Source: Syntrophotalea carbinolica DSM 2380
Lineage (GTDB): Bacteria; Desulfobacterota; Desulfuromonadia; Desulfuromonadales; Syntrophotaleaceae
Direction: 5' to 3'
Assembly (NCBI RefSeq): GCF_000012885.1
Contig: NC_007498.2
Location: 1,054,001 to 1,118,000, forward strand
DNA length: 64,000 nucleotides
Position numbers and translations under genes: made by a program. How positions within the stretch are numbered: position 1 is the stretch's first letter; each line of letters opens with the position of its first letter. The notes beneath the pieces were generated by a model. The model saw only the letters and a program-made list of their open reading frames with translations, searched no databases and had not been told where the DNA came from. Shown here in pieces: positions 1 through 64,000 of this stretch.

Positions 1-54
1 AACCGGTCTGCTTTCCCCTGGATCTCTCCTCCCCTCCCTCCTCCATGTAATAAA

Positions 55-84
55 GGGCCGGATCCTCTCCGGCCCATTTTTTTT
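55..84 (+). terminator. Intrinsic terminator
   Basis: An 8-bp perfect GC-rich stem (GGGCCGGA at 55-62, TCCGGCCC at 68-75) with a 5-nt loop is followed by a run of eight T. It would end a rightward transcript entering from outside the window. The P-type ATPase gene converges on it from the right. Bases 1-54 hold no recognisable coding sequence. Confidence 0.75.
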
Positions 85-123
85 AGCAGACGGATGTACT
101 TTCCCATCCGGCATTGTTTCGGA

Positions 124-2823
124 TTATTTCGCAGGGCTGAACCGCAGGCGGCGCATCACGGCCCATAGCTGCATTAGCAACACGGGAGCTGCCGCGCCCA
201 TGAGAGTTATGATCCACATATCCCTGTTCAAGCCGGTGGTGTGCAGGATTCTCTGTAGTGCCGGCGTGTAGACGGCCAGCAGTTGCAGAACCAGTGTCAG
301 GGAAAAGGCGCCCCACAGGTAGGGCGCTTTGGAAAGGCTGGCGTCAAAACCGAGACCGTTTTTGCGGCGCACGTTGAAAACATGCAGCAACTGGCCGACG
401 GCCAGTGTCATGAAAGCTACGGTGCGGCATTGGGGCAGGCTCAGCCCCTGCTGCACGGTAACTGCGAAAGCGACAAGGGGGCCGAGGGTGATAAACAGTC
501 CTTCTGCGCCAATGCGTAACTTGAAACGTGTTGTTATCAGGCCTTGTGCAGGATTGCGGGGCGGTCGGGTCATGACATCGGTTTCGGGGGCTTCGAATCC
601 CATGGCCAGGGCGGGAAAGACATCGGTGACAAGATTGAGCCACAAAATCTGCAGCGCCACCAGCGGGGTAGGTAATCCCATGAGGATACACAGGAAGATA
701 ACCAGGATCTCGCTCAGATTGCAGGAAAAAAGGTAGTGGATAAACTTGTGGATATTGTCGAAAATGACCCGTCCTTGCCGCACCGCTTCAAGGATGGTGG
801 CGAAACGGTCGTCCAAAAGTACCATGTCCGCAGCCTGTCTGGCGACACTGGTGCCACGTTGCCCCATGGCGACCCCGATATCGGCACGTTTGAGCGCCGG
901 GGCGTCGTTGACGCCGTCACCGGTCATGGCGGTGATCTGATTATCGGCATTGAGGGCGGCGATAATATCGAGTTTGTTACGCGGGGAGATGCGTGCATAG
1001 ACACTGCAGATGCGCAATCTCGCCGTCAGTTCGGGAACGGTCATGTGCGCCAGTTCCAGGCCGCTGGTGACGCTTTCGTCAGGGCTGCCGATGCCGACCC
1101 GTCGCGCGATGGCCAGGGCGGTATCGGCCTGGTCGCCGGTAAGCATGATGGTGCGGATACCAGCCGCGCGTGCCATGCCGATGGCGTCGGCTACATCGGG
1201 GCGGGGAGGATCGAGGATGCCGGCCAGGCCCAGAAAAGTCATGCCGGAAAGGATCGTCTCGGACAGAGGGCCGGTCGGTGGCGATGTTTTTCGGGCTAAT
1301 CCCAGCACGCGCAAACCCTCGGCGGCCAGGCGGGAGTTTTCCCGGCATATGGAAGCCTTGAGGGATTCATCCAGGGGGGCCTCGCCACTATTTTGCCGGA
1401 TGCTGCGGCACATGCCAAGTACCACGTCCGGTGCTCCCTTGAGGTAGATGACCTCGCCTTTTTCCGGAGTGGCGCAGCGTACCGCCATGTATCGCAGATC
1501 GGAATCGAAAGGCAGTTCATCCCGGCGCTGCCAGCCGGCAGCTGTTAAGGCTTCCCGCTCCAGACCGGCTTTGCAGGCGGCTGTGACCAGGGCGCCTTCG
1601 GTAGGATCCCCGATCAAGGACCACTGCCCCTGAGTTTCGGAAAGACTGGCATTGCTGCACAGCGCTCCGGCCCGTAAAAAGTCTCGCAGCGTTTCATCGG
1701 CGGCGCTGTCGAGAGGCTTTTCCCCTTCCCAAAATCTGCCGGTGGGAGCATAGCCCGTGCCCTCGACCCGGATATGCCGGTCCGGTAGGGCGATGTCCTG
1801 CAGGGTCATCTGGTTTTCGGTCAGGGTGCCGGTTTTATCGGTGCAGATCACCGTGGTGGAGCCGAGGGTTTCCACGGCGGGCAGGCTTTTGACCAGGGCC
1901 CGGTGCCTGGCCATGCGCCACATACCGATGGCCAGGGTCACAGTGGCCACCGCCGGCAGTCCTTCGGGAACCGCGGCAATGGCCAGGGCGATGCCGGTTT
2001 TGAGCATTTCGGCCCAGGGCCGTCCGCCGAGAATGCCGGTGCCGGACACAACGGCGGTAATCGCCAGCGTCAGCACCACCAGAAATCTTCCGGTGCGTTC
2101 CAGGCGTTCCTCAAGTGGACTCGGTTCCTCTTTGGTCGTTGCTAGCATGTCCGAGATCTTGCCGACCTCGGTGGCGGTACCCGTCGCGACCACCACGGCC
2201 GCGCCGTTGCCGCGCGTGACAGCGGTGCCCATAAAGACCATATTCCGGCATTCGGCCAGCGGCACCTCGCCACGGATGGGCTCGACGGTTTTGCCGGAGG
2301 GGGTCGATTCCCCGGTAAGCAGAGACTCGTCGACGGCCAGGTTGTCGGCTTCGAACAACCGACCGTCGGCGGTGACGAGATCGCCTTCTTCAAGCACCAG
2401 GATGTCGCCGGCGACCACTTCTTCCGCGGCAATCTGGCGCAGTCGCCCGCCGCGTAGCACCTTGGCGGTGGTTTTGACCATCTGCTGCAGGCTCTCCACC
2501 GATTTCTCCGCGCGATATTCGGTGATGAAGCCGAACAGGGTGTTAAGCACTACGACGGCCAAAACCGCCAGGCCTTCCAGAATCTCCCCGAGGAAGAAAG
2601 ATATCCCTGCGGCAGTCAGCAGCAGCACTACGATGATATTGCGTACCTGGCGCAGGATGATTTCCCAGGCCGAGATGGGTTTGCCGCGGGCGATAAGGTT
2701 GCGCCCGTAACGGGCCAGGCGGCGGCGAGCCTGCTGCGCGGTCAGGCCTTTCCGCAGGTCGGTATTCTGCCGCTTGGCAACTTCGGCGGCACTTTGGTGA
2801 GTGGGGTAGAGAGAATCGTTCAT
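124..2823 (-). CDS. P2-type cation-transporting ATPase (calcium-type)
   Basis: An 899-residue inner-membrane P-type ATPase that moves cations at the cost of ATP. The actuator loop has TGES, the M4 segment has PEGLPA, the phosphorylation motif DKTGT has Asp at about residue 329, and the hinge [11 protein letters not shown] is present. The M6 segment NLVTDVFPA is typical of P2 pumps (PacL/SERCA-like Ca2+ or Ca2+/Mn2+ ATPases). There is no N-terminal heavy-metal domain and no CPC motif, so a copper or cadmium pump is unlikely. The frame is open upstream to 2943, but the ATG at 2823 begins a normal family N-terminus ([10 protein letters not shown]) and was chosen although its ribosome site is weak. 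The gene stands alone; the ion is inferred from the family. Confidence 0.9.
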
Positions 2824-3044
2824 GGTTTTTTCAGTATAGCTGAAAAGACGCGCCAAGCTGTCAACCGAACTGGAATTATTCGTATCTTTATACGAAAAAG
2901 AGAGGGCTCTTTTTGGGGCAATACCTTTAAGAAAAACAAGCAAAAGACGAATTTTTTACTCGGCCAACAGAGCAAGGGCAACAGGGACGTTGACAAAAGT
3001 CAGTATTTGAAATGTAAAGGAGCGATTCCTGAAATCTTTTCCGT

Positions 3045-6000
3045 TCAGTGCTTATTGGTCTTCTGAACAGAACGATTTCGTTCCTCTTTGATTTTTCTAA
3101 ACTCCGCCTCCAGATCCTTGTTGATAATCACCGAAGGTTCATTTTGTTCGCCACTCTTTCCAAAGCGCTGTCGAATATGCTCCTGCAACGTCTCGAGCCC
3201 CGCGGATGCGGAACCATATAGTGCAAGAAACGCAAGAACGGGACCGCCGATGACGAGAGTATATCCATACGCATTCAGGGCAAACTCAAGAACGGTGCTC
3301 CCCTCTCTCGCCTCGGTAAGCGACCAGAAAACACTGCCGTCCCTGAAATTTTCCGCTTCGCTAAAGTGAAAATCGTATGCTTTTAAAACCGTCTCAAATT
3401 CCGCGGTTAAACCGAAGTATTCCGTCAGAATGGTGTCGCTGACGATGCCACGCGCCAGAAGTTCTCCGGCAAGGGGATATGCGGACAAACTCTCCAGCCG
3501 TTCGCGATAGGGACGATCCACCGTCAATCCGAAGCGAACGAGTTCCGTGACATTGCGGTTGCTGTTTATCTCATCGCTGAAGAAAAGTTCCTTGTCGCCT
3601 ATCCGGTGCGCCACCTCGTGGATCGGCCGCGAATTGTAAGCCGCACTCTCCTCATGCACTTCGAGCGAACCGGTCCCTTCGTCAAAGCGTTGAATAATGC
3701 CTTGCATCTCTCCCAACACCCGCGAGTAGACCTTTTTCCTTTCCATCAGTTTGGGCTTGTACTCCAGGGCCGAGAACACGGTTTCGCGCAAAGGGTCTTT
3801 GCCGGAAAAATGATATTCATCCATCATGCGATAAACCGCTTCTTTATCCAATCTTTCCCGTCGGCAAAGATCATTAACCGCCACGCGCTTTTCCCGATTC
3901 CAATAGCCGGTGAACATTTCCTCCAGGTCCTGGTCGGCCGTGAGTTGCGGCATGTATTCGGCAATGAAGCGCTCGATCAACTCCCGCTTGCTCCGCAGTT
4001 GCGCCTCTCGACCCAGCATTTCCAACACCGTCCGCACGGAGTCGGCGCCGGGTTGTGCCGAACCGGTCTGCTGCTTGCGGTATTGAATGTCGCTCAGCAG
4101 CTTGACGATATAGCCGACGTTCACTTCGTCGCGCCGGATCAGTTCGAGCTGAAAGTCGATCTCCTCGATGATGGACGCGCCCTCCTGCCAGGCATGGGTC
4201 CGATCGTAAATATCGAGATACTTGCTCTTGTAGTCCTCGAATCTCTGTTCGGTCAGCTCCAGGTCGCTCCAGCTGAAATCGTTAAAGGGTTTGAGCTTGT
4301 TCAGGGTCACGATCAACTGACGGAACGCTTTGACATAGGCCAGCTGTTCCTCCTCGGTAAACAGCCCATTGACCGCATCGGGCGTTGCGGCGATCTCCAA
4401 CAGGTGCCGAACGCCCTGATTGAAGCGCTCCATATACACTTCGTAAGGCTCCATCAGGACATCTTCGCTGGCCTCGGTATCGCAGAAAAGTCGGATCGCC
4501 TCGTCGGTGTTCTCTTTGAGATTGCGGAAGCAGACGATGTTTCCCTGCGATTTAAGCTCGCCGAGGATACGGTTGGTGCGGGAATACGCCTGGATCAGAC
4601 CGTGATATTTCAGGTTCTTGTCCACGTAGAGGGTGTTGATCTTCTTGGCGTCGAAGCCGGTGAGAAACATGTTGACCACCAGCAGAATGTCGGCCCGGTC
4701 CTTGTCCTTGAAGCTTTCTTTCTCCCGCTCCTTGAAACGCTTGGCGATATCCTTGTAATAGGTATAGAACGCCTTGCTGTCCCTGACCGAATGCTGCGTG
4801 CGGTACAGGGCATTGTAATCGGCCACATACTCTTCCAGCTTTTCGCGGCTGTGTCTGCTCTCCGGGGCATCGACGCGGATATCGAAATCGGGCTCGCCGA
4901 TCAGGCCGTTGGCGTCCTGATCTTCCTCGTTGGGGTCAAAAGTGAACACACTGACCACCCGCAGGTCGTGCTCGCCGGCCTGTTTCTTGCGTTTGAAGAT
5001 ATCGTAATACCTGGTCAGCGTCGCGACATTGCCTGCGCACATGATGGCCGAGAAGCGGCGGTTGTGGGTTTTACGATTGTGATGGGCGATGATCCAGTCG
5101 ACAACCCCGGTCAGTCGTGCTTCGTTTTCGAAAAACGCTTTTTTGTCGATGGACGCGACCTGCTCGTCTATCAGGGTGCCGTCCCTGCGTTTGAGCTTGC
5201 CCCAGTATTCCACCGAAAACTTGAGGACGTTTTCGTCCCTGATGGCATCGGTGATGACATACTTGTGCAGACATTTTTCAAACAGGCTCTTGGTGGTGCG
5301 CTTGCCATGTTTGTTGAAGGTGGCATTCTCGGCAAAAATCGGCGTGCCGGTAAATCCGAAGAGTTGCGCCTTGGTGAAATAGTTGACGATATTCTTGTGC
5401 GTATCGCCAAACTGCGAACGGTGGCACTCGTCGAAGATGAACACCACGCGCTTATCCCTGAGCGCCTCCATGGCCTTTTCATGCCTCGGCTTCTTGATGG
5501 CGGTGTTCAGCTTCTGAATGGTGGTGACGATCAGCGAGTTATCGCCCGCCATCTGTTTCACCAGGGTTCTGGTATTGTCCGTCCCATCGACACTGCCCGG
5601 ACTGAAAAAATTGAACTCCTCGGTGGTCTGGTAATCGAGATCGGCGCGGTCGACCACAAAAACCACCTTATACACCTTGGGCAGATGCGTCAGGATCTGC
5701 GCCGCCTTGAAGCTGGTCAGCGTCTTCCCGGAGCCGGTGGTGTGCCAGATATAGCCGTTTTTGCGCCCGTTTTTCACCCGCTCGACGATCGCCTCGACCG
5801 CGTAATACTGATAGGGCCGCAACACCATCAGCAGCTTGTGCGATTCGTGCAAAACGATGTATTTGCAGATCATCTTGGAGAGATGGCACTTTTCCAGGAA
5901 CAAATCGGCAAATTGGTCGAGCTGGGTCACCGGCTGGTTGTTTTCCCTGGCCCAATAGAAGGTCTGCTTGAATTCCTGCTTGCGGTTATTGGCGTAGTAC

Positions 6001-6929
6001 TTGGTGTTCTTGCCGTTGGAGATGACGAACAGCTGCACATAGTTGAACAGGCCGTTTTCCGCCCAGAAGGAATGGCGCTGGTAACGGTTGATCTGGTTGA
6101 AGGCTTCCTTCAGCTCGATGCCGCGCCGTTTCAGTTCGATCTGCGCTAGCGGCAGGCCGTTGATCAGCAGGGTCACGTCGTAACGATTCAGATACCTGCC
6201 GTTCTGGCTGACCTGACGGGTGACCTGGTACTGGTTGCGGCACCAGTGTTCCACGTTCAGAAACTGCAGGTAACAGGTTGAACCGTCGTCGCGGTGCAGC
6301 AAAAAGCGATCGCGCAGGGTCTTGGCACGTTGGAAGACGTTCCCCTTGTCGAGATGGCTGAGCACCCGCGTAAATTCCGCCTCGCTCAGCGTCTGTCCTT
6401 TGAGTTCCTTCTCGTTGTGAATCTCGAGCTGCCTTTTGAGATTGGTTCGCAACGCATCGGCGTTGTTGATGGATACACGCTCCCACCCGAGGCCCTGCAG
6501 CCGTTTGATCAGGTTCTCTTCGAGTTGGGCTTCGGATTGAATGCCCTCGGTTTCGTATGTCTTGCGCTTGCGCAGTTGCGCCTGTTCGGCGCGGTAGGCG
6601 GCCGCGCTGTAGAACTCGACGCCGACCCGCTCGATATGGTCGAGAAGGCTCTCGTTTTCGATGTAGTCGATCAGGGAAAGATCAACCCCCCAGGGCAACC
6701 CCAGGTCCTCAAGGGCACTGGAGACCTTGTGCAGAAACTTCAGCGTTTTTCCGTCGGTGAGATGGAGGGTGAGGTCGATATCGGAGCCGGGGCGAGGCGT
6801 CCCCTTGGCGCGCGAACCGTAGAGCACGGCCCGGTCGATTTCCGGAAAGCGGGCAAAGATTTTCCGGATATCCTCAACCGTTTTGCGCGGCAGGCCGTAA
6901 AGGCTGTCTTCGGAGGCAGGCTTCGTCAT
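3045..6929 (-). CDS. hsdR: MNT nucleotidyltransferase-HsdR fusion: type I restriction motor subunit
   Basis: A 1294-residue protein made of two normally separate proteins. Residues 1-107 are a complete minimal nucleotidyltransferase (MNT, HI0073/MntA type): GSRAKG at 38-43, Asp50 and Asp52 in SDID, and a third acidic residue at Asp83. After a basic linker, residues from about 130 match the start of HsdR, the type I endonuclease and translocase subunit. The nuclease site is Asp251, Glu265 and Lys267 (IELK), Walker A TTGSGKT is at 397-403, and DECH is at 500-503, followed by GFTGTP and the usual C-terminal helical region. The fusion is in one uninterrupted frame. The start overlaps the HEPN stop by four bases (ATGA), the usual order for a HEPN-MNT pair. 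No hsdS is visible and hsdM is only a stub at 9992-10099, so restriction would need subunits from elsewhere. Domain calls are firm; what the fusion does is inference. Confidence 0.93.
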   Translation of the reverse strand: MTKPASEDSLYGLPRKTVEDIRKIFARFPEIDRAVLYGSRAKGTPRPGSDIDLTLHLTDGKTLKFLHKVSSALEDLGLPWGVDLSLIDYIENESLLDHIERVGVEFYSAAAYRAEQAQLRKRKTYETEGIQSEAQLEENLIKRLQGLGWERVSINNADALRTNLKRQLEIHNEKELKGQTLSEAEFTRVLSHLDKGNVFQRAKTLRDRFLLHRDDGSTCYLQFLNVEHWCRNQYQVTRQVSQNGRYLNRYDVTLLINGLPLAQIELKRRGIELKEAFNQINRYQRHSFWAENGLFNYVQLFVISNGKNTKYYANNRKQEFKQTFYWARENNQPVTQLDQFADLFLEKCHLSKMICKYIVLHESHKLLMVLRPYQYYAVEAIVERVKNGRKNGYIWHTTGSGKTLTSFKAAQILTHLPKVYKVVFVVDRADLDYQTTEEFNFFSPGSVDGTDNTRTLVKQMAGDNSLIVTTIQKLNTAIKKPRHEKAMEALRDKRVVFIFDECHRSQFGDTHKNIVNYFTKAQLFGFTGTPIFAENATFNKHGKRTTKSLFEKCLHKYVITDAIRDENVLKFSVEYWGKLKRRDGTLIDEQVASIDKKAFFENEARLTGVVDWIIAHHNRKTHNRRFSAIMCAGNVATLTRYYDIFKRKKQAGEHDLRVVSVFTFDPNEEDQDANGLIGEPDFDIRVDAPESRHSREKLEEYVADYNALYRTQHSVRDSKAFYTYYKDIAKRFKEREKESFKDKDRADILLVVNMFLTGFDAKKINTLYVDKNLKYHGLIQAYSRTNRILGELKSQGNIVCFRNLKENTDEAIRLFCDTEASEDVLMEPYEVYMERFNQGVRHLLEIAATPDAVNGLFTEEEQLAYVKAFRQLIVTLNKLKPFNDFSWSDLELTEQRFEDYKSKYLDIYDRTHAWQEGASIIEEIDFQLELIRRDEVNVGYIVKLLSDIQYRKQQTGSAQPGADSVRTVLEMLGREAQLRSKRELIERFIAEYMPQLTADQDLEEMFTGYWNREKRVAVNDLCRRERLDKEAVYRMMDEYHFSGKDPLRETVFSALEYKPKLMERKKVYSRVLGEMQGIIQRFDEGTGSLEVHEESAAYNSRPIHEVAHRIGDKELFFSDEINSNRNVTELVRFGLTVDRPYRERLESLSAYPLAGELLARGIVSDTILTEYFGLTAEFETVLKAYDFHFSEAENFRDGSVFWSLTEAREGSTVLEFALNAYGYTLVIGGPVLAFLALYGSASAGLETLQEHIRQRFGKSGEQNEPSVIINKDLEAEFRKIKEERNRSVQKTNKH

Positions 6930-7336
6930 AGGCCTTTTTCAGACAGTTGATTGAGCTTGGCGTTCAGTTTGCAAAAACTTTCGAAATAGGCATCGACAAT
7001 GGCCGTAACGATTTTTTTGGTCACCTCTTCGTTATAGGTGTGCGAGCTGGCGTTGCGGCTTTCGATCATCTCCAGCCAGACCTCGCCGTCTTCGACCAGA
7101 CCGACTTCAAAGGCTTTTCTTGCCACGTTCTTCGAACCATACAGCTCGGTGTAGCCCTGATCCTCCAGGAAATCCTTCTGGGTTTTCCAGGCAAGTTCAT
7201 GGTTGTATTCAAAGGACTGAATCAGACCCTGTTCCTCCAGTTCATTCAGCTCTTCCTTCTCCATGAACCTGGTCAGCTGCGCCAGGGCACGGTTCCAGTT
7301 GTGCAGACGCTGAATCCAGCGGATGTCTTCTGTCAT
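6926..7336 (-). CDS. HEPN-family partner of the MNT domain (putative toxin, NTase substrate-binding protein)
   Basis: A 136-residue all-helical protein of the HI0074 / NTase substrate-binding family (PF08780 type). It carries the HEPN RNase signature RX4HXY as Arg94, His99 and Tyr101 (RNASSHTY), plus the conserved ELAWK segment at 47-51. In characterised HepT-MntA pairs the HEPN protein is an RNase toxin, and the MNT partner silences it by adenylylating the Tyr of this motif. All those residues are present here. The gene ends inside the start codon of the MNT-HsdR gene and starts 26 bases after the SWIM gene, so the three are probably co-transcribed. Toxicity itself is inferred from the family. 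Confidence 0.85.
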   Translation of the reverse strand: MTEDIRWIQRLHNWNRALAQLTRFMEKEELNELEEQGLIQSFEYNHELAWKTQKDFLEDQGYTELYGSKNVARKAFEVGLVEDGEVWLEMIESRNASSHTYNEEVTKKIVTAIVDAYFESFCKLNAKLNQLSEKGL

Positions 7337-7362
7337 TAACTCTGCTCCTCAGGCATGTTCAA

Positions 7363-9288
7363 TCACACCAGCTTACGGTTTTTCGTCAACTCATCCAACA
7401 CCTGCATCAAGCGGCGCTTGGCTTTATGACGGATACGCAGATCCTGGATCAGCGCTGTCCAATCGCCTTGTCGGGCGGTCTGTTGAAAAACTTGGTGCAT
7501 TTTGCGCAGGTATTTGGCTGCTTCCTTATAGGCCTTCGGTTTAACCTGCCCGATCAGGCTTTCGGCGATCGTGTGCCAAATCCGCAACGCGATATCGGGA
7601 TGACTGGCGGCAACCGCCTTGGCCAACGCCTCATCGACACTGTAGCCCCAATGTCTGGCGGCAGGTCGCTCCTGGTAGATTGCTACCGCATCATCGAGGC
7701 GTTTTTCCAGAATGGCGATCTCGATCAAAAGCTCCCAATTCGGGAAATTCAAACGTCGTGAAGGAGTTTGGGCCTGTTCGAATTCGATCTCCGGCACCGG
7801 CAAAGGCCACGAGAGATGAAATCCGTCTTTGACGGGCAGATTTCCCGTCCGAAGATAATCGAGCACAGCACAACGAACCGCTTGCCAGACATCGATTTTC
7901 TCTGCCGCTTCCTTCAAGGCAAGGTAAGCCTCATCCGAAGGGTGTCTGAAAAAATCCTGGGACCGGTAAGCGGCAACCAGATCAAAACGTCCTTCGTCCG
8001 TGGCGAGTTTTCGCAGCTGGCGTTGCAAACCGTCGGCGATACCGGGGGCCTTTTTAATGGTCTTCCGAAAACCTTTGATGCACCATGCTCGCGCCCGGTC
8101 AAAATCCCCGGCGTTACGCAAAGCTTTCACCAGTTCTTTATAACAGTGGGTATGGGGTGCCTCTCGCTCCAGCAGGGGGATAACCTTAGCGGTTTGCTCC
8201 GCTCGAACGTAGACATCGCGCAGCCGGAGAACCAGTCGCTCACGATAATACCGTTTCGAGAATTCACTCGTTTTCGACACCTTCAATCGACCGAGCATCT
8301 CCTCGATGGCCGCAGCCACCTCGCGCCAGTGCTGCGGCGTATAACGCGGATTGTTGACAATCGAATCGATATCCCCGAGCAAGCCGTACTGATCGTCAAG
8401 TTCATGCTTGGCCAGCCACAGCAATTGTTCAGCAGGCGACAGGGATGTTTGCGGCAACGCCTTAAGGACGATTGCAAGACACGCGGAAATCGCCTCGGCG
8501 GTCATGCCTTCGTCATCGGATTGCTCCACCTGCTCAATGCCGCGCGTCCAGAGTTCCTCTCCCAACTCCATCACCGCATCGGCGTTGCCATTGTTGAGCA
8601 GCGCCAGCAGCTGTTTTTCCAGATGGGAATAGTCGGGCAGGTTCCCTCGATGTTCCCAATGGCTATACCAGGCCTCCTGGGCCGTGAGTTTGCGAATTTC
8701 CTTGCGCAATGAGCGCACCAGCTGGTCCACCTTTCCGCTTTCGAGTTGCCCCTTCTCGCGAATTCGCCGGGCCACATCGGGAAACTCGCCGGCCAGGTTT
8801 ACGAGCAAGCGCTGCAGCTGGTCGCGGGATTTTTCCGCCAGCAGCTTTTCGAGGTTTTGTGCAGATTTGATCGTACCGGGTGCCGGCGGGACGAAAGAGG
8901 GTGCGGTGTCATCTTCATCGTCCCAATCATCCTGTGCCGTTTCGAAGGCCTCCAGATACAGCTCGTCATCCGGAGCAAGCAGCGGTATCTCCTTGCGCTG
9001 CCTGATCCGGGAGGCCGCCGCCAGCAATACGGCCACGGCGTGTTTGCATGGACCGTAATCGTAAGGGCAGGTGCAGTTGTAATCGAAATCAGCCTGCCCC
9101 TCGTGCCGGACCCAGGTGGCATACTCGTCGTTACCGGAAACCCACGCGACCAGCGTGCCGTCTTCGGTTCGCGAAAGCTGCGATACGCAAGAGGTATAGT
9201 CTTTGCCGCGCTGGTAGATCCTGTCGCCGGCCCAGTCCCGCAGGTCTTCGTGGGTAAGGTCTTTAAATTTTTCGCGAATAGATTGCAT
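7363..9288 (-). CDS. SWIM zinc-finger protein of unknown function
   Basis: A 641-residue protein with a SWIM zinc finger near the N-terminus, CXCX6CXH formed by Cys72, Cys74, Cys81 and His83 (CTCPYDYGPCKH). The rest is helical and resembles repeat-rich scaffolds, with an acidic stretch (DDWDDEDD) soon after the finger. SWIM domains are thought to bind DNA or proteins and often sit beside helicases, but this family has no assigned activity. It precedes the HEPN and MNT-HsdR genes in the same direction with a short gap. The ATG at 9288 has a purine-rich ribosome site lying at the edge of the C-rich repeat block, so its native promoter was probably altered when that block arrived. Any role in defence rests on position only. 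Confidence 0.75.
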   Translation of the reverse strand: MQSIREKFKDLTHEDLRDWAGDRIYQRGKDYTSCVSQLSRTEDGTLVAWVSGNDEYATWVRHEGQADFDYNCTCPYDYGPCKHAVAVLLAAASRIRQRKEIPLLAPDDELYLEAFETAQDDWDDEDDTAPSFVPPAPGTIKSAQNLEKLLAEKSRDQLQRLLVNLAGEFPDVARRIREKGQLESGKVDQLVRSLRKEIRKLTAQEAWYSHWEHRGNLPDYSHLEKQLLALLNNGNADAVMELGEELWTRGIEQVEQSDDEGMTAEAISACLAIVLKALPQTSLSPAEQLLWLAKHELDDQYGLLGDIDSIVNNPRYTPQHWREVAAAIEEMLGRLKVSKTSEFSKRYYRERLVLRLRDVYVRAEQTAKVIPLLEREAPHTHCYKELVKALRNAGDFDRARAWCIKGFRKTIKKAPGIADGLQRQLRKLATDEGRFDLVAAYRSQDFFRHPSDEAYLALKEAAEKIDVWQAVRCAVLDYLRTGNLPVKDGFHLSWPLPVPEIEFEQAQTPSRRLNFPNWELLIEIAILEKRLDDAVAIYQERPAARHWGYSVDEALAKAVAASHPDIALRIWHTIAESLIGQVKPKAYKEAAKYLRKMHQVFQQTARQGDWTALIQDLRIRHKAKRRLMQVLDELTKNRKLV

Positions 9289-9301
9289 TGCCCTGTCTTT
9301 C

Positions 9302-9472
9302 CCCCCCTGCGTCGGACCCCCCTGCGTCGGACCCCCCTGCTCGCTACGCTCGCTTCCCCCCTATAAATAAGGGGGATACTGTTTTTGTCTTTTATTCCCC
9401 CTGCGCAGTAGGGGAGATACCGTTTAGTTTTTTATCCCCCCTGCGAAGTAGGGGGGACAGAGGGGGGTCCCA
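9302..9472. repeat. Left C-rich direct-repeat block flanking the DUF559 gene
   Basis: Two copies of a 15-base C-rich unit (CCCCCCTGCGTCGGA) lead into a 34-base segment at 9331-9364 that recurs at 9893-9926 with one mismatch. Three short palindromes follow, of the form CCCCCTGC..GTAGGGG, ending in GGGGGGACAGAGGGGGG. The block has the same orientation as its partner on the other side of the DUF559 gene. Its end also encodes the last residues of the DUF559 protein. Confidence 0.8.
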
Positions 9473-9809
9473 ATATCTCCACCAATCGCGCATAAACCCC
9501 TTCAATATTCTCCATCACTTCTCTGTTGCTGAACCGGACAACGTGCAGACCGAGGCCTTGTAAATAAACGGTGCGGTCGGCATCGTAGGCCTGAGCTTCA
9601 CCCGGCATATGGCTCTCACCGTCAATTTCGATGACCAGCTTGTGAGAGGCGCAGTAAAAGTCGACAATATAAGGGCCGAACGGGCGTTGCCGCCGGAATC
9701 GGTGCGGCAACTGCTTCAGACACTGATACCACATCCGTTTTTCCGGTTCGGTCATGTTCGAACGCATTTCACGAGCGCGTGGGATCAATTTTCGGGTGTA
9801 GGTTTTCAT
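9432..9809 (-). CDS. DUF559 (Vsr-like endonuclease fold) protein
   Basis: A 125-residue DUF559 protein, a family with the very-short-patch-repair endonuclease fold. Visible hallmarks are the N-terminal ARxMRxNMTxxExxxW region, PFGPYIVDFYC, then KLVIEIDGESH, in which the Asp and Glu are the expected metal ligands, and the C-terminal VVRFSNREVMENIEGV. The last dozen residues (GPPSVPPTSQGG) are encoded by the flanking C-rich repeat, so the frame has been extended into repeat DNA. Direct copies of that repeat lie on both sides of the gene. Such genes often occur as scattered solitary insertions. The cellular role is unknown; mobility with the repeats is inference. Confidence 0.8.
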   Translation of the reverse strand: MKTYTRKLIPRAREMRSNMTEPEKRMWYQCLKQLPHRFRRQRPFGPYIVDFYCASHKLVIEIDGESHMPGEAQAYDADRTVYLQGLGLHVVRFSNREVMENIEGVYARLVEILGPPSVPPTSQGG

Positions 9810-9825
9810 TGCGCGCCTGTGTCGG

Positions 9826-9988
9826 ACCCCCCCCTGCTCGACCCCCCTGCTCGACCCCCCTGCTCGACCCCCCTGCTCGACCCCCCTGCTCGACCCCCCT
9901 GCTCGCTACGCTCACTTCCCCCCTATTTCATAGGGGGGATGATGCCTTTGCTTCCCCCCTGCAAGGCAGGGGGGATTGAGGGGGGTGA
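9826..9988. repeat. Right C-rich direct-repeat block with six 13-base tandem units
   Basis: TGCTCG recurs with an exact 13-base period at 9835, 9848, 9861, 9874, 9887 and 9900, giving six copies of a CCCCCCTGCTCGA-type unit. The shared 34-base segment (9893-9926) follows, then palindromes CCCCCCTAT..ATAGGGGGG and CCCCCCTGC..GCAGGGGGG and a final AGGGGGG. The hsdM stub ends just beyond this block. Confidence 0.8.
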
Positions 9989-9991
9989 TGT

Positions 9992-10099
9992 TTACACCAG
10001 GCAATAGTCACGAAACTCGTCAGCATTCATCTTGCCGCGTAGTTCGTTGGCGATATTCCAGAGTTTCTGTTCAAGCTGTTTTTTTTGGCTGTTCGTCAT
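9992..10099 (-). pseudogene. hsdM: Truncated hsdM (N-terminal stub of type I DNA methylase)
   Basis: The 35-codon frame starting MTNSQKKQLEQ and running through LWNIANELRGKMNADEFRDY matches the highly conserved first residues of HsdM, the adenine methyltransferase subunit of type I systems. Family members continue with GFIFYKYLSE. Here the match stops after CL, the next codons are Val and stop, and C-rich repeat DNA begins within a few bases. The remaining some 450 codons are absent from the window, as is hsdS. The ATG at 10099 is the natural start; an in-frame upstream extension to 10201 crosses a terminator and is not credible. This is the strongest evidence that the locus was once a type I operon. 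Confidence 0.8.
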
Positions 10100-10134
10100 A
10101 AAATCACACCACTTCGCTACATCGGATATCAAAC

Positions 10135-10177
10135 AAAACCCGTCCGCACAGGTTGCTTCCGTACGGACGGGTTTTTT
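10135..10177. terminator. Bidirectional intrinsic terminator
   Basis: A 12-bp stem AAAACCCGTCCG (10135-10146) pairs with CGGACGGGTTTT (10164-10175) and is T-rich on both sides. On the minus strand it would end acoR transcripts before the hsdM stub. Between here and acoR (10178-10457) no gene is visible. Confidence 0.7.
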
Positions 10178-10457
10178 CTGAAATTCTCTCCCCATGCCCA
10201 ATTACTTCATATCACCAATTAAAATACAACGCCGCCAATGTAGCGCAAATTCCCGGGAAAGTAAATTTCCTCGGGCTCTGATAACTGAGTCAGGCAGGAA
10301 AAAGTCGATAATAATTTCACCGGATTATTTATTTCGCTCAAGTTGATGAACAATGGAAGCCTCGGCGTTGGGATCGATGCAGGGAAGGGGGGCGGGGGCT
10401 GTTAATGGGGGGACTGTTTACAGCTTCGGAGGTTGACGACGGTGATGGGGGTTCGAG

Positions 10458-12476
10458 TTATGGGCGTTTGTTGGGCGGGACAATATCGTACTTTTCCATT
10501 TTACGATACATGGTCGATCGACCGATGCCGATTTCCTTCGCCGCTTTTATAACTTGCCATTGGTGTTTTTTCAAGGCATCCAGAATGAGTGCTATTTCCG
10601 CCTGTTCCATGGGGCTCCACGAATGTTCTTCTTGTGCCGCAGACTGCATTTTTTCAGGTGCGGAGGTTTCCATAGGCGGTAGCAGAGCCGTCAGCTCCGG
10701 ATCCGTAACCTCTTCCGGCAAACTGGTCGAGATGATGCCGTCACCGTCGGACATGGCCAGGGCATAACGTAAAACGTTGCGCAACTGGCGGATATTTCCC
10801 GGCCAGTCATAGCGGGTCAGCAGATTCAGCGCTTCCTCGTCTATGGCGATCGCACCGATCTCCGTATTTGCCTCGATGGCCAGAGCCAGCCGAATAAGCT
10901 GAGCGAGGTCGGTTCGCTGACGCAGCGGCGGCAAGACAAAGGATATGCCTTTAAGTCGGTAGAAGAGGTCTTCCCGGAAACTGCCTTCGGCCACCATGTC
11001 CCGGATGTTGCGGTGGGTGGCGCAGATCACATTCAAGCGTACCGGGATGGGACTGGCGCCTCCCAGGGGAGTGATTTCTTTTTCTGCAAGCACCCGCAGC
11101 AAGCGGGGCTGCAAGCTGGTCGGCATATCGCCGATCTCGTCGAGAAACAAGGTGCCGCCGTTCGATTGCACGATCTTGCCCTGCATGCCTTTGTTGAGCG
11201 CTCCGGTGAAGGCGCCTGCGGTGTAACCGAACAGTTCGCTTTCGATGAGCGATTCGGGAATCGATGCGCAGTTGATCGCCACAAACGGTTTATTGGCCCG
11301 GCTGCTGGCATTGTGAATCGCGCGCGCGAACACCTCCTTGCCCGTACCGGTTTCACCGTTAAGCAATATGGGGATGTTTTTGTCCAGGACCCGCTTGGCA
11401 CGGGTAACGATTTCTCTCAATCGGCGGTCGGCACCGGCCAGGAGGTCAAGGCTCAGAGGCTCGGCGACGGAAAGTTCTTTAAGTGGTGTGGCCTTGGCTT
11501 TTGGGGCGGGACGATTCTGGATCGATTTGATGCCGATAGCTTGAGGTGAACGCAACGTGGCGAAGTAATAGTCACCATTGGTAATGGTCCGGATGGGCCA
11601 TGTCATGTTCGATTTGCCCGCAACGTCGATAAATTGGTCGAATTTGATATCGAAAATATCACCGATATCGCGTCCGATCATAGTTTTATAAATGCCGCCG
11701 CCAAATTGTTGCCGTGCCGTCTGATCGGCAGCAAGCACGGTTCCGTTGCCGTCCAGAGCCAATAGGCAGGTCTTGTTTACCGCAGCCATTTCCCGATTGT
11801 TGCAGATACATAACAGCCACTGATCTTCAAATTGATGATAAAAATACGCCGCCTCGATGAGCTGGGCTGTCTGTTTGACCAGTTGCAGGGCAAAATACTG
11901 GCTCTCCTTGGAGTCGGGCGAACGCAGGGCCGAAATATCAATCAAGCCCAGCATCTCGCCAAAAGGATCGAGTATCGGTGCCGCAGAGCATGTCAGATCG
12001 GCGTTGACAACCCGGAAGTGCTCGCCCTTGTGGATGGTGATGGCTCGCTTTTCGACCAGGCAGGTACCGACGGCACAGGTGCCTTCTTCCTCTTCGGCCC
12101 AGATCGAGCAAAGGTAGAGGCCGGCTTTTTTCCATTCCCGGGCCTGTTGATCGTCACCGAGCCAATCAAGGGTCGTGACGTTATGGTCGCACAACAGGGC
12201 GCAGTAGCCGTGAGGCGAGACCTGGCGGAAGAGTTCTCTGACTGCGGGCCGTGCGATACGTAAAAAGTCGTCGACCGCCTCCGCTTGTTCCTTAAACTCG
12301 CGTTCGGTAAGTATTCTGACCCGAGCCGCATCGGCGGGATCGATCCCGTGCTGATTCATGCTGCGCTGCCAGGAACAGAGTACCGGTGCGTCAACAGAGG
12401 CTGTCACGGCGCCGTTGGTGTGGGCGACCGCTGAGTAGACTTTCTCGATATGTTGCTTTTGATTTAAGAGAGCCAT
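10458..12476 (-). CDS. acoR: Sigma-54-dependent activator, AcoR type
   Basis: A 672-residue enhancer-binding protein. The N-terminal GAF-like sensor contains the conserved CSIWAEEEEGTCAVGTCLVE stretch typical of AcoR regulators, followed by a PAS-like region, an AAA+ domain with Walker A GETGTGKE and the sigma-54 contact loop GAFTGA, and a Fis-type helix-turn-helix at the C-terminus (IGIGRSTMYRK). AcoR proteins switch on acetoin degradation genes together with RpoN. The acetoin dehydrogenase operon is not in this window, but a butanediol/acetoin-type dehydrogenase lies next door in the same direction. The ATG at 12476 was preferred to a TTG nine bases upstream. The exact inducer is inferred from the family. 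Confidence 0.87.
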   Translation of the reverse strand: MALLNQKQHIEKVYSAVAHTNGAVTASVDAPVLCSWQRSMNQHGIDPADAARVRILTEREFKEQAEAVDDFLRIARPAVRELFRQVSPHGYCALLCDHNVTTLDWLGDDQQAREWKKAGLYLCSIWAEEEEGTCAVGTCLVEKRAITIHKGEHFRVVNADLTCSAAPILDPFGEMLGLIDISALRSPDSKESQYFALQLVKQTAQLIEAAYFYHQFEDQWLLCICNNREMAAVNKTCLLALDGNGTVLAADQTARQQFGGGIYKTMIGRDIGDIFDIKFDQFIDVAGKSNMTWPIRTITNGDYYFATLRSPQAIGIKSIQNRPAPKAKATPLKELSVAEPLSLDLLAGADRRLREIVTRAKRVLDKNIPILLNGETGTGKEVFARAIHNASSRANKPFVAINCASIPESLIESELFGYTAGAFTGALNKGMQGKIVQSNGGTLFLDEIGDMPTSLQPRLLRVLAEKEITPLGGASPIPVRLNVICATHRNIRDMVAEGSFREDLFYRLKGISFVLPPLRQRTDLAQLIRLALAIEANTEIGAIAIDEEALNLLTRYDWPGNIRQLRNVLRYALAMSDGDGIISTSLPEEVTDPELTALLPPMETSAPEKMQSAAQEEHSWSPMEQAEIALILDALKKHQWQVIKAAKEIGIGRSTMYRKMEKYDIVPPNKRP

Positions 12477-12773
12477 GGCTGCCAAAAAATACGTGTGAAT
12501 AATAACCTGTTACGATGTTTTGTCGGGTGGGCTGTGTTTTGAGTGTAGTCTTTTCTAAGTAGTATAGTTTTAAGGGATAATTAGTGTCAAACCATATTCT
12601 ATCGGATGTTTTCCCGCGGAGATTTTGCCTGGTGTTGTCAGCGGGCTTTGGGGTCGCTTGGTGCCGTTTGCCGCTTGTTGGTTATTCTACCATGTTTTCT
12701 GTCGTTTCGCAGTGATGGGGGGTAGTTTGAACCATGTATGGGGGATGTCGCTTTTGCTGGAGCGTAGAGGGTA

Positions 12774-12850
12774 GCCCCCTCCTCCTCTAATGGCAGCTAG
12801 AGGCGGAGGGGGCGAGACTCGCCTCCCCAGAAGGCAGCAAAGGGGGAGGC
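12774..12850. other. Two strong hairpins after the dehydrogenase gene
   Basis: A 16-bp stem with one mismatch (12774-12789 with 12798-12813) is followed by an 8-bp perfect stem (12821-12828 with 12843-12850). Both lie just downstream of the minus-strand dehydrogenase. Neither has a T tract, so they are better read as transcript-stabilising structures or a repeat than as standard terminators. The rest of 12477-12773 shows no gene. Confidence 0.5.
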
Positions 12851-12860
12851 AAGAAGGGGT

Positions 12861-13670
12861 TTAGTTCAGAACGATTCCGCCGTCGATCATAACCGACTGG
12901 CCGGTCATGTAGTCGGCATCTTGGGACGCGAGGTAGGATACGTACCCGGCAACCTGCTCCGGATTTCCGACTTCTTTCGCGAGAATGGCGCTGTCCACAT
13001 ACGCCTTGAGGGTTTCTCCTTTGCCTGCGCCGGTGTACGCGCCGATCTTCTCATCGATGAGGTCCCACATGTCGGTGCCAACGATGCCCGGGCAGTATCC
13101 ATTGACCGTGATTTTATGTTCGGCCATCTCTCTGGCAAAGGCCTGGGTATATCCTCGAACGGCGAATTTGGAGCAGCTGTAAACGGGCAGGAATGCGAAA
13201 CCCGAGTGGCCGGCGATACTGCAGCAATTGATGATCTTGCCGCCGCTACCCAGGTGGCCATTATGACCTTGCTTGATCATCTGCTTGGCAGCTGCATTGT
13301 CGGTGAGAATCACGCCCTTGACGTTCACGGCGAGCTGTTTGTCGACATCTTCGGGGGTGTGATCGACCCCCAGTTTTACGACACCTATGCCGGCGTTTGC
13401 CACCATGATGTCCAGTTTTCCGAATTGTTCAACCGTTTTAGCCACAAGCGCTTCAACATCCGCCTGGTTGGTCACGTCGGCCTCGACTGCCATGCTTTTT
13501 CCACCGGCAGATTCGATCTCGGCTACAACTTTTTGCGCGTTGTCCATCATGACATCGCTTATTACAACAGTTGCACCGTCAGATGCCAATCTCGTGGCGA
13601 TGGCTTTGCCGATTCCACGGCCCGAACCAGTAACGATTGCAACTTTTCCTGCCAGTTTCTTGTCTGCCAT
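12861..13670 (-). CDS. budC: Short-chain dehydrogenase, acetoin reductase/2,3-butanediol dehydrogenase type
   Basis: A 269-residue cytoplasmic NAD(H)-dependent reductase of the classical SDR family. The cofactor motif is TGSGRGIGKAIA near the N-terminus, with NAG at VANAGIG, the catalytic Ser in CCSIAGHSG, and Tyr and Lys in YSCSK. The C-terminus has the YMTGQSVMIDGG signature found in meso-2,3-butanediol dehydrogenases and diacetyl reductases. With acoR immediately downstream, interconversion of acetoin and 2,3-butanediol is the best guess, and suits a butanediol fermenter. Other SDR alcohol substrates cannot be excluded. The ATG at 13670 has a well-spaced AAAGGA; the upstream extension to 13715 is less likely. 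Confidence 0.8.
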   Translation of the reverse strand: MADKKLAGKVAIVTGSGRGIGKAIATRLASDGATVVISDVMMDNAQKVVAEIESAGGKSMAVEADVTNQADVEALVAKTVEQFGKLDIMVANAGIGVVKLGVDHTPEDVDKQLAVNVKGVILTDNAAAKQMIKQGHNGHLGSGGKIINCCSIAGHSGFAFLPVYSCSKFAVRGYTQAFAREMAEHKITVNGYCPGIVGTDMWDLIDEKIGAYTGAGKGETLKAYVDSAILAKEVGNPEQVAGYVSYLASQDADYMTGQSVMIDGGIVLN

Positions 13671-14763
13671 TTGGTAGATCCTTTCCATGATGTTGGTTGG
13701 TAAAATGGGCACCATCGCCCTGTAATAAGATCAATAACGCAAATTATGAAGAGTTAATGATCCTTGAAAACAATAAAACGTAGTTCTAGTATGGCTATTT
13801 TTGGTGACTTTGGTTATGTTGGTTTCTGCGTCCGGTTTGCTTCTGTCGTGCGGGTGTTTTTCGCCAACTAACTCGATGTCGGTCACCTGTAAAATATCGA
13901 AGCAATGTAAGTGTTTATATCTCAGAGATGTCCTGGCGGATAAAATTTAAAGTTTTGTAAGTCTCTTTAGATAAATGACAATTGGTTGTTGTTGGTAAAA
14001 TAAACGTACTACTTAGCGGCGCTGTTTTTTGTCTGAAACAACTGCATAAGTATGAGGGTGGAGCGGATAAGAGTAGCCAAGATGTTCCATTTTTCAGATG
14101 AAAGTTTTTCAAATAATTTCACTTCTTCACCTGTGGGAAGTCCTTAAACAGCGTTCTGTTGATTTCTGTCATTGACATTAGCAAGCGATGTGCCGATTGA
14201 TAAAAATTTTTTTCGACGCAAGTCATTTCAATCAAAAAAATCGCGTAAACGCTTGTCTGAAAATAGAATTTTAAAAATTTAAAATTGTTTAAGAAAGGTC
14301 TTTTTAAATAGGTGCGCTCTGGTCGCATGTTCGCCTTGTCCCAGTGTGGGAGGCCCGTCCCACTCCGGGACGGATGCCCCAGGTCAATAACCGTTCCTTG
14401 TTTCTGCGGGACTTCCAACGCAGGCGCGTGCTGTTTGGATTCAATCGGATTGGAGGGGTGGCTTGTTTTGAACCAGGAATGCTCGGGGGCGGGGTGGTGC
14501 TATAACGAGTGGCGATTTTGAAGTGAAAATGTCGGACGGATTTTATGGAAATATCATCGACGGTTTTTTCGGGATCTCTTTTTTGCAGGAGTGAAAGGCG
14601 TAACCGATGATAAGCGAAACGGAAAAGGGGCTGGCGGTGCCAGTCCGTTTTCCGTTATTCTGTCTTTTTCGGGCCGCTGTCAGCTAGTTTTCATCCTGAG
14701 TTTCCGGATGCACACCAGCTAGCGTCCCTTTACGATTTTGTTTTCTTCCACTGAGAGTTTTTT
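13671..14763. other. Long intergenic region with two hairpins
   Basis: About 1.1 kb without a credible gene; the short open frames on the minus strand have no ribosome sites or recognisable motifs. The left two thirds are AT-rich. It contains a 7-bp GC stem at 14355-14373 and a long hairpin at 14619-14655 (17 pairs with one mismatch and one G-U, 3-nt loop) upstream of the dihydrouridine synthase gene. The promoters of both divergent genes must lie here. Confidence 0.5.
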
Positions 14764-15741
14764 ATGCTTGATCCCGACATAAGCTCACCTGCAAGGCGGT
14801 TGCCCTGGCCCGAGGGGCAAAAGCCGCTGATGCTGGCCCCCATGCAGGGTTTGACCAATATGGCGTTGCGGGCGGTGTTGGCCGGTTTGGGCCATCCCGA
14901 CGTGTTGTTCACCGAATTCGTGCGGGTGGCTCCCGGGCGCATGCCGGTTTTTCCCGGGCGGCAGTGGAGTGCAGATTGTTGTGAAATGTTGCCCTTGGTT
15001 GTGCAACTCATCGGGCACGATGACCGGTCGCTGGCCATTGCTGCTCAGTCCGCTCAACAGGCCGGCGCCCGGCATATCAATCTGAACCTCGGTTGTCCTC
15101 ACGGGCGTATGACCAGTGCGGCGGTAGGGGGGAATCTGCTGGCGCAACCGGAACGTATCGCACCGATGCTGGCTGGCTTACGCAAGGTGGTCAGCGGTTC
15201 CTTCTCCGTCAAACTGCGGGCCGGGTACGAGGATCCCACCCAGATTTTTTCGTTATTGCCCATGCTGGAGGATGCCGGCGTCGATTTTTTCATCCTGCAT
15301 CCCCGCACGGTGTTGCAGGGTTATGACGGGCAGGCCGACCACGCTATTACGGCGGCGGTGGCCAAGCGCACCTGTCTGCCGCTTATCGCCAACGGCGATA
15401 TCCGTAAACCGGCCGACGGATGTCGGCTGCTGGAGCAAACAGACATTGCCGGATTGATGTTGGGGCGTGGTGCCATTGCCGATCCCTTGTTGTTTGAGCG
15501 GTTGCGGCGCAGAGCACCCGCCAGGCCGAACCGGCGGCAGCGTGCCGTTTTGTTGCGTCGGTATTTGACAGAGGTGGCGGACCGATATGCTGAACGGTTT
15601 TGCGGTGACACCCAGGTGCTGGGCAAGCTCCGTGAGATTCTCAAGCTGATCGATGACCCCGCTTTTGTACAGCTTATCGATAAACTTAAAAAATGCCGCA
15701 AGTTGTCGTTGTTTAACGCCTTGCTTGCGGAGCTGGAGTAG
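14764..15741 (+). CDS. tRNA dihydrouridine synthase family protein
   Basis: A 325-residue flavoprotein of the Dus family, which reduces uridines in the D-loop of tRNA. The TIM-barrel start LMLAPMQGLTN binds FMN, LNLGCPHGR carries the catalytic Cys, SVKLRAGY is the conserved strand, and LIANGDI and LMLGRGA form the phosphate-binding end. The LGCPHG variant and the length resemble DusC-like enzymes more than DusB. It is followed seven bases later by the small DUF3820 gene in the same direction. Substrate position cannot be told from the sequence. Confidence 0.88.
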   Translation: MLDPDISSPARRLPWPEGQKPLMLAPMQGLTNMALRAVLAGLGHPDVLFTEFVRVAPGRMPVFPGRQWSADCCEMLPLVVQLIGHDDRSLAIAAQSAQQAGARHINLNLGCPHGRMTSAAVGGNLLAQPERIAPMLAGLRKVVSGSFSVKLRAGYEDPTQIFSLLPMLEDAGVDFFILHPRTVLQGYDGQADHAITAAVAKRTCLPLIANGDIRKPADGCRLLEQTDIAGLMLGRGAIADPLLFERLRRRAPARPNRRQRAVLLRRYLTEVADRYAERFCGDTQVLGKLREILKLIDDPAFVQLIDKLKKCRKLSLFNALLAELE

Positions 15742-15748
15742 AGCCCTC

Positions 15749-15985
15749 ATGGAACCTGTAGTCTTCGATTCTTCAAAACTGCTGGAACTGATCGAAATGC
15801 GCATGCCGTTCGGCAAGTACAAAGGTTGTCGCCTTATCGATCTGCCCGAACCGTATGTGGTGTGGTTTGCCGGTCAGGGGTTCCCTCCGGGTAAGCTGGG
15901 GCGCATGCTGCAGGCGGTGCATGAGATCAAGGTCAACGGCCTTGAATACCTTTTCGAGCCGTTGCGCCAGATGCCGTCGGATTAG
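15749..15985 (+). CDS. DUF3820 family protein
   Basis: A 78-residue protein with the DUF3820 signature MPFGKYKGCRLIDLPEPYVVWF (given in the sequence at about residues 19-40) and a short helical tail. The family has been called a putative quorum-sensing-regulated virulence factor, but no activity is established. The ATG at 15749 follows a GGAG-containing site and lies just after the dus stop, so the two are probably one transcript. Confidence 0.75.
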   Translation: MEPVVFDSSKLLELIEMRMPFGKYKGCRLIDLPEPYVVWFAGQGFPPGKLGRMLQAVHEIKVNGLEYLFEPLRQMPSD

Positions 15986-15988
15986 CTC

Positions 15989-16981
15989 TCAACGCGCAAT
16001 ACGATAACGTCCGACCTGGTCGCTGAAATGGCATGCGGCCAGGTGGCCGCCGCCCTGGTCGGTCAGCTCGGGAGCCTGCTGGCGGCATTTTTCCTGGGCG
16101 TAGGGGCAGCGCGGGTGAAAGTGGCAACCGGCCGGTGGGTGGAGCGGAGAAGGGATTTCTCCGGCCAGGGGGCGTTTCTGCCGGCGAACATGCGGGTCGG
16201 GGACAGGCACCGCATTGAGCAAGGCTTCGCTGTACGGGTGCCGTGGGGCCTTGTAGAGTTCCTCGGCGGGGGTCAGTTCCACGATGCGGCCAAGATACAT
16301 GACGGCGACGCGATCGCTGATATGTTCGATGACCGACAGGTCGTGGGCGATAAACAGATAGGTCAGCTCGAATTGTTGCTGAATGTCCTGCAGCAGATTG
16401 ACCACCTGCGCCTGGATGGACAGGTCGAGAGCCGAGACCGGCTCGTCGGCCACAATCAATCGAGGCTTCAACGCCAGGGCCCGGGCGATGCCGATACGCT
16501 GACGTTGCCCACCGGAGAATTCATGGGGGTACCGATCGAGGTGCGCTGCCGAGAGCCCTACGGTATCAAGTAGACGCTCAACCTCCTGGCGCAGTGCCCG
16601 GCCTTTGGCCAGTCCGTGGATTTTCAGGGGCTCGCCGATAATATCAAGGACCTGCATACGGGGATTGAGGGAAGAGTAGGGGTCCTGAAAAATCATCTGC
16701 AGATCCCGTCTTCGGGTGCGCATCTGCCCTGTCTTGAGGCTCAGCAGGTCCTCGCCGTCGAAATAGACCTCGCCGCTGTCCGGTTCCAGCAACCGCAGTA
16801 CGGTTTTGCCGGTAGTCGATTTGCCGCAGCCCGACTCGCCTACCAACCCTAAAGTTTCTCCGGCCCGCAGATTAAAGGATATCCCGTCGACAGCCTTGAG
16901 AGTCAGGTGTCCTGCAGCCAGGGGGCCGGCCGGTACCCGGAATGTTTTGCGCAGGTTCTTGACCTCGAGCAGGTGGGTCAT
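15989..16981 (-). CDS. Oligopeptide/dipeptide ABC transporter ATPase (OppF/DppF type)
   Basis: A 330-residue ABC ATPase: Walker [10 protein letters not shown], signature [15 protein letters not shown], Walker [13 protein letters not shown]. The C-terminal oligopeptide-transporter extension has a Cys-rich [14 protein letters not shown] segment of the kind that binds an iron-sulfur cluster in OppD/OppF proteins. Its start overlaps the stop of the companion ATPase by four bases, so the two are translationally coupled and form a heterodimer. No permease or binding-protein gene is present on either side, so the pair must serve a transporter encoded elsewhere. Confidence 0.88.
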
Positions 16982-17934
16982 GCATCCCTCCAGCAGCGTA
17001 CATAGTGACCGGGAGTCACTTCCGTCATGGGGGGAAGCTTGCCCGTTTCCGGTGCGAAAGGCGCCGGACAGTTATCCAGGTAGGTTCCCGCAGCCGGTGT
17101 TTGAGGTGTCGTCGCGTCCTGATTCACAGCCAGGCGATGTTGCTTCTGGCCGATTTTCGGCAGGCAGGCCAGCAGGCTGCGGGTATATGGATGGCGCGGA
17201 TCGTCGAAAATGTCGGTTACTCCGGCGTATTCCATGATCAGACCGTCGTGCATGATAGCGACCTTGTCGGCTGTTTCCGCAACCACTCCGAGATCATGCG
17301 TGATCAGTAGCATGGCCATCTGGTGGCGGGTTTTCAAATCATCGAGCAGTTGCATGATCTGCGCCTGGATCGTTACATCCAGCGCGGTGGTCGGTTCGTC
17401 CGCAATCAGCAGCTGGGGGCGACAGGCCAGGGCCATGGCGATGACCACCCTCTGGCGCATGCCGCCGGACAGTTGATGCGGGTATTCCCGGCAACGGCGT
17501 TCTGGCGAGGAAATGCCGACCTGGGCGAGCAAGGCGACGGCCTGTTTTAAGGCCTGCTTTCGTTTGAGTCCCTGATGAACGCGTAACACCTCGGCAATTT
17601 GTTCGCCCACGCAAAAAACCGGGTTAAGTGCCGTCATCGGCTCCTGAAAGACCATGGCGATTTTGTTGCCGCGCATGCGGCGCATTTCCGTTTCGGGCAA
17701 CAGGCGCAGATCCTCGCCCCGGAACAGGATCTCTCCTTCCACAACGCGTCCCGGGGGCGGGACAAGGCGCAGCATGGACAGGGCCGTGACCGATTTTCCG
17801 CAACCCGACTCACCTACCAATGCCAGGGTTTCGCCCGCGTGGAGGGTGAAGTCGATGCCACGCACAGCTTTGGTCAGAGCGGTTTGGGTGAAGAAGTAGG
17901 TGCGCAGATTACGAACTTCGAGAAGGGGGGGCAT
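16978..17934 (-). CDS. Oligopeptide/dipeptide ABC transporter ATPase (OppD/DppD type)
   Basis: A 318-residue ABC ATPase: Walker [10 protein letters not shown], signature [15 protein letters not shown], Walker [13 protein letters not shown], and the OppD C-terminal extension with a Cys near the end (YVRCWRDA). It energises peptide or nickel-type uptake with the downstream OppF-like partner. A good ribosome site (AAAGGAG) precedes the ATG at 17934. The divergent tex gene starts 177 bases away, so this is the first gene of a two-gene operon lacking the membrane and substrate-binding parts. Confidence 0.88.
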
Positions 17935-18111
17935 GTACGCTCCTTTGCGGCAAGTTGCAGTCAGCCAATTTATCTGGAAAGCGCCCCCTCGTCAAGGGAC
18001 CTGCGCACTCCGGCGTCGTTGATATGTGTTTCCCCCGGACTACGCGCTTTTCCTGCAGCGGCGGGCATGTTAGAATCCGCCCCCGTACAGACTATACACT
18101 GGAGGATTTTA

Positions 18112-20391
18112 ATGGCACTGAACCCACAACAGGATAGCCGGGTACTCGGCTACCTGATCGAAGAGACCGGACTGCAGACCAGCCAGGTCGTCAACACTAT
18201 CGCTCTGCTGCGCGAAGGCGCAACGGTGCCTTTTATCGCCCGGTATCGTAAAGAGCGTACCGGCGAGTTGGATGAAGTCCAGATTCGCACCCTGGAAGAG
18301 CGCCTGACTTATTTTACCGAACTTGAAGAACGTAAAGTCACGGTTCTGGCCTCTATCGAGGAACAAGGCAAGCTGGTGCCGGAACTGGCTGCCCGCATCG
18401 AAGCGACCCGCCAGAAAAATGAACTTGAGGATTTGTACCTGCCGTACAAACCCAAGCGTCGCACCCGGGCCATGATCGCTCGGGAACGGGGGCTGGAGCC
18501 GCTGGCCGATCTCATTGCCGCTCAGCAGCTTACCAGCGGTACACTGGAACAGGCTGCGGCCGCTTTTGTCGATGCCCAGGGCGAAGTCCCCGATGCCGCT
18601 GCGGCGTTGCAGGGCGCGACCGATATCCTGGCGGAAAGACTCAGCGAGGATGCCGATATGCGTGCCGTGGTACGGCGACTGACCTGGGAGCAGGGTGTGT
18701 TCAGTTCCCAGGTGGCCCCCGATTTTGCTGGCAAGGTCAGCAAGTTCGAGATGTACTACGATTATCAGGAACCGCTGCGCGAGGTGCCTTCCCACCGTAT
18801 GCTGGCCATGCGCCGGGGGGAAAAAGAGGATGTGCTGCGCTTGTCGATTGTCGCCCCGGAAGAGGAGTTGTTGCAACGTCTTGCAAACCGTCTTCTGCTG
18901 GGCGAGAGTATTTTCCGGCCCTTGCTGGAAGATGTTGCCATCGATGCTTACCGCCGCCTTATCGCTCCTTCCATTGAAGTGGAGTTGCGATTGGAGGCCA
19001 AAAAGCGGGCCGACGAGGCTGCTATCGGGGTGTTTGCCGACAATCTGCGCAACCTGCTGTTGCTGCCGCCGGCCGGCAGCCGCCGGGTACTGGGCGTTGA
19101 CCCCGGCCTGCGCACCGGCTCTAAGTTGGCGGCGGTTGATGGCACCGGTCGCTATCTCGAGGACGCCACCATCTATCCCCATACCGGCAAAAGCCAGATC
19201 GAGCCTGCCCGCGCGCAGCTTTTGCGTTTGATTCAGACCCATGGCATCGAAATGGTCGCCATCGGCAACGGGACGGCGGGGCGCGAGATGGACCTGTTCG
19301 TACGCGAAACTCTCCGCGACGCCGGCGTGCAGCTGCCGGTGGTGATGGTCAACGAGGCGGGAGCCAGCGTCTATTCCGCATCCGATATCGCCCGGGAGGA
19401 GTTTCCCGATCTGGATCTGACGGTGCGCGGCGCCATCTCCATCGCCCGCCGTCTGCAGGACCCTCTGGCGGAACTGGTCAAAATCGATCCCAAGAGCATC
19501 GGGGTCGGCCAATATCAGCATGACGTCAATCAGCCGGCGCTTAAAAAAGCCCTCGACGATACGGTGGAGAGCTGCGTTAACTTCGTTGGCGTCGATCTCA
19601 ATACCGCCTCCTGGGCCTTGCTGTCTTATGTGTCGGGTATCGGCGCGTCCCTGGCCAAGGCCATGGTGCGGTATCGCGAAAGCCAGGGCGTTTTCGGCTC
19701 GCGCAAGGGCCTGCTGAACACCCCCCGTTTCGGTGCCAAAACCTATGAGCAGGCGGCCGGCTTTTTACGTATTCGCGGTTCGGAAAATCCCCTCGACAAT
19801 ACCGCCGTTCATCCCGAAAACTACCCAACGGTGGAGACCATGGCCTCCGATATGGGGCTGTCGGTGGCGGAACTGGTGGCCGCGCCCGATAAGGTTGCCG
19901 GTGTGCAGCTTGAACGCTATGTGACGGAAACCGTCGGTTTGCCGACCTTGCGTGACATCGTCGAGGAGCTTAAGAAGCCCGGCCGCGATCCCCGGCGTCA
20001 GTTCGAGACCGTTTCGTTTCGCGACGATGTGCGTGAAATCAGCGATCTGAAGGAAGGCATGATTCTGTCCGGGACGGTGACCAATGTGGCTGCTTTCGGC
20101 GCGTTCGTCGATATCGGTGTGCATCAGGACGGGCTGGTGCATGTCAGTCACCTGGCGCATCGCTTTGTCAAGGATCCTGGCGAGGTGGTGCGGGTCGGCG
20201 ATATCGTCAAGGTCAAGGTGCTATCCGTCGACGCGGCCCGTAAACGCATCGGTTTGTCCATCAAAGAGGCGCAGCCCGAACCGGATTCGGCGCAGCGGCC
20301 GCGCAAAAGCCCCGGGAAAAAAAGCAAGAAAGCTTCCCTGGCGGATACTTCAGGTTGGGAAAAAGCCGGTTTTCGGGTGAAGCGCAAGTGA
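18112..20391 (+). CDS. tex: Tex family RNA-binding protein
   Basis: A 759-residue cytoplasmic protein of the Tex/YhgF family: N-terminal helical Tex domain (PFIARYRKERTG), RNase H-like YqgF domain (VLGVDPGLRTGSKLAAVD), helix-hairpin-helix region (GIGASLAKAMV), and a C-terminal S1 domain (SGTVTNVAAFGAFVDIGVHQDGLVHVS). Tex proteins bind nucleic acids and influence transcription and RNA turnover. The length is normal and all domains are intact. The frame is open upstream to 17599, but the ATG at 18112 has GGAGG at ideal distance and starts the conserved sequence. Monocistronic. Confidence 0.95.
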   Translation: MALNPQQDSRVLGYLIEETGLQTSQVVNTIALLREGATVPFIARYRKERTGELDEVQIRTLEERLTYFTELEERKVTVLASIEEQGKLVPELAARIEATRQKNELEDLYLPYKPKRRTRAMIARERGLEPLADLIAAQQLTSGTLEQAAAAFVDAQGEVPDAAAALQGATDILAERLSEDADMRAVVRRLTWEQGVFSSQVAPDFAGKVSKFEMYYDYQEPLREVPSHRMLAMRRGEKEDVLRLSIVAPEEELLQRLANRLLLGESIFRPLLEDVAIDAYRRLIAPSIEVELRLEAKKRADEAAIGVFADNLRNLLLLPPAGSRRVLGVDPGLRTGSKLAAVDGTGRYLEDATIYPHTGKSQIEPARAQLLRLIQTHGIEMVAIGNGTAGREMDLFVRETLRDAGVQLPVVMVNEAGASVYSASDIAREEFPDLDLTVRGAISIARRLQDPLAELVKIDPKSIGVGQYQHDVNQPALKKALDDTVESCVNFVGVDLNTASWALLSYVSGIGASLAKAMVRYRESQGVFGSRKGLLNTPRFGAKTYEQAAGFLRIRGSENPLDNTAVHPENYPTVETMASDMGLSVAELVAAPDKVAGVQLERYVTETVGLPTLRDIVEELKKPGRDPRRQFETVSFRDDVREISDLKEGMILSGTVTNVAAFGAFVDIGVHQDGLVHVSHLAHRFVKDPGEVVRVGDIVKVKVLSVDAARKRIGLSIKEAQPEPDSAQRPRKSPGKKSKKASLADTSGWEKAGFRVKRK

Positions 20392-20515
20392 TTTGCGGCA
20401 TGTGACGTAAAAACCCTCGTTACGGAAGCAGGGCAGGTTTTCAATGGCTCTGCTTCCTGTGGACATATCGGTTCCGGGGATAACCGCAGGTACGACAGGC
20501 GACAGGAGATAAGGG

Positions 20516-21391
20516 ATGGAGAAATTTGTCGATTTGCATTTGCATAGCCACTGTTCGGATGGGCTATATGCACCGACCGAGGTCATTCGGCGGGCGGCGG
20601 AAGCCGGACTGGCCGCCGCCGCCCTGGCCGATCACGACAATGTCGACGGGGTCGAGGAGGCCATGCAGACCGGCCGCACTTACGGTATCGAAGTGCTGTC
20701 CTCCGTAGAACTGTCGGTCATCTGGGAATCCTATCGCGATATTCACCTGCTCGGTTACGGCATAGATCATCGGCATCCCGGGTTAACGGCCGCCCTGAAG
20801 GAGTTTCGCGACTTTCGCGCCGGGCGCAATGAACGTATCGTCGAGCGAATCAACGGGAAACTGGCCGAAGAAGGGCGCGCGCCTATCTGTTTTGCCGAAG
20901 TGCAGAAGCATGCCGAAGGCACCCTGGGACGTCCGCATATCGCCAGGGTCCTCATCGACCACGGTTACGCACGTAATCACGAAGAAGCGTTTGCCCGCTA
21001 TCTGGTTCCGTGCAATGTCGCTAAACGTTACTTTCCCATGGATGAAGCCATTGCTCTTATTCATGACGCCGGCGGCATCACCTCATTGGCTCATCCCCCC
21101 TATATTACCGACGACCGTCAGCAGTTGCGCCATTTGTTCGATGTGTTCACCGACATGGGACTTGACGGCATCGAGGCCTACAACAATCGCTCTACCAATG
21201 CCGATATCGACTGGTACATAACCGAAGCCAGACGGCGCGAACTTATTGTCACCGGTGGTTCCGATTATCATGGGGTGGAAGGCTCCGACATCGTGATCGG
21301 AGGGGGGCGCGGCAATCTGCGCATTCCTTACGATTGTGTCGAGGATATTCGGCGGGCGTTGGCCCGACGTGCCGGCAAGGAGAGGGTATGA
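20516..21391 (+). CDS. PHP-domain metal-dependent phosphoesterase (TrpH/RnmA type)
   Basis: A 291-residue PHP hydrolase. Metal ligands are visible in order: DLHLHSHCSDG at the N-terminus, ALADHDNVDG, the Glu in SSVELS, LGYGID, GRPHIA, TSLAHPP, and GGSDYHG at the C-terminus. Related proteins act as 3',5'-nucleoside bisphosphate phosphatases or 5'-3' exoribonucleases on short RNAs. Its stop overlaps the start of the downstream DEDD exonuclease (ATGA), which points to a shared role in nucleic acid turnover. Confidence 0.85.
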   Translation: MEKFVDLHLHSHCSDGLYAPTEVIRRAAEAGLAAAALADHDNVDGVEEAMQTGRTYGIEVLSSVELSVIWESYRDIHLLGYGIDHRHPGLTAALKEFRDFRAGRNERIVERINGKLAEEGRAPICFAEVQKHAEGTLGRPHIARVLIDHGYARNHEEAFARYLVPCNVAKRYFPMDEAIALIHDAGGITSLAHPPYITDDRQQLRHLFDVFTDMGLDGIEAYNNRSTNADIDWYITEARRRELIVTGGSDYHGVEGSDIVIGGGRGNLRIPYDCVEDIRRALARRAGKERV

Positions 21392-21939
21392 CAACCGAGA
21401 AGAAGCCGGTTTTTATCGATTTTGAAGCCTCCAGCCTGTCCGGGTTTTCTTATCCTATCGAAGTGGCCTGGGGCAGCAGTGTGGAGGATATCCGCAGTTG
21501 CCTGATTTCCCCCTCCCAGTGCCACGATTGTATCGATTGGGATGACGATTCCGAGTTGCTGCATGGCCTGTCGCGGCGTCAGCTTCTCGAACAAGGAGTG
21601 CCCATGGACAGGGTCTGCGACCTGCTGAACGACGCCCTGCTGGGTCGGCAGGTCTTTTCCGATGCCAACGTCTACGATAATTTATGGCTGGAGAAACTGT
21701 TTTATGCCGCCGGCAAGGGGCAGCCGGGATTCCGCATCCGACATATTGACGAATTGCTGTGCGAACGCCTCGCGCCCTTGATGGTGCGTCGGCAGGAATT
21801 GATAGAGGCTCTCGAAGAATTGCGTCGGGCGGCTCGAAGCAAGATCGCGCGTCAGCATCGGGCCGGTTGGGATGTGCGCTTTCTTATCGAGCTGTGGGAT
21901 ATGGTTTGTCGGCGCTGGCCGGTAACGGATGGTGACTGA
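21388..21939 (+). CDS. Putative 3'-5' exonuclease (DEDDh fold)
   Basis: A 183-residue protein with a degenerate but readable DnaQ-like exonuclease pattern: FIDFEASSL (Asp and Glu of Exo I), a central Asp in NVYDNLW (Exo II), and HRAGWD (HxAxxD, Exo III). It starts inside the stop codon of the PHP phosphoesterase gene and has an AGAGGGT ribosome site. It may trim nucleic acid ends with its partner. The family assignment is moderate because the protein is short and the Exo II context is unusual. Confidence 0.6.
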   Translation: MTTEKKPVFIDFEASSLSGFSYPIEVAWGSSVEDIRSCLISPSQCHDCIDWDDDSELLHGLSRRQLLEQGVPMDRVCDLLNDALLGRQVFSDANVYDNLWLEKLFYAAGKGQPGFRIRHIDELLCERLAPLMVRRQELIEALEELRRAARSKIARQHRAGWDVRFLIELWDMVCRRWPVTDGD

Positions 21940-22127
21940 ACATGGCAGACAGACGAACATGGCGGGCCGGGAACTGGGGGATAGTTTCCGGCCCGTGGTC
22001 GTTTTGAACCCCTGATCGTCGATTGTCGAGCCTTTTTGCTGGAGATAAATAACTATCGTCGTTACGGAAGGGGGGGGCTGGTTCAGCGCAGATTCCGCCT
22101 CGTGGATAAAACCGAAATCACATAAAG

Positions 22128-23873
22128 TCAATCCCAAGCCGTTGGCGTAACGATCCGACTTTCCTCGACCTTGTCGTCCGGCTTCCGAAGGCGATTTTCT
22201 ATGCGGTTTCGCCCCAGATCCTTGGCCTGATACAGCAGCTTGTCCGCGCGTTTTAACAGCATTTCAACCGACTCGCCCGCGTATTGCACCAGGCCACCGC
22301 TTATGGTGATTCGAAAGTTCTCCCGATCCCATCGACAGGACTGGATACTTTTCCGGATGCCCTCAGCGATCAGTTGGCCTTTTTCGAGATCGGTATCCGG
22401 AAGAATGACCAGGAATTCCTCTCCTCCATACCGACCGACCAGATCCGTTCCCCGCAGGCAGGACCTGAAAATGGCGCTGGCCTTTTCCAGCACCGTGTCG
22501 CCAAAATCGTGGCCGAAGGTGTCGTTGATCCATTTGAAGTTATCCAGATCCAGAAGAAGGGTCGATAAGTTGCCACTTTGACATTCAGCGGTTTCAATTT
22601 TGCCGGCAAGCTGTTTCAACAGATAGCCGCGATTGTAAAGACCGGTGAGGTCATCGGTTATGGCAATCCGCCGCAAAACCTGGTTGGTTTCCTTAAGGCA
22701 AGCGGTTTTTTCTTCCACTAGCCTGTCGAGAGCGAAATTCATCTCCACCAGTCTGTCTCGCTCGCGCTTTTGGCTGAATAACCGCCAGCAGCAATAAGCA
22801 AGCAGCACGATGGCCAGCAAGCCGCATATTTGTAAAATGCGGTGGTGTCTTTCGTAAAACCCTGGGGGACTGTTTATGATACGTGCATTCTCCGGTAAGC
22901 GGCGGGGATCGAGATGGAAAGCCCGCAACCGGTTGTCGTCGAACATGGCATACGTGCCCGATCCGGTGACGACAGGTATGTTTTGCGGATTTTCCCCATT
23001 CAGAGTGCGCAGTGCCAGTTGGGCGGCAATCTCCCCCTGTTCGAAACCCGAAGTGATCACGCCGCCAACGATGCCCTTTCCCAGATAAAAATCCCACGGG
23101 CCGTAAATCGGTACCTTGGACGCCTCTACCAGCAAGGCGATGCCCTCCGAATAGGAAATAAAATGATTGTTCCGGTCGCGATTGAAGGTCAGCAGGCAGA
23201 CCATGTCGTCGGGCCCCAGAGCCGCGATCAAAGAGGCTGCTTCTTCCAGGGTGAAGTCCCGCAAAAATTCGATTTGAACACGATGGCGATACTGCGCAAC
23301 GAATTCGGTCATGACCTTTTTCATGGCATTCCCGGTCGTGGTTTTGTCAAGAATCACCACGATCCGTTTGCGTTCGGGATGAAGTCGCAGCATCAAATCG
23401 AGGTTAGCGGCAATATCCGTTTCTTCGGTGACGCCCGTCACGAAAGGCAGGTTTTCCATAAGATCGGGCTGGAAATGATTGATACCGCAAAAAACTATCG
23501 GGGGATGCCCATTCAGTAACCGGTAAACCTTCTTGATGAAAGCCAAAGCGTTATTGTCCGCGATAATCACTGCCTTGAATTGAATGTTTTTAATTTTGGC
23601 AGCAAAAAGTTCTGTCAGTTTTTTGTCATAGTCGTTCCCTGTATTTCTTTTCGTATCGAGATACTCATAATAAAGCTCGTAGGTCTTGTCCAGCGGCTTG
23701 AAAACGGACTGAATACCGGCCGTTATGCTGTCGGTCCACTCCAGTCCCTGGTGATAGGAGTGCAAAACCAGGATTTTTTCCTTACGGGCTGCTTCCGTGT
23801 TCCATGGCAGAGCGAACAGAACGGCAAGGATTATAAAAAACCTGACTATTCCCATTTGGTTTGCTAAAGGCAT
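22128..23873 (-). CDS. Diguanylate cyclase with periplasmic ABC-type sensor domain
   Basis: A 581-residue membrane protein that would make c-di-GMP in response to an outside signal. A signal/anchor segment (FFIILAVLFALPW) precedes about 300 periplasmic residues of the ABC substrate-binding-like family (ILVLHSYHQGLEWTDSI near the start, PIVFCGINHF in the middle). A transmembrane helix follows (ICGLLAIVLLAYCCW), a short coiled coil and a GGDEF domain with active GGEEF and the usual LTGLYNR and DLDNFKWINDTFGH. No EAL domain. The protein at 37829-41020 has the same sensor type. The ligand is unknown. Confidence 0.85.
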   Translation of the reverse strand: MPLANQMGIVRFFIILAVLFALPWNTEAARKEKILVLHSYHQGLEWTDSITAGIQSVFKPLDKTYELYYEYLDTKRNTGNDYDKKLTELFAAKIKNIQFKAVIIADNNALAFIKKVYRLLNGHPPIVFCGINHFQPDLMENLPFVTGVTEETDIAANLDLMLRLHPERKRIVVILDKTTTGNAMKKVMTEFVAQYRHRVQIEFLRDFTLEEAASLIAALGPDDMVCLLTFNRDRNNHFISYSEGIALLVEASKVPIYGPWDFYLGKGIVGGVITSGFEQGEIAAQLALRTLNGENPQNIPVVTGSGTYAMFDDNRLRAFHLDPRRLPENARIINSPPGFYERHHRILQICGLLAIVLLAYCCWRLFSQKRERDRLVEMNFALDRLVEEKTACLKETNQVLRRIAITDDLTGLYNRGYLLKQLAGKIETAECQSGNLSTLLLDLDNFKWINDTFGHDFGDTVLEKASAIFRSCLRGTDLVGRYGGEEFLVILPDTDLEKGQLIAEGIRKSIQSCRWDRENFRITISGGLVQYAGESVEMLLKRADKLLYQAKDLGRNRIENRLRKPDDKVEESRIVTPTAWD

Positions 23874-24435
23874 CTTGCTAAACTCAGTTTTTTTGAAAAA
23901 AGACCGTCATTCAGGAGGTTTATACGGTTTGTTCTCCTGCCTGCGAAAAATTACATCTGCAATGATAAAAACATCTCCGTGGGAGACCATTCTCTATCCA
24001 TGATCTCTTTGCAATTACTGCACCAGTAAAAACGGTTCCGGTTTTCCCGGACACTGGTTTTGGATGAAGTTTCTGTGTCCGGCGTATAAAATAGAGGCAT
24101 TTCCCAGTTAAGAATATAGGCAGAGTTTGGATTCCCTCCTTTAGCATGTCTGTTCTCGCAGGGAGCTTACGCAAAGGGCATGCATAAAGAAAAACGTCCC
24201 CTGACGCGGGTTAGCGGCCGCAATGCTGTACAATTCACAGAGTTTTCTGTATAATATGAAAGTTAACTAGTCTATAGCTGCCAAAGATGTGATAAGTTGT
24301 CTATAATGGCTGTGATCGAGTTTGTCGCCGGTCGCACTCATATCATTGGCAATGACGGTCTTTTTTGTTTGGCCGGAACTCGCTTGTTTTGCTTTGAGGC
24401 ATGCGGCCAGAGACCGTCGATGGAGGTCTAAAGTA
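23874..24435. other. Intergenic region, promoter-like -10 boxes only
   Basis: About 560 bases between divergent genes. TATAAT occurs at 24250-24255 and 24302-24307, but neither has a convincing -35 box at 17 bases. No gene or stable hairpin was recognised. The base composition changes to AT-rich from here on. Confidence 0.35.
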
Positions 24436-25095
24436 TTGATTCCGGATTCACGAACATTAAAAAAAAGCATCTACGGGCATTTAGCCCGGGTTGGGAAAGC
24501 CTTATCCAGCCCGGGGCGTCTTCACATCATTGACCTTTTATGCGAAGGCCCCAAAACTGTTGAGCACTTAGCCGAGGAAACGGGTATGAAATTCGCCAAT
24601 ACCTCTCGGCATCTGCAAACGTTGCTTGAAGCCAGGCTTGTTGAGTTTGAAAAAAGAGGGTTATATTCCTATTACCAAATATCCGATCCATTGGTCATGA
24701 GCATGTTTCACTCCATGCAGGAACTGGGTGAGAATCTGATCAAAGATATTAAAGAGCTTGTTGAAGATATTTATGGAAAAAACAGCAAAATAGAACATGT
24801 TGATTGCAAAGATCTGGTCAAACGTATGCAAAGAGGGAAAGTTACCCTGATCGATGTAAGACCTAAAGAAGAATATGAAACAGACCATATAGTCGGTGCC
24901 AGTTCCATACCATTGGAAGAGTTGGAAGAGCATTTGGCTTCCTTGTCTCCTGACCAGGAAATCATTGCTTACTGTAGAGGACGATATTGTTTGTTGTCTG
25001 TAGAGGCCGTATCCATACTGAAAGCTAAGGGATACCACGCTGTTCGTCTTGATGAGAAATGTATGGATTTATGTGAAATAAATGAAGCAGGGTAA
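24436..25095 (+). CDS. ArsR-type regulator fused to a rhodanese domain
   Basis: A 219-residue fusion: an N-terminal winged helix of the ArsR/SmtB family (HIIDLLCEGPKTVEHLAEETGM, spanning the recognition region) and a C-terminal rhodanese domain with LIDVRPKEEYETDHI and the active-site loop CRGRYC carrying the catalytic Cys. Such fusions are thought to sense reactive sulfur or redox state. The start is taken as the TTG at 24436, nine bases after GGAGG; the frame is open further upstream, but those codons look non-conserved. A strong terminator follows. Two TTCAATTGAA palindromes upstream of the next operon are good candidate binding sites. Confidence 0.82.
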   Translation: MIPDSRTLKKSIYGHLARVGKALSSPGRLHIIDLLCEGPKTVEHLAEETGMKFANTSRHLQTLLEARLVEFEKRGLYSYYQISDPLVMSMFHSMQELGENLIKDIKELVEDIYGKNSKIEHVDCKDLVKRMQRGKVTLIDVRPKEEYETDHIVGASSIPLEELEEHLASLSPDQEIIAYCRGRYCLLSVEAVSILKAKGYHAVRLDEKCMDLCEINEAG

Positions 25096-25185
25096 CTCCT
25101 GCCTTGGAAATCTGTTGATCTCATACCCTCTAACAAGGATAAATAATTACTCATATTAAGCTACATCGTGAGTGCTTATAATTGA

Positions 25186-25227
25186 AGCTGTTATTGATGT
25201 AAATCAATAACAGCTTTTTCTTTTCTA
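25186..25227 (+). terminator. Intrinsic terminator after the ArsR-rhodanese gene
   Basis: A 13-bp perfect stem (25186-25198 with 25205-25217, AAGCTGTTATTGA arm) with a 6-nt loop is followed by a T-rich tail. It separates the regulator from the NuoE-like operon. Confidence 0.85.
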
Positions 25228-25343
25228 ATGGAAAATTGGTCCACTTTTTCATTATGAAAAATCTATCTTGATGGTTGCTTTGGACCTTGCCTAGAGTTAG
25301 TTCTTGTCAATCTTGCGGCTTTCTCGCATTCGCTGGGCCGATG

Positions 25344-25514
25344 CTATAGCTGATTTGGGCGAACAATTTTCCAGCGACATCTGCACAAAAAAACCTCGTA
25401 ATCCTTTCTCCGGACATCCAACTTCTTCTGGGTATCGTCAACTGACAAAGGTCTATGGAGATCTAAACACCCATCTTTCAGATATCCATTAAACGACTCA
25501 ATCCCTCCGTTATC
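25344..25514 (-). pseudogene. Degraded IS3-family transposase fragment
   Basis: Read on the minus strand, this stretch gives DNGGIESFNGYLKDGCLDLH and then RPLSVDDTQKKLDVRRKDYE before a stop. That is the C-terminal integrase-core pattern ENG.IESFNG.L.DECL of IS3-type OrfB, which includes the catalytic Glu. The end is decayed and no complete element or inverted repeats were found. The surrounding 25228-25700 has no other gene. Confidence 0.6.
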
Positions 25515-25704
25515 TTTATTTTTTTCTTGAGTGGGTGAATCCGCCGCAACTCACTAACGCTGAAATTTCGTACTCCTTTTTCGATTCTGGAAGGTGGCTC
25601 CGTATTCCCCTTCCTGCAACAGATGTCCTTAACCTTTGTTCAGGTATCTGCCAGCCCAGGGTTGGTGGGGCTGTAACCTTTTTCCGTATACACCACTTTA
25701 TTAC

Positions 25705-25755
25705 TTGACTATTCAATTGAACAATTGTATCAATATGCGACCATTCAATTGAACA
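25705..25755 (+). promoter_or_regulatory. Promoter with two 10-bp palindromic operators
   Basis: TTGACT (25705-25710) and TATCAA (25728-25733) are spaced by 17 bases. ATTCAATTGAACA occurs twice, at 25711-25723 between the boxes and at 25743-25755 after them. The core TTCAATTGAA is a perfect palindrome and the copies are 32 bases apart, about three helical turns. This fits repression by a dimeric ArsR-type protein, and one is encoded just upstream. Confidence 0.6.
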
Positions 25756-25818
25756 GTCGAACGAAAATAGTTGTAGCCCACACAGGGAACCCGAACCTTT
25801 TTAACCTGGAGGCGGAAA

Positions 25819-26298
25819 ATGCAGGCAGTGTTGGAGTTTACCAAGGAACAGATCGACGAAGTTGATGGATTAATTGACAGGTATGGAGCACATCCCAGCG
25901 GACTTATTCCGTTGCTGGAAAAGGTCCAGGAATTGTTAGGTTATTTGCCGTTAAGCATCCAAGAGTACATTTCTGAGAAAACTCATATTTCTCCCAACAG
26001 GATTTACGGCGTAGTAACCTTTTACTCGTTTTTCACCATGGAGGCGAGGGCCAGGCACAGGGTTCAACTCTGTCTGGGCACGGCATGCTACGTCAAAGGC
26101 GCTGATGCCATGGTGGAAAAAATCGAGAACGATTACCAGATCAATTTTGGTGAAAGCACCGAAGACGGCCGCTTTACGTTTGAAAAAGCACGATGTGTCG
26201 GCGCATGCGGCTTAGCTCCCGTAGTGATTATTGATGGGGAGGTTTTCGGCAAGGTGACCGTTGATAGTCTGGATGGAATCTTGGAACAGTTTGCATAA
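25819..26298 (+). CDS. NuoE/HndA-like thioredoxin-fold [2Fe-2S] subunit
   Basis: A 159-residue protein of the 24-kDa complex I subunit family, the [2Fe-2S] partner of a NADH-oxidising flavoprotein. The four Cys ligands are in CLGTACYVKG and CVGACGLAP, and the N-terminal helical part (LLEKVQELLGYLP, GVVTFYSFF) is typical. The ATG follows GGAGG. It heads an operon with the NuoF-like gene 15 bases downstream. In soluble complexes (NADP-reducing hydrogenases, formate dehydrogenases) this subunit pairs with NuoF-like and NuoG-like proteins, as here. Confidence 0.9.
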   Translation: MQAVLEFTKEQIDEVDGLIDRYGAHPSGLIPLLEKVQELLGYLPLSIQEYISEKTHISPNRIYGVVTFYSFFTMEARARHRVQLCLGTACYVKGADAMVEKIENDYQINFGESTEDGRFTFEKARCVGACGLAPVVIIDGEVFGKVTVDSLDGILEQFA

Positions 26299-26313
26299 GA
26301 GTGGGAGAGAAGA

Positions 26314-28029
26314 ATGAACACCATTAAAGATATAGATCTCATTCGTCAGAAAGCGCAGCAGGACGACGCGGACCAGACATGTATCTATGTACACATGGGT
26401 ACATGCGGGATAGCTTCCGGGGCCATGAGTGTTTTGGGGGCAATAAAAAATAAAATAAAGGAAGATGGTGCGGCCAAAGACGTCAAGGTCGTTACGACCG
26501 GCTGTGCCGGTATTTGTTCGCAGGAACCTCTTATCACAGTGAAGATTCCTGGGGCGGAGCCTGTTATTTACAAACAGATGGATGAACAAAAGGTTCTACG
26601 TGTTTATGAAAGCCATGTAAAAGGTGATTCTGCTGTAGTGGAGTATGCCCTTGCAAGAGGCATGGAATACCAGATTAAAGAGAGGAAAGCGAGCGCGGGG
26701 CACATTCCCGGGGAAAAAGTAATGACCGCCGAAATTCCGGGTATCGAAGAACTCCCATTCTTTGCCCTGCAGGAATTAAGGGTCATGCGGAACAGGGGGC
26801 TTATCGACCCGGCTAAAATCAAAGATTATATCGGAAGAGACGGATACCAGGGTGCTATCAAAGCTCTTACGGAAATGTCTTCCGAAGAAGTAATCAATGA
26901 GGCTATAGGCTCCGGACTTCGCGGCAGAGGTGGGGCAGGGTTCCCGATCGGCCTCAAATGGAAATTTGCTGCCGCAGAAAAAAATGACATCAAATACATT
27001 CTCTGTAATGCGGATGAAGGCGATCCGGGCGCATTCATGGATCGGAATGTTATGGAGAGCGATCCTCATAGCATTATCGAAGGCCTGATCATCGGGGCAA
27101 AAGCGATTGGCGCCCATCAGGGTTACATCTATTGTCGAGCCGAATACCCGCTGGCCATCGAGACTCTGAATAAAGCCATAAACCAGGCAAGAGCTTTGGA
27201 TCTCCTGGGCGAGAATATTTTAGGGACGGGATTTTCTTTTGACATCAGCGTCTATGAAGGGGCTGGTGCTTTTGTTTGTGGCGAAGAAACGGCTTTGATG
27301 CGTTCCATTGAAGGAAAACGTGGGAACCCGAGACCTAAGCCGCCATTCCCGGCAAAAGCGGGCCTTTTTGAAAAACCGACGGTTCTGAATAACGTGGAAA
27401 CCCTGTCCAATATTCCGCAGATAATCGTCAAGGGGGCTGACTGGTACAAAGAGATCGGAACGGAAAAAAGTCCCGGCACAAAGATCTTCTCCATCACCGG
27501 AGATATCGAAAATGTAGGTTGTGTGGAAGTCCCCATCGGAACGACCGTGGATACGATCGTGAATCAGATCGGTATTGTGAGCCCGGATAAAAACTTAAAA
27601 GCCGTGCAATTGGGCGGTCCCTCGGGGGGTTGTATTCCTAAAGACTACATGCATGTCGCCGTTGATTATGAAACCCTCCAGGAGTACGGCGCTATCATGG
27701 GGTCTGGCGGCCTGATCGCAATGAGCGATGATAAATCCGGGGTCGATATCGCCAAATTTTTCATCGATTTCTGCCAGGATGAAGCGTGCGGGAAATGCCT
27801 TCCCGGCCGCGAGGGAACAAAACAAATGCTTCAGATTCTCGAGAAAATCGACAGCGGCGAGGGCTCGCCGGATGACATCGAAACGCTGAAAGTTTTGTGC
27901 GGGGTTATCAGGAAGACAGCGCTCTGCGCGTTATGCAAAACCGCAGTGAATCCGGTTTTGAGCACCTTGAGATATTTCCCCGAAGAATACCAAGAAGCGG
28001 TGAAAACAAAAGTTGAAATGGGAGGGTAA
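26314..28029 (+). CDS. NuoF/HndC-like NADH-binding flavoprotein subunit
   Basis: A 571-residue NAD(P)H-oxidising subunit. The N-terminal about 110 residues are a thioredoxin-like [2Fe-2S] domain (HMGTCGIASGA, TGCAGICSQEP). Then come the NADH-binding GLRGRGGAGFP, the FMN-binding YILCNADEGDPGAFMDR region, and the [4Fe-4S] motif ACGKCLPGREG with a later Cys. The C-terminal two-cluster ferredoxin extension of HndC/HydB is lacking; the chain ends shortly after ALCKTAVNPVLSTLRYF. It sits between the NuoE-like and MTHFR_C-like genes with very short gaps, so it is part of one soluble electron-transfer complex. Confidence 0.9.
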   Translation: MNTIKDIDLIRQKAQQDDADQTCIYVHMGTCGIASGAMSVLGAIKNKIKEDGAAKDVKVVTTGCAGICSQEPLITVKIPGAEPVIYKQMDEQKVLRVYESHVKGDSAVVEYALARGMEYQIKERKASAGHIPGEKVMTAEIPGIEELPFFALQELRVMRNRGLIDPAKIKDYIGRDGYQGAIKALTEMSSEEVINEAIGSGLRGRGGAGFPIGLKWKFAAAEKNDIKYILCNADEGDPGAFMDRNVMESDPHSIIEGLIIGAKAIGAHQGYIYCRAEYPLAIETLNKAINQARALDLLGENILGTGFSFDISVYEGAGAFVCGEETALMRSIEGKRGNPRPKPPFPAKAGLFEKPTVLNNVETLSNIPQIIVKGADWYKEIGTEKSPGTKIFSITGDIENVGCVEVPIGTTVDTIVNQIGIVSPDKNLKAVQLGGPSGGCIPKDYMHVAVDYETLQEYGAIMGSGGLIAMSDDKSGVDIAKFFIDFCQDEACGKCLPGREGTKQMLQILEKIDSGEGSPDDIETLKVLCGVIRKTALCALCKTAVNPVLSTLRYFPEEYQEAVKTKVEMGG

Positions 28030-28031
28030 AA

Positions 28032-28499
28032 ATGATTTTTACCGAAACTCTGACATACGACGATATCAAAAAGAACCTTACTAAAGATGATGTGATTGCC
28101 ATCATCGGCTGCTCTTCCTGCGCCAGAATGTCAGGCACGGGCGGCGAAAAGCAGATGAAGGACCTGGCCATGCAATTGCGCGGCGAAGGCTTCAATGTGA
28201 AAGAAGGTTTTTCAATCAATACGGTTTGTACACCGAAAGTTCTCCAAGCCAAGTTGGATCCAAAGGTTAATACCGTTATTACTTTGTCCTGTTCAGCCGG
28301 AACTTCAAATGCAACACAAATTTTTGCAGAATATAAAGTAGTAAGTGGCTGCTCTGATGTAGGTCTCATGACCGCCAATAAAAATGAAGGAACTGTTAAG
28401 GTAGCCATGCCCTATGACAACTACAAGGAAACAAAAGGTAATACCTATAAAATGTTTACCGGAGAGTTGGTGAACAAAGATGGGGAGGTTGAAAAATGA
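28032..28499 (+). CDS. MTHFR_C (MetV-like) Cys-rich subunit
   Basis: A 155-residue protein with the pattern of the methylene-tetrahydrofolate reductase C-terminal/MetV family: GCSSCARMSGTGGEKQMKDL, then a third Cys in NTVCTPK and a fourth in LSCSAGT. In acetogens MetV is a metal-binding partner of MetF and links it to electron carriers. No MetF gene is in the window. The gene starts 3 bases after the NuoF-like stop, overlaps the next gene by four bases, and resembles that gene's N-terminal half, so the two arose by duplication. The role in electron transfer is inferred. Confidence 0.7.
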   Translation: MIFTETLTYDDIKKNLTKDDVIAIIGCSSCARMSGTGGEKQMKDLAMQLRGEGFNVKEGFSINTVCTPKVLQAKLDPKVNTVITLSCSAGTSNATQIFAEYKVVSGCSDVGLMTANKNEGTVKVAMPYDNYKETKGNTYKMFTGELVNKDGEVEK

Positions 28500-29419
28500 T
28501 TATATCCCTTCGTAATCTAAGTTATTCGGATCTTAAACAGAAACTGTCTACTGAAGATAAGATTGTATTATACAGTTGTAATGCTTGCGTAAAAGCATGC
28601 GGTATCGGCGGGTTGGAGATGTTGAACCGTCTCGAGTCAGCTTTAAAAGCCGATGGTTTCAACGTTGTCGGAACAGATCTTATCAGCATCGGTTGCACCG
28701 AGAGCCTGGTTGAGAAGAGAAAGATAGATGTAGCTAAAACGAGTATGTATGACGAGGCTACAGTCATTATCCCTCTGGTTTGTGAAGACGGATTTGAGGT
28801 AATTGATGAGCTTTTTGAAGATAAAAAAGTCATTTGTATCGCTAAAACCATCGGTATAGGGGATTTTACTCCAAATGGGGAGACTGTCCTGACGACTCCT
28901 TTCGAAAATACCGGACTCGAACCCAAGTCGGAGGGTTACCGGTTAAACGAAGTTGCCGAAAAACTTAACCTTTGTGCTGGTTTTTTTGATGATGATGAAG
29001 ATAAGAACGAGCCGGAATGGGTCAATTTAACCATCAACGGCGAGCCAATTAAAGCTATAAAAAATCAGAACCTTATGACTGTTTGTAAGGAAAATGGCAT
29101 TGATGTACCCCATCTGTGCTGTCATGAAGATTTGGATAAGTACGGCTCCTGTCGCCTGTGTCTTGTCAAGATTGATGGATTCAGAGATATGCCTGCTTCT
29201 TGCTGCGTTGAAGTTACGGACGGTATGAATATTGTCACCAGTGATGAAGAACTGGAACATTGTAGAAAAATCATGCTCGAATTAGCCATATCTGTCAGGT
29301 CCCGCATGATTCCTGACCTGTTTACGGAAAAGTTTTGGTTTCTTTTTTTGCCAATCCTTCAGAGCTTGTATGGGAGTTTTATGCCCCAACGCTCGCTGAG
29401 GAATATGCTGGTTGTATAG
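28496..29419 (+). pseudogene. 5' part of MTHFR_C-NuoG-like iron-sulfur subunit, cut by an IS481 element
   Basis: The original gene spans 28496-29292 plus 30376-30790; removing the element and one 6-base target copy restores an in-frame 403-residue protein. This fragment carries the N-terminal MTHFR_C-like domain (YSCNACVKACGIGG) and a [2Fe-2S] ferredoxin domain with Cys ligands in HLCCHEDLDKYGSCRLCLVK and a later Cys. The natural sequence ends at LELAIS, where the next residues should be SGPHNC. Translation instead runs 42 codons into IS DNA and stops at 29419. It lacks all downstream cluster motifs, so the complex probably lacks this subunit or has a truncated one. Confidence 0.85.
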
Positions 29420-30265
29420 ATAACCATAACGTAACAATGTCTGCTCCAAATTTTCGGCGGAATCGAACCGGGTTGTTGCCAAAACCTCGCTGATGCGACC
29501 GTTGAATCGCTCAACCATCCCGTTGGTCTGAGGGTGGCGTGGAGGAATAAGCCGATGTTCAATACCATGCTGAACGCAGGTTTTGTCGAATACATGATTC
29601 CCTGTTGGCTTTCTCTCTCCAGCAGTGGAAAATCGATCCGTGAATGCCTTGTCGTTGTCGGTGAGCAATTTTTTGATCACAAATGGCGCTTTGGCTACCA
29701 GGCGATTCAAAAAGCCCTTTGCGGCTTGGGCGGATTTGCTCTTGCACACTTCCAGGTAAACCCAGCGGGTAGCACGGTCGATGCCTACAAACAGGTAACG
29801 CCGAGAGGTTTCGTCCGGCATCTGTGGCAAATATTTGATATCGACATGAACGAACCCCGGATCGTAGTTTTTAAATGTTTTGGGCTTGTTGTTGGCCGTT
29901 TCCTCTTTCGGGATCAGGTCCGCCAATCGGGATACCCCATGTCGTCGCAAACAACGGTCAAGTCCCGCACGAGAGACGTCAGCATTGACAAATTCCCGAG
30001 TGACGACCAGGAGATCATCGAGAGACAACAACAAAGAGCGACGCAACTCGATGACAACAGCTTCCTGGGCTTCGGTCATCGTTGTATTCAGTCGGTGTGC
30101 CGTATGAGACCGATCGTGAACATCGTCACGTTTGCGCCAGCGACGTACCGTGTCAATGGATATGCCCAGTTCTTTAGCTAAAGCCTTGTGCGATTTTTCC
30201 GACTCTTGGATATATCGTCGGATTTTCGGGGTCGTTGTGGCATTAGCGTGTAACCGTATCGTCAT
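29282..30265 (-). CDS. IS481-family transposase
   Basis: A 327-residue DDE transposase: N-terminal helix-turn-helix (KALAKELGISIDTVRRWRKR), then the integrase core with first Asp in HVDIKYLP, second Asp in LTDNDKAF, and Glu in NGMVERFNGRI. The frame is complete, so the element may still be active. It is read opposite to the gene it interrupts. The ATG at 30265 has AAAGGAG in place. The last three codons and the stop (29282-29292) lie outside the element, in the duplicated target and host gene, so the element uses a stop codon provided by the insertion site. Confidence 0.9.
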   Translation of the reverse strand: MTIRLHANATTTPKIRRYIQESEKSHKALAKELGISIDTVRRWRKRDDVHDRSHTAHRLNTTMTEAQEAVVIELRRSLLLSLDDLLVVTREFVNADVSRAGLDRCLRRHGVSRLADLIPKEETANNKPKTFKNYDPGFVHVDIKYLPQMPDETSRRYLFVGIDRATRWVYLEVCKSKSAQAAKGFLNRLVAKAPFVIKKLLTDNDKAFTDRFSTAGERKPTGNHVFDKTCVQHGIEHRLIPPRHPQTNGMVERFNGRISEVLATTRFDSAENLEQTLLRYGYLYNQHIPQRALGHKTPIQALKDWQKKKPKLFRKQVRNHAGPDRYG

Positions 30266-30369
30266 GTCAGACTCCTTTAGATTTCACCGCAGAGAATATC
30301 AAAAAGCATATCCCGAGCTAAGAATAACGGGAAGCTTTTTCTGCTAATGGAATCATCCGGGACCCAACA
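29293..30369. mobile_element. IS481-type insertion sequence, 1077 bp
   Basis: The ends are imperfect inverted repeats, 18 of 21 bases identical: the left starts TGTCAGGTCCCGCATGATTC, the right (reverse complement) starts TGTTGGGTCCCGGATGATTC. The element is flanked by a 6-base direct repeat CATATC (29287-29292 and 30370-30375), the target duplication. It carries a single transposase gene in minus orientation. Its insertion splits the iron-sulfur subunit gene. Confidence 0.93.
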
Positions 30370-30375
30370 CATATC

Positions 30376-30790
30376 TTCCGGCCCTCATAATTGCCTTACC
30401 TGTACAAAAGGACTTCCCACGCCTTTCGCTGCCTGTGAATTGCAGGCCTTGACAAGGAAGTACGGTATTACTGAAAGTCGGTTTGAACAGACTACGGTAA
30501 GGAAACCGGAGGATGATTCCAGTGCCGTAATTTATCACGATCCCAATAAATGCATCCTGTGCGGTAGATGTGTCCGGGCCTGTGAAGAAATTGCGGGGCT
30601 CTCCAATCTGGGATTTGTGAACCGGGGAGAGAAAACCATGGTTGTTGCCGGGTTGAACAAGGAACTCGATCAGAGTGCCTGTGTCACTTGTATGGCATGT
30701 ACCAGCGTTTGTCCTACCGGTGCCTTGAGTGAAAAAGTCGTGCATTTCTCAGGAGAAAACTGGGATTCCGTACGAGTTTTGCCGGCTTAA
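30376..30790 (+). pseudogene. 3' part of the split MTHFR_C-NuoG-like iron-sulfur subunit
   Basis: This fragment continues the host gene after the target duplication: SGPHNCLTCTKG (His-Cys3 type [4Fe-4S] ligands as in NuoG), then two ferredoxin-like [4Fe-4S] motifs CILCGRCVRAC and CVTCMACTSVCPTGAL. An open frame starts inside the element at 30347 but has no clear ribosome site, so efficient translation alone is doubtful. The architecture matches the N-terminal ferredoxin part of NuoG and HndD without a catalytic hydrogenase or molybdopterin domain. Confidence 0.85.
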
Positions 30791-31510
30791 AAAGAGAGGT
30801 CTCCCCGGTTTTTGAATTGTGTGCGGTAATTTTATGTAGCCCATAGTTCGAAAATCGGGGCCGCCTTCTGAGGCCACGCTTGCCGAAATGGCAAGCAAGG
30901 AAACATGCTTGGGGGTCCTTGCAGATAAGGTGTCGGAAATTCAAGCATTATTTTCGCTCTGTGCCATACAGATGTTTGTATAGGTTTTTGTAGGGCGTGG
31001 TCTGCAAGGGCGACTCCACGTTAAAAGACGAACAAAAATTCAAGAAAAAATATTAGGGCTTTCCAGAAATGTCCTTCGTGTGAAATTTGACGATACGTAT
31101 GCCCTCGCAAAATTTTTAAACAATGCCCTAGGGGATTACAGGGCATGACATAAATTGGGTTTCAAAGGTTTTCCCTGGCGGTCTGGCATGTTGGAATGGG
31201 GTCTTTCCTCCCTGGCAAAAAATAGCATTGGCGCCTTGTAAAAGGTAATAGACATAAAAGTTTTTCCTTCCTCTCCAAAAAATAGAAAAACGATAACCAT
31301 TTACAGGTGCCAGGCCGCAATTTTTATTTTTGAAATGATGATTAGAATGATTCAGTTTTTGATAAATCCCAAGCATTATATTTGTGGATAATTTGTTTTG
31401 ATTCATTCCCGACGTTTGATGTGAGTGTAATTGAACATTCTTGTCAGCCGATGGTTGTTGTACTAAGTGATATCGGGGAGAAACTTATCGTCTTGAAGCC
31501 TGTTATGAAA
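30791..31510. other. AT-rich intergenic region
   Basis: About 720 bases without a convincing gene. A 7-bp hairpin ATGCCCT..AGGGCAT lies near 31122-31147. A 92-codon minus-strand open frame at 31128-31406 has no motif and unnatural composition and was not called. Confidence 0.4.
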
Positions 31511-31634
31511 AGAAACGTTTAACTCAGGTGCTATGAATATTAAGTAGCTCGATACTTTCTTGTAAATATTCATAGTTAAGAACATGTTTCTTTAAGAGAG
31601 TCTGTCCAGGCGAAGGGAGGTAATCTAGGACAGA
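31511..31634. promoter_or_regulatory. Nested inverted repeats upstream of the outer-membrane-type gene
   Basis: CTATGAATATT (31531-31541) pairs perfectly with AATATTCATAG (31565-31575). Outside it AAGAAAC and TTAACT are partly mirrored by GTTAAG and GTTTCTT, extending the dyad to about 31511-31596. A second dyad, TCTGTCC (31601-31607) with GGACAGA (31628-31634), encloses a GGGAGG. The arrangement suggests a structured leader or stacked operators; it does not match a riboswitch class I know. Confidence 0.45.
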
Positions 31635-31708
31635 ATAGGTGTACTCTGTTCCGCATGATTAAGCTTCATTAGGCGTAAGTATTTTTGAATCAGTTATTAG
31701 GAGGCATT

Positions 31709-32584
31709 ATGTTGGCAACAAGAAATAAAGCTTTTTTTCTGGTTTTGGTTGCGACATTTTTACTTGTCGGCGGATTTGGCAAAGTAACTCAGTCGTCTGC
31801 AGCTGAAGCTGTTATCCCTTACAGTACGATAGGTTCAAACGAGTACCAGTTCCCGATGGATTTCGATAAGCCCATCAATCTTCTTCTGTCCTACAACGTC
31901 TGGCAAAATACCACGGATAATTTCGGGCCTGACGGTGAGGATATGAGTATCCTGGTCTCCGCAAATAAGTTCGCGCGTCTTTTTAAAATCGATGGTCTCG
32001 AGAATGTTGGATTTTTGTGGGAAGTGGTTCTCGGTTATGCCGGAATCGGGGTTGAAAACGGAAACAATATAAACGGCATGATCGATCCCCAAACCGGTAT
32101 TGTTGCGTGGATCAAGCCCACAGAGAATTGGACCACCGCTCTTGAATACTGGCTGCATGTTCCCTTGGGGTCCAGCGAACTTTCGGATGGAGCCGTTTCG
32201 CATACTTTTGCATGGCTGAACGGCCATAAATGGGGAAAATTCTGCCTCGACTGGGACCTTGGATACAAGGTTCGCGGTGATCAGCGTAAAGGCGGTGCGA
32301 GGGCTGAACAGGGGAGCTCGTTTTTTGGGAACGCGGTTCTTACCTATAATCACAACGCCTGGTTCGGACCTTTCCTGCATGTCGATTATGAGGCGGCGGG
32401 CCACGGAAAAGATAAAGACACCGGAGCAACTGTCGCTTCTTACGATCGGTTGCAGCTCGGTATCGGTAACACCACAAAGATCACGGATCGCCTGGTATTC
32501 GCCTACTGGTACAGCAGGGGGATTGCCGGAAGAAATGTTGCCCGTGGCAATGCTGTTTACGGCCGATTCATCTGGAGTTTCTAG
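31709..32584 (+). CDS. Outer-membrane beta-barrel-type protein, MetA-pathway-of-phenol-degradation-like
   Basis: A 291-residue exported protein. It has a clear signal peptide (KAFFLVLVATFLLVGGFG, likely cleaved after SSA-A) and then alternating amphipathic strands rich in Gly, Tyr and Trp, ending in Phe (GRFIWSF) as outer-membrane barrels do. The pattern resembles the phenol MetA deg / transporter-like family, whose members are thought to be channels for hydrophobic compounds. The ATG at 31709 has GGAGG and begins the signal peptide. The gene stands alone between a structured leader and a hairpin. Substrate unknown. Confidence 0.65.
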   Translation: MLATRNKAFFLVLVATFLLVGGFGKVTQSSAAEAVIPYSTIGSNEYQFPMDFDKPINLLLSYNVWQNTTDNFGPDGEDMSILVSANKFARLFKIDGLENVGFLWEVVLGYAGIGVENGNNINGMIDPQTGIVAWIKPTENWTTALEYWLHVPLGSSELSDGAVSHTFAWLNGHKWGKFCLDWDLGYKVRGDQRKGGARAEQGSSFFGNAVLTYNHNAWFGPFLHVDYEAAGHGKDKDTGATVASYDRLQLGIGNTTKITDRLVFAYWYSRGIAGRNVARGNAVYGRFIWSF

Positions 32585-32620
32585 AGTTTCTAAGTAACGT
32601 CACGTTTCATCAGTGTTGCA

Positions 32621-32655
32621 GCAAACCTCCCTCGGCTTTTTCGGGGGAGGTTTGC
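32621..32655 (+). terminator. Hairpin, probable terminator
   Basis: An 11-bp perfect stem (GCAAACCTCCC at 32621-32631 with GGGAGGTTTGC at 32645-32655) lies 37 bases after the outer-membrane gene. There is little T tract after it. Confidence 0.55.
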
Positions 32656-32878
32656 TTATGGGATATCGATCTTCCAGGACAAGTCCTTATTACTGCCGGG
32701 TAGGCCAGTGCGTAGTTAAGAAGTCAGCGGTATCTCATTACCATTAATTTTCCTGATCCTCTCCCTGTGCCTAAGTGGTCCAACCCTTGGCGAGCGCATC
32801 TTGATTATATGCCAGGCCGACTCTCTCTTTGGTTAGTATGATCCAAGTATTTGCAATCTATATTAATAGGATGTGCCA

Positions 32879-33496
32879 ATGTTTCTTAGTGAATTGATTA
32901 CAGTTCTGGTTGTCGGTTGGTTCGTAGTGGTTACTCCCGGACCCAATATGGCGATAGTTATTAAAAACAGCATTTTTCATTCTCGATCTCATGGGGTCTT
33001 TACTGCAGTCGGTCTCCTACTGGGAAACATTGTCCATATCTCATATTGTCTTGCTGGGATTGGATTACTAATAAGTCAGTCAATGTTTGCCTTTAATTTA
33101 ATAAAATGGCTAGGTGCGGGCTACCTTGTTTATCTCGGTATCAGGGCCTTGAAATCGAATAAACAGGAAATAGTTGAAAGAATTGATATAGCATCAAGGG
33201 CCAATTATTGGGTATCTATGCGATCAGGGTTTTTCACAGACTTACTCAATCCCAAAGCCACACTGTTTTACCTTGCCCTTTTCACCCAAATCATAAGGCC
33301 GGATACTCCTGCCTGGGCCCGGGTTACATACGGCATATCCATTGCTTTTCTGGAGTTCCTTTGCTTCGTGGTACTTTCAATGATTATTGGGCATAGTCTG
33401 GTTGTGAAACGTTTTGAAAAAATTAGTCATTTGATTGAACGTTTTACTGGGCTGGTATTGGTTGGTTTGGGTATTCGTGTTGCGTTTTCTGATTAA
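32879..33496 (+). CDS. LysE/RhtB family amino acid exporter
   Basis: A 205-residue inner-membrane protein with about six hydrophobic helices and the LysE-family N-terminal signature VVVTPGPNMAIV, followed by GAGYLVYLGIRAL and DLLNPKATLFYLALF. Members export amino acids such as lysine, threonine or homoserine lactones. The ATG at 32879 has AGGA seven bases upstream and is preferred to a GTG two codons earlier. It is in the AT-rich part of the window and stands alone. Confidence 0.88.
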   Translation: MFLSELITVLVVGWFVVVTPGPNMAIVIKNSIFHSRSHGVFTAVGLLLGNIVHISYCLAGIGLLISQSMFAFNLIKWLGAGYLVYLGIRALKSNKQEIVERIDIASRANYWVSMRSGFFTDLLNPKATLFYLALFTQIIRPDTPAWARVTYGISIAFLEFLCFVVLSMIIGHSLVVKRFEKISHLIERFTGLVLVGLGIRVAFSD

Positions 33497-33559
33497 AAAT
33501 TGAATCCTTCCTCGTTTCGTAGCCCCCTTTAGGTCATAAAAAATACAAAGGCCCCGGCT

Positions 33560-33922
33560 TCACTCAATATTCACAGAAACCGTCAGAGAAGCGATCGCAA
33601 CGAGGATGTTGTCTCCGTTTCCCAGGGCCGGTACTTCGACCCCCCGGGTAAGAAGCCCCCCTTCGACGACTTCAAGCTCTTTGGTGCCGAAGGGGATTTC
33701 CGCAAGGACTTTTTCAGCTACGATATCCTGGGGCTTCGGGCAGCCTATTTTTACCGCCACATGCATCTCTTCGGGATCGCTGATGCCGACAATGTCGAAC
33801 AGACCGCACAGGCAACTGCGCGAAATGGCATCCTTTACAGCCCTTTTGGCTGCTTTTGTCGGATCGGTTCCGTGCAGATCCGCTCCATATCCAAGTTCAA
33901 CAACATATCTTTTGTAAGGCAT
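33560..33922 (-). CDS. Lin0512 family protein
   Basis: A 120-residue protein of the Lin0512 family (two halves around GYGADLHGTDPTKAAKRAV and IGCPKPQDIVAEKVL). The function is unknown. It is the last gene of the gnd-zwf-pgl operon, 11 bases after pgl, with a strong AAAGGAGG site. A role linked to sugar-phosphate or cofactor metabolism is only a guess from position. Confidence 0.75.
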   Translation of the reverse strand: MPYKRYVVELGYGADLHGTDPTKAAKRAVKDAISRSCLCGLFDIVGISDPEEMHVAVKIGCPKPQDIVAEKVLAEIPFGTKELEVVEGGLLTRGVEVPALGNGDNILVAIASLTVSVNIE

Positions 33923-33933
33923 GGCTTCCTCCT

Positions 33934-34632
33934 TTAATGTTCAGTGTCGATGTCGGCGTCGGCGTCCAGAAGGACCGTGAGATTTTCCCGAGGACTTATC
34001 CGGTTTACGGGGAGCGTCTTTCCCGCCTGCCAGTTTTTCACGGCAGGCCGTTTCTCTTTACCGGTCACCAGTACCAGTATCTGCCGAGACTGGTTCAGGG
34101 CCTTGGCACTAAGACTCACTCTTTGCGCAGGCGGTTTGGGTGCCCCGGTTACGGGGATAACGAGTTTTTCGCGTTGCTGAGGGTGCCCGGGGAACAGGCT
34201 GGCCGTATGCCCGTCTTCCCCCAAGCCGAGGAGAACCAGGTCGAAGGGCAGGGCGGCGGCAACCACGGGATCGTAAAGGCGCGCGCCTTCGGTCGGCCCC
34301 AGTTCTGCCGGGATCACATGAATCTGCTGCCGTCTCATTCTCACATGATCAAGCCAGGCTGTGGCGGCCATGCTGCTGTTGCGATCGGTATGGCCGGGGG
34401 GCAGACAGCGCTCATCGCCGAAATAAATCTGCCAGCGCGACCAGTCCGCATCGGCATTGCGCAGCAACCGGTAGGTGGCTTGCGGTGTGCGCCCTCCGGC
34501 CAGCACCAGGCGAAAAACGCCCTGTCGGTCAATGGCTTCGGAAGCCGCCGCCAATATCCGGTCCGCCGCGTTGCGGGCCACGGCAGCGGCATCGGCCAGG
34601 CGATGCCAGGTTGTGGTGTGTTTGTTTGTCAT
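33934..34632 (-). CDS. pgl: 6-phosphogluconolactonase
   Basis: A 232-residue cytoplasmic enzyme that hydrolyses 6-phosphogluconolactone, the second step of the oxidative pentose phosphate pathway. Motifs: LVLAGGRTPQATY, IYFGDERCLPPGHTDRNSSM, and LLGLGEDGHTASLFPG with the catalytic His. The start is the ATG at 34632; the upstream frame to 34704 crosses an intergenic repeat. It lies between zwf and the Lin0512 gene in a single leftward operon. Confidence 0.92.
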   Translation of the reverse strand: MTNKHTTTWHRLADAAAVARNAADRILAAASEAIDRQGVFRLVLAGGRTPQATYRLLRNADADWSRWQIYFGDERCLPPGHTDRNSSMAATAWLDHVRMRRQQIHVIPAELGPTEGARLYDPVVAAALPFDLVLLGLGEDGHTASLFPGHPQQREKLVIPVTGAPKPPAQRVSLSAKALNQSRQILVLVTGKEKRPAVKNWQAGKTLPVNRISPRENLTVLLDADADIDTEH

Positions 34633-34699
34633 TTCAGGTCTGCGATTAAGGTTTTTCAGCTGCGTCGCAAGGGACAATCCCGGCAGGAAAAAGGCTTTT

Positions 34700-34724
34700 A
34701 CCAATCACCGGTCACCAATCACCC
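34700..34724. repeat. ACCAATCACC-type intergenic repeat
   Basis: ACCAATCACC occurs twice with GGTC between, in the gap between zwf and pgl. The same heptamer-based motif makes up the 3' part of the array at 58370-58404 and appears in reverse orientation at 63187-63211. Confidence 0.6.
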
Positions 34725-34728
34725 GTTT

Positions 34729-36228
34729 TTACGATTTTCCCATCCCGCACCCGCAAGGCTCCAGCGTATTGCGCCAGAACCGGCAGGGCTCTTCAAATAA
34801 GGCATCGGCAGCGGCCGGTCCCCAGGAGCCGGCAGGGTAGAGATGCAGATCGTTTTCCGGTTTTTCCCACGCCTGCAGGACAGGGTCGACGATGCGCCAG
34901 GCCTGTTGAACTTCTTCATAACTCAAAAACAGCGAGCGGTCACCGTTTATAATATCCAGCAACAGATCTTCGTAGGCATCGTTGACGGTTTCGTCAGCCC
35001 GGCGAAAACTGGCGTCGAGACTGGTCTGACGGGTGTCCAGGGCTTCGCCCGGGGCCTTGACGGTCATTTCCAGGCGCATGCATTCGTGGGGCTGGATGCC
35101 GATCAGAAGCCAGTTGGAGGCTTCGCAATGGACATGGCTGGCACGGAAAAACTGCTGGGGCGGTTTTTTGAAACAGATGGCCACCAGGGCTTGTTTTTCC
35201 GCCATCCGCTTGCCGGTACGCAGCAAAAAGGGCACACCGGCCCAGCGCCAGTTGTCGATATGCAGCTTGAGAGCGGCAAACGTCTCCGTGCGACTGTCGG
35301 CGGCGACATTTTGTTCGCAGCGGTAATCGACGACGCTCTGTCCCTGTACGGTACCCGCGGCATACTGGCCGCGTACCGCACACTCATTCACCCGGTCGGC
35401 GGGAATCGGGCGGATCGATTTGAGGACCTTGAGCTTTTCGGCGTGCAGGGCATCGGCTGCCATGGAAATGGGCGATTCCATGGCGACAAAGGTGAGCAGC
35501 TGCAGCAAATGGCTCTGCACCATATCGCGCAGGGCACCTGAGTTCTCGTAAGTCGCCCCGCGCTTGCCTATGCCTTGCGGCTCGGCATGAATAATCTGGA
35601 TATGGTCGATGGTGTTGCGGTTCCAGAGCGGTTCCATCAACGCATTGCCGAAACGGAAGACCAGGATGTTGCGCACCGTTTCCTTGCCGAGGTAATGATC
35701 GATGCGAAAGATCTGCTCTTCGTGCAGGTGCCGGGCGAGCTGCGATTGCAGCTGGCCGGCGCTTTGCAGATCCTTGCCGAAGGGTTTTTCGATGACCACG
35801 CGCCGCCAGCCTTTGGTCTCCTCCAGCAGTCCGACTTGATCCAGTTTTTCGATGACACCGGCATAATCGGCTGGGCTCAACGCCATGTAAAAGGCGATAT
35901 CGGTCGGATAAGCCTGCTTTTCCGACAGTTTTTGGTGCAGCAGTTCATAGAATTGCGCATCGTTGAGATCGCCGCGGATATAGTCGGTGCGGTCGGCAAA
36001 CCGGGAAAAAACCTCTTCGCTGAGGCCGCCGCGCACGGAGCTTGCCAGGTCGGAGCGCGTCTCGGCCAACCAGGCCTCCCGGTCCTGATGGCGGCGCCCG
36101 CTGGCGAGGATGCGCGTATCCCGGTTGAGGCGGCCGGCAGCGTGCAGGTGGTAGAGAGCCGGCAGCAGTTTGTTGCGGGCCAGGTCGCCGGTGGCACCGA
36201 AAATTACAAAGGTACAGGCTTCAGTCAT
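34729..36228 (-). CDS. zwf: Glucose-6-phosphate 1-dehydrogenase
   Basis: A 499-residue enzyme that oxidises glucose 6-phosphate with NADP+, feeding the pentose phosphate pathway. The nucleotide-binding FGATGDLARNKLLP is at the N-terminus and the substrate site RIDHYLGKETVRN carries the catalytic His region; length and C-terminus are normal. The ATG at 36228 has AAGGA six bases upstream and lies inside the end of gnd (8-base overlap), so translation is coupled. Confidence 0.95.
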   Translation of the reverse strand: MTEACTFVIFGATGDLARNKLLPALYHLHAAGRLNRDTRILASGRRHQDREAWLAETRSDLASSVRGGLSEEVFSRFADRTDYIRGDLNDAQFYELLHQKLSEKQAYPTDIAFYMALSPADYAGVIEKLDQVGLLEETKGWRRVVIEKPFGKDLQSAGQLQSQLARHLHEEQIFRIDHYLGKETVRNILVFRFGNALMEPLWNRNTIDHIQIIHAEPQGIGKRGATYENSGALRDMVQSHLLQLLTFVAMESPISMAADALHAEKLKVLKSIRPIPADRVNECAVRGQYAAGTVQGQSVVDYRCEQNVAADSRTETFAALKLHIDNWRWAGVPFLLRTGKRMAEKQALVAICFKKPPQQFFRASHVHCEASNWLLIGIQPHECMRLEMTVKAPGEALDTRQTSLDASFRRADETVNDAYEDLLLDIINGDRSLFLSYEEVQQAWRIVDPVLQAWEKPENDLHLYPAGSWGPAAADALFEEPCRFWRNTLEPCGCGMGKS

Positions 36229-37663
36229 GTTGGTCCTTGGAAGGGGCGTTGTGAGAACTCCAGTCGGTGTGAAAGAACATGCCGCGCGGCCGGTCTGTCC
36301 GCTCATAGGTGTGGGCACCGAAGTAATCCCGCTGAGCCTGCAGCAGGTTGGCTGGCAACCGGGAACAGCGGTAACCGTCGAAGAAAGCCAGGGCGGATGA
36401 CAATCCGGGTAAAGGGATGCCCAGCTTCACTCCCAGAATCACCGCCTGCCGCCAGCCGGTATCGGTTTTACGCAACTGACCGGTGAAAAAAGGCGCCAGC
36501 AGCAGGTTTTCCAGCCCGCCATCGTCTCTATAGGCTGCAGCGATATCGTTGAGAAAAACGCTGCGGATGATGCAGCCGCCACGCCAGATAAGGGCGATAC
36601 CTTCAAAATCGAGATCCCAGTCAAAGGCCTTGGCGGCGTCTTTTAAGAGCATGAAGCCCTGGGCGTAAGAGATGATTTTTGCGGCGTACAAGGCATCGTG
36701 AACCGCCTGGATGGAGTGGTCGTCCGCCTTGCCCGCCGGTCGGGCATCCGTCGCCAGCCGATTCGAGGCCATCACCCGTTCCTCGCGGCGGGCCGACAGG
36801 TAGCGGGCGCATACGGCTTCGTTGATAGCGGTCAGGGGAGTGCCCAGTTTCAGGGCTTCGACACTTGTCCATCGGCCGGTGCCTTTCTGACCGGCGGTAT
36901 CCAAAATGCTGTCGATGAGCGGCAAGCCCTCGGCATCGCGCACGCTCAGGATGCGCGCGGTGATTTCGATCAGGTAGGAGTTGAGCGGACCGTGGTTCCA
37001 GCGATCGAACAATGCGGCCAGTCGATCCGCAGGCATTTCCAGACCGAACCGCAGCAGCTGATAGGCCTCGCCGATCAACTGCAGGTCGCCATATTCGATG
37101 CCGTTGTGCACCATCTTGACGAAATGGCCGGCACCGTCCGGACCGATCCAGCGGCAGCACGGCTGGTCCCCGACTCTGGCGGCGATGGCTTCGAGGATCG
37201 GGCGGATGTGGGGCCAGGCCAAGGCGTTGCCGCCCGGCATCAGGGATGGCCCGCGCCGGGCGCCTTCCTCGCCGCCGGAAATGCCGCAGCCGACAAACAG
37301 CAGGTTCCGTTCAGCCAGTGCGGCTACCCGCCGGCGGGTGTCGTCGGGATGGGAATTGCCGCCGTCGATAACGATATCGCCGGCGTCCAGATAGGGGTGT
37401 AACAGTTCAAGGGTATCGTCGACCGCCTGGCCCGCCTTGACCATCAACAGGATCACGCGTGGTCGCGACAGCGAAGCCGCCAGGTCTGCCGGGGAATAGC
37501 AGCCGACGAGGGTGTTGTCAGCCTCCGGGCCGGCAAGGAATTCTTCGGTTCTGGCGGTGGTGCGGTTATAGACCGCCACCCGATAACCGTGGTCCTGAAG
37601 GTTCAGGGCAAGGTTCTGCCCCATGACAGCCAGGCCGACAAGGCCGATATCCGCTTTGTTCAT
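36221..37663 (-). CDS. gnd: 6-phosphogluconate dehydrogenase (decarboxylating)
   Basis: A 480-residue homodimeric enzyme making ribulose 5-phosphate, CO2 and NADPH. It shows GLAVMGQNLALN (cofactor site), GCGISGGEEGARRGPSLMPGG (substrate signature), and GQKGTGRWT. The full-length form with C-terminal HTDWSSH-like tail is the long 6PGDH type. The ATG at 37663 has a GGGGA site. It is the first gene of gnd-zwf-pgl-Lin0512, a compact NADPH-producing operon. Confidence 0.95.
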   Translation of the reverse strand: MNKADIGLVGLAVMGQNLALNLQDHGYRVAVYNRTTARTEEFLAGPEADNTLVGCYSPADLAASLSRPRVILLMVKAGQAVDDTLELLHPYLDAGDIVIDGGNSHPDDTRRRVAALAERNLLFVGCGISGGEEGARRGPSLMPGGNALAWPHIRPILEAIAARVGDQPCCRWIGPDGAGHFVKMVHNGIEYGDLQLIGEAYQLLRFGLEMPADRLAALFDRWNHGPLNSYLIEITARILSVRDAEGLPLIDSILDTAGQKGTGRWTSVEALKLGTPLTAINEAVCARYLSARREERVMASNRLATDARPAGKADDHSIQAVHDALYAAKIISYAQGFMLLKDAAKAFDWDLDFEGIALIWRGGCIIRSVFLNDIAAAYRDDGGLENLLLAPFFTGQLRKTDTGWRQAVILGVKLGIPLPGLSSALAFFDGYRCSRLPANLLQAQRDYFGAHTYERTDRPRGMFFHTDWSSHNAPSKDQHD

Positions 37664-37828
37664 GTGGGCATTCCCCTGCGCTGGCGGGTTGGCATGATGA
37701 GCGTCATAAGTATTCATTATCACAGAAAACTTATTCAGGCAAAGGGTGACTGTCGGCACAGGGAAGAAAATCCTCGCGTCGATACGACGCCGCCGATGAA
37801 AGGACAACTCCGGTCTGTCCGTTCAGAA

Positions 37829-40800
37829 CTATTCCTGCAGTGCCAACTTGAAGCAGGTTTCCGAATGGATGAAAGATGGTACTTCTTGGGCGGGCATCGG
37901 TTTGGCGAAGTAGTACCCCTGCATGGCATGACAGCCGTGCAACAGCAAGAACGCAAGTTGCTGATGGTTTTCGACGCCCTCGGCAATAAGTTTCATCCCA
38001 AGGCTTTTGGCCATGGCGATGGTCGCTTTGATAATGGCCTTGTCGCCGTCGTCCGTATCGATATCGCGGACGAATTCCTGCGCGATTTTAATGCGGTCTA
38101 TGGGGAGTTTTTTCAGATAGCTCAACGAGGAATAGCCGGTACCGAAATCATCGATGGAAAACTGAACGCCGAGCTTCTTCAGTTCGGTAAGGGCCTCGAT
38201 GGCGGCTTCCATGTTTTCCAGAAAGACGCTTTCGGTAATTTCCAGTTCCAGCAGATGGGGGCTCAGGCCGGTTTCCCGCAGTATTTTTTTGATGTTTTTG
38301 GCCAGGTCGGGCTGGTGGAACTGTTTGGCGGAGAGGTTGACCGCAACGCACAGCGGCGACGCTTCGGTCTTTTGCCAGATGGCTCCCTGACGGCAGGCCT
38401 GCTGCAGGACCCACTCGCCCAGGGGATAGATGAGTCCGGTCTCCTCCGCCAGGGGAATAAAGCGAGCCGGTGAAATTGTGCCTTCCTCGGGGCTTTGCCA
38501 TCGCAGCAGGGCTTCCATGCCGGTGATTCTGACTTTTCCCAGATCGATTTGCGGCTGGTAGACGAGCTGCATTTCTCCTTCCTTCAGGGCACTTCGAAGG
38601 TTGATTTCCATGCGGTGACGTCGTTCCGCCTGTTCCGCCAGTTGCAGGGAGAAAAAGTGGTAACCGTTGCGACCGTTTTTCTTGGCCTCGTACATGGCGG
38701 TATCCGCGCGCTTGAGGAGGGTTTCGGGATCCTGACCGTCCTGCGGGTAAAGGGCGATACCGATGCTGGCGGTGGTATTGATATCGCATTCGCTCGTCGC
38801 GAAAGGTCTTTCGGTTAACAACGCCATAAATTTTTCCGTTGCGCTGGTGGTGTTCTGTATGTCGTCCAGGTCGGTCAGCAACAGCACGAATTCATCTCCG
38901 CCCCATCGGGCCAGAGTGTCGCAGGTGCGGCATTCGGTACGCAATCTTTCGGCTACGGATCGAATCAACAGGTCCCCTGTCGCATGGCCAAGGGTGTCGT
39001 TGATGTGCTTGAAGTTGTCCAGGTCCAGCAGCAGCACCGCGACGAATTTATTGAGTCGCCGGGCCTGTCCGAGAGCCAGTTCCATATGATCCTTAAGCAA
39101 GGTTCGGTTGGGAAGCCCTGTCAGACTGTCGAAGTACGCCAGTTTCTTGATCTGCAGTTCGGTTTTTCTTTTATCGGTAATGTCGATGGCCGATGCCAGG
39201 ATGGATAAGGGCCCTCCATTCTGGTCTTTAACCACCTGCGCCTGCAGTTCCACATCGAAACCGTTGCCGTTTTTTTGTTTTCCCCTCCCTTCGCCACGCC
39301 AGACTCCCCGGGCTTTGAGAATCTCCATAATTATCCGGGTTCTTTGCGGATCTTCCTGAAACTCCACGATGTTTTTGCCAAGTACCTCCTCCTCGCCAGC
39401 ATAGCCCCATAGGTCAAGGGCCGCCTGATTGGCATAGGTCAGCCGGCCCTGTAAATCGGCCATGAGCATAGGCGTCAGCGAAGCGTCGATGGACCATTTG
39501 GCCTGGTGAAATTGCTGCTGGGTTTTTTTGATTTCGGTCACATCCCGGGAGATGGTCAAAACTGCCGAGGGCTGGCCCTGGCTGTCTGTGGAGGCGACAT
39601 TGGCTGTCACCAGGAAACAGCGTTCTTCGTCGTTGATGTCGAAAAACAGGTTCTCGCTGCTATGGGCATGTCCGTCGCTGAAGGCTTTGATCGCATGACA
39701 CATCGGATCGCAAGGGGTCGGACTGCGGTGCAAAGCCGCGTAACATTTCTGTCCGACAAGGTTCTTTCCGAATAGTTGCTTTGCGATATCATTGGCCCAG
39801 AGGATGTTCAGATCCCTGTCTACCATGTGGATAGGATCGGCAATACTCTCCAGCATGGCTTTAAGGGTGCCCTCGCTCTGGCGCAATGCCTGAAGCGTTT
39901 TTTTATAACGCATGATCATCAGGGTAAGGGTGCAGCTGAGGCACAGAAAAACGCCGGCGATGAGCAGGGCGATAGTGACCTGCCGTTTGTGAGCCGAAAG
40001 TTCGGAAGACATATCGTTGAGGATAATGCTGTCCTGGGGCAGTTGGTGCCGATCGATGCCGAAATGTTGCAGAGCCCTGTCGTCGAACATGTAGAGATTG
40101 GGGCTTTGAGTGATGGGAAAGATATGGCGCGGTTCCTGTCCGTCCAGAATGCGCAGGGCCAGACGTGCCGCCTCCTGCCCCTGCCGTTTGCCGCTGACCA
40201 CATGACCTCCGACAACTCCCCCGTTGACCAGAAAATCCCAGGGCGCATAAACGGGGTATTTGCTGTTTCGGGTGATCAGGCGGTTGCTTTGCGCTGTGGT
40301 AAGAATGCATCCGCCGGCATCGCGAAAAAACAACAAATTCAATACGATGCTGTGAGGAGGCAGGTTTGCCAGGGCTTTTTCCAGATCCGGGGCGTTAAGG
40401 CCGTCGAGCATCAGGAAATCCACCCTGTCTCGAAAATAGGGCATGATCCTGCGGAACCTGGCCAGATTGGCCTGGCCGGAGGGGGTGATGTCCGTTATGA
40501 CGGCGACTGTGCGGGTCTGCGGATGCAGGCGCAGCGCGATGGCCAGGGTTCCTTCCAGGTCGACATTTTCCGCCACTCCGGTGATGTCCTGGTGGTCGGC
40601 GATGCGTGCAGTGTCAAAATCGTTGATACCGCAGAAAACCACCGGCACGCCGGGAAACAACTCCTGCCGGTAAGCCATGAGAAAATCGAGGGCATTATCA
40701 TCCGAACACAAAATAATGTCGAAAATTTTTCCGGCGTATTTTTTGGAAAGGAATTGTTTCAGGCGCTCGAAAATCTGTTCGGGCGGATGGCGTTTGGTGT

Positions 40801-41020
40801 CCAGGTTTTCCACAAAAAGTTCCGCTTCGGGAACCTCTTTTTTGAGGATTTCCTCCATCCCCGCCTTGATGCTGTCGGTCCAGGCATAACCGCGGTGGTA
40901 GGAATGCAGTATCAGGATGTTGCTTGCGGCGCAAGGGATCGCAAGCAAGCATAAGGCCGCCAGGGCGAAGGCAACCCTCATGGGAAAATGTCGGAAGTGA
41001 AATTTTATGTCTATGATCAT
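37829..41020 (-). CDS. Sensor c-di-GMP protein: periplasmic ABC-type domain, PAS x2, GGDEF, EAL
   Basis: A 1063-residue membrane signalling protein. After a signal/anchor (VAFALAALCLLAIPCAA) comes an about 300-residue periplasmic ABC substrate-binding-like sensor (ILILHSYHRGYAWTDSI), a transmembrane helix (IALLIAGVFLCLSCTLTLMI), two PAS domains (SIADPIHMVDRD; TPMLMADLQGRLTYANQAAL), a GGDEF domain with intact GGDEF, and an EAL domain with EALLRW and DDFGTGYSSL. Both catalytic signatures look intact, so it could make and break c-di-GMP. The sensor is homologous to that at 22128-23873. An internal ATG at 40981 also fits the signal peptide; neither start has a clear ribosome site. Confidence 0.87.
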   Translation of the reverse strand: MIIDIKFHFRHFPMRVAFALAALCLLAIPCAASNILILHSYHRGYAWTDSIKAGMEEILKKEVPEAELFVENLDTKRHPPEQIFERLKQFLSKKYAGKIFDIILCSDDNALDFLMAYRQELFPGVPVVFCGINDFDTARIADHQDITGVAENVDLEGTLAIALRLHPQTRTVAVITDITPSGQANLARFRRIMPYFRDRVDFLMLDGLNAPDLEKALANLPPHSIVLNLLFFRDAGGCILTTAQSNRLITRNSKYPVYAPWDFLVNGGVVGGHVVSGKRQGQEAARLALRILDGQEPRHIFPITQSPNLYMFDDRALQHFGIDRHQLPQDSIILNDMSSELSAHKRQVTIALLIAGVFLCLSCTLTLMIMRYKKTLQALRQSEGTLKAMLESIADPIHMVDRDLNILWANDIAKQLFGKNLVGQKCYAALHRSPTPCDPMCHAIKAFSDGHAHSSENLFFDINDEERCFLVTANVASTDSQGQPSAVLTISRDVTEIKKTQQQFHQAKWSIDASLTPMLMADLQGRLTYANQAALDLWGYAGEEEVLGKNIVEFQEDPQRTRIIMEILKARGVWRGEGRGKQKNGNGFDVELQAQVVKDQNGGPLSILASAIDITDKRKTELQIKKLAYFDSLTGLPNRTLLKDHMELALGQARRLNKFVAVLLLDLDNFKHINDTLGHATGDLLIRSVAERLRTECRTCDTLARWGGDEFVLLLTDLDDIQNTTSATEKFMALLTERPFATSECDINTTASIGIALYPQDGQDPETLLKRADTAMYEAKKNGRNGYHFFSLQLAEQAERRHRMEINLRSALKEGEMQLVYQPQIDLGKVRITGMEALLRWQSPEEGTISPARFIPLAEETGLIYPLGEWVLQQACRQGAIWQKTEASPLCVAVNLSAKQFHQPDLAKNIKKILRETGLSPHLLELEITESVFLENMEAAIEALTELKKLGVQFSIDDFGTGYSSLSYLKKLPIDRIKIAQEFVRDIDTDDGDKAIIKATIAMAKSLGMKLIAEGVENHQQLAFLLLHGCHAMQGYYFAKPMPAQEVPSFIHSETCFKLALQE

Positions 41021-41222
41021 TGTTTTATGTTAGTTCACATATTCTAACATGCAACAATGTTTTCTATTTAAACCGTTCATCGAATCGATGGCGGTGCCGG
41101 CGAACCGGTATTGTACGGCAATGCAGTTAGCCGCAGGGGGGTCGAGATTGGGGACATCCCCGGTCGCTGCCCGGGATCTACCCGACTCTTTTGCAGAGGA
41201 ACGGCACGGCGACACCTGCGCT

Positions 41223-41873
41223 TCAGAGCAAACGACCGTCTTCCATGCGGATGATGGTGCTGCGCAGCCTTTCCGGTTGATCCGGGGAGTGGGTGGCCTG
41301 GATGATGGTCATGCCCTGGTCGACCAGGGTCGGCAGCAGTTGATCAAAGGCATCGATGCTGGCCCGGTCCATGTTGGAGGTCGGTTCGTCCAGTAGCAGC
41401 AGGCGGGGGCGCAGTACCAGTGCGCGGGCGATGGCTACACGCTGTTGTTCGCCGCCGGACAGCTCCCGGGCGTTACGCCGGCCGAAGCCGTCAAGGCCGA
41501 CGATTTCAAGCGCTTCATGAACCAACTGGTGTTGTTCCTTAGCGTGTATGCCGCGCAGTTTCAGACCGTAGGCGATGTTGTGGCGCACCGAACGGCTGAA
41601 CAGGTAGGGGGACTGGTGCACCAGGGTGATATTCAGGCGCATCTGCTGAAGATCGTGTTTTTTCCAGACAACCTTCTGGCCCTCGAATATCATCTGGCCG
41701 CAGGTCGGTTTGAGCAGCAGGGCGATGATCTGCAGCAGGGTGCTTTTGCCGCAACCGTTGGATCCGACCAGGGAATAGATCTTCTGTGGTTCGAACTCGA
41801 GTTCTTCGAGCTGTAAAGCCACATGGTTGTTGTAACGCATTTCGATGGAGTTTAACGATAAAAAGGGCGTCAC
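41223..41873 (-). CDS. tupC: Tungstate-type ABC transporter ATPase
   Basis: A 216-residue ABC ATPase: Walker A GSNGCGKST, signature LSGGEQQRVAIARAL, Walker B LLLLDEPTS. It lacks the C-terminal regulatory domain of ModC, which favours the TupC type. It starts with GTG three bases after the permease stop, with AGAGG in place. The substrate call depends on the partner permease and the nearby molybdenum storage gene. Confidence 0.75.
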   Translation of the reverse strand: MTPFLSLNSIEMRYNNHVALQLEELEFEPQKIYSLVGSNGCGKSTLLQIIALLLKPTCGQMIFEGQKVVWKKHDLQQMRLNITLVHQSPYLFSRSVRHNIAYGLKLRGIHAKEQHQLVHEALEIVGLDGFGRRNARELSGGEQQRVAIARALVLRPRLLLLDEPTSNMDRASIDAFDQLLPTLVDQGMTIIQATHSPDQPERLRSTIIRMEDGRLL

Positions 41874-41876
41874 GGC

Positions 41877-42563
41877 TTACCTCTGTTGCAAGAAGTTCAA
41901 AAACATGTTGATCAGCAACGCAACCGACAGCAGGAAGATGCCGAGGGCCAGGCCGAAGGCGAACTCCCCTTTGCTGGTTTCCAGGGCGATGGCGGTGGTC
42001 ATGGTGCGGGTGACACCGCGGATGTTGCCGCCGAGCATCATGGCGACGCCGACTTCGGCGATAATCCGTCCGAAACCGGCAATGATGGCGGCGACGACCC
42101 CGAAACGGATCTCCTGCAGCAGGACCATGGTGCCGCGGGTGGTGCTGGCGCCAAGGGTCAGGGCGGTCGGCATGATGCGGCTGTCCGAGGCGCTCAGGGC
42201 GCCGAGGGTATAGTTGGCGATGATCGGTGTGGCCAGGATGATCTGGCCGATGATCATGGCGGTAGGCGTGAACAGCAGGCCGAATCGCCCCAATGGCCCC
42301 ATGCGGCTCAAAAATGCGTACACCACCAGGCCGACCACCACCGTGGGCAGGGCCATGAGGGTGTTGAGCAATGTGATCACGATGCGGCGTCCCGGAAAGC
42401 GCCCCAGGCCGATGGCAACTCCCGCCGGCACGCCGGCAATGGTGGCGAAGACGATGGCGATGGTCGAAACGTACAGGGAGGTCCAGACCGTGATGTAGAC
42501 TTCCGGGTTGAATGAAAAGATCAACGCCAGTGCGGTTTTAAGGGAATCGAACAAAAAGTCCAC
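41877..42563 (-). CDS. tupB: Tungstate-type ABC transporter permease
   Basis: A 228-residue inner-membrane permease with about five helices and the binding-protein-dependent EAA-like loop (IIAEVGVAMMLGGNIRGVTRTMTTAIALE), which closely follows the TupB pattern (GLGRFPGRR, LPTVVVGLVVY). It probably imports tungstate with the ATPase downstream. The binding protein TupA is not in the window. The GTG at 42563 has a GGAG site. Molybdate or another oxyanion is a less likely alternative. Confidence 0.75.
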   Translation of the reverse strand: MDFLFDSLKTALALIFSFNPEVYITVWTSLYVSTIAIVFATIAGVPAGVAIGLGRFPGRRIVITLLNTLMALPTVVVGLVVYAFLSRMGPLGRFGLLFTPTAMIIGQIILATPIIANYTLGALSASDSRIMPTALTLGASTTRGTMVLLQEIRFGVVAAIIAGFGRIIAEVGVAMMLGGNIRGVTRTMTTAIALETSKGEFAFGLALGIFLLSVALLINMFLNFLQQR

Positions 42564-42877
42564 AGCATACTCCGTGTGACATGGGATTTGCGGCGGTCAG
42601 AGAGAAGCTTCCGGGCAAACCATGTCCGCTCTGTGATTTTATCAAAACGATACCGATGCTCCGGTTGATGTAACAACCCGGAGGGTTGCAGAGTATATAA
42701 CGATTTTAGGATGGTTGAAAAGGGCCATAATATCCTCTTGCGGTATACGTGCTGAAAAGCTCCTTCCGGGACATTTCGGTGAGCGGTTAAATCCGTTTTC
42801 AAACACGGGTTCGGCAGGTAAACTCTAACAATGGTGATAATGTTTGACAAAGGGATATCTTCATCGGAGGTGCAGGC

Positions 42878-43663
42878 ATGTTGGGAGCTCTGGCAGGCGA
42901 CATGATCGGCTCGCGGTTTGAGTGGCACAATATCAAGACCAAGGCGTTTGAGCTGTTTACCAACGGGGCGCGGTTTACCGACGATACGGTGCTGACGGTG
43001 GCGCAGGCCGATGCTTTGCTGACGGGTGAATCTTTTCGTACGAAACTCAAAGAATACTACCGACTCTACCCCCATGCCGGTTACGGCGGGCGTTTCCATC
43101 AGTGGGCCGGCAGTGATTGTCAAGAACCGTACTATTCCTTCGGGAACGGTTCCGGCATGCGTGTCAGCCCGGTCGGCTGGTATTTCAACGATCTGTCCAC
43201 GGTTCTCAGCGAGGCGCATCGCAGCGCCGCCGTGACGCACAACCACCCCGAAGGCATCAAGGGGGCCCAGGCGGTGGCATCCGCCATCTTTTTGGCCCGC
43301 AGCGGGGAGAATAAGGCCGCTATCCGGGAGTTTGTCGCTACCCGTTTTGGGTACGATTTTTCCTGGAGTCTTGACGATATCCGGCCCTGGTATCGTTTCG
43401 ATGTAACCTGCCAGGGTTCGGTGCCCCAGGCTCTTCAGGCTTTTTTTGAATCCGATGGTTTCGAAGATGCCGTCCGCAATGCCGTGTCCATCGGTGGCGA
43501 TAGCGATACCATCGCCTGCATGGCCGGGGCTGTGGCCGAAGCCTTCTATGGGGAGGTGCCGGATGAGATCGCCCGGGAGGTGTTCAAGCGTCTTGATGAA
43601 AAACTGGCAGGGGTGACGCGGCGCTTTCTCGAGGTTGTCGGGCGCAGTCACACATGTTCTTAG
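42878..43663 (+). CDS. ADP-ribosylglycohydrolase family protein
   Basis: A 261-residue enzyme of the DraG/ARH family, which removes ADP-ribose from proteins or small molecules using two divalent metal ions. Metal-binding motifs are visible: GALAGDMIGSRFEW, FTDDTVLTVAQADALL, and near the C-terminus SIGGDSDTIACMAGAVAEAFYG. GGAGG precedes the ATG. It is divergent from tupB and alone. No matching ADP-ribosyltransferase is in the window. Confidence 0.9.
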   Translation: MLGALAGDMIGSRFEWHNIKTKAFELFTNGARFTDDTVLTVAQADALLTGESFRTKLKEYYRLYPHAGYGGRFHQWAGSDCQEPYYSFGNGSGMRVSPVGWYFNDLSTVLSEAHRSAAVTHNHPEGIKGAQAVASAIFLARSGENKAAIREFVATRFGYDFSWSLDDIRPWYRFDVTCQGSVPQALQAFFESDGFEDAVRNAVSIGGDSDTIACMAGAVAEAFYGEVPDEIAREVFKRLDEKLAGVTRRFLEVVGRSHTCS

Positions 43664-43762
43664 TCACAAGACCATTACCCGTAGCGGTTGCCCGGGAAAT
43701 TATAAATAAAACCATTCTCGCGACCGCGCCCTTCGGACGCTCAAGTCACAAAGCCGCTAAAA

Positions 43763-43780
43763 AAAAGCGGGTTTGCTTTT
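43763..43780. terminator. Short bidirectional terminator
   Basis: AAAAGC (43763-43768) pairs with GCTTTT (43775-43780) around GGGTTT, with A and T runs on either side. It lies between the convergent glycohydrolase and small-protein genes. Confidence 0.45.
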
Positions 43781-43794
43781 AGGTATGTCCTTCG

Positions 43795-44007
43795 TCAGAC
43801 TTCGACTTCTTCTTCATGCTTCGGGCCGCGTGGCAGCATCACCAGTTCGGCACCGGCGGCTTCGGCGATAAATTTCAGTTCGCTCATGCGCAGGTGGTGT
43901 CCCTGGATTTTCATGTCCACGCCCAGCAGACCGATGAGTTGGTAACGCGGCGTTTTGGAGCCGTCTACATACTTTTCTCTTTCTCTGTAAAAAATTTTGC
44001 CTGCCAT
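43795..44007 (-). CDS. Small conserved protein of unknown function, paralogue A
   Basis: A 70-residue basic protein starting MAGKIFYRERE and containing DGSKTPRYQ, a His pair, LRMSELKFIAEAAGAELV and LPRGPKH, then an acidic tail EEEVEV. It is about half identical to the 64-residue protein at 44157-44351. Both have strong AAAGGAGG sites, own terminators, and lie just downstream of the molybdenum-storage homologue. No membrane segment or known domain. I do not recognise the family. Confidence 0.75.
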   Translation of the reverse strand: MAGKIFYREREKYVDGSKTPRYQLIGLLGVDMKIQGHHLRMSELKFIAEAAGAELVMLPRGPKHEEEVEV

Positions 44008-44099
44008 GGTGTATCCTCCTTTCCGGGCGGCGAATCCGCCCTTGAAAAATGGGTATATAAGAACGATACATCCTGTCGGAAATAACGCAAGCTCGACTT

Positions 44100-44128
44100 A
44101 AAAAAGGTCGCCACGGCTGTGGCGACCT
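44100..44128 (-). terminator. Intrinsic terminator of small paralogue B
   Basis: A 10-bp perfect stem AGGTCGCCAC (44105-44114) with GTGGCGACCT (44119-44128), GGCT loop; on the minus strand it is followed by a run of T. Confidence 0.8.
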
Positions 44129-44156
44129 CATATTGAAAGCATTGAATGCGGTAGTG

Positions 44157-44351
44157 TTAATGTTTCGGTCCACGTTTCAGGGCGACCAACTCTGCGCCAA
44201 GCTCTTCGGCCAGCTGCTTCAGTTCGCTCATGCGCATGTGCTTGCTGTAGACCTTAAGGTTGACATCCGACACGGCACCGACGATGTAACGCGGAGTTTT
44301 GGAGCCGTCTACCATTTTTTTACGTTCGCGGTAAAAAATTTTACCTCCCAT
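44157..44351 (-). CDS. Small conserved protein of unknown function, paralogue B
   Basis: A 64-residue protein (MGGKIFYRERKKMVDGSK.., MRMSELKQLAEELGAELV, ALKRGPKH at the end). It aligns over its whole length with paralogue A, lacking only the acidic tail. Conserved features are the KIFYRER start, DGSKTPRY, a His before the helix R-M-S-E-L-K, and a terminal GPKH. A well-placed AAAGGAGG supports the start. It sits between the molybdenum-storage homologue and paralogue A. Function unknown. Confidence 0.75.
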   Translation of the reverse strand: MGGKIFYRERKKMVDGSKTPRYIVGAVSDVNLKVYSKHMRMSELKQLAEELGAELVALKRGPKH

Positions 44352-44441
44352 GGTGTCCTCCTTTCGGTGTACCGCTCTTGGATAGCGGTAGATACATTCA
44401 CACTTATATTATATCACCATGCGCAGGCAGTGATGCAACTC

Positions 44442-45248
44442 TCAGGCGCGAATCAGGGTCCCGACCGCTTCGCCGCGCAACGCTTTGGCGATATTGCCGC
44501 GCTTATGGCCGTTGATGATGCGAACCTGTTTGAGGCTGGAGGCGTCTTTAAGCAGATACAGCAGCTTGCGTTCCAGCACCATGTCTTCCATATCCATGGC
44601 CAGCAGCTCGTCTACCGTGGTCTCGGGGATCAGTGTGGCGTCGGGATTGACGAAAGGGTTTTCCGTAAACATGCCATCGACGTTCTTGACCAGAATGCAG
44701 CTGGCGGCCCCCAGTACTTCCGCCATCAAAAAGGCGCCTGTATCTGTACGGTGAGGAGGGATCAGGCCGGTGCCTGGCGGGTGTTCAAACAGCCCGTAGG
44801 GGGGCGTACCGTGGGTGACGGGTAAAAACCCGAGTTTGAGCATCATGGGCAGATCGAGCAGGTCTTCACCTTTGATACGGGTGCCGCCCCAGGGGGAAAG
44901 GAGCAGGGCCATCATCTCCGCGTTCTGTTCGCTGATTTTGCCGGCCAGTTCGGCCAGTACCCCGGTGGGCATGCCCAGGTCGATACCGATGTCGAGGATG
45001 TGCCGTACCCGCACCCCGCCGCCGGTGACGATCAGCAGCTTGTGATCTTTGGACGCTTCGCCGATTTCCTTCACCAGGGGGATGACCACCTCGCGCCCGT
45101 AATCCATGGTGCCGTGGCCCCCGATCTTGATCACATGCAGGTCGGGAATCAGGCGCATCGGTTTGATGTGCGCATGGGATCTCATCAGTCCCTTGCGTAC
45201 CAGGGATTCGCCCTTGAGTTTGTTTTCCAGTTCGTGACGGTCTCCCAT
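44442..45248 (-). CDS. Molybdenum storage protein subunit homologue (amino-acid-kinase fold)
   Basis: A 268-residue protein of the amino acid kinase superfamily, closest in pattern to MosA/MosB of Azotobacter molybdenum storage protein. Shared features are RLIPDLHVIKIGGHGTMDYGR, HKLLIVTGGGVRVRH, the LGMPTGVLAELAG segment, IPPHRTDTGAFLMAE, and the end VRIINGHKRGNIAKAL..VGT. In MoSto an alpha/beta hexamer stores polyoxomolybdate or tungstate clusters using ATP. Only one subunit gene occurs here, so a homo-oligomer is likely. Nearby tungstate uptake genes support a metal-oxyanion role. UMP-kinase-like activity is the main alternative. Confidence 0.78.
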   Translation of the reverse strand: MGDRHELENKLKGESLVRKGLMRSHAHIKPMRLIPDLHVIKIGGHGTMDYGREVVIPLVKEIGEASKDHKLLIVTGGGVRVRHILDIGIDLGMPTGVLAELAGKISEQNAEMMALLLSPWGGTRIKGEDLLDLPMMLKLGFLPVTHGTPPYGLFEHPPGTGLIPPHRTDTGAFLMAEVLGAASCILVKNVDGMFTENPFVNPDATLIPETTVDELLAMDMEDMVLERKLLYLLKDASSLKQVRIINGHKRGNIAKALRGEAVGTLIRA

Positions 45249-45400
45249 AGTCGGCCTCCCGATTCGTCAGAGTGCTGTTTTTCAAACTTCGCTCTTTTCA
45301 GCTTATCAGATGCAGGGCAGGGCGCTACCGTGCACAAAAAAAGGAGACATCCGTTTGCGGGTGCCTCCGACTATGCGAGATTTTCTCCTGCGGGAGTGGG

Positions 45401-45994
45401 TCAATCTTTTTGCGAGGCTATTTTGTCCCGCAGGGTTTGTTCCAGTGTTTCCAGGGAGTCGAATCCCCATTGCTTGGCGAGGTGACGATAGGTTGCCTCC
45501 GACAGACTGGAGCCGGATTCCTGCAGGGCCAACATGTCGCCATGCAGCAGATCCAGGGTTTTATCCGAATAGGTTTCGAGTTCGCTGCGCAGGTAGGTTT
45601 CAAAAGAGGTCTGGCCCGGGGCATCCTGTTCTTTGGCAGGTGGTCGCCCGCCCTGCATCAGGTAGGGATGTCGGGTAATGAAGGCCTTTTGTCCCTCCAG
45701 CGCCAGGGGCACGATAGCGTCGATAGCGGGACTGAAGTTTTCACGGGGCAACAGGTTGTCCATGCGGGCATACTTGATGGCCAGCAGGTTGCGATCCGCG
45801 GCTTTGGCACGTTGCAGGTCGATGAGGTAGCTTTCGAGTGTCGGTGCCGACCATGCGGCGAACTGGGCCTGCCGGTGCAGCCTGAAGCTCTCGGGATCTT
45901 CCTGGCAGCGGTAACGATGCGCGGTCGGAACGGAGAGGAACATGGCCAGTTCCAGCTCAAGGATCTGCTCGATGATGATGTTTCGGGTTTCCAT
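45401..45994 (-). CDS. DUF4125 family protein
   Basis: A 197-residue protein of the DUF4125 family (starts METRNIIIEQILELELAMF; CQEDPESFRLHRQAQF; YARMDNLLP). No catalytic motif is recognisable. It is the last gene of a three-gene operon with DUF4037 and TPR proteins, with a GGAAAGGG ribosome site 20 bases after the DUF4037 stop. Repeated co-occurrence of these three families in anaerobes suggests one pathway, but its function is unknown. Confidence 0.75.
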   Translation of the reverse strand: METRNIIIEQILELELAMFLSVPTAHRYRCQEDPESFRLHRQAQFAAWSAPTLESYLIDLQRAKAADRNLLAIKYARMDNLLPRENFSPAIDAIVPLALEGQKAFITRHPYLMQGGRPPAKEQDAPGQTSFETYLRSELETYSDKTLDLLHGDMLALQESGSSLSEATYRHLAKQWGFDSLETLEQTLRDKIASQKD

Positions 45995-46014
45995 GGCATC
46001 CCTTTCCTTCTATC

Positions 46015-46941
46015 TCAGTTGAATACCGAGAAGTGGTTTCTAAGCTCGGAGTCGCGGATTCCGGCCTGGACTATGGGTCCGTGATCGAGCAGAAAATCGC
46101 TGCCCGAGTCGCTTAGCCCCTGGCGCTGCAATTCTTCGATGACCATCCCGCACAGCGCTTCGATGATGGCGACCTTTGCGTCCCTGTCCGGAGTATCCAG
46201 AAGACGGATGATCTGTTCGTGGACGACCTGCCCAAGAACCGGCAACGCCCTGGTGGCGCGGTGCAACCATTTGTAAAAAGGCGCATAGCGGCGGTTAATG
46301 TGGAAAATCATCATCATCAGATCCTGGCAGAACTGCATCTCCGCGTAGCGGCTGGCGAAAGGTTCATCGCGTTTCAGGCTGCGCCCCAGGTTGTACTGAC
46401 CGGTCTGGGCCATGGTCATGCAGCGTGAGGCGATTTTTTTACGGCGTATATCTTCCGGATAATAGTCGAGCAGATGCTGGCGCCATGCGGTGAAATCTCC
46501 GGCCGGATCATGAAATACGCTGCCGTTGGTGCAGACGCTGAGATTCTGTTCGGGCACCCGCAGCCATTCTTGCACTGTCCTCGGCGTATGCTTGAGCCCC
46601 GTATAACGTACGTAGAAACCGGCGATGCTCATGGGGCCCATGCGACCTTCCTCGCCGGGGCTGACCCGGCGTGGTCCATATCCTGCGAAACTTTCCGGCA
46701 GCTTCCGGTAGGCAGCGTGCAGTTCGGCTCCGTATTTTTCCAGGTCTTCCCGGGGCAGCCACAGGCAAAAGCCCGGTCCCCAGTCATGGTCGCGGGACAG
46801 ACTGTCGTCAAAACCGTAACATTCCGACCCCGGTCCCACCAGGCCCGCTGCCACGCGGTTCGCGATGTTCTTGAAGGAATCCCGGATCATCGGCAAACCG
46901 TGGGTGAAAAAATACTCTTTGGCCAGTGGCAATCCCTGCAT
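46015..46941 (-). CDS. DUF4037 protein, putative nucleotidyltransferase
   Basis: A 308-residue protein of the DUF4037 family. Near the N-terminus it has VGPGSECYGFDDSLSRDHDW, which fits the GS...D.D pattern of nucleotidyltransferase-fold enzymes, with Asp in RDHD as metal ligands. The rest is a long helical region (LMMMIFHINRRYAPFYKWLHRA) like the C-terminal bundle of such proteins. It lies between the TPR and DUF4125 genes with an 11-base gap upstream. The substrate is unknown. Confidence 0.75.
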   Translation of the reverse strand: MQGLPLAKEYFFTHGLPMIRDSFKNIANRVAAGLVGPGSECYGFDDSLSRDHDWGPGFCLWLPREDLEKYGAELHAAYRKLPESFAGYGPRRVSPGEEGRMGPMSIAGFYVRYTGLKHTPRTVQEWLRVPEQNLSVCTNGSVFHDPAGDFTAWRQHLLDYYPEDIRRKKIASRCMTMAQTGQYNLGRSLKRDEPFASRYAEMQFCQDLMMMIFHINRRYAPFYKWLHRATRALPVLGQVVHEQIIRLLDTPDRDAKVAIIEALCGMVIEELQRQGLSDSGSDFLLDHGPIVQAGIRDSELRNHFSVFN

Positions 46942-46952
46942 CCCCGAATCCT

Positions 46953-47621
46953 TTATCTGCTTTGCAGAAGTTCGATGTTTTTGGCGGTCTGGCGGGTTTT
47001 TTCCGTATGCCCGATGTGCTCGTAAATTGTTCTGGCTTTGTCGAAGTTGCTCAGCGCCGAGGTTGTTTCTCCGTCCATGGCCTGGATATAAGCGATATTG
47101 GCATGCTGGTCGGCCACCCTTTCACGATTGCCGGACTGTTCGAATCGCTGCAATGCCTGGTGGTAAAAGTCCAGCGCTGGCGTTGATTCGCCTCTGTCCC
47201 TGCAGACCGATCCCATGTTGCCCAACTGTTCGGCCGCCCGGTCCGGCAATGCACAGGCTTCGAACAGCCGCATGGCCTCCCTGAACACCGTCATGGCTTC
47301 GTCGTGGCGTTTCATGCGGGTCAGGAGCAAGCCGATATTGTTCTTGGTGGATGCCAGTCCCGTATTGTCGCCCATGGCACAACGCAGGGTTTCGACCTGT
47401 CGGTACGCGGCCAGCGCCTGGTCCTGCTGTCCGGTGGCACGGAAAATATCCGCTATGTTCATGCGCATACCGGCTTCGGCGGCGGTATCCCCCTTTTCGC
47501 CGTATAGACCGGCCGCTTCGGCAAAAGCCTCCAGGGCGGCAGCGTAAGAACCGGTTTTCAGGTGCTCCAGTCCGTTTTGGGCCAAAGACTTTGCCTTGTC
47601 TGCTGTCGTATCGCTGGTCAT
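46953..47621 (-). CDS. TPR repeat protein
   Basis: A 222-residue soluble protein made of about five tetratricopeptide repeats (for example ALEAFAEAAGLYGEKGD, ALAAYRQVETLRCAMGD, AMTVFREAMRLFEACAL, ALDFYHQALQRFEQSGN). Such proteins are scaffolds. It is the first gene of the operon with DUF4037 and DUF4125 and has a good AGGAGAG site. It probably organises the other two products. Confidence 0.82.
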   Translation of the reverse strand: MTSDTTADKAKSLAQNGLEHLKTGSYAAALEAFAEAAGLYGEKGDTAAEAGMRMNIADIFRATGQQDQALAAYRQVETLRCAMGDNTGLASTKNNIGLLLTRMKRHDEAMTVFREAMRLFEACALPDRAAEQLGNMGSVCRDRGESTPALDFYHQALQRFEQSGNRERVADQHANIAYIQAMDGETTSALSNFDKARTIYEHIGHTEKTRQTAKNIELLQSR

Positions 47622-47986
47622 GGACTCTCCTGTCGGACGGTGTGTCGAATAGGGGACGCCCGAGATGGTTCGGGCGGTGTGATGGCAAGGGATCGAGGAT
47701 CTTTCCCTATCATGCCGTAAACACCATGCGAGCTCAATATAAAACGAACATCGCAGGGAATAAGTCGAACATGATTTATCACAACTTGGGAAAATGGCGT
47801 CTTAACGGTAGGGTCGGGGACTGGGGCTTCAGATATCGGCATGGGCTGGAATGGGTTGCCTTGCGCAAGTCTTCTATAATAAATTGAGACTTGAAACCGA
47901 CGGGCTGCCTTGTTGCCGTGGGCAATTCCGTAGGCTTGCCTGTTTCGAATGCGTCGAATTCGCCATCAACTATGCGGGGATAATCT

Positions 47987-48892
47987 ATGGATCTGTTTTT
48001 GTCGGACTATGCAGAGATTTTCGAAAATCTTTTTGAGGGGCTCTATGTCGTCGATAGGAATCGTGTGATCAGGCGCTGGAATCGCGCCGCTGAACAGTTG
48101 ACGGGGTTTACCGCCGAGGAGATGATCGGCAGGCGGTGTGAGGATAATCTGCTGAATCATGTCGACGGTCATGGGCGGCAATTGTGCATATCGAACTGTC
48201 CCCTGGTCGAGGCGATGAATGAGGGACAGGCGCTTGAAAATGAGGTGTTTCTTCATCATAAAGATGGCCACCGTATGCCCGTCAGAGTGCGTATCAATCC
48301 GCTGCGCGACCGGTGCGGCGAGGTGGTGGGGGCCACAGAGCTGTTTGTGGACATGAGTGAGATGTCCGGGATTATGCAACAGGTGGAAGACCTGAAGCGG
48401 CAGACCCTGACGGATAGGTTGACGGGGTTGCCGAATCGAGCCTGCCTCGAGGGAGAACTGCAGCGAAGCCTCGACGAATACAAACGATACGGCTGGCCGG
48501 TCGGCCTGTTTTTCATGGACATCGATCATTTCAAGGCGGTTAACGACACCTATGGGCATGAGCGCGGCGATGATATCCTGCGCCTGGTGGCTACGACTCT
48601 GGCCCACAATTGCCGGGCCTCCGATATTGTCGGGCGCTGGGGCGGCGAGGAGTTTGTCGGTCTGGTCCGTAATGCCACTACGGCATCCCTGTTGCAGGTG
48701 GCAGAGCGCAGCAGAATGCTGGTGGAGCAGTCCTTCATCATGGTCGATGGACGCCCTCTCAATGTTACCCTTTCCGTGGGAGCGGCGTTGGTACGAGAGG
48801 GGGAATCCGCAGCCGGTCTCGTGCGACGCGCCGATCATCTGATGTTCGAAAGTAAGCATAAAGGCCGTAATTGTGTCAGCGCCGATGTTTGA
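47987..48892 (+). CDS. PAS-GGDEF diguanylate cyclase
   Basis: A 301-residue cytoplasmic protein: an N-terminal PAS domain (EGLYVVDRNRVIRRWNRAAEQL, with Cys residues in GRRCEDN and CISNCPL), then a GGDEF domain with LTGLPNRACLEGEL, DIDHFKAVNDTYGHERGD and an active GGEEF. No transmembrane segment, so it senses an internal signal, perhaps redox given the Cys pair. GGGGA precedes the ATG. Monocistronic. Confidence 0.87.
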   Translation: MDLFLSDYAEIFENLFEGLYVVDRNRVIRRWNRAAEQLTGFTAEEMIGRRCEDNLLNHVDGHGRQLCISNCPLVEAMNEGQALENEVFLHHKDGHRMPVRVRINPLRDRCGEVVGATELFVDMSEMSGIMQQVEDLKRQTLTDRLTGLPNRACLEGELQRSLDEYKRYGWPVGLFFMDIDHFKAVNDTYGHERGDDILRLVATTLAHNCRASDIVGRWGGEEFVGLVRNATTASLLQVAERSRMLVEQSFIMVDGRPLNVTLSVGAALVREGESAAGLVRRADHLMFESKHKGRNCVSADV

Positions 48893-49435
48893 CGCGTCCC
48901 GGTCCGTAACGCAGCCGCTGTTTTGATCTCCCGTCCGGTAAGGGCAGGGCGGTCGCTGCATAAAAACGGTTTGTGTTCATTTTTTCCGATGTTTGTTTGA
49001 TTTTGTTTTTATCTTCCCCCCGTTGTTTATTCCTTTCGTCCTTTCAAGTTCCGTGCGGTTGATCTTAGCCATGTTTGTTTTCCCTGTCTGAGGGCAAAAA
49101 ACAAGCCCCTTCCTTCTCTTTTATCTCGCCCGACTCCGTATGTCTCCGTACTGGTGGTGTTTTGTCGTGGAGAAAAGCTCCTGGCCAGGTCGCGTTCCCT
49201 GAGATGTGAATGTAGTAAAAAAATGGTTTTCAGGGAGATTTGTGAGGTTTTGTAAGGAAAACGCGAACGAACAAGAAGCAATGGTGTGCTGATTCGTTGC
49301 TCTTTTATAAACCTTCTGGTGTATCGGATTTTGGGTAAATACCTTTGTAAACAATGTGTTGGAGTTTGTTTCAGGGATTCTTGGGGGTGAAGGGTTGATG
49401 CCGTGGTGTGTTTTGTTGTGTAAGAAATTTTACTC
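48893..49435. other. Long leader region upstream of cutC
   Basis: About 540 bases without a believable gene. A 142-codon minus-strand frame here is rich in Thr, Ser and Arg, has no motif and no ribosome site, and was not called. CGAACGAACA at about 49269 may be an extra regulator half-site. Confidence 0.35.
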
Positions 49436-49480
49436 TTGACAACAAAAACGAACATAAACTACATTGATGTCGAACAGAAT
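49436..49480 (+). promoter_or_regulatory. cutC promoter with GlpR/DeoR-like half-sites
   Basis: TTGACA (49436-49441) with a TACATT -10 at 49460-49465. CGAACATAA (49449-49457) lies between the boxes and CGAACA recurs at 49471-49476. CGAACATA is the half-site recognised by GlpR-type DeoR regulators. The first 28 bases match the transporter promoter at 56380 at 25 positions. Confidence 0.65.
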
Positions 49481-49630
49481 GGTTCATCGGGAGCGTGACA
49501 GAGCTCATGGTCGGACACCGGTTGCTGCAAAACTGAACAGTCGCCGTCGTTTGGCCCTGTCGACCCTGATGATCGAAAGTTTTAAGCCACGCTTGTTAAC
49601 CTTTTACACCCAAGATAACGGAGGTTGATC

Positions 49631-52057
49631 ATGGCAGGATCTTGTTGTGGTGGAATAGCTGAAGGTGCCACCCGTAAGAAGTTTGAGCTTCCCGAGCGTA
49701 TTCAACGCCTCAAGGATGCCTATCTGCAAGTCAAGCCGAGCATTGCTATCGGTCGTGCTCTGGCTTTTACTGAAGTGACCCGCCAGAATCCCGGTATGCC
49801 GGAAATTCTGCGCCGGGCCCTGGCTTTTAAAAAAGCGTGTGAAGATGCGCCCTTGCTGATCCAGACCGACGAGTTGATCGTCGGACATCCTTGCGGTAAG
49901 CCGCGCGCCGGGGCTTTTTCCCCGGATATCGCCTGGAAATGGGTGCGCGACGAACTGGATACCATCGGTACGCGTTCCCAGGATCCCTTCGTGTTTAGCG
50001 AGGAAGACAAAAAAATCATGCGCGAAGAGATCTTCCCTTTCTGGGAAGGGCGGTCTCTGGATGAGATCTGTGAGACCCAGTACCGCGAAGCGGGCCTTTG
50101 GGAGTTTGCCGCCGAAGCGTTTGTCAGCGATCTTTCCTACCATCAGGTCAACGGCGGCGGCGATACCTGCCCCGGTTTCGACGTGATCCTGTTTACCAAA
50201 GGTGTCAGCGGCATCAAGGCCGAGGCTGAAGCCCATCTGGCCAAGCTGTCCATGGACGTGCCCGACGATATCGACCGGATTTACTTCTATAAAGCGGCTA
50301 TCCAGACCTGTGAAGGCATTGTGACCTACGCAAATCGCGTATCCGCCTATGCGAAGGAACTGGCCGAAAAAGAGCAGGATCCCAAGCGCAAGGCCGAGCT
50401 GGAAAAAATCGCGGAAGTCAATGCCCGCGTACCGGCCAACCCGCCCAGCTCCTTTCAGGAAGCCTTGCAGTCGATCTGGACCATCGAGTCGCTGTTCGTG
50501 ATCGAGGAAAACCAGACCGGTCTGTCCCTGGGGCGTCTCGACCAGTATGTTTATCCCTGCTACGAAGCCGACATCAAAGCCGGCGTTATCGACGAAGATC
50601 AGGCCTTTGAGCTGATGAGCTGTTTCATCATCAAATGCGCCGAAATGATGTGGCTCACCAGCGAGTTGGCCGCCAAATACTTTGCCGGTTACCAGCCTTT
50701 CATCAATCTGTGTGTCGGCGGGCAGAAACGCGAAGGTGGCGATGCCACCAACGACCTGACCTACCTGGTCATGGATGTTGTTCGCAAACTCGGCGTCTAT
50801 CAGCCTTCACTGGCCTGCCGCATTCACAACCAGTCGCCGCAGAAGTATCTGCAGAAAATCGTCGAAGTCGTTAAAGCCGGTCTCGGCTTTCCCGCATGTC
50901 ACTTCGACGATGCCCATATCAAGATGATGCTTCGTAAGGGCTACGATTTCGAAGATGCCCGCGATTACTGCCTTATGGGCTGCGTCGAACCTCAAAAGTC
51001 GGGCCGCATTTATCAGTGGACCTCCACCGGTTACACCCAGTGGCCGGTCGCCATCGAGTTCGTGCTCAACCGCGGCGTAATGAAGTGGCACGGAACCAAG
51101 CAGGGTATCGACACCGGCGATCTTGATCAGTTTGCGACCTATGAGCAGTTCGATGCCGCGGTCAAAGAGCAGATCGAATACATCTGCAAGCTGTCCGCAG
51201 TCGGCACCGTTATCAGTCAGCGCGTGCATCGCGATGTGGCGCCCAAGCCGATGATGTCCCTGTTTGTCGAAGGCTGTATGGAGACAGGCAAAGACGTTTC
51301 CGCCGGCGGTGCTGTGCTCAACCACGGTCCGGGGCTGATCTTCTCCGGTCTGGCCACCTATGCCGATTCCATGGCTTCTATCAAGAAGCTCGTCTACGAC
51401 GACAAGAAATACACTTTGGCCGATTTCCAGAAAGCGCTTGACGCCAACTGGGAAGGTTACGAGCAGATGCGCCAGGATTGCCTGGACGCACCCAAGTACG
51501 GCAACGACGACGACTACGCGGATAAGATTGCCGCCGATCTGGTCGAGTTTACCGAAAAGGCCTGCCGGCAGTTCAAGATGCTCTACTCCACCATGAGCCA
51601 CGGCACCCTGTCGATCTCCAACAACACCCCCATCGGTGAGATCACTGGCGCAACCGCGGATGGCCGCCTGGCTTTTACGCCGCTGTCCGACGGTATCAGC
51701 CCGGTACAGGGCGCCGACAAAATGGGGCCGACGGCGATCATCAAGTCGGTCAGCAAGATGAACTCAGAGTCGATGAACATCGGCATGGTGCACAACTTCA
51801 AGTTGATGGAAGGTATTCTGGAGACGCCTGAAGGCGAAGCCGGTCTGATTACCCTGCTGCGTACCGCTTCGATTCTCGGCAACGGTCAGATGCAGTTCAG
51901 CTACGTCGATAACGAGGTGCTCAAGCAGGCTCAGCAGAGCCCCGAAGAATACCGCGACCTCATGATTCGTGTGGCCGGTTACAGCGCCTTCTTTGTCGAG
52001 TTGTGCAAAGAAGTGCAGGATGAAATCATCAGCCGTACCACGCTGTCCGGTTTCTAA
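49631..52057 (+). CDS. cutC: Choline trimethylamine-lyase (glycyl radical enzyme)
   Basis: An 808-residue glycyl radical enzyme that cleaves choline to trimethylamine and acetaldehyde. The radical site is Gly783 in RVAGYSA near the C-terminus; the thiyl Cys451 and Glu453 lie in [10 protein letters not shown]. Tyr170 and Asp178 (YHQVNGGGD), Phe357 and Thr464 are also present. All these match the choline-contacting residues of Desulfovibrio alaskensis CutC with a constant offset of 38, so identity with CutC rather than diol or glycerol dehydratase is strong. The N-terminus is 38 residues shorter than that enzyme. The ATG at 49631 has GGAGG. The activase gene is 6 kb downstream, and there are no microcompartment genes. 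The acetaldehyde would go to cytoplasmic alcohol/aldehyde dehydrogenases. Confidence 0.95.
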
Positions 52058-52060
52058 AAA

Positions 52061-52100
52061 ACTGTCAGGGCGGATTGGTAAACCGGTCCGCCCTGACAGT
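52061..52100 (+). terminator. Strong hairpin between cutC and porin
   Basis: A 14-bp perfect stem (ACTGTCAGGGCGGA at 52061-52074 with its complement at 52087-52100) starts four bases after the cutC stop. No T run follows, so it may protect the cutC transcript or only partly terminate. Confidence 0.65.
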
Positions 52101-52332
52101 CATGCAGTTTGTGTTTGCAGGGTTGTGTCGGACGGTAGGGTTTCGACCTTTGAAAATTTGCATATTTTATGAAATGCGCCTGGTTGGTAATTCAGTATCC
52201 GAAATGTGAACAGGCTTGTCATCCGATGCCGTAAGGAGTGTCGGATTTATGATGAAAACAGCCTAGGAGTTGTCGGTTCTGTGTGCTCGCCGACAATGAA
52301 CGCAGGACATTACTCGATGGAGGAGCAAGGCA

Positions 52333-53724
52333 ATGAAGAAGGTTAGATTGGGGAAAAAGTTGTTGCTTGGTTTGCTGGCAGCCTGCCTGGCTTTAGGTGC
52401 GGCGCCGGTTCAGGCGGAAATTTACGGTATCGATTATAAGGGGTTGCATGCCGGTGTCGGTTTGACCGCCGCCATGGGTACTTTCCATACCAGTAACTCC
52501 AATTTCGGCGCCGGCGGCGTGGTGAACGGCGACAAGGACAACAGTTGGTTCGAAGCGTATATTATGCCGAGTTTGAACCTGTCTTACGATTCCGGCAAGT
52601 TCGGTACTCTGTACGGAGAGTTCGCCTACGTCGGCAGTCAGACCTTTGGCGGTATCGATCCCATCGGCTTTTCCCAGACGTTCGGCGGTAGCGAAAATCC
52701 CGGTGATTGGGAATCCGAACTGTTTTATGTCGGCTGGAAATCCGGATCCCTGATTCCGGGGCTGCCTGAAAATGTCATCGACATCTCCTTTGGCGAACAG
52801 ACCTTCTCTATTGGCGACGGGTTTCTGGTTGCCGATGCGGAGTTCGACGGAGCCAAGGGGTGTTACTGGATCGCTCCCCACAAATCGTTCCGTGAAACCG
52901 CTATCCTCAAAGTCAATACTGAACCCGTACGGGCCGACTTCTTTTACCTCAAGGCCGACAAGGATTACGCCGATACCGAAATGTACGGCGTGAATGTGGA
53001 ATATATCAAGGAAGGCTTCGGTACTCTCGGTGCTTCCTGGATGACCGTGACCGACGCCAACGAATTCTATGAGGATGGCGTGACCGAAAACTTCTACGCC
53101 AACCGCGACGGCATGGATATCTGGAGCGTGCGTTTCCAGGGCAATCCGTTGACGGCGTGGGGTCTGGAAGAACTCTTCCTGGCCGGTGAATACGCCGATG
53201 AGTCCGGCGGCGACCGGGCCGATGTGGATGCCTACGGCTACTATCTGGAAGCCGGCTGGACCTTCAGCAATCTGCCCTGGACACCGACTCTGAGCTATCG
53301 TTACGCCTTCTTTTCCGGCGACGAAACCGATACCGACGATTACGAAGCCTTCGATCCCATGTTCTACGGTTTCCTGCGCGGCTGGGGCACCCATTTCATG
53401 GGTGAGGTGGTTGGCGAATACCACCTGTTCAACAGCAACCAGCAGATCCAGATGGTGCACCTGAACCTGGTCCCGACCGACAAGCTGTCCGTCGGTGCGA
53501 TCTACTACAACTTCAAGCTCGACCAGAACAACATCTTCGGCACGCCTGTCACCAGCGATGAGTATGCCGATGAAATCAACCTTTACGCCGACTATGCTCT
53601 CAATGACAATGTGTGGATCAGCGGCGTGTTCGGTTGCGCTTTCCCCGGCGAAGCCGCCGAGCAGTACTGGGGCGATGATCAGGCCATGATGATTGTGGAA
53701 GCCTACGTGTCCTTTTACTTCTAA
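52333..53724 (+). CDS. Outer-membrane porin-like protein
   Basis: A 463-residue exported protein: signal peptide (KKLLLGLLAACLALGAAPVQA, cleavage before EIYG), then many amphipathic beta strands rich in Tyr, Gly, Asp, ending in VEAYVSFYF, the terminal Phe of outer-membrane barrels. It probably forms a channel. GGAGG precedes the ATG. Its place directly after cutC suggests it helps choline or a related cation cross the outer membrane; the many surface Asp and Glu residues would suit this, but specificity is inferred. Confidence 0.75.
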   Translation: MKKVRLGKKLLLGLLAACLALGAAPVQAEIYGIDYKGLHAGVGLTAAMGTFHTSNSNFGAGGVVNGDKDNSWFEAYIMPSLNLSYDSGKFGTLYGEFAYVGSQTFGGIDPIGFSQTFGGSENPGDWESELFYVGWKSGSLIPGLPENVIDISFGEQTFSIGDGFLVADAEFDGAKGCYWIAPHKSFRETAILKVNTEPVRADFFYLKADKDYADTEMYGVNVEYIKEGFGTLGASWMTVTDANEFYEDGVTENFYANRDGMDIWSVRFQGNPLTAWGLEELFLAGEYADESGGDRADVDAYGYYLEAGWTFSNLPWTPTLSYRYAFFSGDETDTDDYEAFDPMFYGFLRGWGTHFMGEVVGEYHLFNSNQQIQMVHLNLVPTDKLSVGAIYYNFKLDQNNIFGTPVTSDEYADEINLYADYALNDNVWISGVFGCAFPGEAAEQYWGDDQAMMIVEAYVSFYF

Positions 53725-53773
53725 ACACAGTTGACGAGCTGCCCTGCGGGGCAGCCGCAAACTTCCTCCCAAG

Positions 53774-53815
53774 GCTCCCGGTCAGACCGCAAGGTTTGCC
53801 GGGGGCTTTTTTTTT
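53774..53815 (+). terminator. Intrinsic terminator of the porin gene
   Basis: GCTCCCGG (53774-53781) pairs with CCGGGGGC (53799-53806, one G-U), with a small inner hairpin GACC-GCAA-GGTT, followed by nine T. Confidence 0.75.
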
Positions 53816-53917
53816 ACGGTGATAGAGATGGTGTTCGGTGCAAAGCGCGATGCCGGGACTGTCGGCGGGGGAGGAGGGCGTAGACCAGGGGGTGGAGCGG
53901 GTGGCCTTGTTGGGCTG

Positions 53918-55015
53918 TCAGCAGGGGAAAAGGGCTTTTTGCAGTACGCGTTCGACTTTGCTGCGATTTTTTTCGAGCCAGCGCATCAGGCGCACGTGGT
54001 GTTTGAGGTAGTAGAGGTATTCCTTGTCGGGGCAATTTTCCCTTTCCAGGTAGTACGTTTCGTCGGTCGCCCATTTGATGAGGCTGAGGTTGGCGGCGGT
54101 CACCATGGGGAAGAAAAAATCGCACTCTTCGGTGGTCAAGGGGCCGGGATTATCCGAGCGGCAGGCGCCTTTTTGATATGCCCGGAGAAACAGAGGGGTT
54201 TTACGCAGCCACAGGCTGCCATCCGTATTGGCTTCCCAGCAGCTGCAGAAGTAAATGACGGCCAGGGCTACATCGAACAATCGCAGGTCGAGGCAGGCTC
54301 GGTCGAAATCGAACACGCCGATAACCCGGTTGAGATTGTATTTCTGGTTGCCGGGGTGGAAGTCGCCGTGAATTCCGATGATCGGCAGATCTGTGGCTTG
54401 TGTCAGTTGGTCATGGGTTCTCTGGCTGATGGCCAGGATGTCCGGAAGGTTTTTGAGGAAGTATTGGTCGAAGCAGCTTTTTTGGGCCCGTTCGGCGCAT
54501 CGATCGAGGTTGGCCGGCAGGGCGGACAGGCGTTTGAGGATAGGCTGGTGGAGCGATTCCAGCGGACCCGGATCGAAATCGGCGGCGCAGTTGTGCAGAT
54601 CGGCCAGCATTCGGCCGGAGTAGGTGTATTCCTCGTCGCTGAGACGATTGGATGTCCAGGAGTATTTGTCTTCGCCGCCGATGAATTCGAATACCGAGTA
54701 AAGGAGATCTTCCGAGGTGCCGGCGTTCGGGACAGGCCGGCGAGCAAAATTGGCGCCTTCTCGCGTACGTACGAGGGCGGCGACCATGTGCCCTCCGTTT
54801 GCAACGATATGTTCGATCAGCGAGTGCTCGAAGCAGATATGTTCGACGGGGGTTCCCTGACGATAAATACGCAATAGGTATTTATGGAAACGGTTGCCGG
54901 TCTGGGTCGTGAGTTTGAAGCTGAAGTTGGTGTAGCCGCCATACAGTTGCGCAATTTCTTTGAACTTGCCGATGTCGTAGCAGTCCTCGATGACTCTGAC
55001 CGCCTGTTTGATCAT
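53918..55015 (-). CDS. APH/choline kinase-like phosphotransferase
   Basis: A 365-residue protein of the aminoglycoside phosphotransferase/homoserine-kinase-like superfamily. The catalytic loop is GIHGDFHPGNQKYN and the metal-binding Asp is in VFDFDRACLD; the N-lobe has the Gly-rich GGYTNFSFKL. Such enzymes phosphorylate small alcohols or amines, including choline. It follows the DeoR regulator gene in the choline locus, so choline or an ethanolamine-like alcohol is a reasonable but unproven substrate. The ATG at 55015 begins the conserved part. Confidence 0.72.
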   Translation of the reverse strand: MIKQAVRVIEDCYDIGKFKEIAQLYGGYTNFSFKLTTQTGNRFHKYLLRIYRQGTPVEHICFEHSLIEHIVANGGHMVAALVRTREGANFARRPVPNAGTSEDLLYSVFEFIGGEDKYSWTSNRLSDEEYTYSGRMLADLHNCAADFDPGPLESLHQPILKRLSALPANLDRCAERAQKSCFDQYFLKNLPDILAISQRTHDQLTQATDLPIIGIHGDFHPGNQKYNLNRVIGVFDFDRACLDLRLFDVALAVIYFCSCWEANTDGSLWLRKTPLFLRAYQKGACRSDNPGPLTTEECDFFFPMVTAANLSLIKWATDETYYLERENCPDKEYLYYLKHHVRLMRWLEKNRSKVERVLQKALFPC

Positions 55016-55107
55016 GAGCCTGCAGAATAACTGACTCGGGAAGGTACTCGGAGACGATGCCGGAGCATCGCTCTTTTTCCTTTGTATCAAAGGTCCCCCG
55101 CCCGGCA

Positions 55108-55935
55108 TTAATCAGCCACCAGGACCCGGATGCCGAGAGCTTTAAGGTCGTGCAGGTATTCCTCGGGCAGTTTGTGGTCGACGATCAACAGATCGACCTT
55201 TTCTATGGGGGCCACCACGAGATCCGCAACCCGGCCGAAGGAACTGTGGGTGGCCAACACGATGACCTGTCCCCTGGTTTGCTGGATCATGGCGCGTTCA
55301 AGAGCGGCTTCGGTGAATGAGGGCGTGGTGATGCCGTCACGAAAACTGATGCCGTCGGGGATCAGGAAAGCTTTTTTGGGATGAATTTCCTGCAGGGTTT
55401 CCATGGTCAGAGACCCTTCCATGGAGTGGGTCTCCGGCCGGTATTCGCCTCCCAGAAGAATCAACTCCGCCCGTTTGCCCTTGATTTCCTGAATGGCTCC
55501 GACGTTGTTGGTGTAGACGCGCACCGGCATATCGGGATCGAGGTGCCGCAGCACATACAGGGCGGTGGTGCCGGAATGGAGGAACAGGGTGTCGTGAGGT
55601 TCGATCAGCGACGCGGCCTTGCGGCCGATCTGGTCCTTGATGTCGGGCAGCTCTTTGAGGCGGGTTTCGTAGGGCTCTTCGTGGGTCATGCGTTCCTGAC
55701 GATAGACTGCACCGCCGTATGTGCGCTCAAGCAGGCCCTGCCGTTCGAGAGTTTCCAGGTCGCGCCGAATGGTCATCTCCGACACGCCCATCATTTCGCT
55801 CAGTTCGGCTACCCGGATAGTTAACCGTTCCTGAAGCAGGTCACGGATACGCATGTGCCGTTCTGCGGGCAGTAACTGGTCGCTATTGTTGTGCTGTCCG
55901 TTGGATTTGGCTGTCTTTCCGTTGTCCTCAACCAT
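55108..55935 (-). CDS. DeoR/GlpR family transcriptional regulator
   Basis: A 275-residue regulator: N-terminal DeoR helix-turn-helix (RHMRIRDLLQERLTIRVAEL, MGVSEMTIRRDLETLERQGL), then the DeoR sensor domain (DTLFLHSGTTALYVLRHL, ILLGGEYR) that binds a sugar or small phosphate ligand. It is divergent from the transporter-cutD genes. The ATG at 55935 is preferred to the TTG at 56031, since AAAGGA and a TATGTTCG site lie between. Matching CGAACATA sites occur upstream of cutC and the transporter, so it is the likely local repressor; the ligand is unknown. Confidence 0.85.
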   Translation of the reverse strand: MVEDNGKTAKSNGQHNNSDQLLPAERHMRIRDLLQERLTIRVAELSEMMGVSEMTIRRDLETLERQGLLERTYGGAVYRQERMTHEEPYETRLKELPDIKDQIGRKAASLIEPHDTLFLHSGTTALYVLRHLDPDMPVRVYTNNVGAIQEIKGKRAELILLGGEYRPETHSMEGSLTMETLQEIHPKKAFLIPDGISFRDGITTPSFTEAALERAMIQQTRGQVIVLATHSSFGRVADLVVAPIEKVDLLIVDHKLPEEYLHDLKALGIRVLVAD

Positions 55936-55941
55936 CGTTGG

Positions 55942-55950
55942 TATGTTCGA
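55942..55950 (-). promoter_or_regulatory. GlpR-like half-site upstream of the DeoR gene
   Basis: TATGTTCGA, the reverse complement of the CGAACATA found in the cutC and transporter promoters, lies 7 bases before the chosen DeoR start. It fits autoregulation. Confidence 0.5.
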
Positions 55951-56379
55951 TCCTTTCTGTTTTTGTTCTTTTATAACACCGCTGGCAGGTTCAGGCAATG
56001 GAAGTTTTCCGTATGAAACAGAATTCAACAATATTGATGGGGGGCGTTTGTGGAAAGTGTTTGATCCTCGGTCATTGAGGGAAGGCTGTGGGTGGTGCGG
56101 TTTGCGCAGGAGGGGCGGATTGCGGGATGATGAAGGAAAAGATATGCCGTGTGAGGTTGTGTGTTTGAGTGTGATGATGTTGGTGCTTTGATGGTAAGCC
56201 GCTCCTGTCCCCCTGTGGGGTGTTCCAGCCTATCCCGGATGTCTCGAAAACATTTAGAAAAAGGTTTTAAATAGCGTGCATCCGCGATTTGGAAGGACGT
56301 TTCGCGGTGGTGCCCGGGGTAACGTCAGGCATTGGGGAGTGGTGTTGCATGATGCTTGATGTGAGTCCCAAAATAACAC

Positions 56380-56432
56380 TTGACAACATAATCGAACATA
56401 ACCTACAGTTTGATTGTTCATATGAACATTCG
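56380..56432 (+). promoter_or_regulatory. Transporter promoter with CGAACATA site and TGTTCATATGAACA palindrome
   Basis: TTGACA (56380-56385), CGAACATAA (56393-56401) and a TACAGT -10 at 56404-56409 repeat the cutC promoter layout. A perfect 14-base palindrome TGTTCATATGAACA (56415-56428), followed by TTCG, lies at the likely transcription start. The gap to the gene (56433-56823) holds no called gene and forms a long leader. Confidence 0.65.
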
Positions 56433-56823
56433 AGTAACTTGAGGGCGACGGCTCTTTGGTTAGCGGTGTGAAGTGTTCGGTGCTCCATTTGATACCCACG
56501 TGGTCCGAACGCCCATCGCTGGACCGGTTTGAAATGGTTCTCATCCGAAGGCAATGGGAGTGTGTGAAGACTTGCGGGTGGGCGCGTCATGGATTTTGGA
56601 TTAATGAATGCCATGGGGCCTGCATGCGATGGCTTGTTGTTTGACGTCGGCTATCGTTGAGGGCTTCGGGAGGAGACAGGCCTCCAGAGCGGATGGTGCC
56701 GACCGATGGCTGGGCGGTATTTTGAAATCCGCAAGTTCGTACAAATGATTGAATTGCCCTTTTCCGGTGGCAGTTTTCACGCAAAGGGTAGGACAAAACA
56801 ACCATTTTATTGGAGACGGCATT

Positions 56824-57855
56824 ATGGCTAACGGGGTGCAAACAGCAAGTATGGCCGGAACACGTGTTTCGGCACGGCAGGTTTTCGAACAAAAGGAGCT
56901 GGGGTTTGTCAAGCGCGGACTGGCGACGGCGCTCGGCTCCGGCATGTTGTGGGGGCTCGACGGTGTCATTCTGGGCATCGCTCTGGCGATGGCTCCCTTT
57001 ACCGCTGGTGCGACGATGTATGCGGCACCGCTGGCCGGTTCGGCCCTGCACGACGGTTTCGCCGGTCTATGGCTGGCCCTTTACAACCTTTTCACCGGTC
57101 GCTGGAAAGATATCGGCCGATCTCTGAAAACCTTTCCCGGTTTTATCGTCTGTGTAGGCGCTCTACTTGGCGGCCCTATCGGTATGGGAGCCTATCTGCT
57201 CGGTATTAACTTTGCCGGTGCGGCCTACGCTATGGGCATCTCGGCCGGGTATCCGGTGGTGGGCGCTATCATGGCCCGCCTGATTCTCAAGGAAAAGATC
57301 AGTCCGCGTGTCTGGTTCGGGATTATTACCTGTGTAACCGGCGCGGTTATTCTCGGCTACGTTCCGCCCGAGGGCGGCACCATGCCGCACTTCTATCTTG
57401 GTATCGGTTGCTCTTTACTGGCAGCGTTTGGTTGGGGTACTGAAGGTGTTTTGGCTACCTTCGGGATGGACATGGTCGATCCGGCTGTCGCCATTAATAT
57501 CCGCGAGGCTACTTCCTGTCTTGTTTCCTTGCTGGCAGTTCTTCCGTTTGTCGCTGGAGTTGCTGTTTTCGGTCAGGCGCTGATTACGCCTAATGTTGTG
57601 TGGATTATCGCCCTCGCAGGGTTGGCTGGTGGTTTCTCCTACCTGCTCTGGTACAAGGCTTTCAGCATGTGCGGATGCAGCCGCTGCATGGCTCTGAATA
57701 TTACCTATGCCATCTGGGGTCTGGTGTTCTCTTACTTCCTGACGGATGTCGCGATTACCACCAACCTGGTGATTGGTGCTGTTGTCATCACCATTGGCGC
57801 CATCATGGTTGTTGGCAATCCTAAAGAAATGATCAACCTGCGGGCGGAGGCTTAA
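56824..57855 (+). CDS. DMT-superfamily transporter of the choline locus
   Basis: A 343-residue inner-membrane protein with about ten hydrophobic helices in two EamA-like halves (SGMLWGLDGVILGIALAMAP; FGWGTEGVLATF; ITYAIWGLVFSYFLTD). Members of the drug/metabolite transporter superfamily carry small organic cations and metabolites. Its promoter matches that of cutC and it is followed after one base by a small gene and then cutD, so choline or trimethylamine transport is a good inference. GGAG precedes the ATG. It replaces the BCCT-type choline carriers of other organisms. Confidence 0.75.
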   Translation: MANGVQTASMAGTRVSARQVFEQKELGFVKRGLATALGSGMLWGLDGVILGIALAMAPFTAGATMYAAPLAGSALHDGFAGLWLALYNLFTGRWKDIGRSLKTFPGFIVCVGALLGGPIGMGAYLLGINFAGAAYAMGISAGYPVVGAIMARLILKEKISPRVWFGIITCVTGAVILGYVPPEGGTMPHFYLGIGCSLLAAFGWGTEGVLATFGMDMVDPAVAINIREATSCLVSLLAVLPFVAGVAVFGQALITPNVVWIIALAGLAGGFSYLLWYKAFSMCGCSRCMALNITYAIWGLVFSYFLTDVAITTNLVIGAVVITIGAIMVVGNPKEMINLRAEA

Positions 57856-57856
57856 C

Positions 57857-58141
57857 ATGGCAACTGTACTTCCTATGCGTTTTCGGCTTCTTCATTATTT
57901 CTCAACGGTAAAAGAAGCCTCGACCAGGCAATTGATGGATGGACTGCGTTCCGAGTACGGAACCGAAGGGCAGTTCAACGAAAGTGTCATCAATGAGCAT
58001 CTTATGTCCATGCGGGCCGGAGGGCTGATTGAAACCAACGATATTGAACTGGATGCCGCCGGTAATCTGGTGGTGAATTATTCCATAACCGAGTTCGGGC
58101 AGGGCCGTCTCAAGTATCTTCCCGAATCCTGGAAAGCATGA
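57857..58141 (+). CDS. Small unknown protein, possible winged helix
   Basis: A 94-residue soluble protein (RFRLLHYFSTVKEASTRQLM; LMSMRAGGLIETNDIELD; YSITEFGQGRLKYLP). The helix-helix-strand order with LIETNDIEL..NYSITEFG resembles a small winged helix of the PadR/MarR kind, but I do not recognise the family. It begins one base after the transporter stop, with GGAGG, so both are co-translated. A regulator or adaptor for the transporter or activase is possible. Confidence 0.65.
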   Translation: MATVLPMRFRLLHYFSTVKEASTRQLMDGLRSEYGTEGQFNESVINEHLMSMRAGGLIETNDIELDAAGNLVVNYSITEFGQGRLKYLPESWKA

Positions 58142-58186
58142 AATGCCGAATCGTTGTCGCCCCGCAATCCGGGGCGACAACGATTC

Positions 58187-58404
58187 AAGTGACAAGTGAC
58201 AAGTGACAAGTGACAAGTGACAAGTGACAAGTGACAAGTGACAAGTGACAAGTGACAAGTGACAAGTGACAAGTGACAAGTGACAAGTGACAAGTGACAA
58301 GTGACAAGTGACAAGTGACAAGTGACAAGTGACAAGTGACAAGTGACAAGTGACAAGTGACAAGTGACAAATCACCAATCACCAATCACCAATCACCAAT
58401 CACT
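58187..58404. repeat. Heptamer tandem array (26 x AAGTGAC, then 5 x AATCACC)
   Basis: AAGTGAC repeats 26 times without interruption at 58187-58368 (182 bases). After one base, AATCACC follows four times plus AATCACT (58370-58404). The array fills the gap before cutD. As 7 is not a multiple of 3, copy changes shift frames but here alter only leader length. Open frames across it on the minus strand (repeating SLVTCHL) are artefacts. Confidence 0.95.
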
Positions 58405-58431
58405 AAACTTTACCCACCAAGAGGAACCGCC

Positions 58432-59388
58432 ATGAGTGAGCAAGTACAAGCCAAGGGTGTCGTTTTCGATATTCAAAAATACTCCATGCACGATGGTCCC
58501 GGTGTTCGCACTCTGGTGTTTCTCAAAGGCTGTCCGTTGCGCTGCCAGTGGTGTTCCAATCCCGAGAGCATATCTCCTGAGTTTCAGGTTATGTGTCTGG
58601 CAGATCAGTGTGTTTCCTGCGGCAAGTGCCTTGCCGTCTGTCCGAACGGGGTCCATGCCATGGAGTCCGTGGCCAACGGTTCGTCGCAACACCGGGTCGA
58701 GCGGAGTGTCACCTGCATCGGTTGCGGCGCCTGTGCCAAGGTCTGTCCGGCTAAGGCCTTGCGAATTGCCGGTAAAGAGATGACGGTGGACGACGTGGTC
58801 AAGGTGGTCATGGAGGATCAGTTCTTTTATATGACTTCCGGCGGCGGTGTCACTATCGGTGGCGGAGAGCCGACATTTCAGCACGACTTCGCTGCCGCCA
58901 TATTGAAGCAATGCCGGCTCAACGGGGTGCATACGGCCATGGAAACCTGCGGTCAGGCTTCATGGGAGACTTATGAGCTTCTTGCGGAGCATGTCGATTT
59001 GTTTCTCTTCGATCTGAAGCATGCTGATTCCGATCTGCATAAAAAGTTTACAGGTGTCGGCAATGAGCGTATACTCCAAAATCTGAAAGGGTTAATCGAG
59101 CTTGGGGCCAGCGTTCTGGTGCGTATCCCCTTGATCTGCGGGGTGAACGACGCCCCCGAAACCCTGTCAGCCGCCATGACCTGGCTGAAGTCGACCGCGA
59201 AAAATGCGGCCAATCTCAAAGGGGTCGAAGTGTTGCCCTACCATCGCCTGGGTGCCAGCAAGTATCGCCAGCTCGACATGGATTATCCCTTGACGGACAT
59301 GGCGAGCCATACGGATGCGCAACTGGCGCAGATCCAAGACTTGCTGTCCGGATTTGATTTGCCCGCGCGTATCGTCAAACATGCCTGA
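58432..59388 (+). CDS. cutD: CutC-activating radical SAM enzyme
   Basis: A 318-residue glycyl radical enzyme activase. The radical SAM cluster motif is Cys34, Cys38, Cys41 (GCPLRCQWC), followed by two ferredoxin-type [4Fe-4S] motifs (CVSCGKCLAVC; CIGCGACAKVC) characteristic of activases for non-formate-lyase GREs, the GGGEPTFQ SAM-binding segment, and LPYHRLGASKY near the C-terminus. It abstracts hydrogen from Gly783 of CutC. The ATG at 58432 is 27 bases after the heptamer array, with AGAGGA. It is unusual that it is not next to cutC. Confidence 0.93.
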   Translation: MSEQVQAKGVVFDIQKYSMHDGPGVRTLVFLKGCPLRCQWCSNPESISPEFQVMCLADQCVSCGKCLAVCPNGVHAMESVANGSSQHRVERSVTCIGCGACAKVCPAKALRIAGKEMTVDDVVKVVMEDQFFYMTSGGGVTIGGGEPTFQHDFAAAILKQCRLNGVHTAMETCGQASWETYELLAEHVDLFLFDLKHADSDLHKKFTGVGNERILQNLKGLIELGASVLVRIPLICGVNDAPETLSAAMTWLKSTAKNAANLKGVEVLPYHRLGASKYRQLDMDYPLTDMASHTDAQLAQIQDLLSGFDLPARIVKHA

Positions 59389-59518
59389 CTGGCATGTCTC
59401 TTGCTCTTTCTCAGGGCACGTTTGTCTTAGAAAAGGATGTCCCTCGCGGCTCGTGTGTCGCTGATCGCACCTTTCCACGTTGTTCTCTGGTTCACCGCTG
59501 CTCCTTTGCCGTTGAATC

Positions 59519-59640
59519 TCAGACCTGCTCGACAAAATTCAGGAACCTTGAAAATTCAATAAGTTCAGAGAGGGCCAACGGTTTGTGAATATGCCGTTTG
59601 AAGCCCTTGTCTGTAGATGTGTGCCGACTTCTTCCCGGGA
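59519..59640 (-). pseudogene. Possible response-regulator receiver remnant
   Basis: Minus-strand translation gives RHTSTDKGFKRHIHKPLALS and ELIEFSRFLNFVEQV before a stop, like the C-terminal edge of a receiver domain (G-F-x-x-H-I-x-K-P-L, then a helix). No upstream part was found and 59641-60052 is otherwise empty, so this is at best a decayed fragment. Confidence 0.3.
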
Positions 59641-60052
59641 TACCTGTATCTTACGGCGTTCGATCGGGGAGGTGTTGTGCATAAAATCGGAAGTAACAAA
59701 CGGGGTGGATCGTCGCTGGAATGTTTGTGTCTTTTTTCAGCACGGTTGCCTTTTTTTTGGGCATTTTTGCGAATTTTATGGTCTGCCGAAATAAAACTGC
59801 CCGGGCAGATTGCTGTTAAACCACCCCTTTGATTTTAGCTGACGCTATGTAGAATAAGGTGCTTTATGATTTTGACGTTTTTTTGATTTTTTCTTTACTA
59901 TTCGAAGACATCTAAATCTGTAAGATGCCTGCATCTTAATTTGTTTTTGGGAGTTGCAGGTATGTAAAGGTTTTATTCGTTATTTCGATGCGTTTCGGGA
60001 TGCGGAATGTTCCGGTTTCGAACTCGTTCGATCATTTGTATGAGGTAGTACG

Positions 60053-60478
60053 TTGGACAAGATCGATTGGACGCTCCTGGTACAGGCGGGCAATTTTGTG
60101 CTGCTGATCGTCATCCTGCAGAAGTTGCTGTATCGGCCGCTGCAGGCCATTCTGGATCAACGCCAAACCCGCCAGGACAACGCAGAGCAGCGCAGCCAAG
60201 AGTTGGAGGCGCAGATCGCGCAGCAGCAACAAGCCTTTGATGAGCAGCTTTCGCAGGCGCGGCAGCAGGCCCAGCAGGCCCGCAGCGCCGCGCTGGAGCA
60301 GGCCCAGAAGCAAGAGGCGCAACTGCTCGGGCAGGCCCATGATCAGGCCGCGCAGACGCTGGCCCAGGTGCGGCGCGATGTCGCCGCCCAGGTCGAGGCC
60401 GAGGCCGGCCGGTTGCAGACCCTGGCCGTGCAGCTCGGCGACGAAGTGGCCGCGCGTCTGTTGGGGAGGCCGTTATGA
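60053..60478 (+). CDS. atpX: F-type ATP synthase subunit b' (AtpX)
   Basis: A 141-residue peripheral stalk subunit: one N-terminal membrane helix (VQAGNFVLLIVILQKLLY) then a long Gln- and Ala-rich coiled coil. It begins with TTG after AGG and overlaps atpF by four bases. Desulfuromonads carry two b-type genes (b' and b) in this position. It heads the window's ATP synthase operon; the membrane a and c subunits are not here. Confidence 0.87.
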   Translation: MDKIDWTLLVQAGNFVLLIVILQKLLYRPLQAILDQRQTRQDNAEQRSQELEAQIAQQQQAFDEQLSQARQQAQQARSAALEQAQKQEAQLLGQAHDQAAQTLAQVRRDVAAQVEAEAGRLQTLAVQLGDEVAARLLGRPL

Positions 60479-61050
60479 GCCGACATTCACGCCGTATGCG
60501 GATCCTGTGCCTGTGCGCCACCACCCTGCTGATGGCGGGCAGCGCCCTGGCCAGCGAGGCCGGCGGGCACGCCGACGGCCAGCTCAAGGATTTTCTTTAC
60601 CGGCTGCTCGATTTCGGCATCACCTTCGGGGCCCTGTACTTTTTGCTGCGCGGTCCCTTGAAACGGGCTCTTTCCGCCCGTCGGCAGCGGGTCGCCGAGG
60701 CCCTCGAACAGGCCCGCCAGATGCAGGCCAGCGCCGAGCGGCGTTTTGCAGCCTGCCGGCAGCAGCTGGCCGACGCCGACGCCCAGATCGCCCAGTTGAC
60801 GGCCGATCTGAAAGCCGAAAGTGCTCTGCAATGCCAGCGCATCGAAGAACAGGCGCGCAAGATGGCCGACGACATCCGCAGCGAAGCGACGCGCAGCGCC
60901 GCGCGGGAAATCGAAGCGGCCCGCAAGCAACTGCATCAGGAAGCCGTACGGCTGGCCATGGAGTTGGCCGAACAACGCCTTAAACAGCAGATCGCGCCGC
61001 AGGACCAGGCGCGGCTGGTCGACGAATATCTCCGCAAGACAGGGGAGTGA
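60475..61050 (+). CDS. atpF: F-type ATP synthase subunit b
   Basis: A 191-residue b subunit. It has an extra hydrophobic N-terminus that resembles a signal peptide (ILCLCATTLLMAGSALAS), as in Geobacter-type AtpF, followed by the membrane helix (LLDFGITFGALYFLLRGPL) and a charged coiled coil. It starts inside the atpX stop region and is followed by atpH within two bases. With b' it forms the heterodimeric stator. Confidence 0.87.
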   Translation: MSRHSRRMRILCLCATTLLMAGSALASEAGGHADGQLKDFLYRLLDFGITFGALYFLLRGPLKRALSARRQRVAEALEQARQMQASAERRFAACRQQLADADAQIAQLTADLKAESALQCQRIEEQARKMADDIRSEATRSAAREIEAARKQLHQEAVRLAMELAEQRLKQQIAPQDQARLVDEYLRKTGE

Positions 61051-61052
61051 AT

Positions 61053-61592
61053 GTGAAAAGTACAGCGATATCAAGAAGATACGCCAAAGCTCTGGTCAAT
61101 CTGGCGGCCCCCGACGGGCAGCTGGAGAGCACCTATGCGCAGCTGGAGCAGCTCCAGCAGGCGTTCGCCTGCGAGCCGCGGCTGTACAAACTGCTGGCCA
61201 GTCCGACCCTGGCCGCCGACAAAATCGCCGGCCTGCTGGAAGGCATCAGCAACTACCTGCAGCTTAGCACCACCCTGCGCAACCTGCTGGGCCTGCTGCA
61301 ACAGCGCCAGCGCCTGGAATATTTCGACGCCCTGGTGGCCGACTACCGCGAACTGGCCGATGTGCAACTGGGGCTGGTGCGGGCCCGGGTGTGCAGCGCC
61401 GCGCCGCTGGATGCCGCGGTGCAGCAGGCCATCAGTGCCCAGCTGCAAAAACGCTATGGCAAACAGGCGGTGCTGGAACTGGCCGTCGAGCCGGAACTGT
61501 TGGGCGGCGTGCGCATCGAAGTCGCCGGGCAGGTGCTGGACGGCACCATCCGCTCCGGTCTGCGGCGGATGGCGGGATATCTCAACAGCTGA
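61053..61592 (+). CDS. atpH: F-type ATP synthase subunit delta
   Basis: A 179-residue delta subunit joining the stator to F1: SRRYAKALVNLA at the N-terminus and ELLGGVRIEVAGQVLDGTIRSGL (about the last 30 residues) are family hallmarks. The GTG at 61053 is six bases after AGGGGA and is preferred to the GTG two codons earlier. Confidence 0.92.
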   Translation: MKSTAISRRYAKALVNLAAPDGQLESTYAQLEQLQQAFACEPRLYKLLASPTLAADKIAGLLEGISNYLQLSTTLRNLLGLLQQRQRLEYFDALVADYRELADVQLGLVRARVCSAAPLDAAVQQAISAQLQKRYGKQAVLELAVEPELLGGVRIEVAGQVLDGTIRSGLRRMAGYLNS

Positions 61593-61672
61593 ACACGACC
61601 AGTCGGTGACAGATTACGGATTGCCATTCAATAAAGATGTTTTCGCAAAAAGACATAGGGTGAAAAGACGTT

Positions 61673-63181
61673 ATGGACATCAAAGCAGAAGAAATCTGCG
61701 CCATCATCGAGCAGCAGATCGAAAACTTCGACCGTGAGATCGAAATCAGCGAAATGGGCACCATCATCTCCGTCGGCGACGGCATTGCCCGCATCCACGG
61801 TTTGAACCGGGCCATGGCCGGCGAGCTGCTGGAGTTTCCCGGCGACGTCATCGGCATGGTGCTCAACCTCGAAGAAGACAACGTCGGGGCCGCCATCCTC
61901 GGCGATACCCACCACATCAAAGAAGGCGACAGCGTAAGGCGTACCGGCCGCATCGTCGAAGTGCCCGTCGGCGAAGCGCTGATCGGACGGGTGGTTAACG
62001 GCATCGGCCAGCCCATCGACGGCGGCGGCGCGCTGGAAGGCGCCGAAGCGCGGCAGGTGGAGATCAAGGCCCCCGGCATCGTCACCCGCAAATCGGTGCA
62101 CCAGCCGGTACAGACCGGCCTCAAAGCCATCGACGCCCTGGTGCCCATCGGCCGCGGCCAGCGCGAACTGATCATCGGCGACCGCCAGACCGGCAAGACC
62201 GCCCTGGCCATCGACGCCATCATCAACCAGAAGGGCCAGGACATGGTCTGCATCTACGTCGCCATCGGCCAGAAACAGTCGACGGTGGCGCAGGTGGTGG
62301 ACAAACTCAAACAGCACGGCGCCATGGACTACACCATTGTGGTCAGCGCCGGCGCCAGCGAACCGGCGCCGCTGCAGTTCATCGCCCCTTATGCCGGGGT
62401 CACCATGGGCGAATACTTCCGCGACAACGGCCGCCACGCCCTGATCGTGTACGACGATCTGTCCAAACACGCCGTCGCCTACCGGCAGCTGTCCCTGTTG
62501 CTGCGGCGTCCGCCCGGCCGCGAAGCCTTTCCCGGCGACGTCTTTTACCTGCACAGCCGCCTGCTGGAGCGGGCCGCCAAACTCAACGACGAGCTGGGCG
62601 GCGGCAGCCTCACCGCGCTGCCCATCATCGAGACCCAGGCCGGCGACCTGTCCTCCTATATCCCGACCAACGTCATCTCCATCACCGACGGCCAGATTTT
62701 CCTCGAGGCCGACCTGTTCTACTCCGGGGTACGGCCCGCCATCAACGTCGGCCTGTCGGTGTCCCGCGTCGGCGGCAGCGCCCAGGTCAAGGCCATGAAG
62801 CAGGTGGCCGGCACCCTGCGCCTGTCGTTGGCCCAGTACCGCGAGATGGCCGCCTTTGCCCAGTTCGGCTCGGATCTGGACGCCGCCACCCAGAAACAGC
62901 TGGCGCGCGGTGCGCGGCTGGTGGAAATCCTCAAGCAGCCCCAGTACCAGCCGCTGCCGGTGGAAAAACAGATCCTGGTCATCTACGCCGCCAACAACGG
63001 CTACGTCGACGACTATCCGCTGACCGTACTGCGGCGCTACGAAGAGGAACTGTACAGCTTCCTGGAGCATCGCCACGGCGACTTGCTCAAGGATTTGGCG
63101 GAGAAAAAAGCCATCGACACCGATCTCGAAGCACGCATCAAGGCGGTGCTGGCGGCCTTCGGCGAGCAGTTTACACCCTGA
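61673..63181 (+). CDS. atpA: F-type ATP synthase subunit alpha
   Basis: A 502-residue alpha subunit with Walker A GDRQTGKT at 169-176, [20 protein letters not shown]-type central segment, and the ATPase signature [17 protein letters not shown] (arginine finger region). Length is standard. It is the catalytic hexamer partner of beta and lies 80 bases after atpH. Confidence 0.96.
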
Positions 63182-63186
63182 AAAGC

Positions 63187-63211
63187 AGTGACTGGTGATT
63201 CGTGATTGGTA
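63187..63211. repeat. Reverse-oriented ACCAATCACC-type repeat
   Basis: GTGACTGGTGATT..GTGATTGGTAAC between atpA and atpG is the reverse complement of the heptamer motif seen at 34700 and 58370. Confidence 0.5.
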
Positions 63212-63275
63212 ACACCATGGGTTCCATAGGGCTCATCAGGGAACTTAACAGCTTTGCTTTCGCAGAAAGAAAACC

Positions 63276-64000
63276 ATGGCAAACCTGAAGGACATCAAAA
63301 AGCGCATCAGCTCGGTAAAAAGCACCCAGCAGATCACCAAAGCCATGAAGATGGTCGCCGCGGCGCGTTTTCGCAAAGCGCAGGCCGCCATCATGGCGGC
63401 GCGGCCTTATGCCGCCAAGATGCAGCAGGTGCTGGCCTCCCTGGCGCTGCGCGAAGACCCGGCGGTCCATCCGCTGTTGCAAAAGCACGAGCGGCGCGGC
63501 CGGGCGCTGGTGCTGGTGGTCAGCTCCGACCGCGGGCTGTGCGGCGGCTTCAACCTTAACGTCGCCAAAAGCACCGCCCAGCTGGTGACGGACAACCGCG
63601 ACGGCTTTGACAGCTACGAGCTGCTGGTGATCGGCCGCAAAGGCCGCGAGCAACTCAAAATGCGGGGACTGATCGCCGACAAGGTTTATGAAGATATCAC
63701 CGCCGATGCCACCTACGCCACCGCCGCCCTGATCGGTCAGGAAGTGGTGGAAGGCTACGAACAGGGCCGCTTCGACGCCGTGTATCTGGTCTACAACGCC
63801 TTTTACAGCGCCATCCGCCAGGAGGTCAGCATCGATCGCCTGCTGCCCATCACGCCGGCTGAGGCCGACGACCAGACCCCGCCAGTGCAGCCGCTGTACG
63901 AGCCGGCGCGCGGCGAAGTGCTGGCGTCGATCCTGCCCAAGCATGTCGAGGTGCAGATCTATCGGGCGCTGCTGGAATCGGCCGCCTCCGAGCACGGCGC
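63276..64000 (+). CDS. atpG: F-type ATP synthase subunit gamma (cut by window end)
   Basis: The first 241 residues of the gamma subunit, the central rotor: MANLKDIKKRISSVKSTQQI, TKAMKMVAAARFRKAQ, VVSSDRGLCGGFN, and EVQIYRALLESAASEHGA at the window edge (this last part is the conserved C-terminal helix region). The frame is open to the end, so the last about 45 residues lie outside the window. It follows atpA after a 94-base gap. Confidence 0.95.
   Translation, partial: MANLKDIKKRISSVKSTQQITKAMKMVAAARFRKAQAAIMAARPYAAKMQQVLASLALREDPAVHPLLQKHERRGRALVLVVSSDRGLCGGFNLNVAKSTAQLVTDNRDGFDSYELLVIGRKGREQLKMRGLIADKVYEDITADATYATAALIGQEVVEGYEQGRFDAVYLVYNAFYSAIRQEVSIDRLLPITPAEADDQTPPVQPLYEPARGEVLASILPKHVEVQIYRALLESAASEHG

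Follow-up and report, generated by a model that had tools for sequence, protein, structure and literature searches.

A proposed regulator of choline cleavage

Choline cleavage feeds trimethylamine formation in the gut. In saltmarsh sediment it feeds methane formation, for which Pelobacter is named as responsible (PMC6331629). According to the 2012 genome paper, P. carbinolicus strains can grow on choline by cleaving it, a reaction tentatively assigned there to one of a duplicated pair of ethanolamine ammonia-lyases (PMC3543383); the cutC locus described here is a better candidate. In the window, that is, the whole analysed stretch of 64,000 nucleotides, cutC and a gene for a licB-like transporter stand on either side of a deoR gene. 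The question raised by this locus is whether one regulator governs both promoters, and which one. The word DeoR has no occurrence in the main text of PMC3543383, PMC6331629 or PMC6620236, and we found no DeoR regulator named for cutC in the literature examined, which does not prove its absence from print.

Two promoters with a common extended element

The segments TTGACAACAAAAACGAACATAAACTACA upstream of cutC and TTGACAACATAATCGAACATAACCTACA upstream of the licB-like gene (Table 1) differ at 3 of 28 positions. The first-pass annotation had described these promoters as agreeing at 25 of 28 bases, far beyond two -35/-10 boxes, and direct comparison bears this out: when the two upstream regions (300 and 500 bases) are compared without gaps, the best 28-base match has 25 identities, whereas 500 dinucleotide-preserving shuffle pairs gave 22 at most (0/500 reaching 25). 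The genome scan that it had advised for the 28-base pattern returned, with a degenerate 28-mer, 2 exact matches in 3,665,893 bases, both of them the window sites, and 0 with the reversed control.

Both promoters display TTGACA, an 18-base spacer and then TACATT (cutC) or TACAGT (licB-like), each -10 box keeping 4 of the 6 consensus bases. In the first one, the spacer carries the direct-repeat-like ACAACAAAAA/CGAACATAAA. The GAAC-N6-GTTC inverted repeat at cutC, which uses the same half-site as building block, is intact in G113 and G114 and has one base changed in one arm in G115. The extra perfect palindrome reported at the transporter is confirmed, and it shows one changed base in each of these three genomes.

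Table 1. Features of the cutC-deoR-licB region and the evidence for each (window coordinates)
Feature	Position	Strand	Evidence
Promoter-operator 1 (putative), before cutC	49436..49463	+	37.0-37.1 bits, relatives' profile
cutC promoter boxes	-35 TTGACA 49436-49441; -10 TACATT 49460-49465	+	
GAAC-N6-GTTC inverted repeat, just 3' of cutC -10	49472..49485	+	read by eye
cutC, choline trimethylamine-lyase	49631..52057	+	TIGR04394 1591.7 bits (cut-off 1050); PDB CutC chains
Outer-membrane porin-like gene	52333..53724	+	Pfam Alginate_exp 1.8e-10; synteny
APH-fold small-molecule kinase	53918..55108	-	Pfam APH 9.1e-25
deoR, proposed repressor, HTH_DeoR + DeoRC	55108..55935	-	Pfam, NCBIfam
CGAACATA half-site upstream of deoR	55942..55949	-	between Shine-Dalgarno-like GGA and ATG at 55935, by eye
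Promoter-operator 2 (putative), before licB-like gene	56380..56407	+	32.5 bits, relatives' profile
licB-like promoter boxes	-35 TTGACA 56380-56385; -10 TACAGT 56404-56409	+	
Perfect palindrome TGTTCATATGAACA, downstream of licB-like -10	56415..56428	+	single occurrence in 64-kb window
licB-like DMT/EamA transporter, probable choline importer	56824..57855	+	Pfam EamA; phmmer
94-aa winged-helix protein, predicted PadR/LmrR-like fold	57857..58141	+	model pLDDT 84.8; Foldseek PadR/LmrR matches
cutD, CutC-activating radical SAM enzyme	58432..59388	+	TIGR04395 408.4 bits (cut-off 360)

Distribution of the element

A profile was built only from relatives (10 sites of five other genomes), the window sites being left out. 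Applied to the genome of the window, it ranks the two window sites first and second and retrieves a third one outside the window, with scores of 37.0, 32.5 and 32.1 bits, the fourth match dropping to 11.1 bits (150 of 1964 first-look candidates scored). The third site precedes a second LicB-like choline-transporter gene accompanied by a padR-like gene; in G113, G114 and G116 a site is likewise found before a second licB-padR unit.

Across 277 genomes of the class, 17 sites at E<=1e-3 were detected in 7 genomes, only part of the candidates being scored; both large genome scans used stricter filters in this way, and weak sites may be missed. Six of these sites lie before cutC, ten before a licB-like gene followed by a PadR-like gene, and one at a contig end. 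In all six genomes with a CutC over the cut-off, the cutC and licB-like promoters that were inspected carry the element. The -35 TTGACA and TTGACAACA are present in 17/17 sites, each of which also allows a TANNNT hexamer 17 or 18 bases further on (the script preferred that form). The three sites of G032 and one site of G122 keep TTGACAACA but not the second half-site CGAACAT.

Since TTGACA is the consensus -35 box, the match could come simply from both promoters being strong and of a common kind, or from a recent duplication of upstream DNA, with no operator involved. This we regard as extremely unlikely: bases outside the hexamers are invariant in 17/17 sites while the flanks vary, and the element is rare elsewhere in the genome, as the score of the fourth match indicates.

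Weak profile matches in G106 and G122:C105, whose surroundings were viewed, are attributed to chance (at E<=0.01, chance alone should give about 2.8 in 277 genomes). So are those in G285, G300, G349, G429, G559 and G406 (9.9e-4), six being seen versus about four expected in 395 genomes.

DeoR or a PadR-like protein as owner of the proposed operator

DeoR homologues were detected in 7 of the 277 class genomes, in 6 of them together with the site, and among 14 genomes of the family the same 5 contain a DeoR homologue and a CutC over the cut-off (neither count is corrected for relatedness). Alternatively, the operator could belong to the 94-aa protein, which has no Pfam or NCBIfam match and a predicted PadR/LmrR-like fold, and which would then repress its own transporter operon as well as cutC. 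Consistent with this, the PadR-like gene is present in 7/7 site genomes of the class versus 6/7 for DeoR (again uncorrected for relatedness), and among licB-padR units whose upstream DNA could be seen, ten have the site and only the diverged unit of G028 is without it. G116 also points this way: it holds a PadR-like gene and one site, before licB2-padR2, and neither a DeoRC protein nor a CutC over the cut-off was detected in its assembly, which is 84% complete. An ATP-synthase neighbour gene used as gap test had no match in G116, and none in G117 either.

On the other hand, the element is found at distant deoR loci. In G378, which belongs to another class, a site of 34.2 bits (E 7.8e-8) lies directly before a deoR whose product is 49-51% identical. 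In G579, a shorter and weaker match, scoring 14.1 bits with E 0.0035 when 70 kb were searched locally, is situated about 6 kb before deoR. ABC-transporter genes come first after it, and a choline-kinase-family gene, deoR itself and a dimethylglycine-dehydrogenase-like gene continue the series on the same strand. Of nine window proteins, DeoR alone found a match in these loci (18 and 20 kb), which gave none for cutC, licB or the PadR-like gene. The presence of the element there favours DeoR over the PadR-like protein, and the latter was downgraded as main binder. Moreover, the PadR-like paralogues of the window genome are 55% identical and the putative recognition helix differs between the two types, whereas their operators are alike. 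No site was found in the 6.6-kb contig that holds the diverged pair of G028 (licB 32%, PadR-like 36%). Ownership by the PadR-like protein thus appears rather improbable, and DeoR is retained as the candidate.

Some genomes depart from the common pattern. G258 encodes a DeoR 61-62% identical, with no site within 20 kb. G028 and G029 have fragmentary cutC genes (the G029 contig starts inside cutC) and no recognised DeoR.

Properties of the DeoR protein and of its own upstream region

The window DeoR belongs to the DeoR family (PF08220, 61.9 bits for a cut-off of 21; PF00455, 137.6 bits for a cut-off of 31.8) and is the sole DeoRC protein detected in its genome. The helix VSEMTIRRDL is invariant across the six DeoR proteins compared. 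Regulators of this class are better known for sugars and are usually regarded as sugar-phosphate sensors. Among them, E. coli GlpR has the same domain architecture, and its operators are palindromes with CGAACAT half-sites, which the half-site CGAACAT(A/T) resembles; a literature search with the full GlpR consensus string gave no match. The first-pass annotation spoke of a GlpR-type half-site. The regulator itself stays far below the GlpR model cut-offs (NF008154, 87.6 versus 331 bits; NF041397, 157.1 versus 300), and its identity as GlpR is rejected on that ground. The main element is not palindromic, a palindrome of the half-site being located downstream at the licB-like promoter. Differences from GlpR are that the main element looks like a direct repeat within the promoter spacer and that the linked genes are for choline. 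The best NCBIfam match is AgaR, at 169.6 bits, below its cut-off of 260.

The DeoRC sensor domain is homologous to that of E. coli DeoR (7l6l, E 6.4e-12). Where the latter has DCGTT, the window protein reads HSGTT and that of G122 HHGTT, and the six cut-linked proteins have Ser or Thr in place of the Lys of DHSKFG; these changes suggest that the effector may differ from that of E. coli DeoR.

Upstream of deoR itself, the same site had been announced. Only the half-site CGAACATA was found there, reading CGAACAAA in G113, G114 and G115, and the 36-column model detects no full site. As this 8-mer is also commoner than expected in the window (7 occurrences versus 1.6 from base composition), the 'same site' amounts to a half-site, and autoregulation of deoR via the 28-base site is unsupported.

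A model for a choline regulon

The comparative data are best explained by the reading first proposed, a shared promoter-operator of a DeoR-controlled choline regulon, which we consider likely on sequence grounds. The element would be a sigma-70-type promoter with a DeoR operator inside its -35/-10 spacer. DeoR, probably oligomeric, would bind AACA half-sites (ACAACA, CGAACA) set about 10 bases apart, and extra GAACA arms near the transcription start could add to this contact. It would thereby shut off cutC, a presumed licB-padR-cutD operon and the unlinked second licB-padR unit. Release of DeoR by a small metabolite in the presence of choline would then turn on choline uptake together with its cleavage to trimethylamine and acetaldehyde.

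DeoR might instead bind as an activator, or jointly with the PadR-like protein. Some DeoR-family proteins do activate, the L-fucose operon activator being among the NCBIfam models listed, and the imperfect -10 boxes are compatible with this. Yet the conserved bases occupy the -35/-10 spacer and the surroundings of the presumed start, where operator bases usually mean RNA polymerase occlusion, and the -35 box is TTGACA at every class site. We hold such a role to be very unlikely and suppose that DeoR represses.

Besides cutC and the first transporter, the regulon would include cutD, in view of its place 3' of the licB-like and padR-like genes, and the second licB-like gene outside the window. 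The porin-like gene, which adjoins cutC in 6/6 genomes with a CutC over the cut-off, is perhaps a member too. The licB-like protein is homologous to LicB (7b0k, E 1.5e-26 by phmmer) and is probably a choline importer; PMC6620236 describes LicB as a choline transporter present in genomes from the gut. The earliest ATG at which the kinase could start overlaps the stop codon of deoR (TAATG), and a later start is also possible. Fold search places N-acetylhexosamine 1-kinase, YtaA and homoserine kinase (APH-type) on top; a choline kinase is unsupported, the profile search leading to homoserine kinase and weakly to YtaA. That a kinase adjoins deoR weakly suggests a phosphorylated choline derivative as effector.

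CutC and CutD are common to this locus and to the microcompartment-type cut clusters of gut bacteria. Unlike these, the window cluster includes deoR, and no shell protein was found among its seven proteins scanned. Viewed by eye, the G028 contig, in which the operator is absent, appears to hold a cut cluster of microcompartment type, including shell-like genes and a MerR-like one.

It is conceivable, though doubtful, that a DeoR subfamily senses choline and related N-methylated amines beyond a single class of the phylum via a near-fixed spacer operator. It would control either cutC-type cleavage or dimethylglycine-dehydrogenase pathways, and its inducer would be a phosphorylated choline derivative supplied by the neighbouring kinase. 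With a candidate regulator, operator and three-unit regulon, cutC induction becomes directly testable, and the element could be used to locate further methylamine genes.

A promoter spacer shared by cutC and the transporter gene

The 28-base blocks upstream of cutC and of the licB-like gene differ at only three positions, as the first-pass annotation had stated, and these 25 identities, the highest count for any 28-base alignment of the two upstream regions, compare with a maximum of 22 in 500 shuffle pairs. The genome scan proposed at that time, using the degenerate 28-mer, returned two occurrences, both at these promoters, and none with the reversed control. Since both blocks have a perfect -35 box separated by 18 bases from a -10 box (TACATT or TACAGT), it is the agreement of the spacers that requires explanation. 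The extra palindrome is real and displays one change in each of three relatives. The half-site announced before deoR, CGAACATA, is indeed present, but is one of seven copies in the window against 1.6 expected; it follows a Shine-Dalgarno-like GGA, precedes the start codon, and becomes CGAACAAA in three close relatives.

Coordinates of the features discussed
Feature	Sequence	Position
Promoter block, cutC	window	49436
Promoter block, licB-like gene	window	56380
Extra palindrome	window	56415-56428
deoR	window	55108-55935 (-)
CAAGTGA repeat	window	about 58186-58370
New site	G000 (genome of the window)	1146903-1146932
Second licB-padR pair with its site	L097	G000:C1:1145168-1146932
Site, deoR and dimethylglycine-dehydrogenase-like gene of G378	L127	7104-10413
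Short match and gene string of G579	L126	1067-10561
Rejected match of G106	L117	about 4959-4978

The genome is a single contig of 3,665,893 bases, in which the segment reads cutC (TIGR04394, 1591.7 bits), a porin-like gene, the APH-type kinase and DeoR genes on the other strand, the LicB-like transporter, a 94-residue winged-helix (PadR-like) protein and cutD (TIGR04395, 408.4 bits). LicB (7b0k, E 1.5e-26), described as a choline transporter (PMC6620236), is the sole solved structure that the transporter matches. In passages of a published genome analysis, duplicated ethanolamine ammonia-lyases were suggested for choline lysis, and the cutC of the window is unmentioned (PMC3543383). By eye, a tandem repeat of the 7-base unit CAAGTGA extends over about 180 bases between the PadR-like gene and cutD; its copy number could affect cutD expression.

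Conservation of the cluster and of the sites

In a gene-order search of 136 genomes, CutC exceeded the cut-off in six (G000, G113, G114, G115, G122 and G032). The whole order from cutC to cutD, including porin, kinase, deoR, licB and padR-like genes, is found on one contig in G000, G113, G114 and G032, while the G115 cluster is split over two contigs and the G122 contig stops just past deoR. The element precedes cutC in all six, and also the licB-like genes whose upstream DNA could be seen. By eye, the cut cluster of L115, from G028, is of the microcompartment type; it includes a diverged licB-padR pair as well as a MerR-like regulator, and lacks the operator.

A sequence-only model was built from ten sites of five genomes other than G000 and used to search 14 whole genomes. 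Its three best matches in G000 were those at cutC (37.0 bits) and licB (32.5) and a new site (32.1; E 3.7e-7), with a drop to 11.1 bits for the fourth. This new site stands upstream of a further licB-padR pair, some 29 kb outside the window, and G113, G114 and G116 show the same arrangement. Over 277 class genomes, the search gave 17 sites in seven genomes at E<=1e-3 (the ten used for building and seven found by the model): six at cutC, ten at licB-padR units and one at a G122 contig end, divergent from deoR, which its position alone assigns to a licB-like gene. TTGACAACA is common to all 17, and each allows a TANNNT hexamer to be set 17 or 18 bases after it, a form that the script favoured. 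The weak G106 match CACTTGACAACA (19.0 bits, E 0.0063) was taken as chance; the class search gave no DeoR homologue in this genome.

DeoR or the PadR-like protein

G000 has a single detected DeoRC-domain protein. DeoR homologues (E<=1e-40) occur in seven of the 277 class genomes, the six with CutC and G258. The PadR-like protein, an alternative candidate for binding the element, is present in eight genomes, including all seven with sites, so that class data alone leave the two nearly equal. G116 speaks for the PadR-like protein, having its gene and a site with DeoR not detected (assembly 84% complete). A strict link of either protein is made less likely by G258, with DeoR and no site, and by the siteless diverged licB-padR pair of G028.

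The two candidates can be told apart somewhat better in the wider phylum sample. Besides G000, two of 395 genomes, G378 and G579, encode a DeoR homologue. In G378 the match TAACACTTGACAACAAAAACGAACATCATGTA (34.2 bits, E 7.8e-8) lies immediately upstream of deoR, and the gene after deoR closely resembles dimethylglycine dehydrogenase (5l46, E 1e-161). G579 has a shorter match, TAACACTTGACAACACA (14.1 bits and E 0.0035 when 70 kb were searched), which is absent from the phylum-wide match list. It opens a same-strand string of ABC-transporter genes, a gene of the choline/ethanolamine kinase family (73 bits to PF01633 against a cut-off of 29), deoR and a gene whose domains are arranged as in dimethylglycine dehydrogenase. 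When nine window proteins were compared with the 18- and 20-kb stretches of G579 and G378, DeoR was the sole match; the element thus accompanies DeoR there, with no PadR-like, licB or cutC neighbour in these stretches.

Proposed mechanism and inducer

For DeoR, the conserved spacer would offer two AACA half-sites, ACAACA and CGAACA, about 10 bases apart, and further GAACA arms would flank the presumed transcription start. Judging from this position, a DeoR oligomer on the spacer would probably block RNA polymerase. The first half-site never varies, but the second is changed in G032 and in one G122 site, which makes the exact contact bases uncertain.

The cut-linked DeoR proteins depart from E. 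coli DeoR at two sensor-domain residues: His replaces the Asp of DCGTT, and in all six of them Ser or Thr replaces the Lys of HSKFG, which G378 and G579 retain. A kinase gene adjoins deoR in the cut clusters and in G579, the latter kinase being at most distantly related to the former (BLASTP E 0.049), and none was seen adjoining deoR in the stretch fetched from G378; any role of phosphocholine as the inducer is thus a guess.

At the level of titles and abstracts, we found no account of choline cleavage controlled by a DeoR-family regulator through a spacer operator. The separate parts of this proposed choline operator system are of known kinds, and the gene strings around the element in G378 and G579 concern methylated amines.
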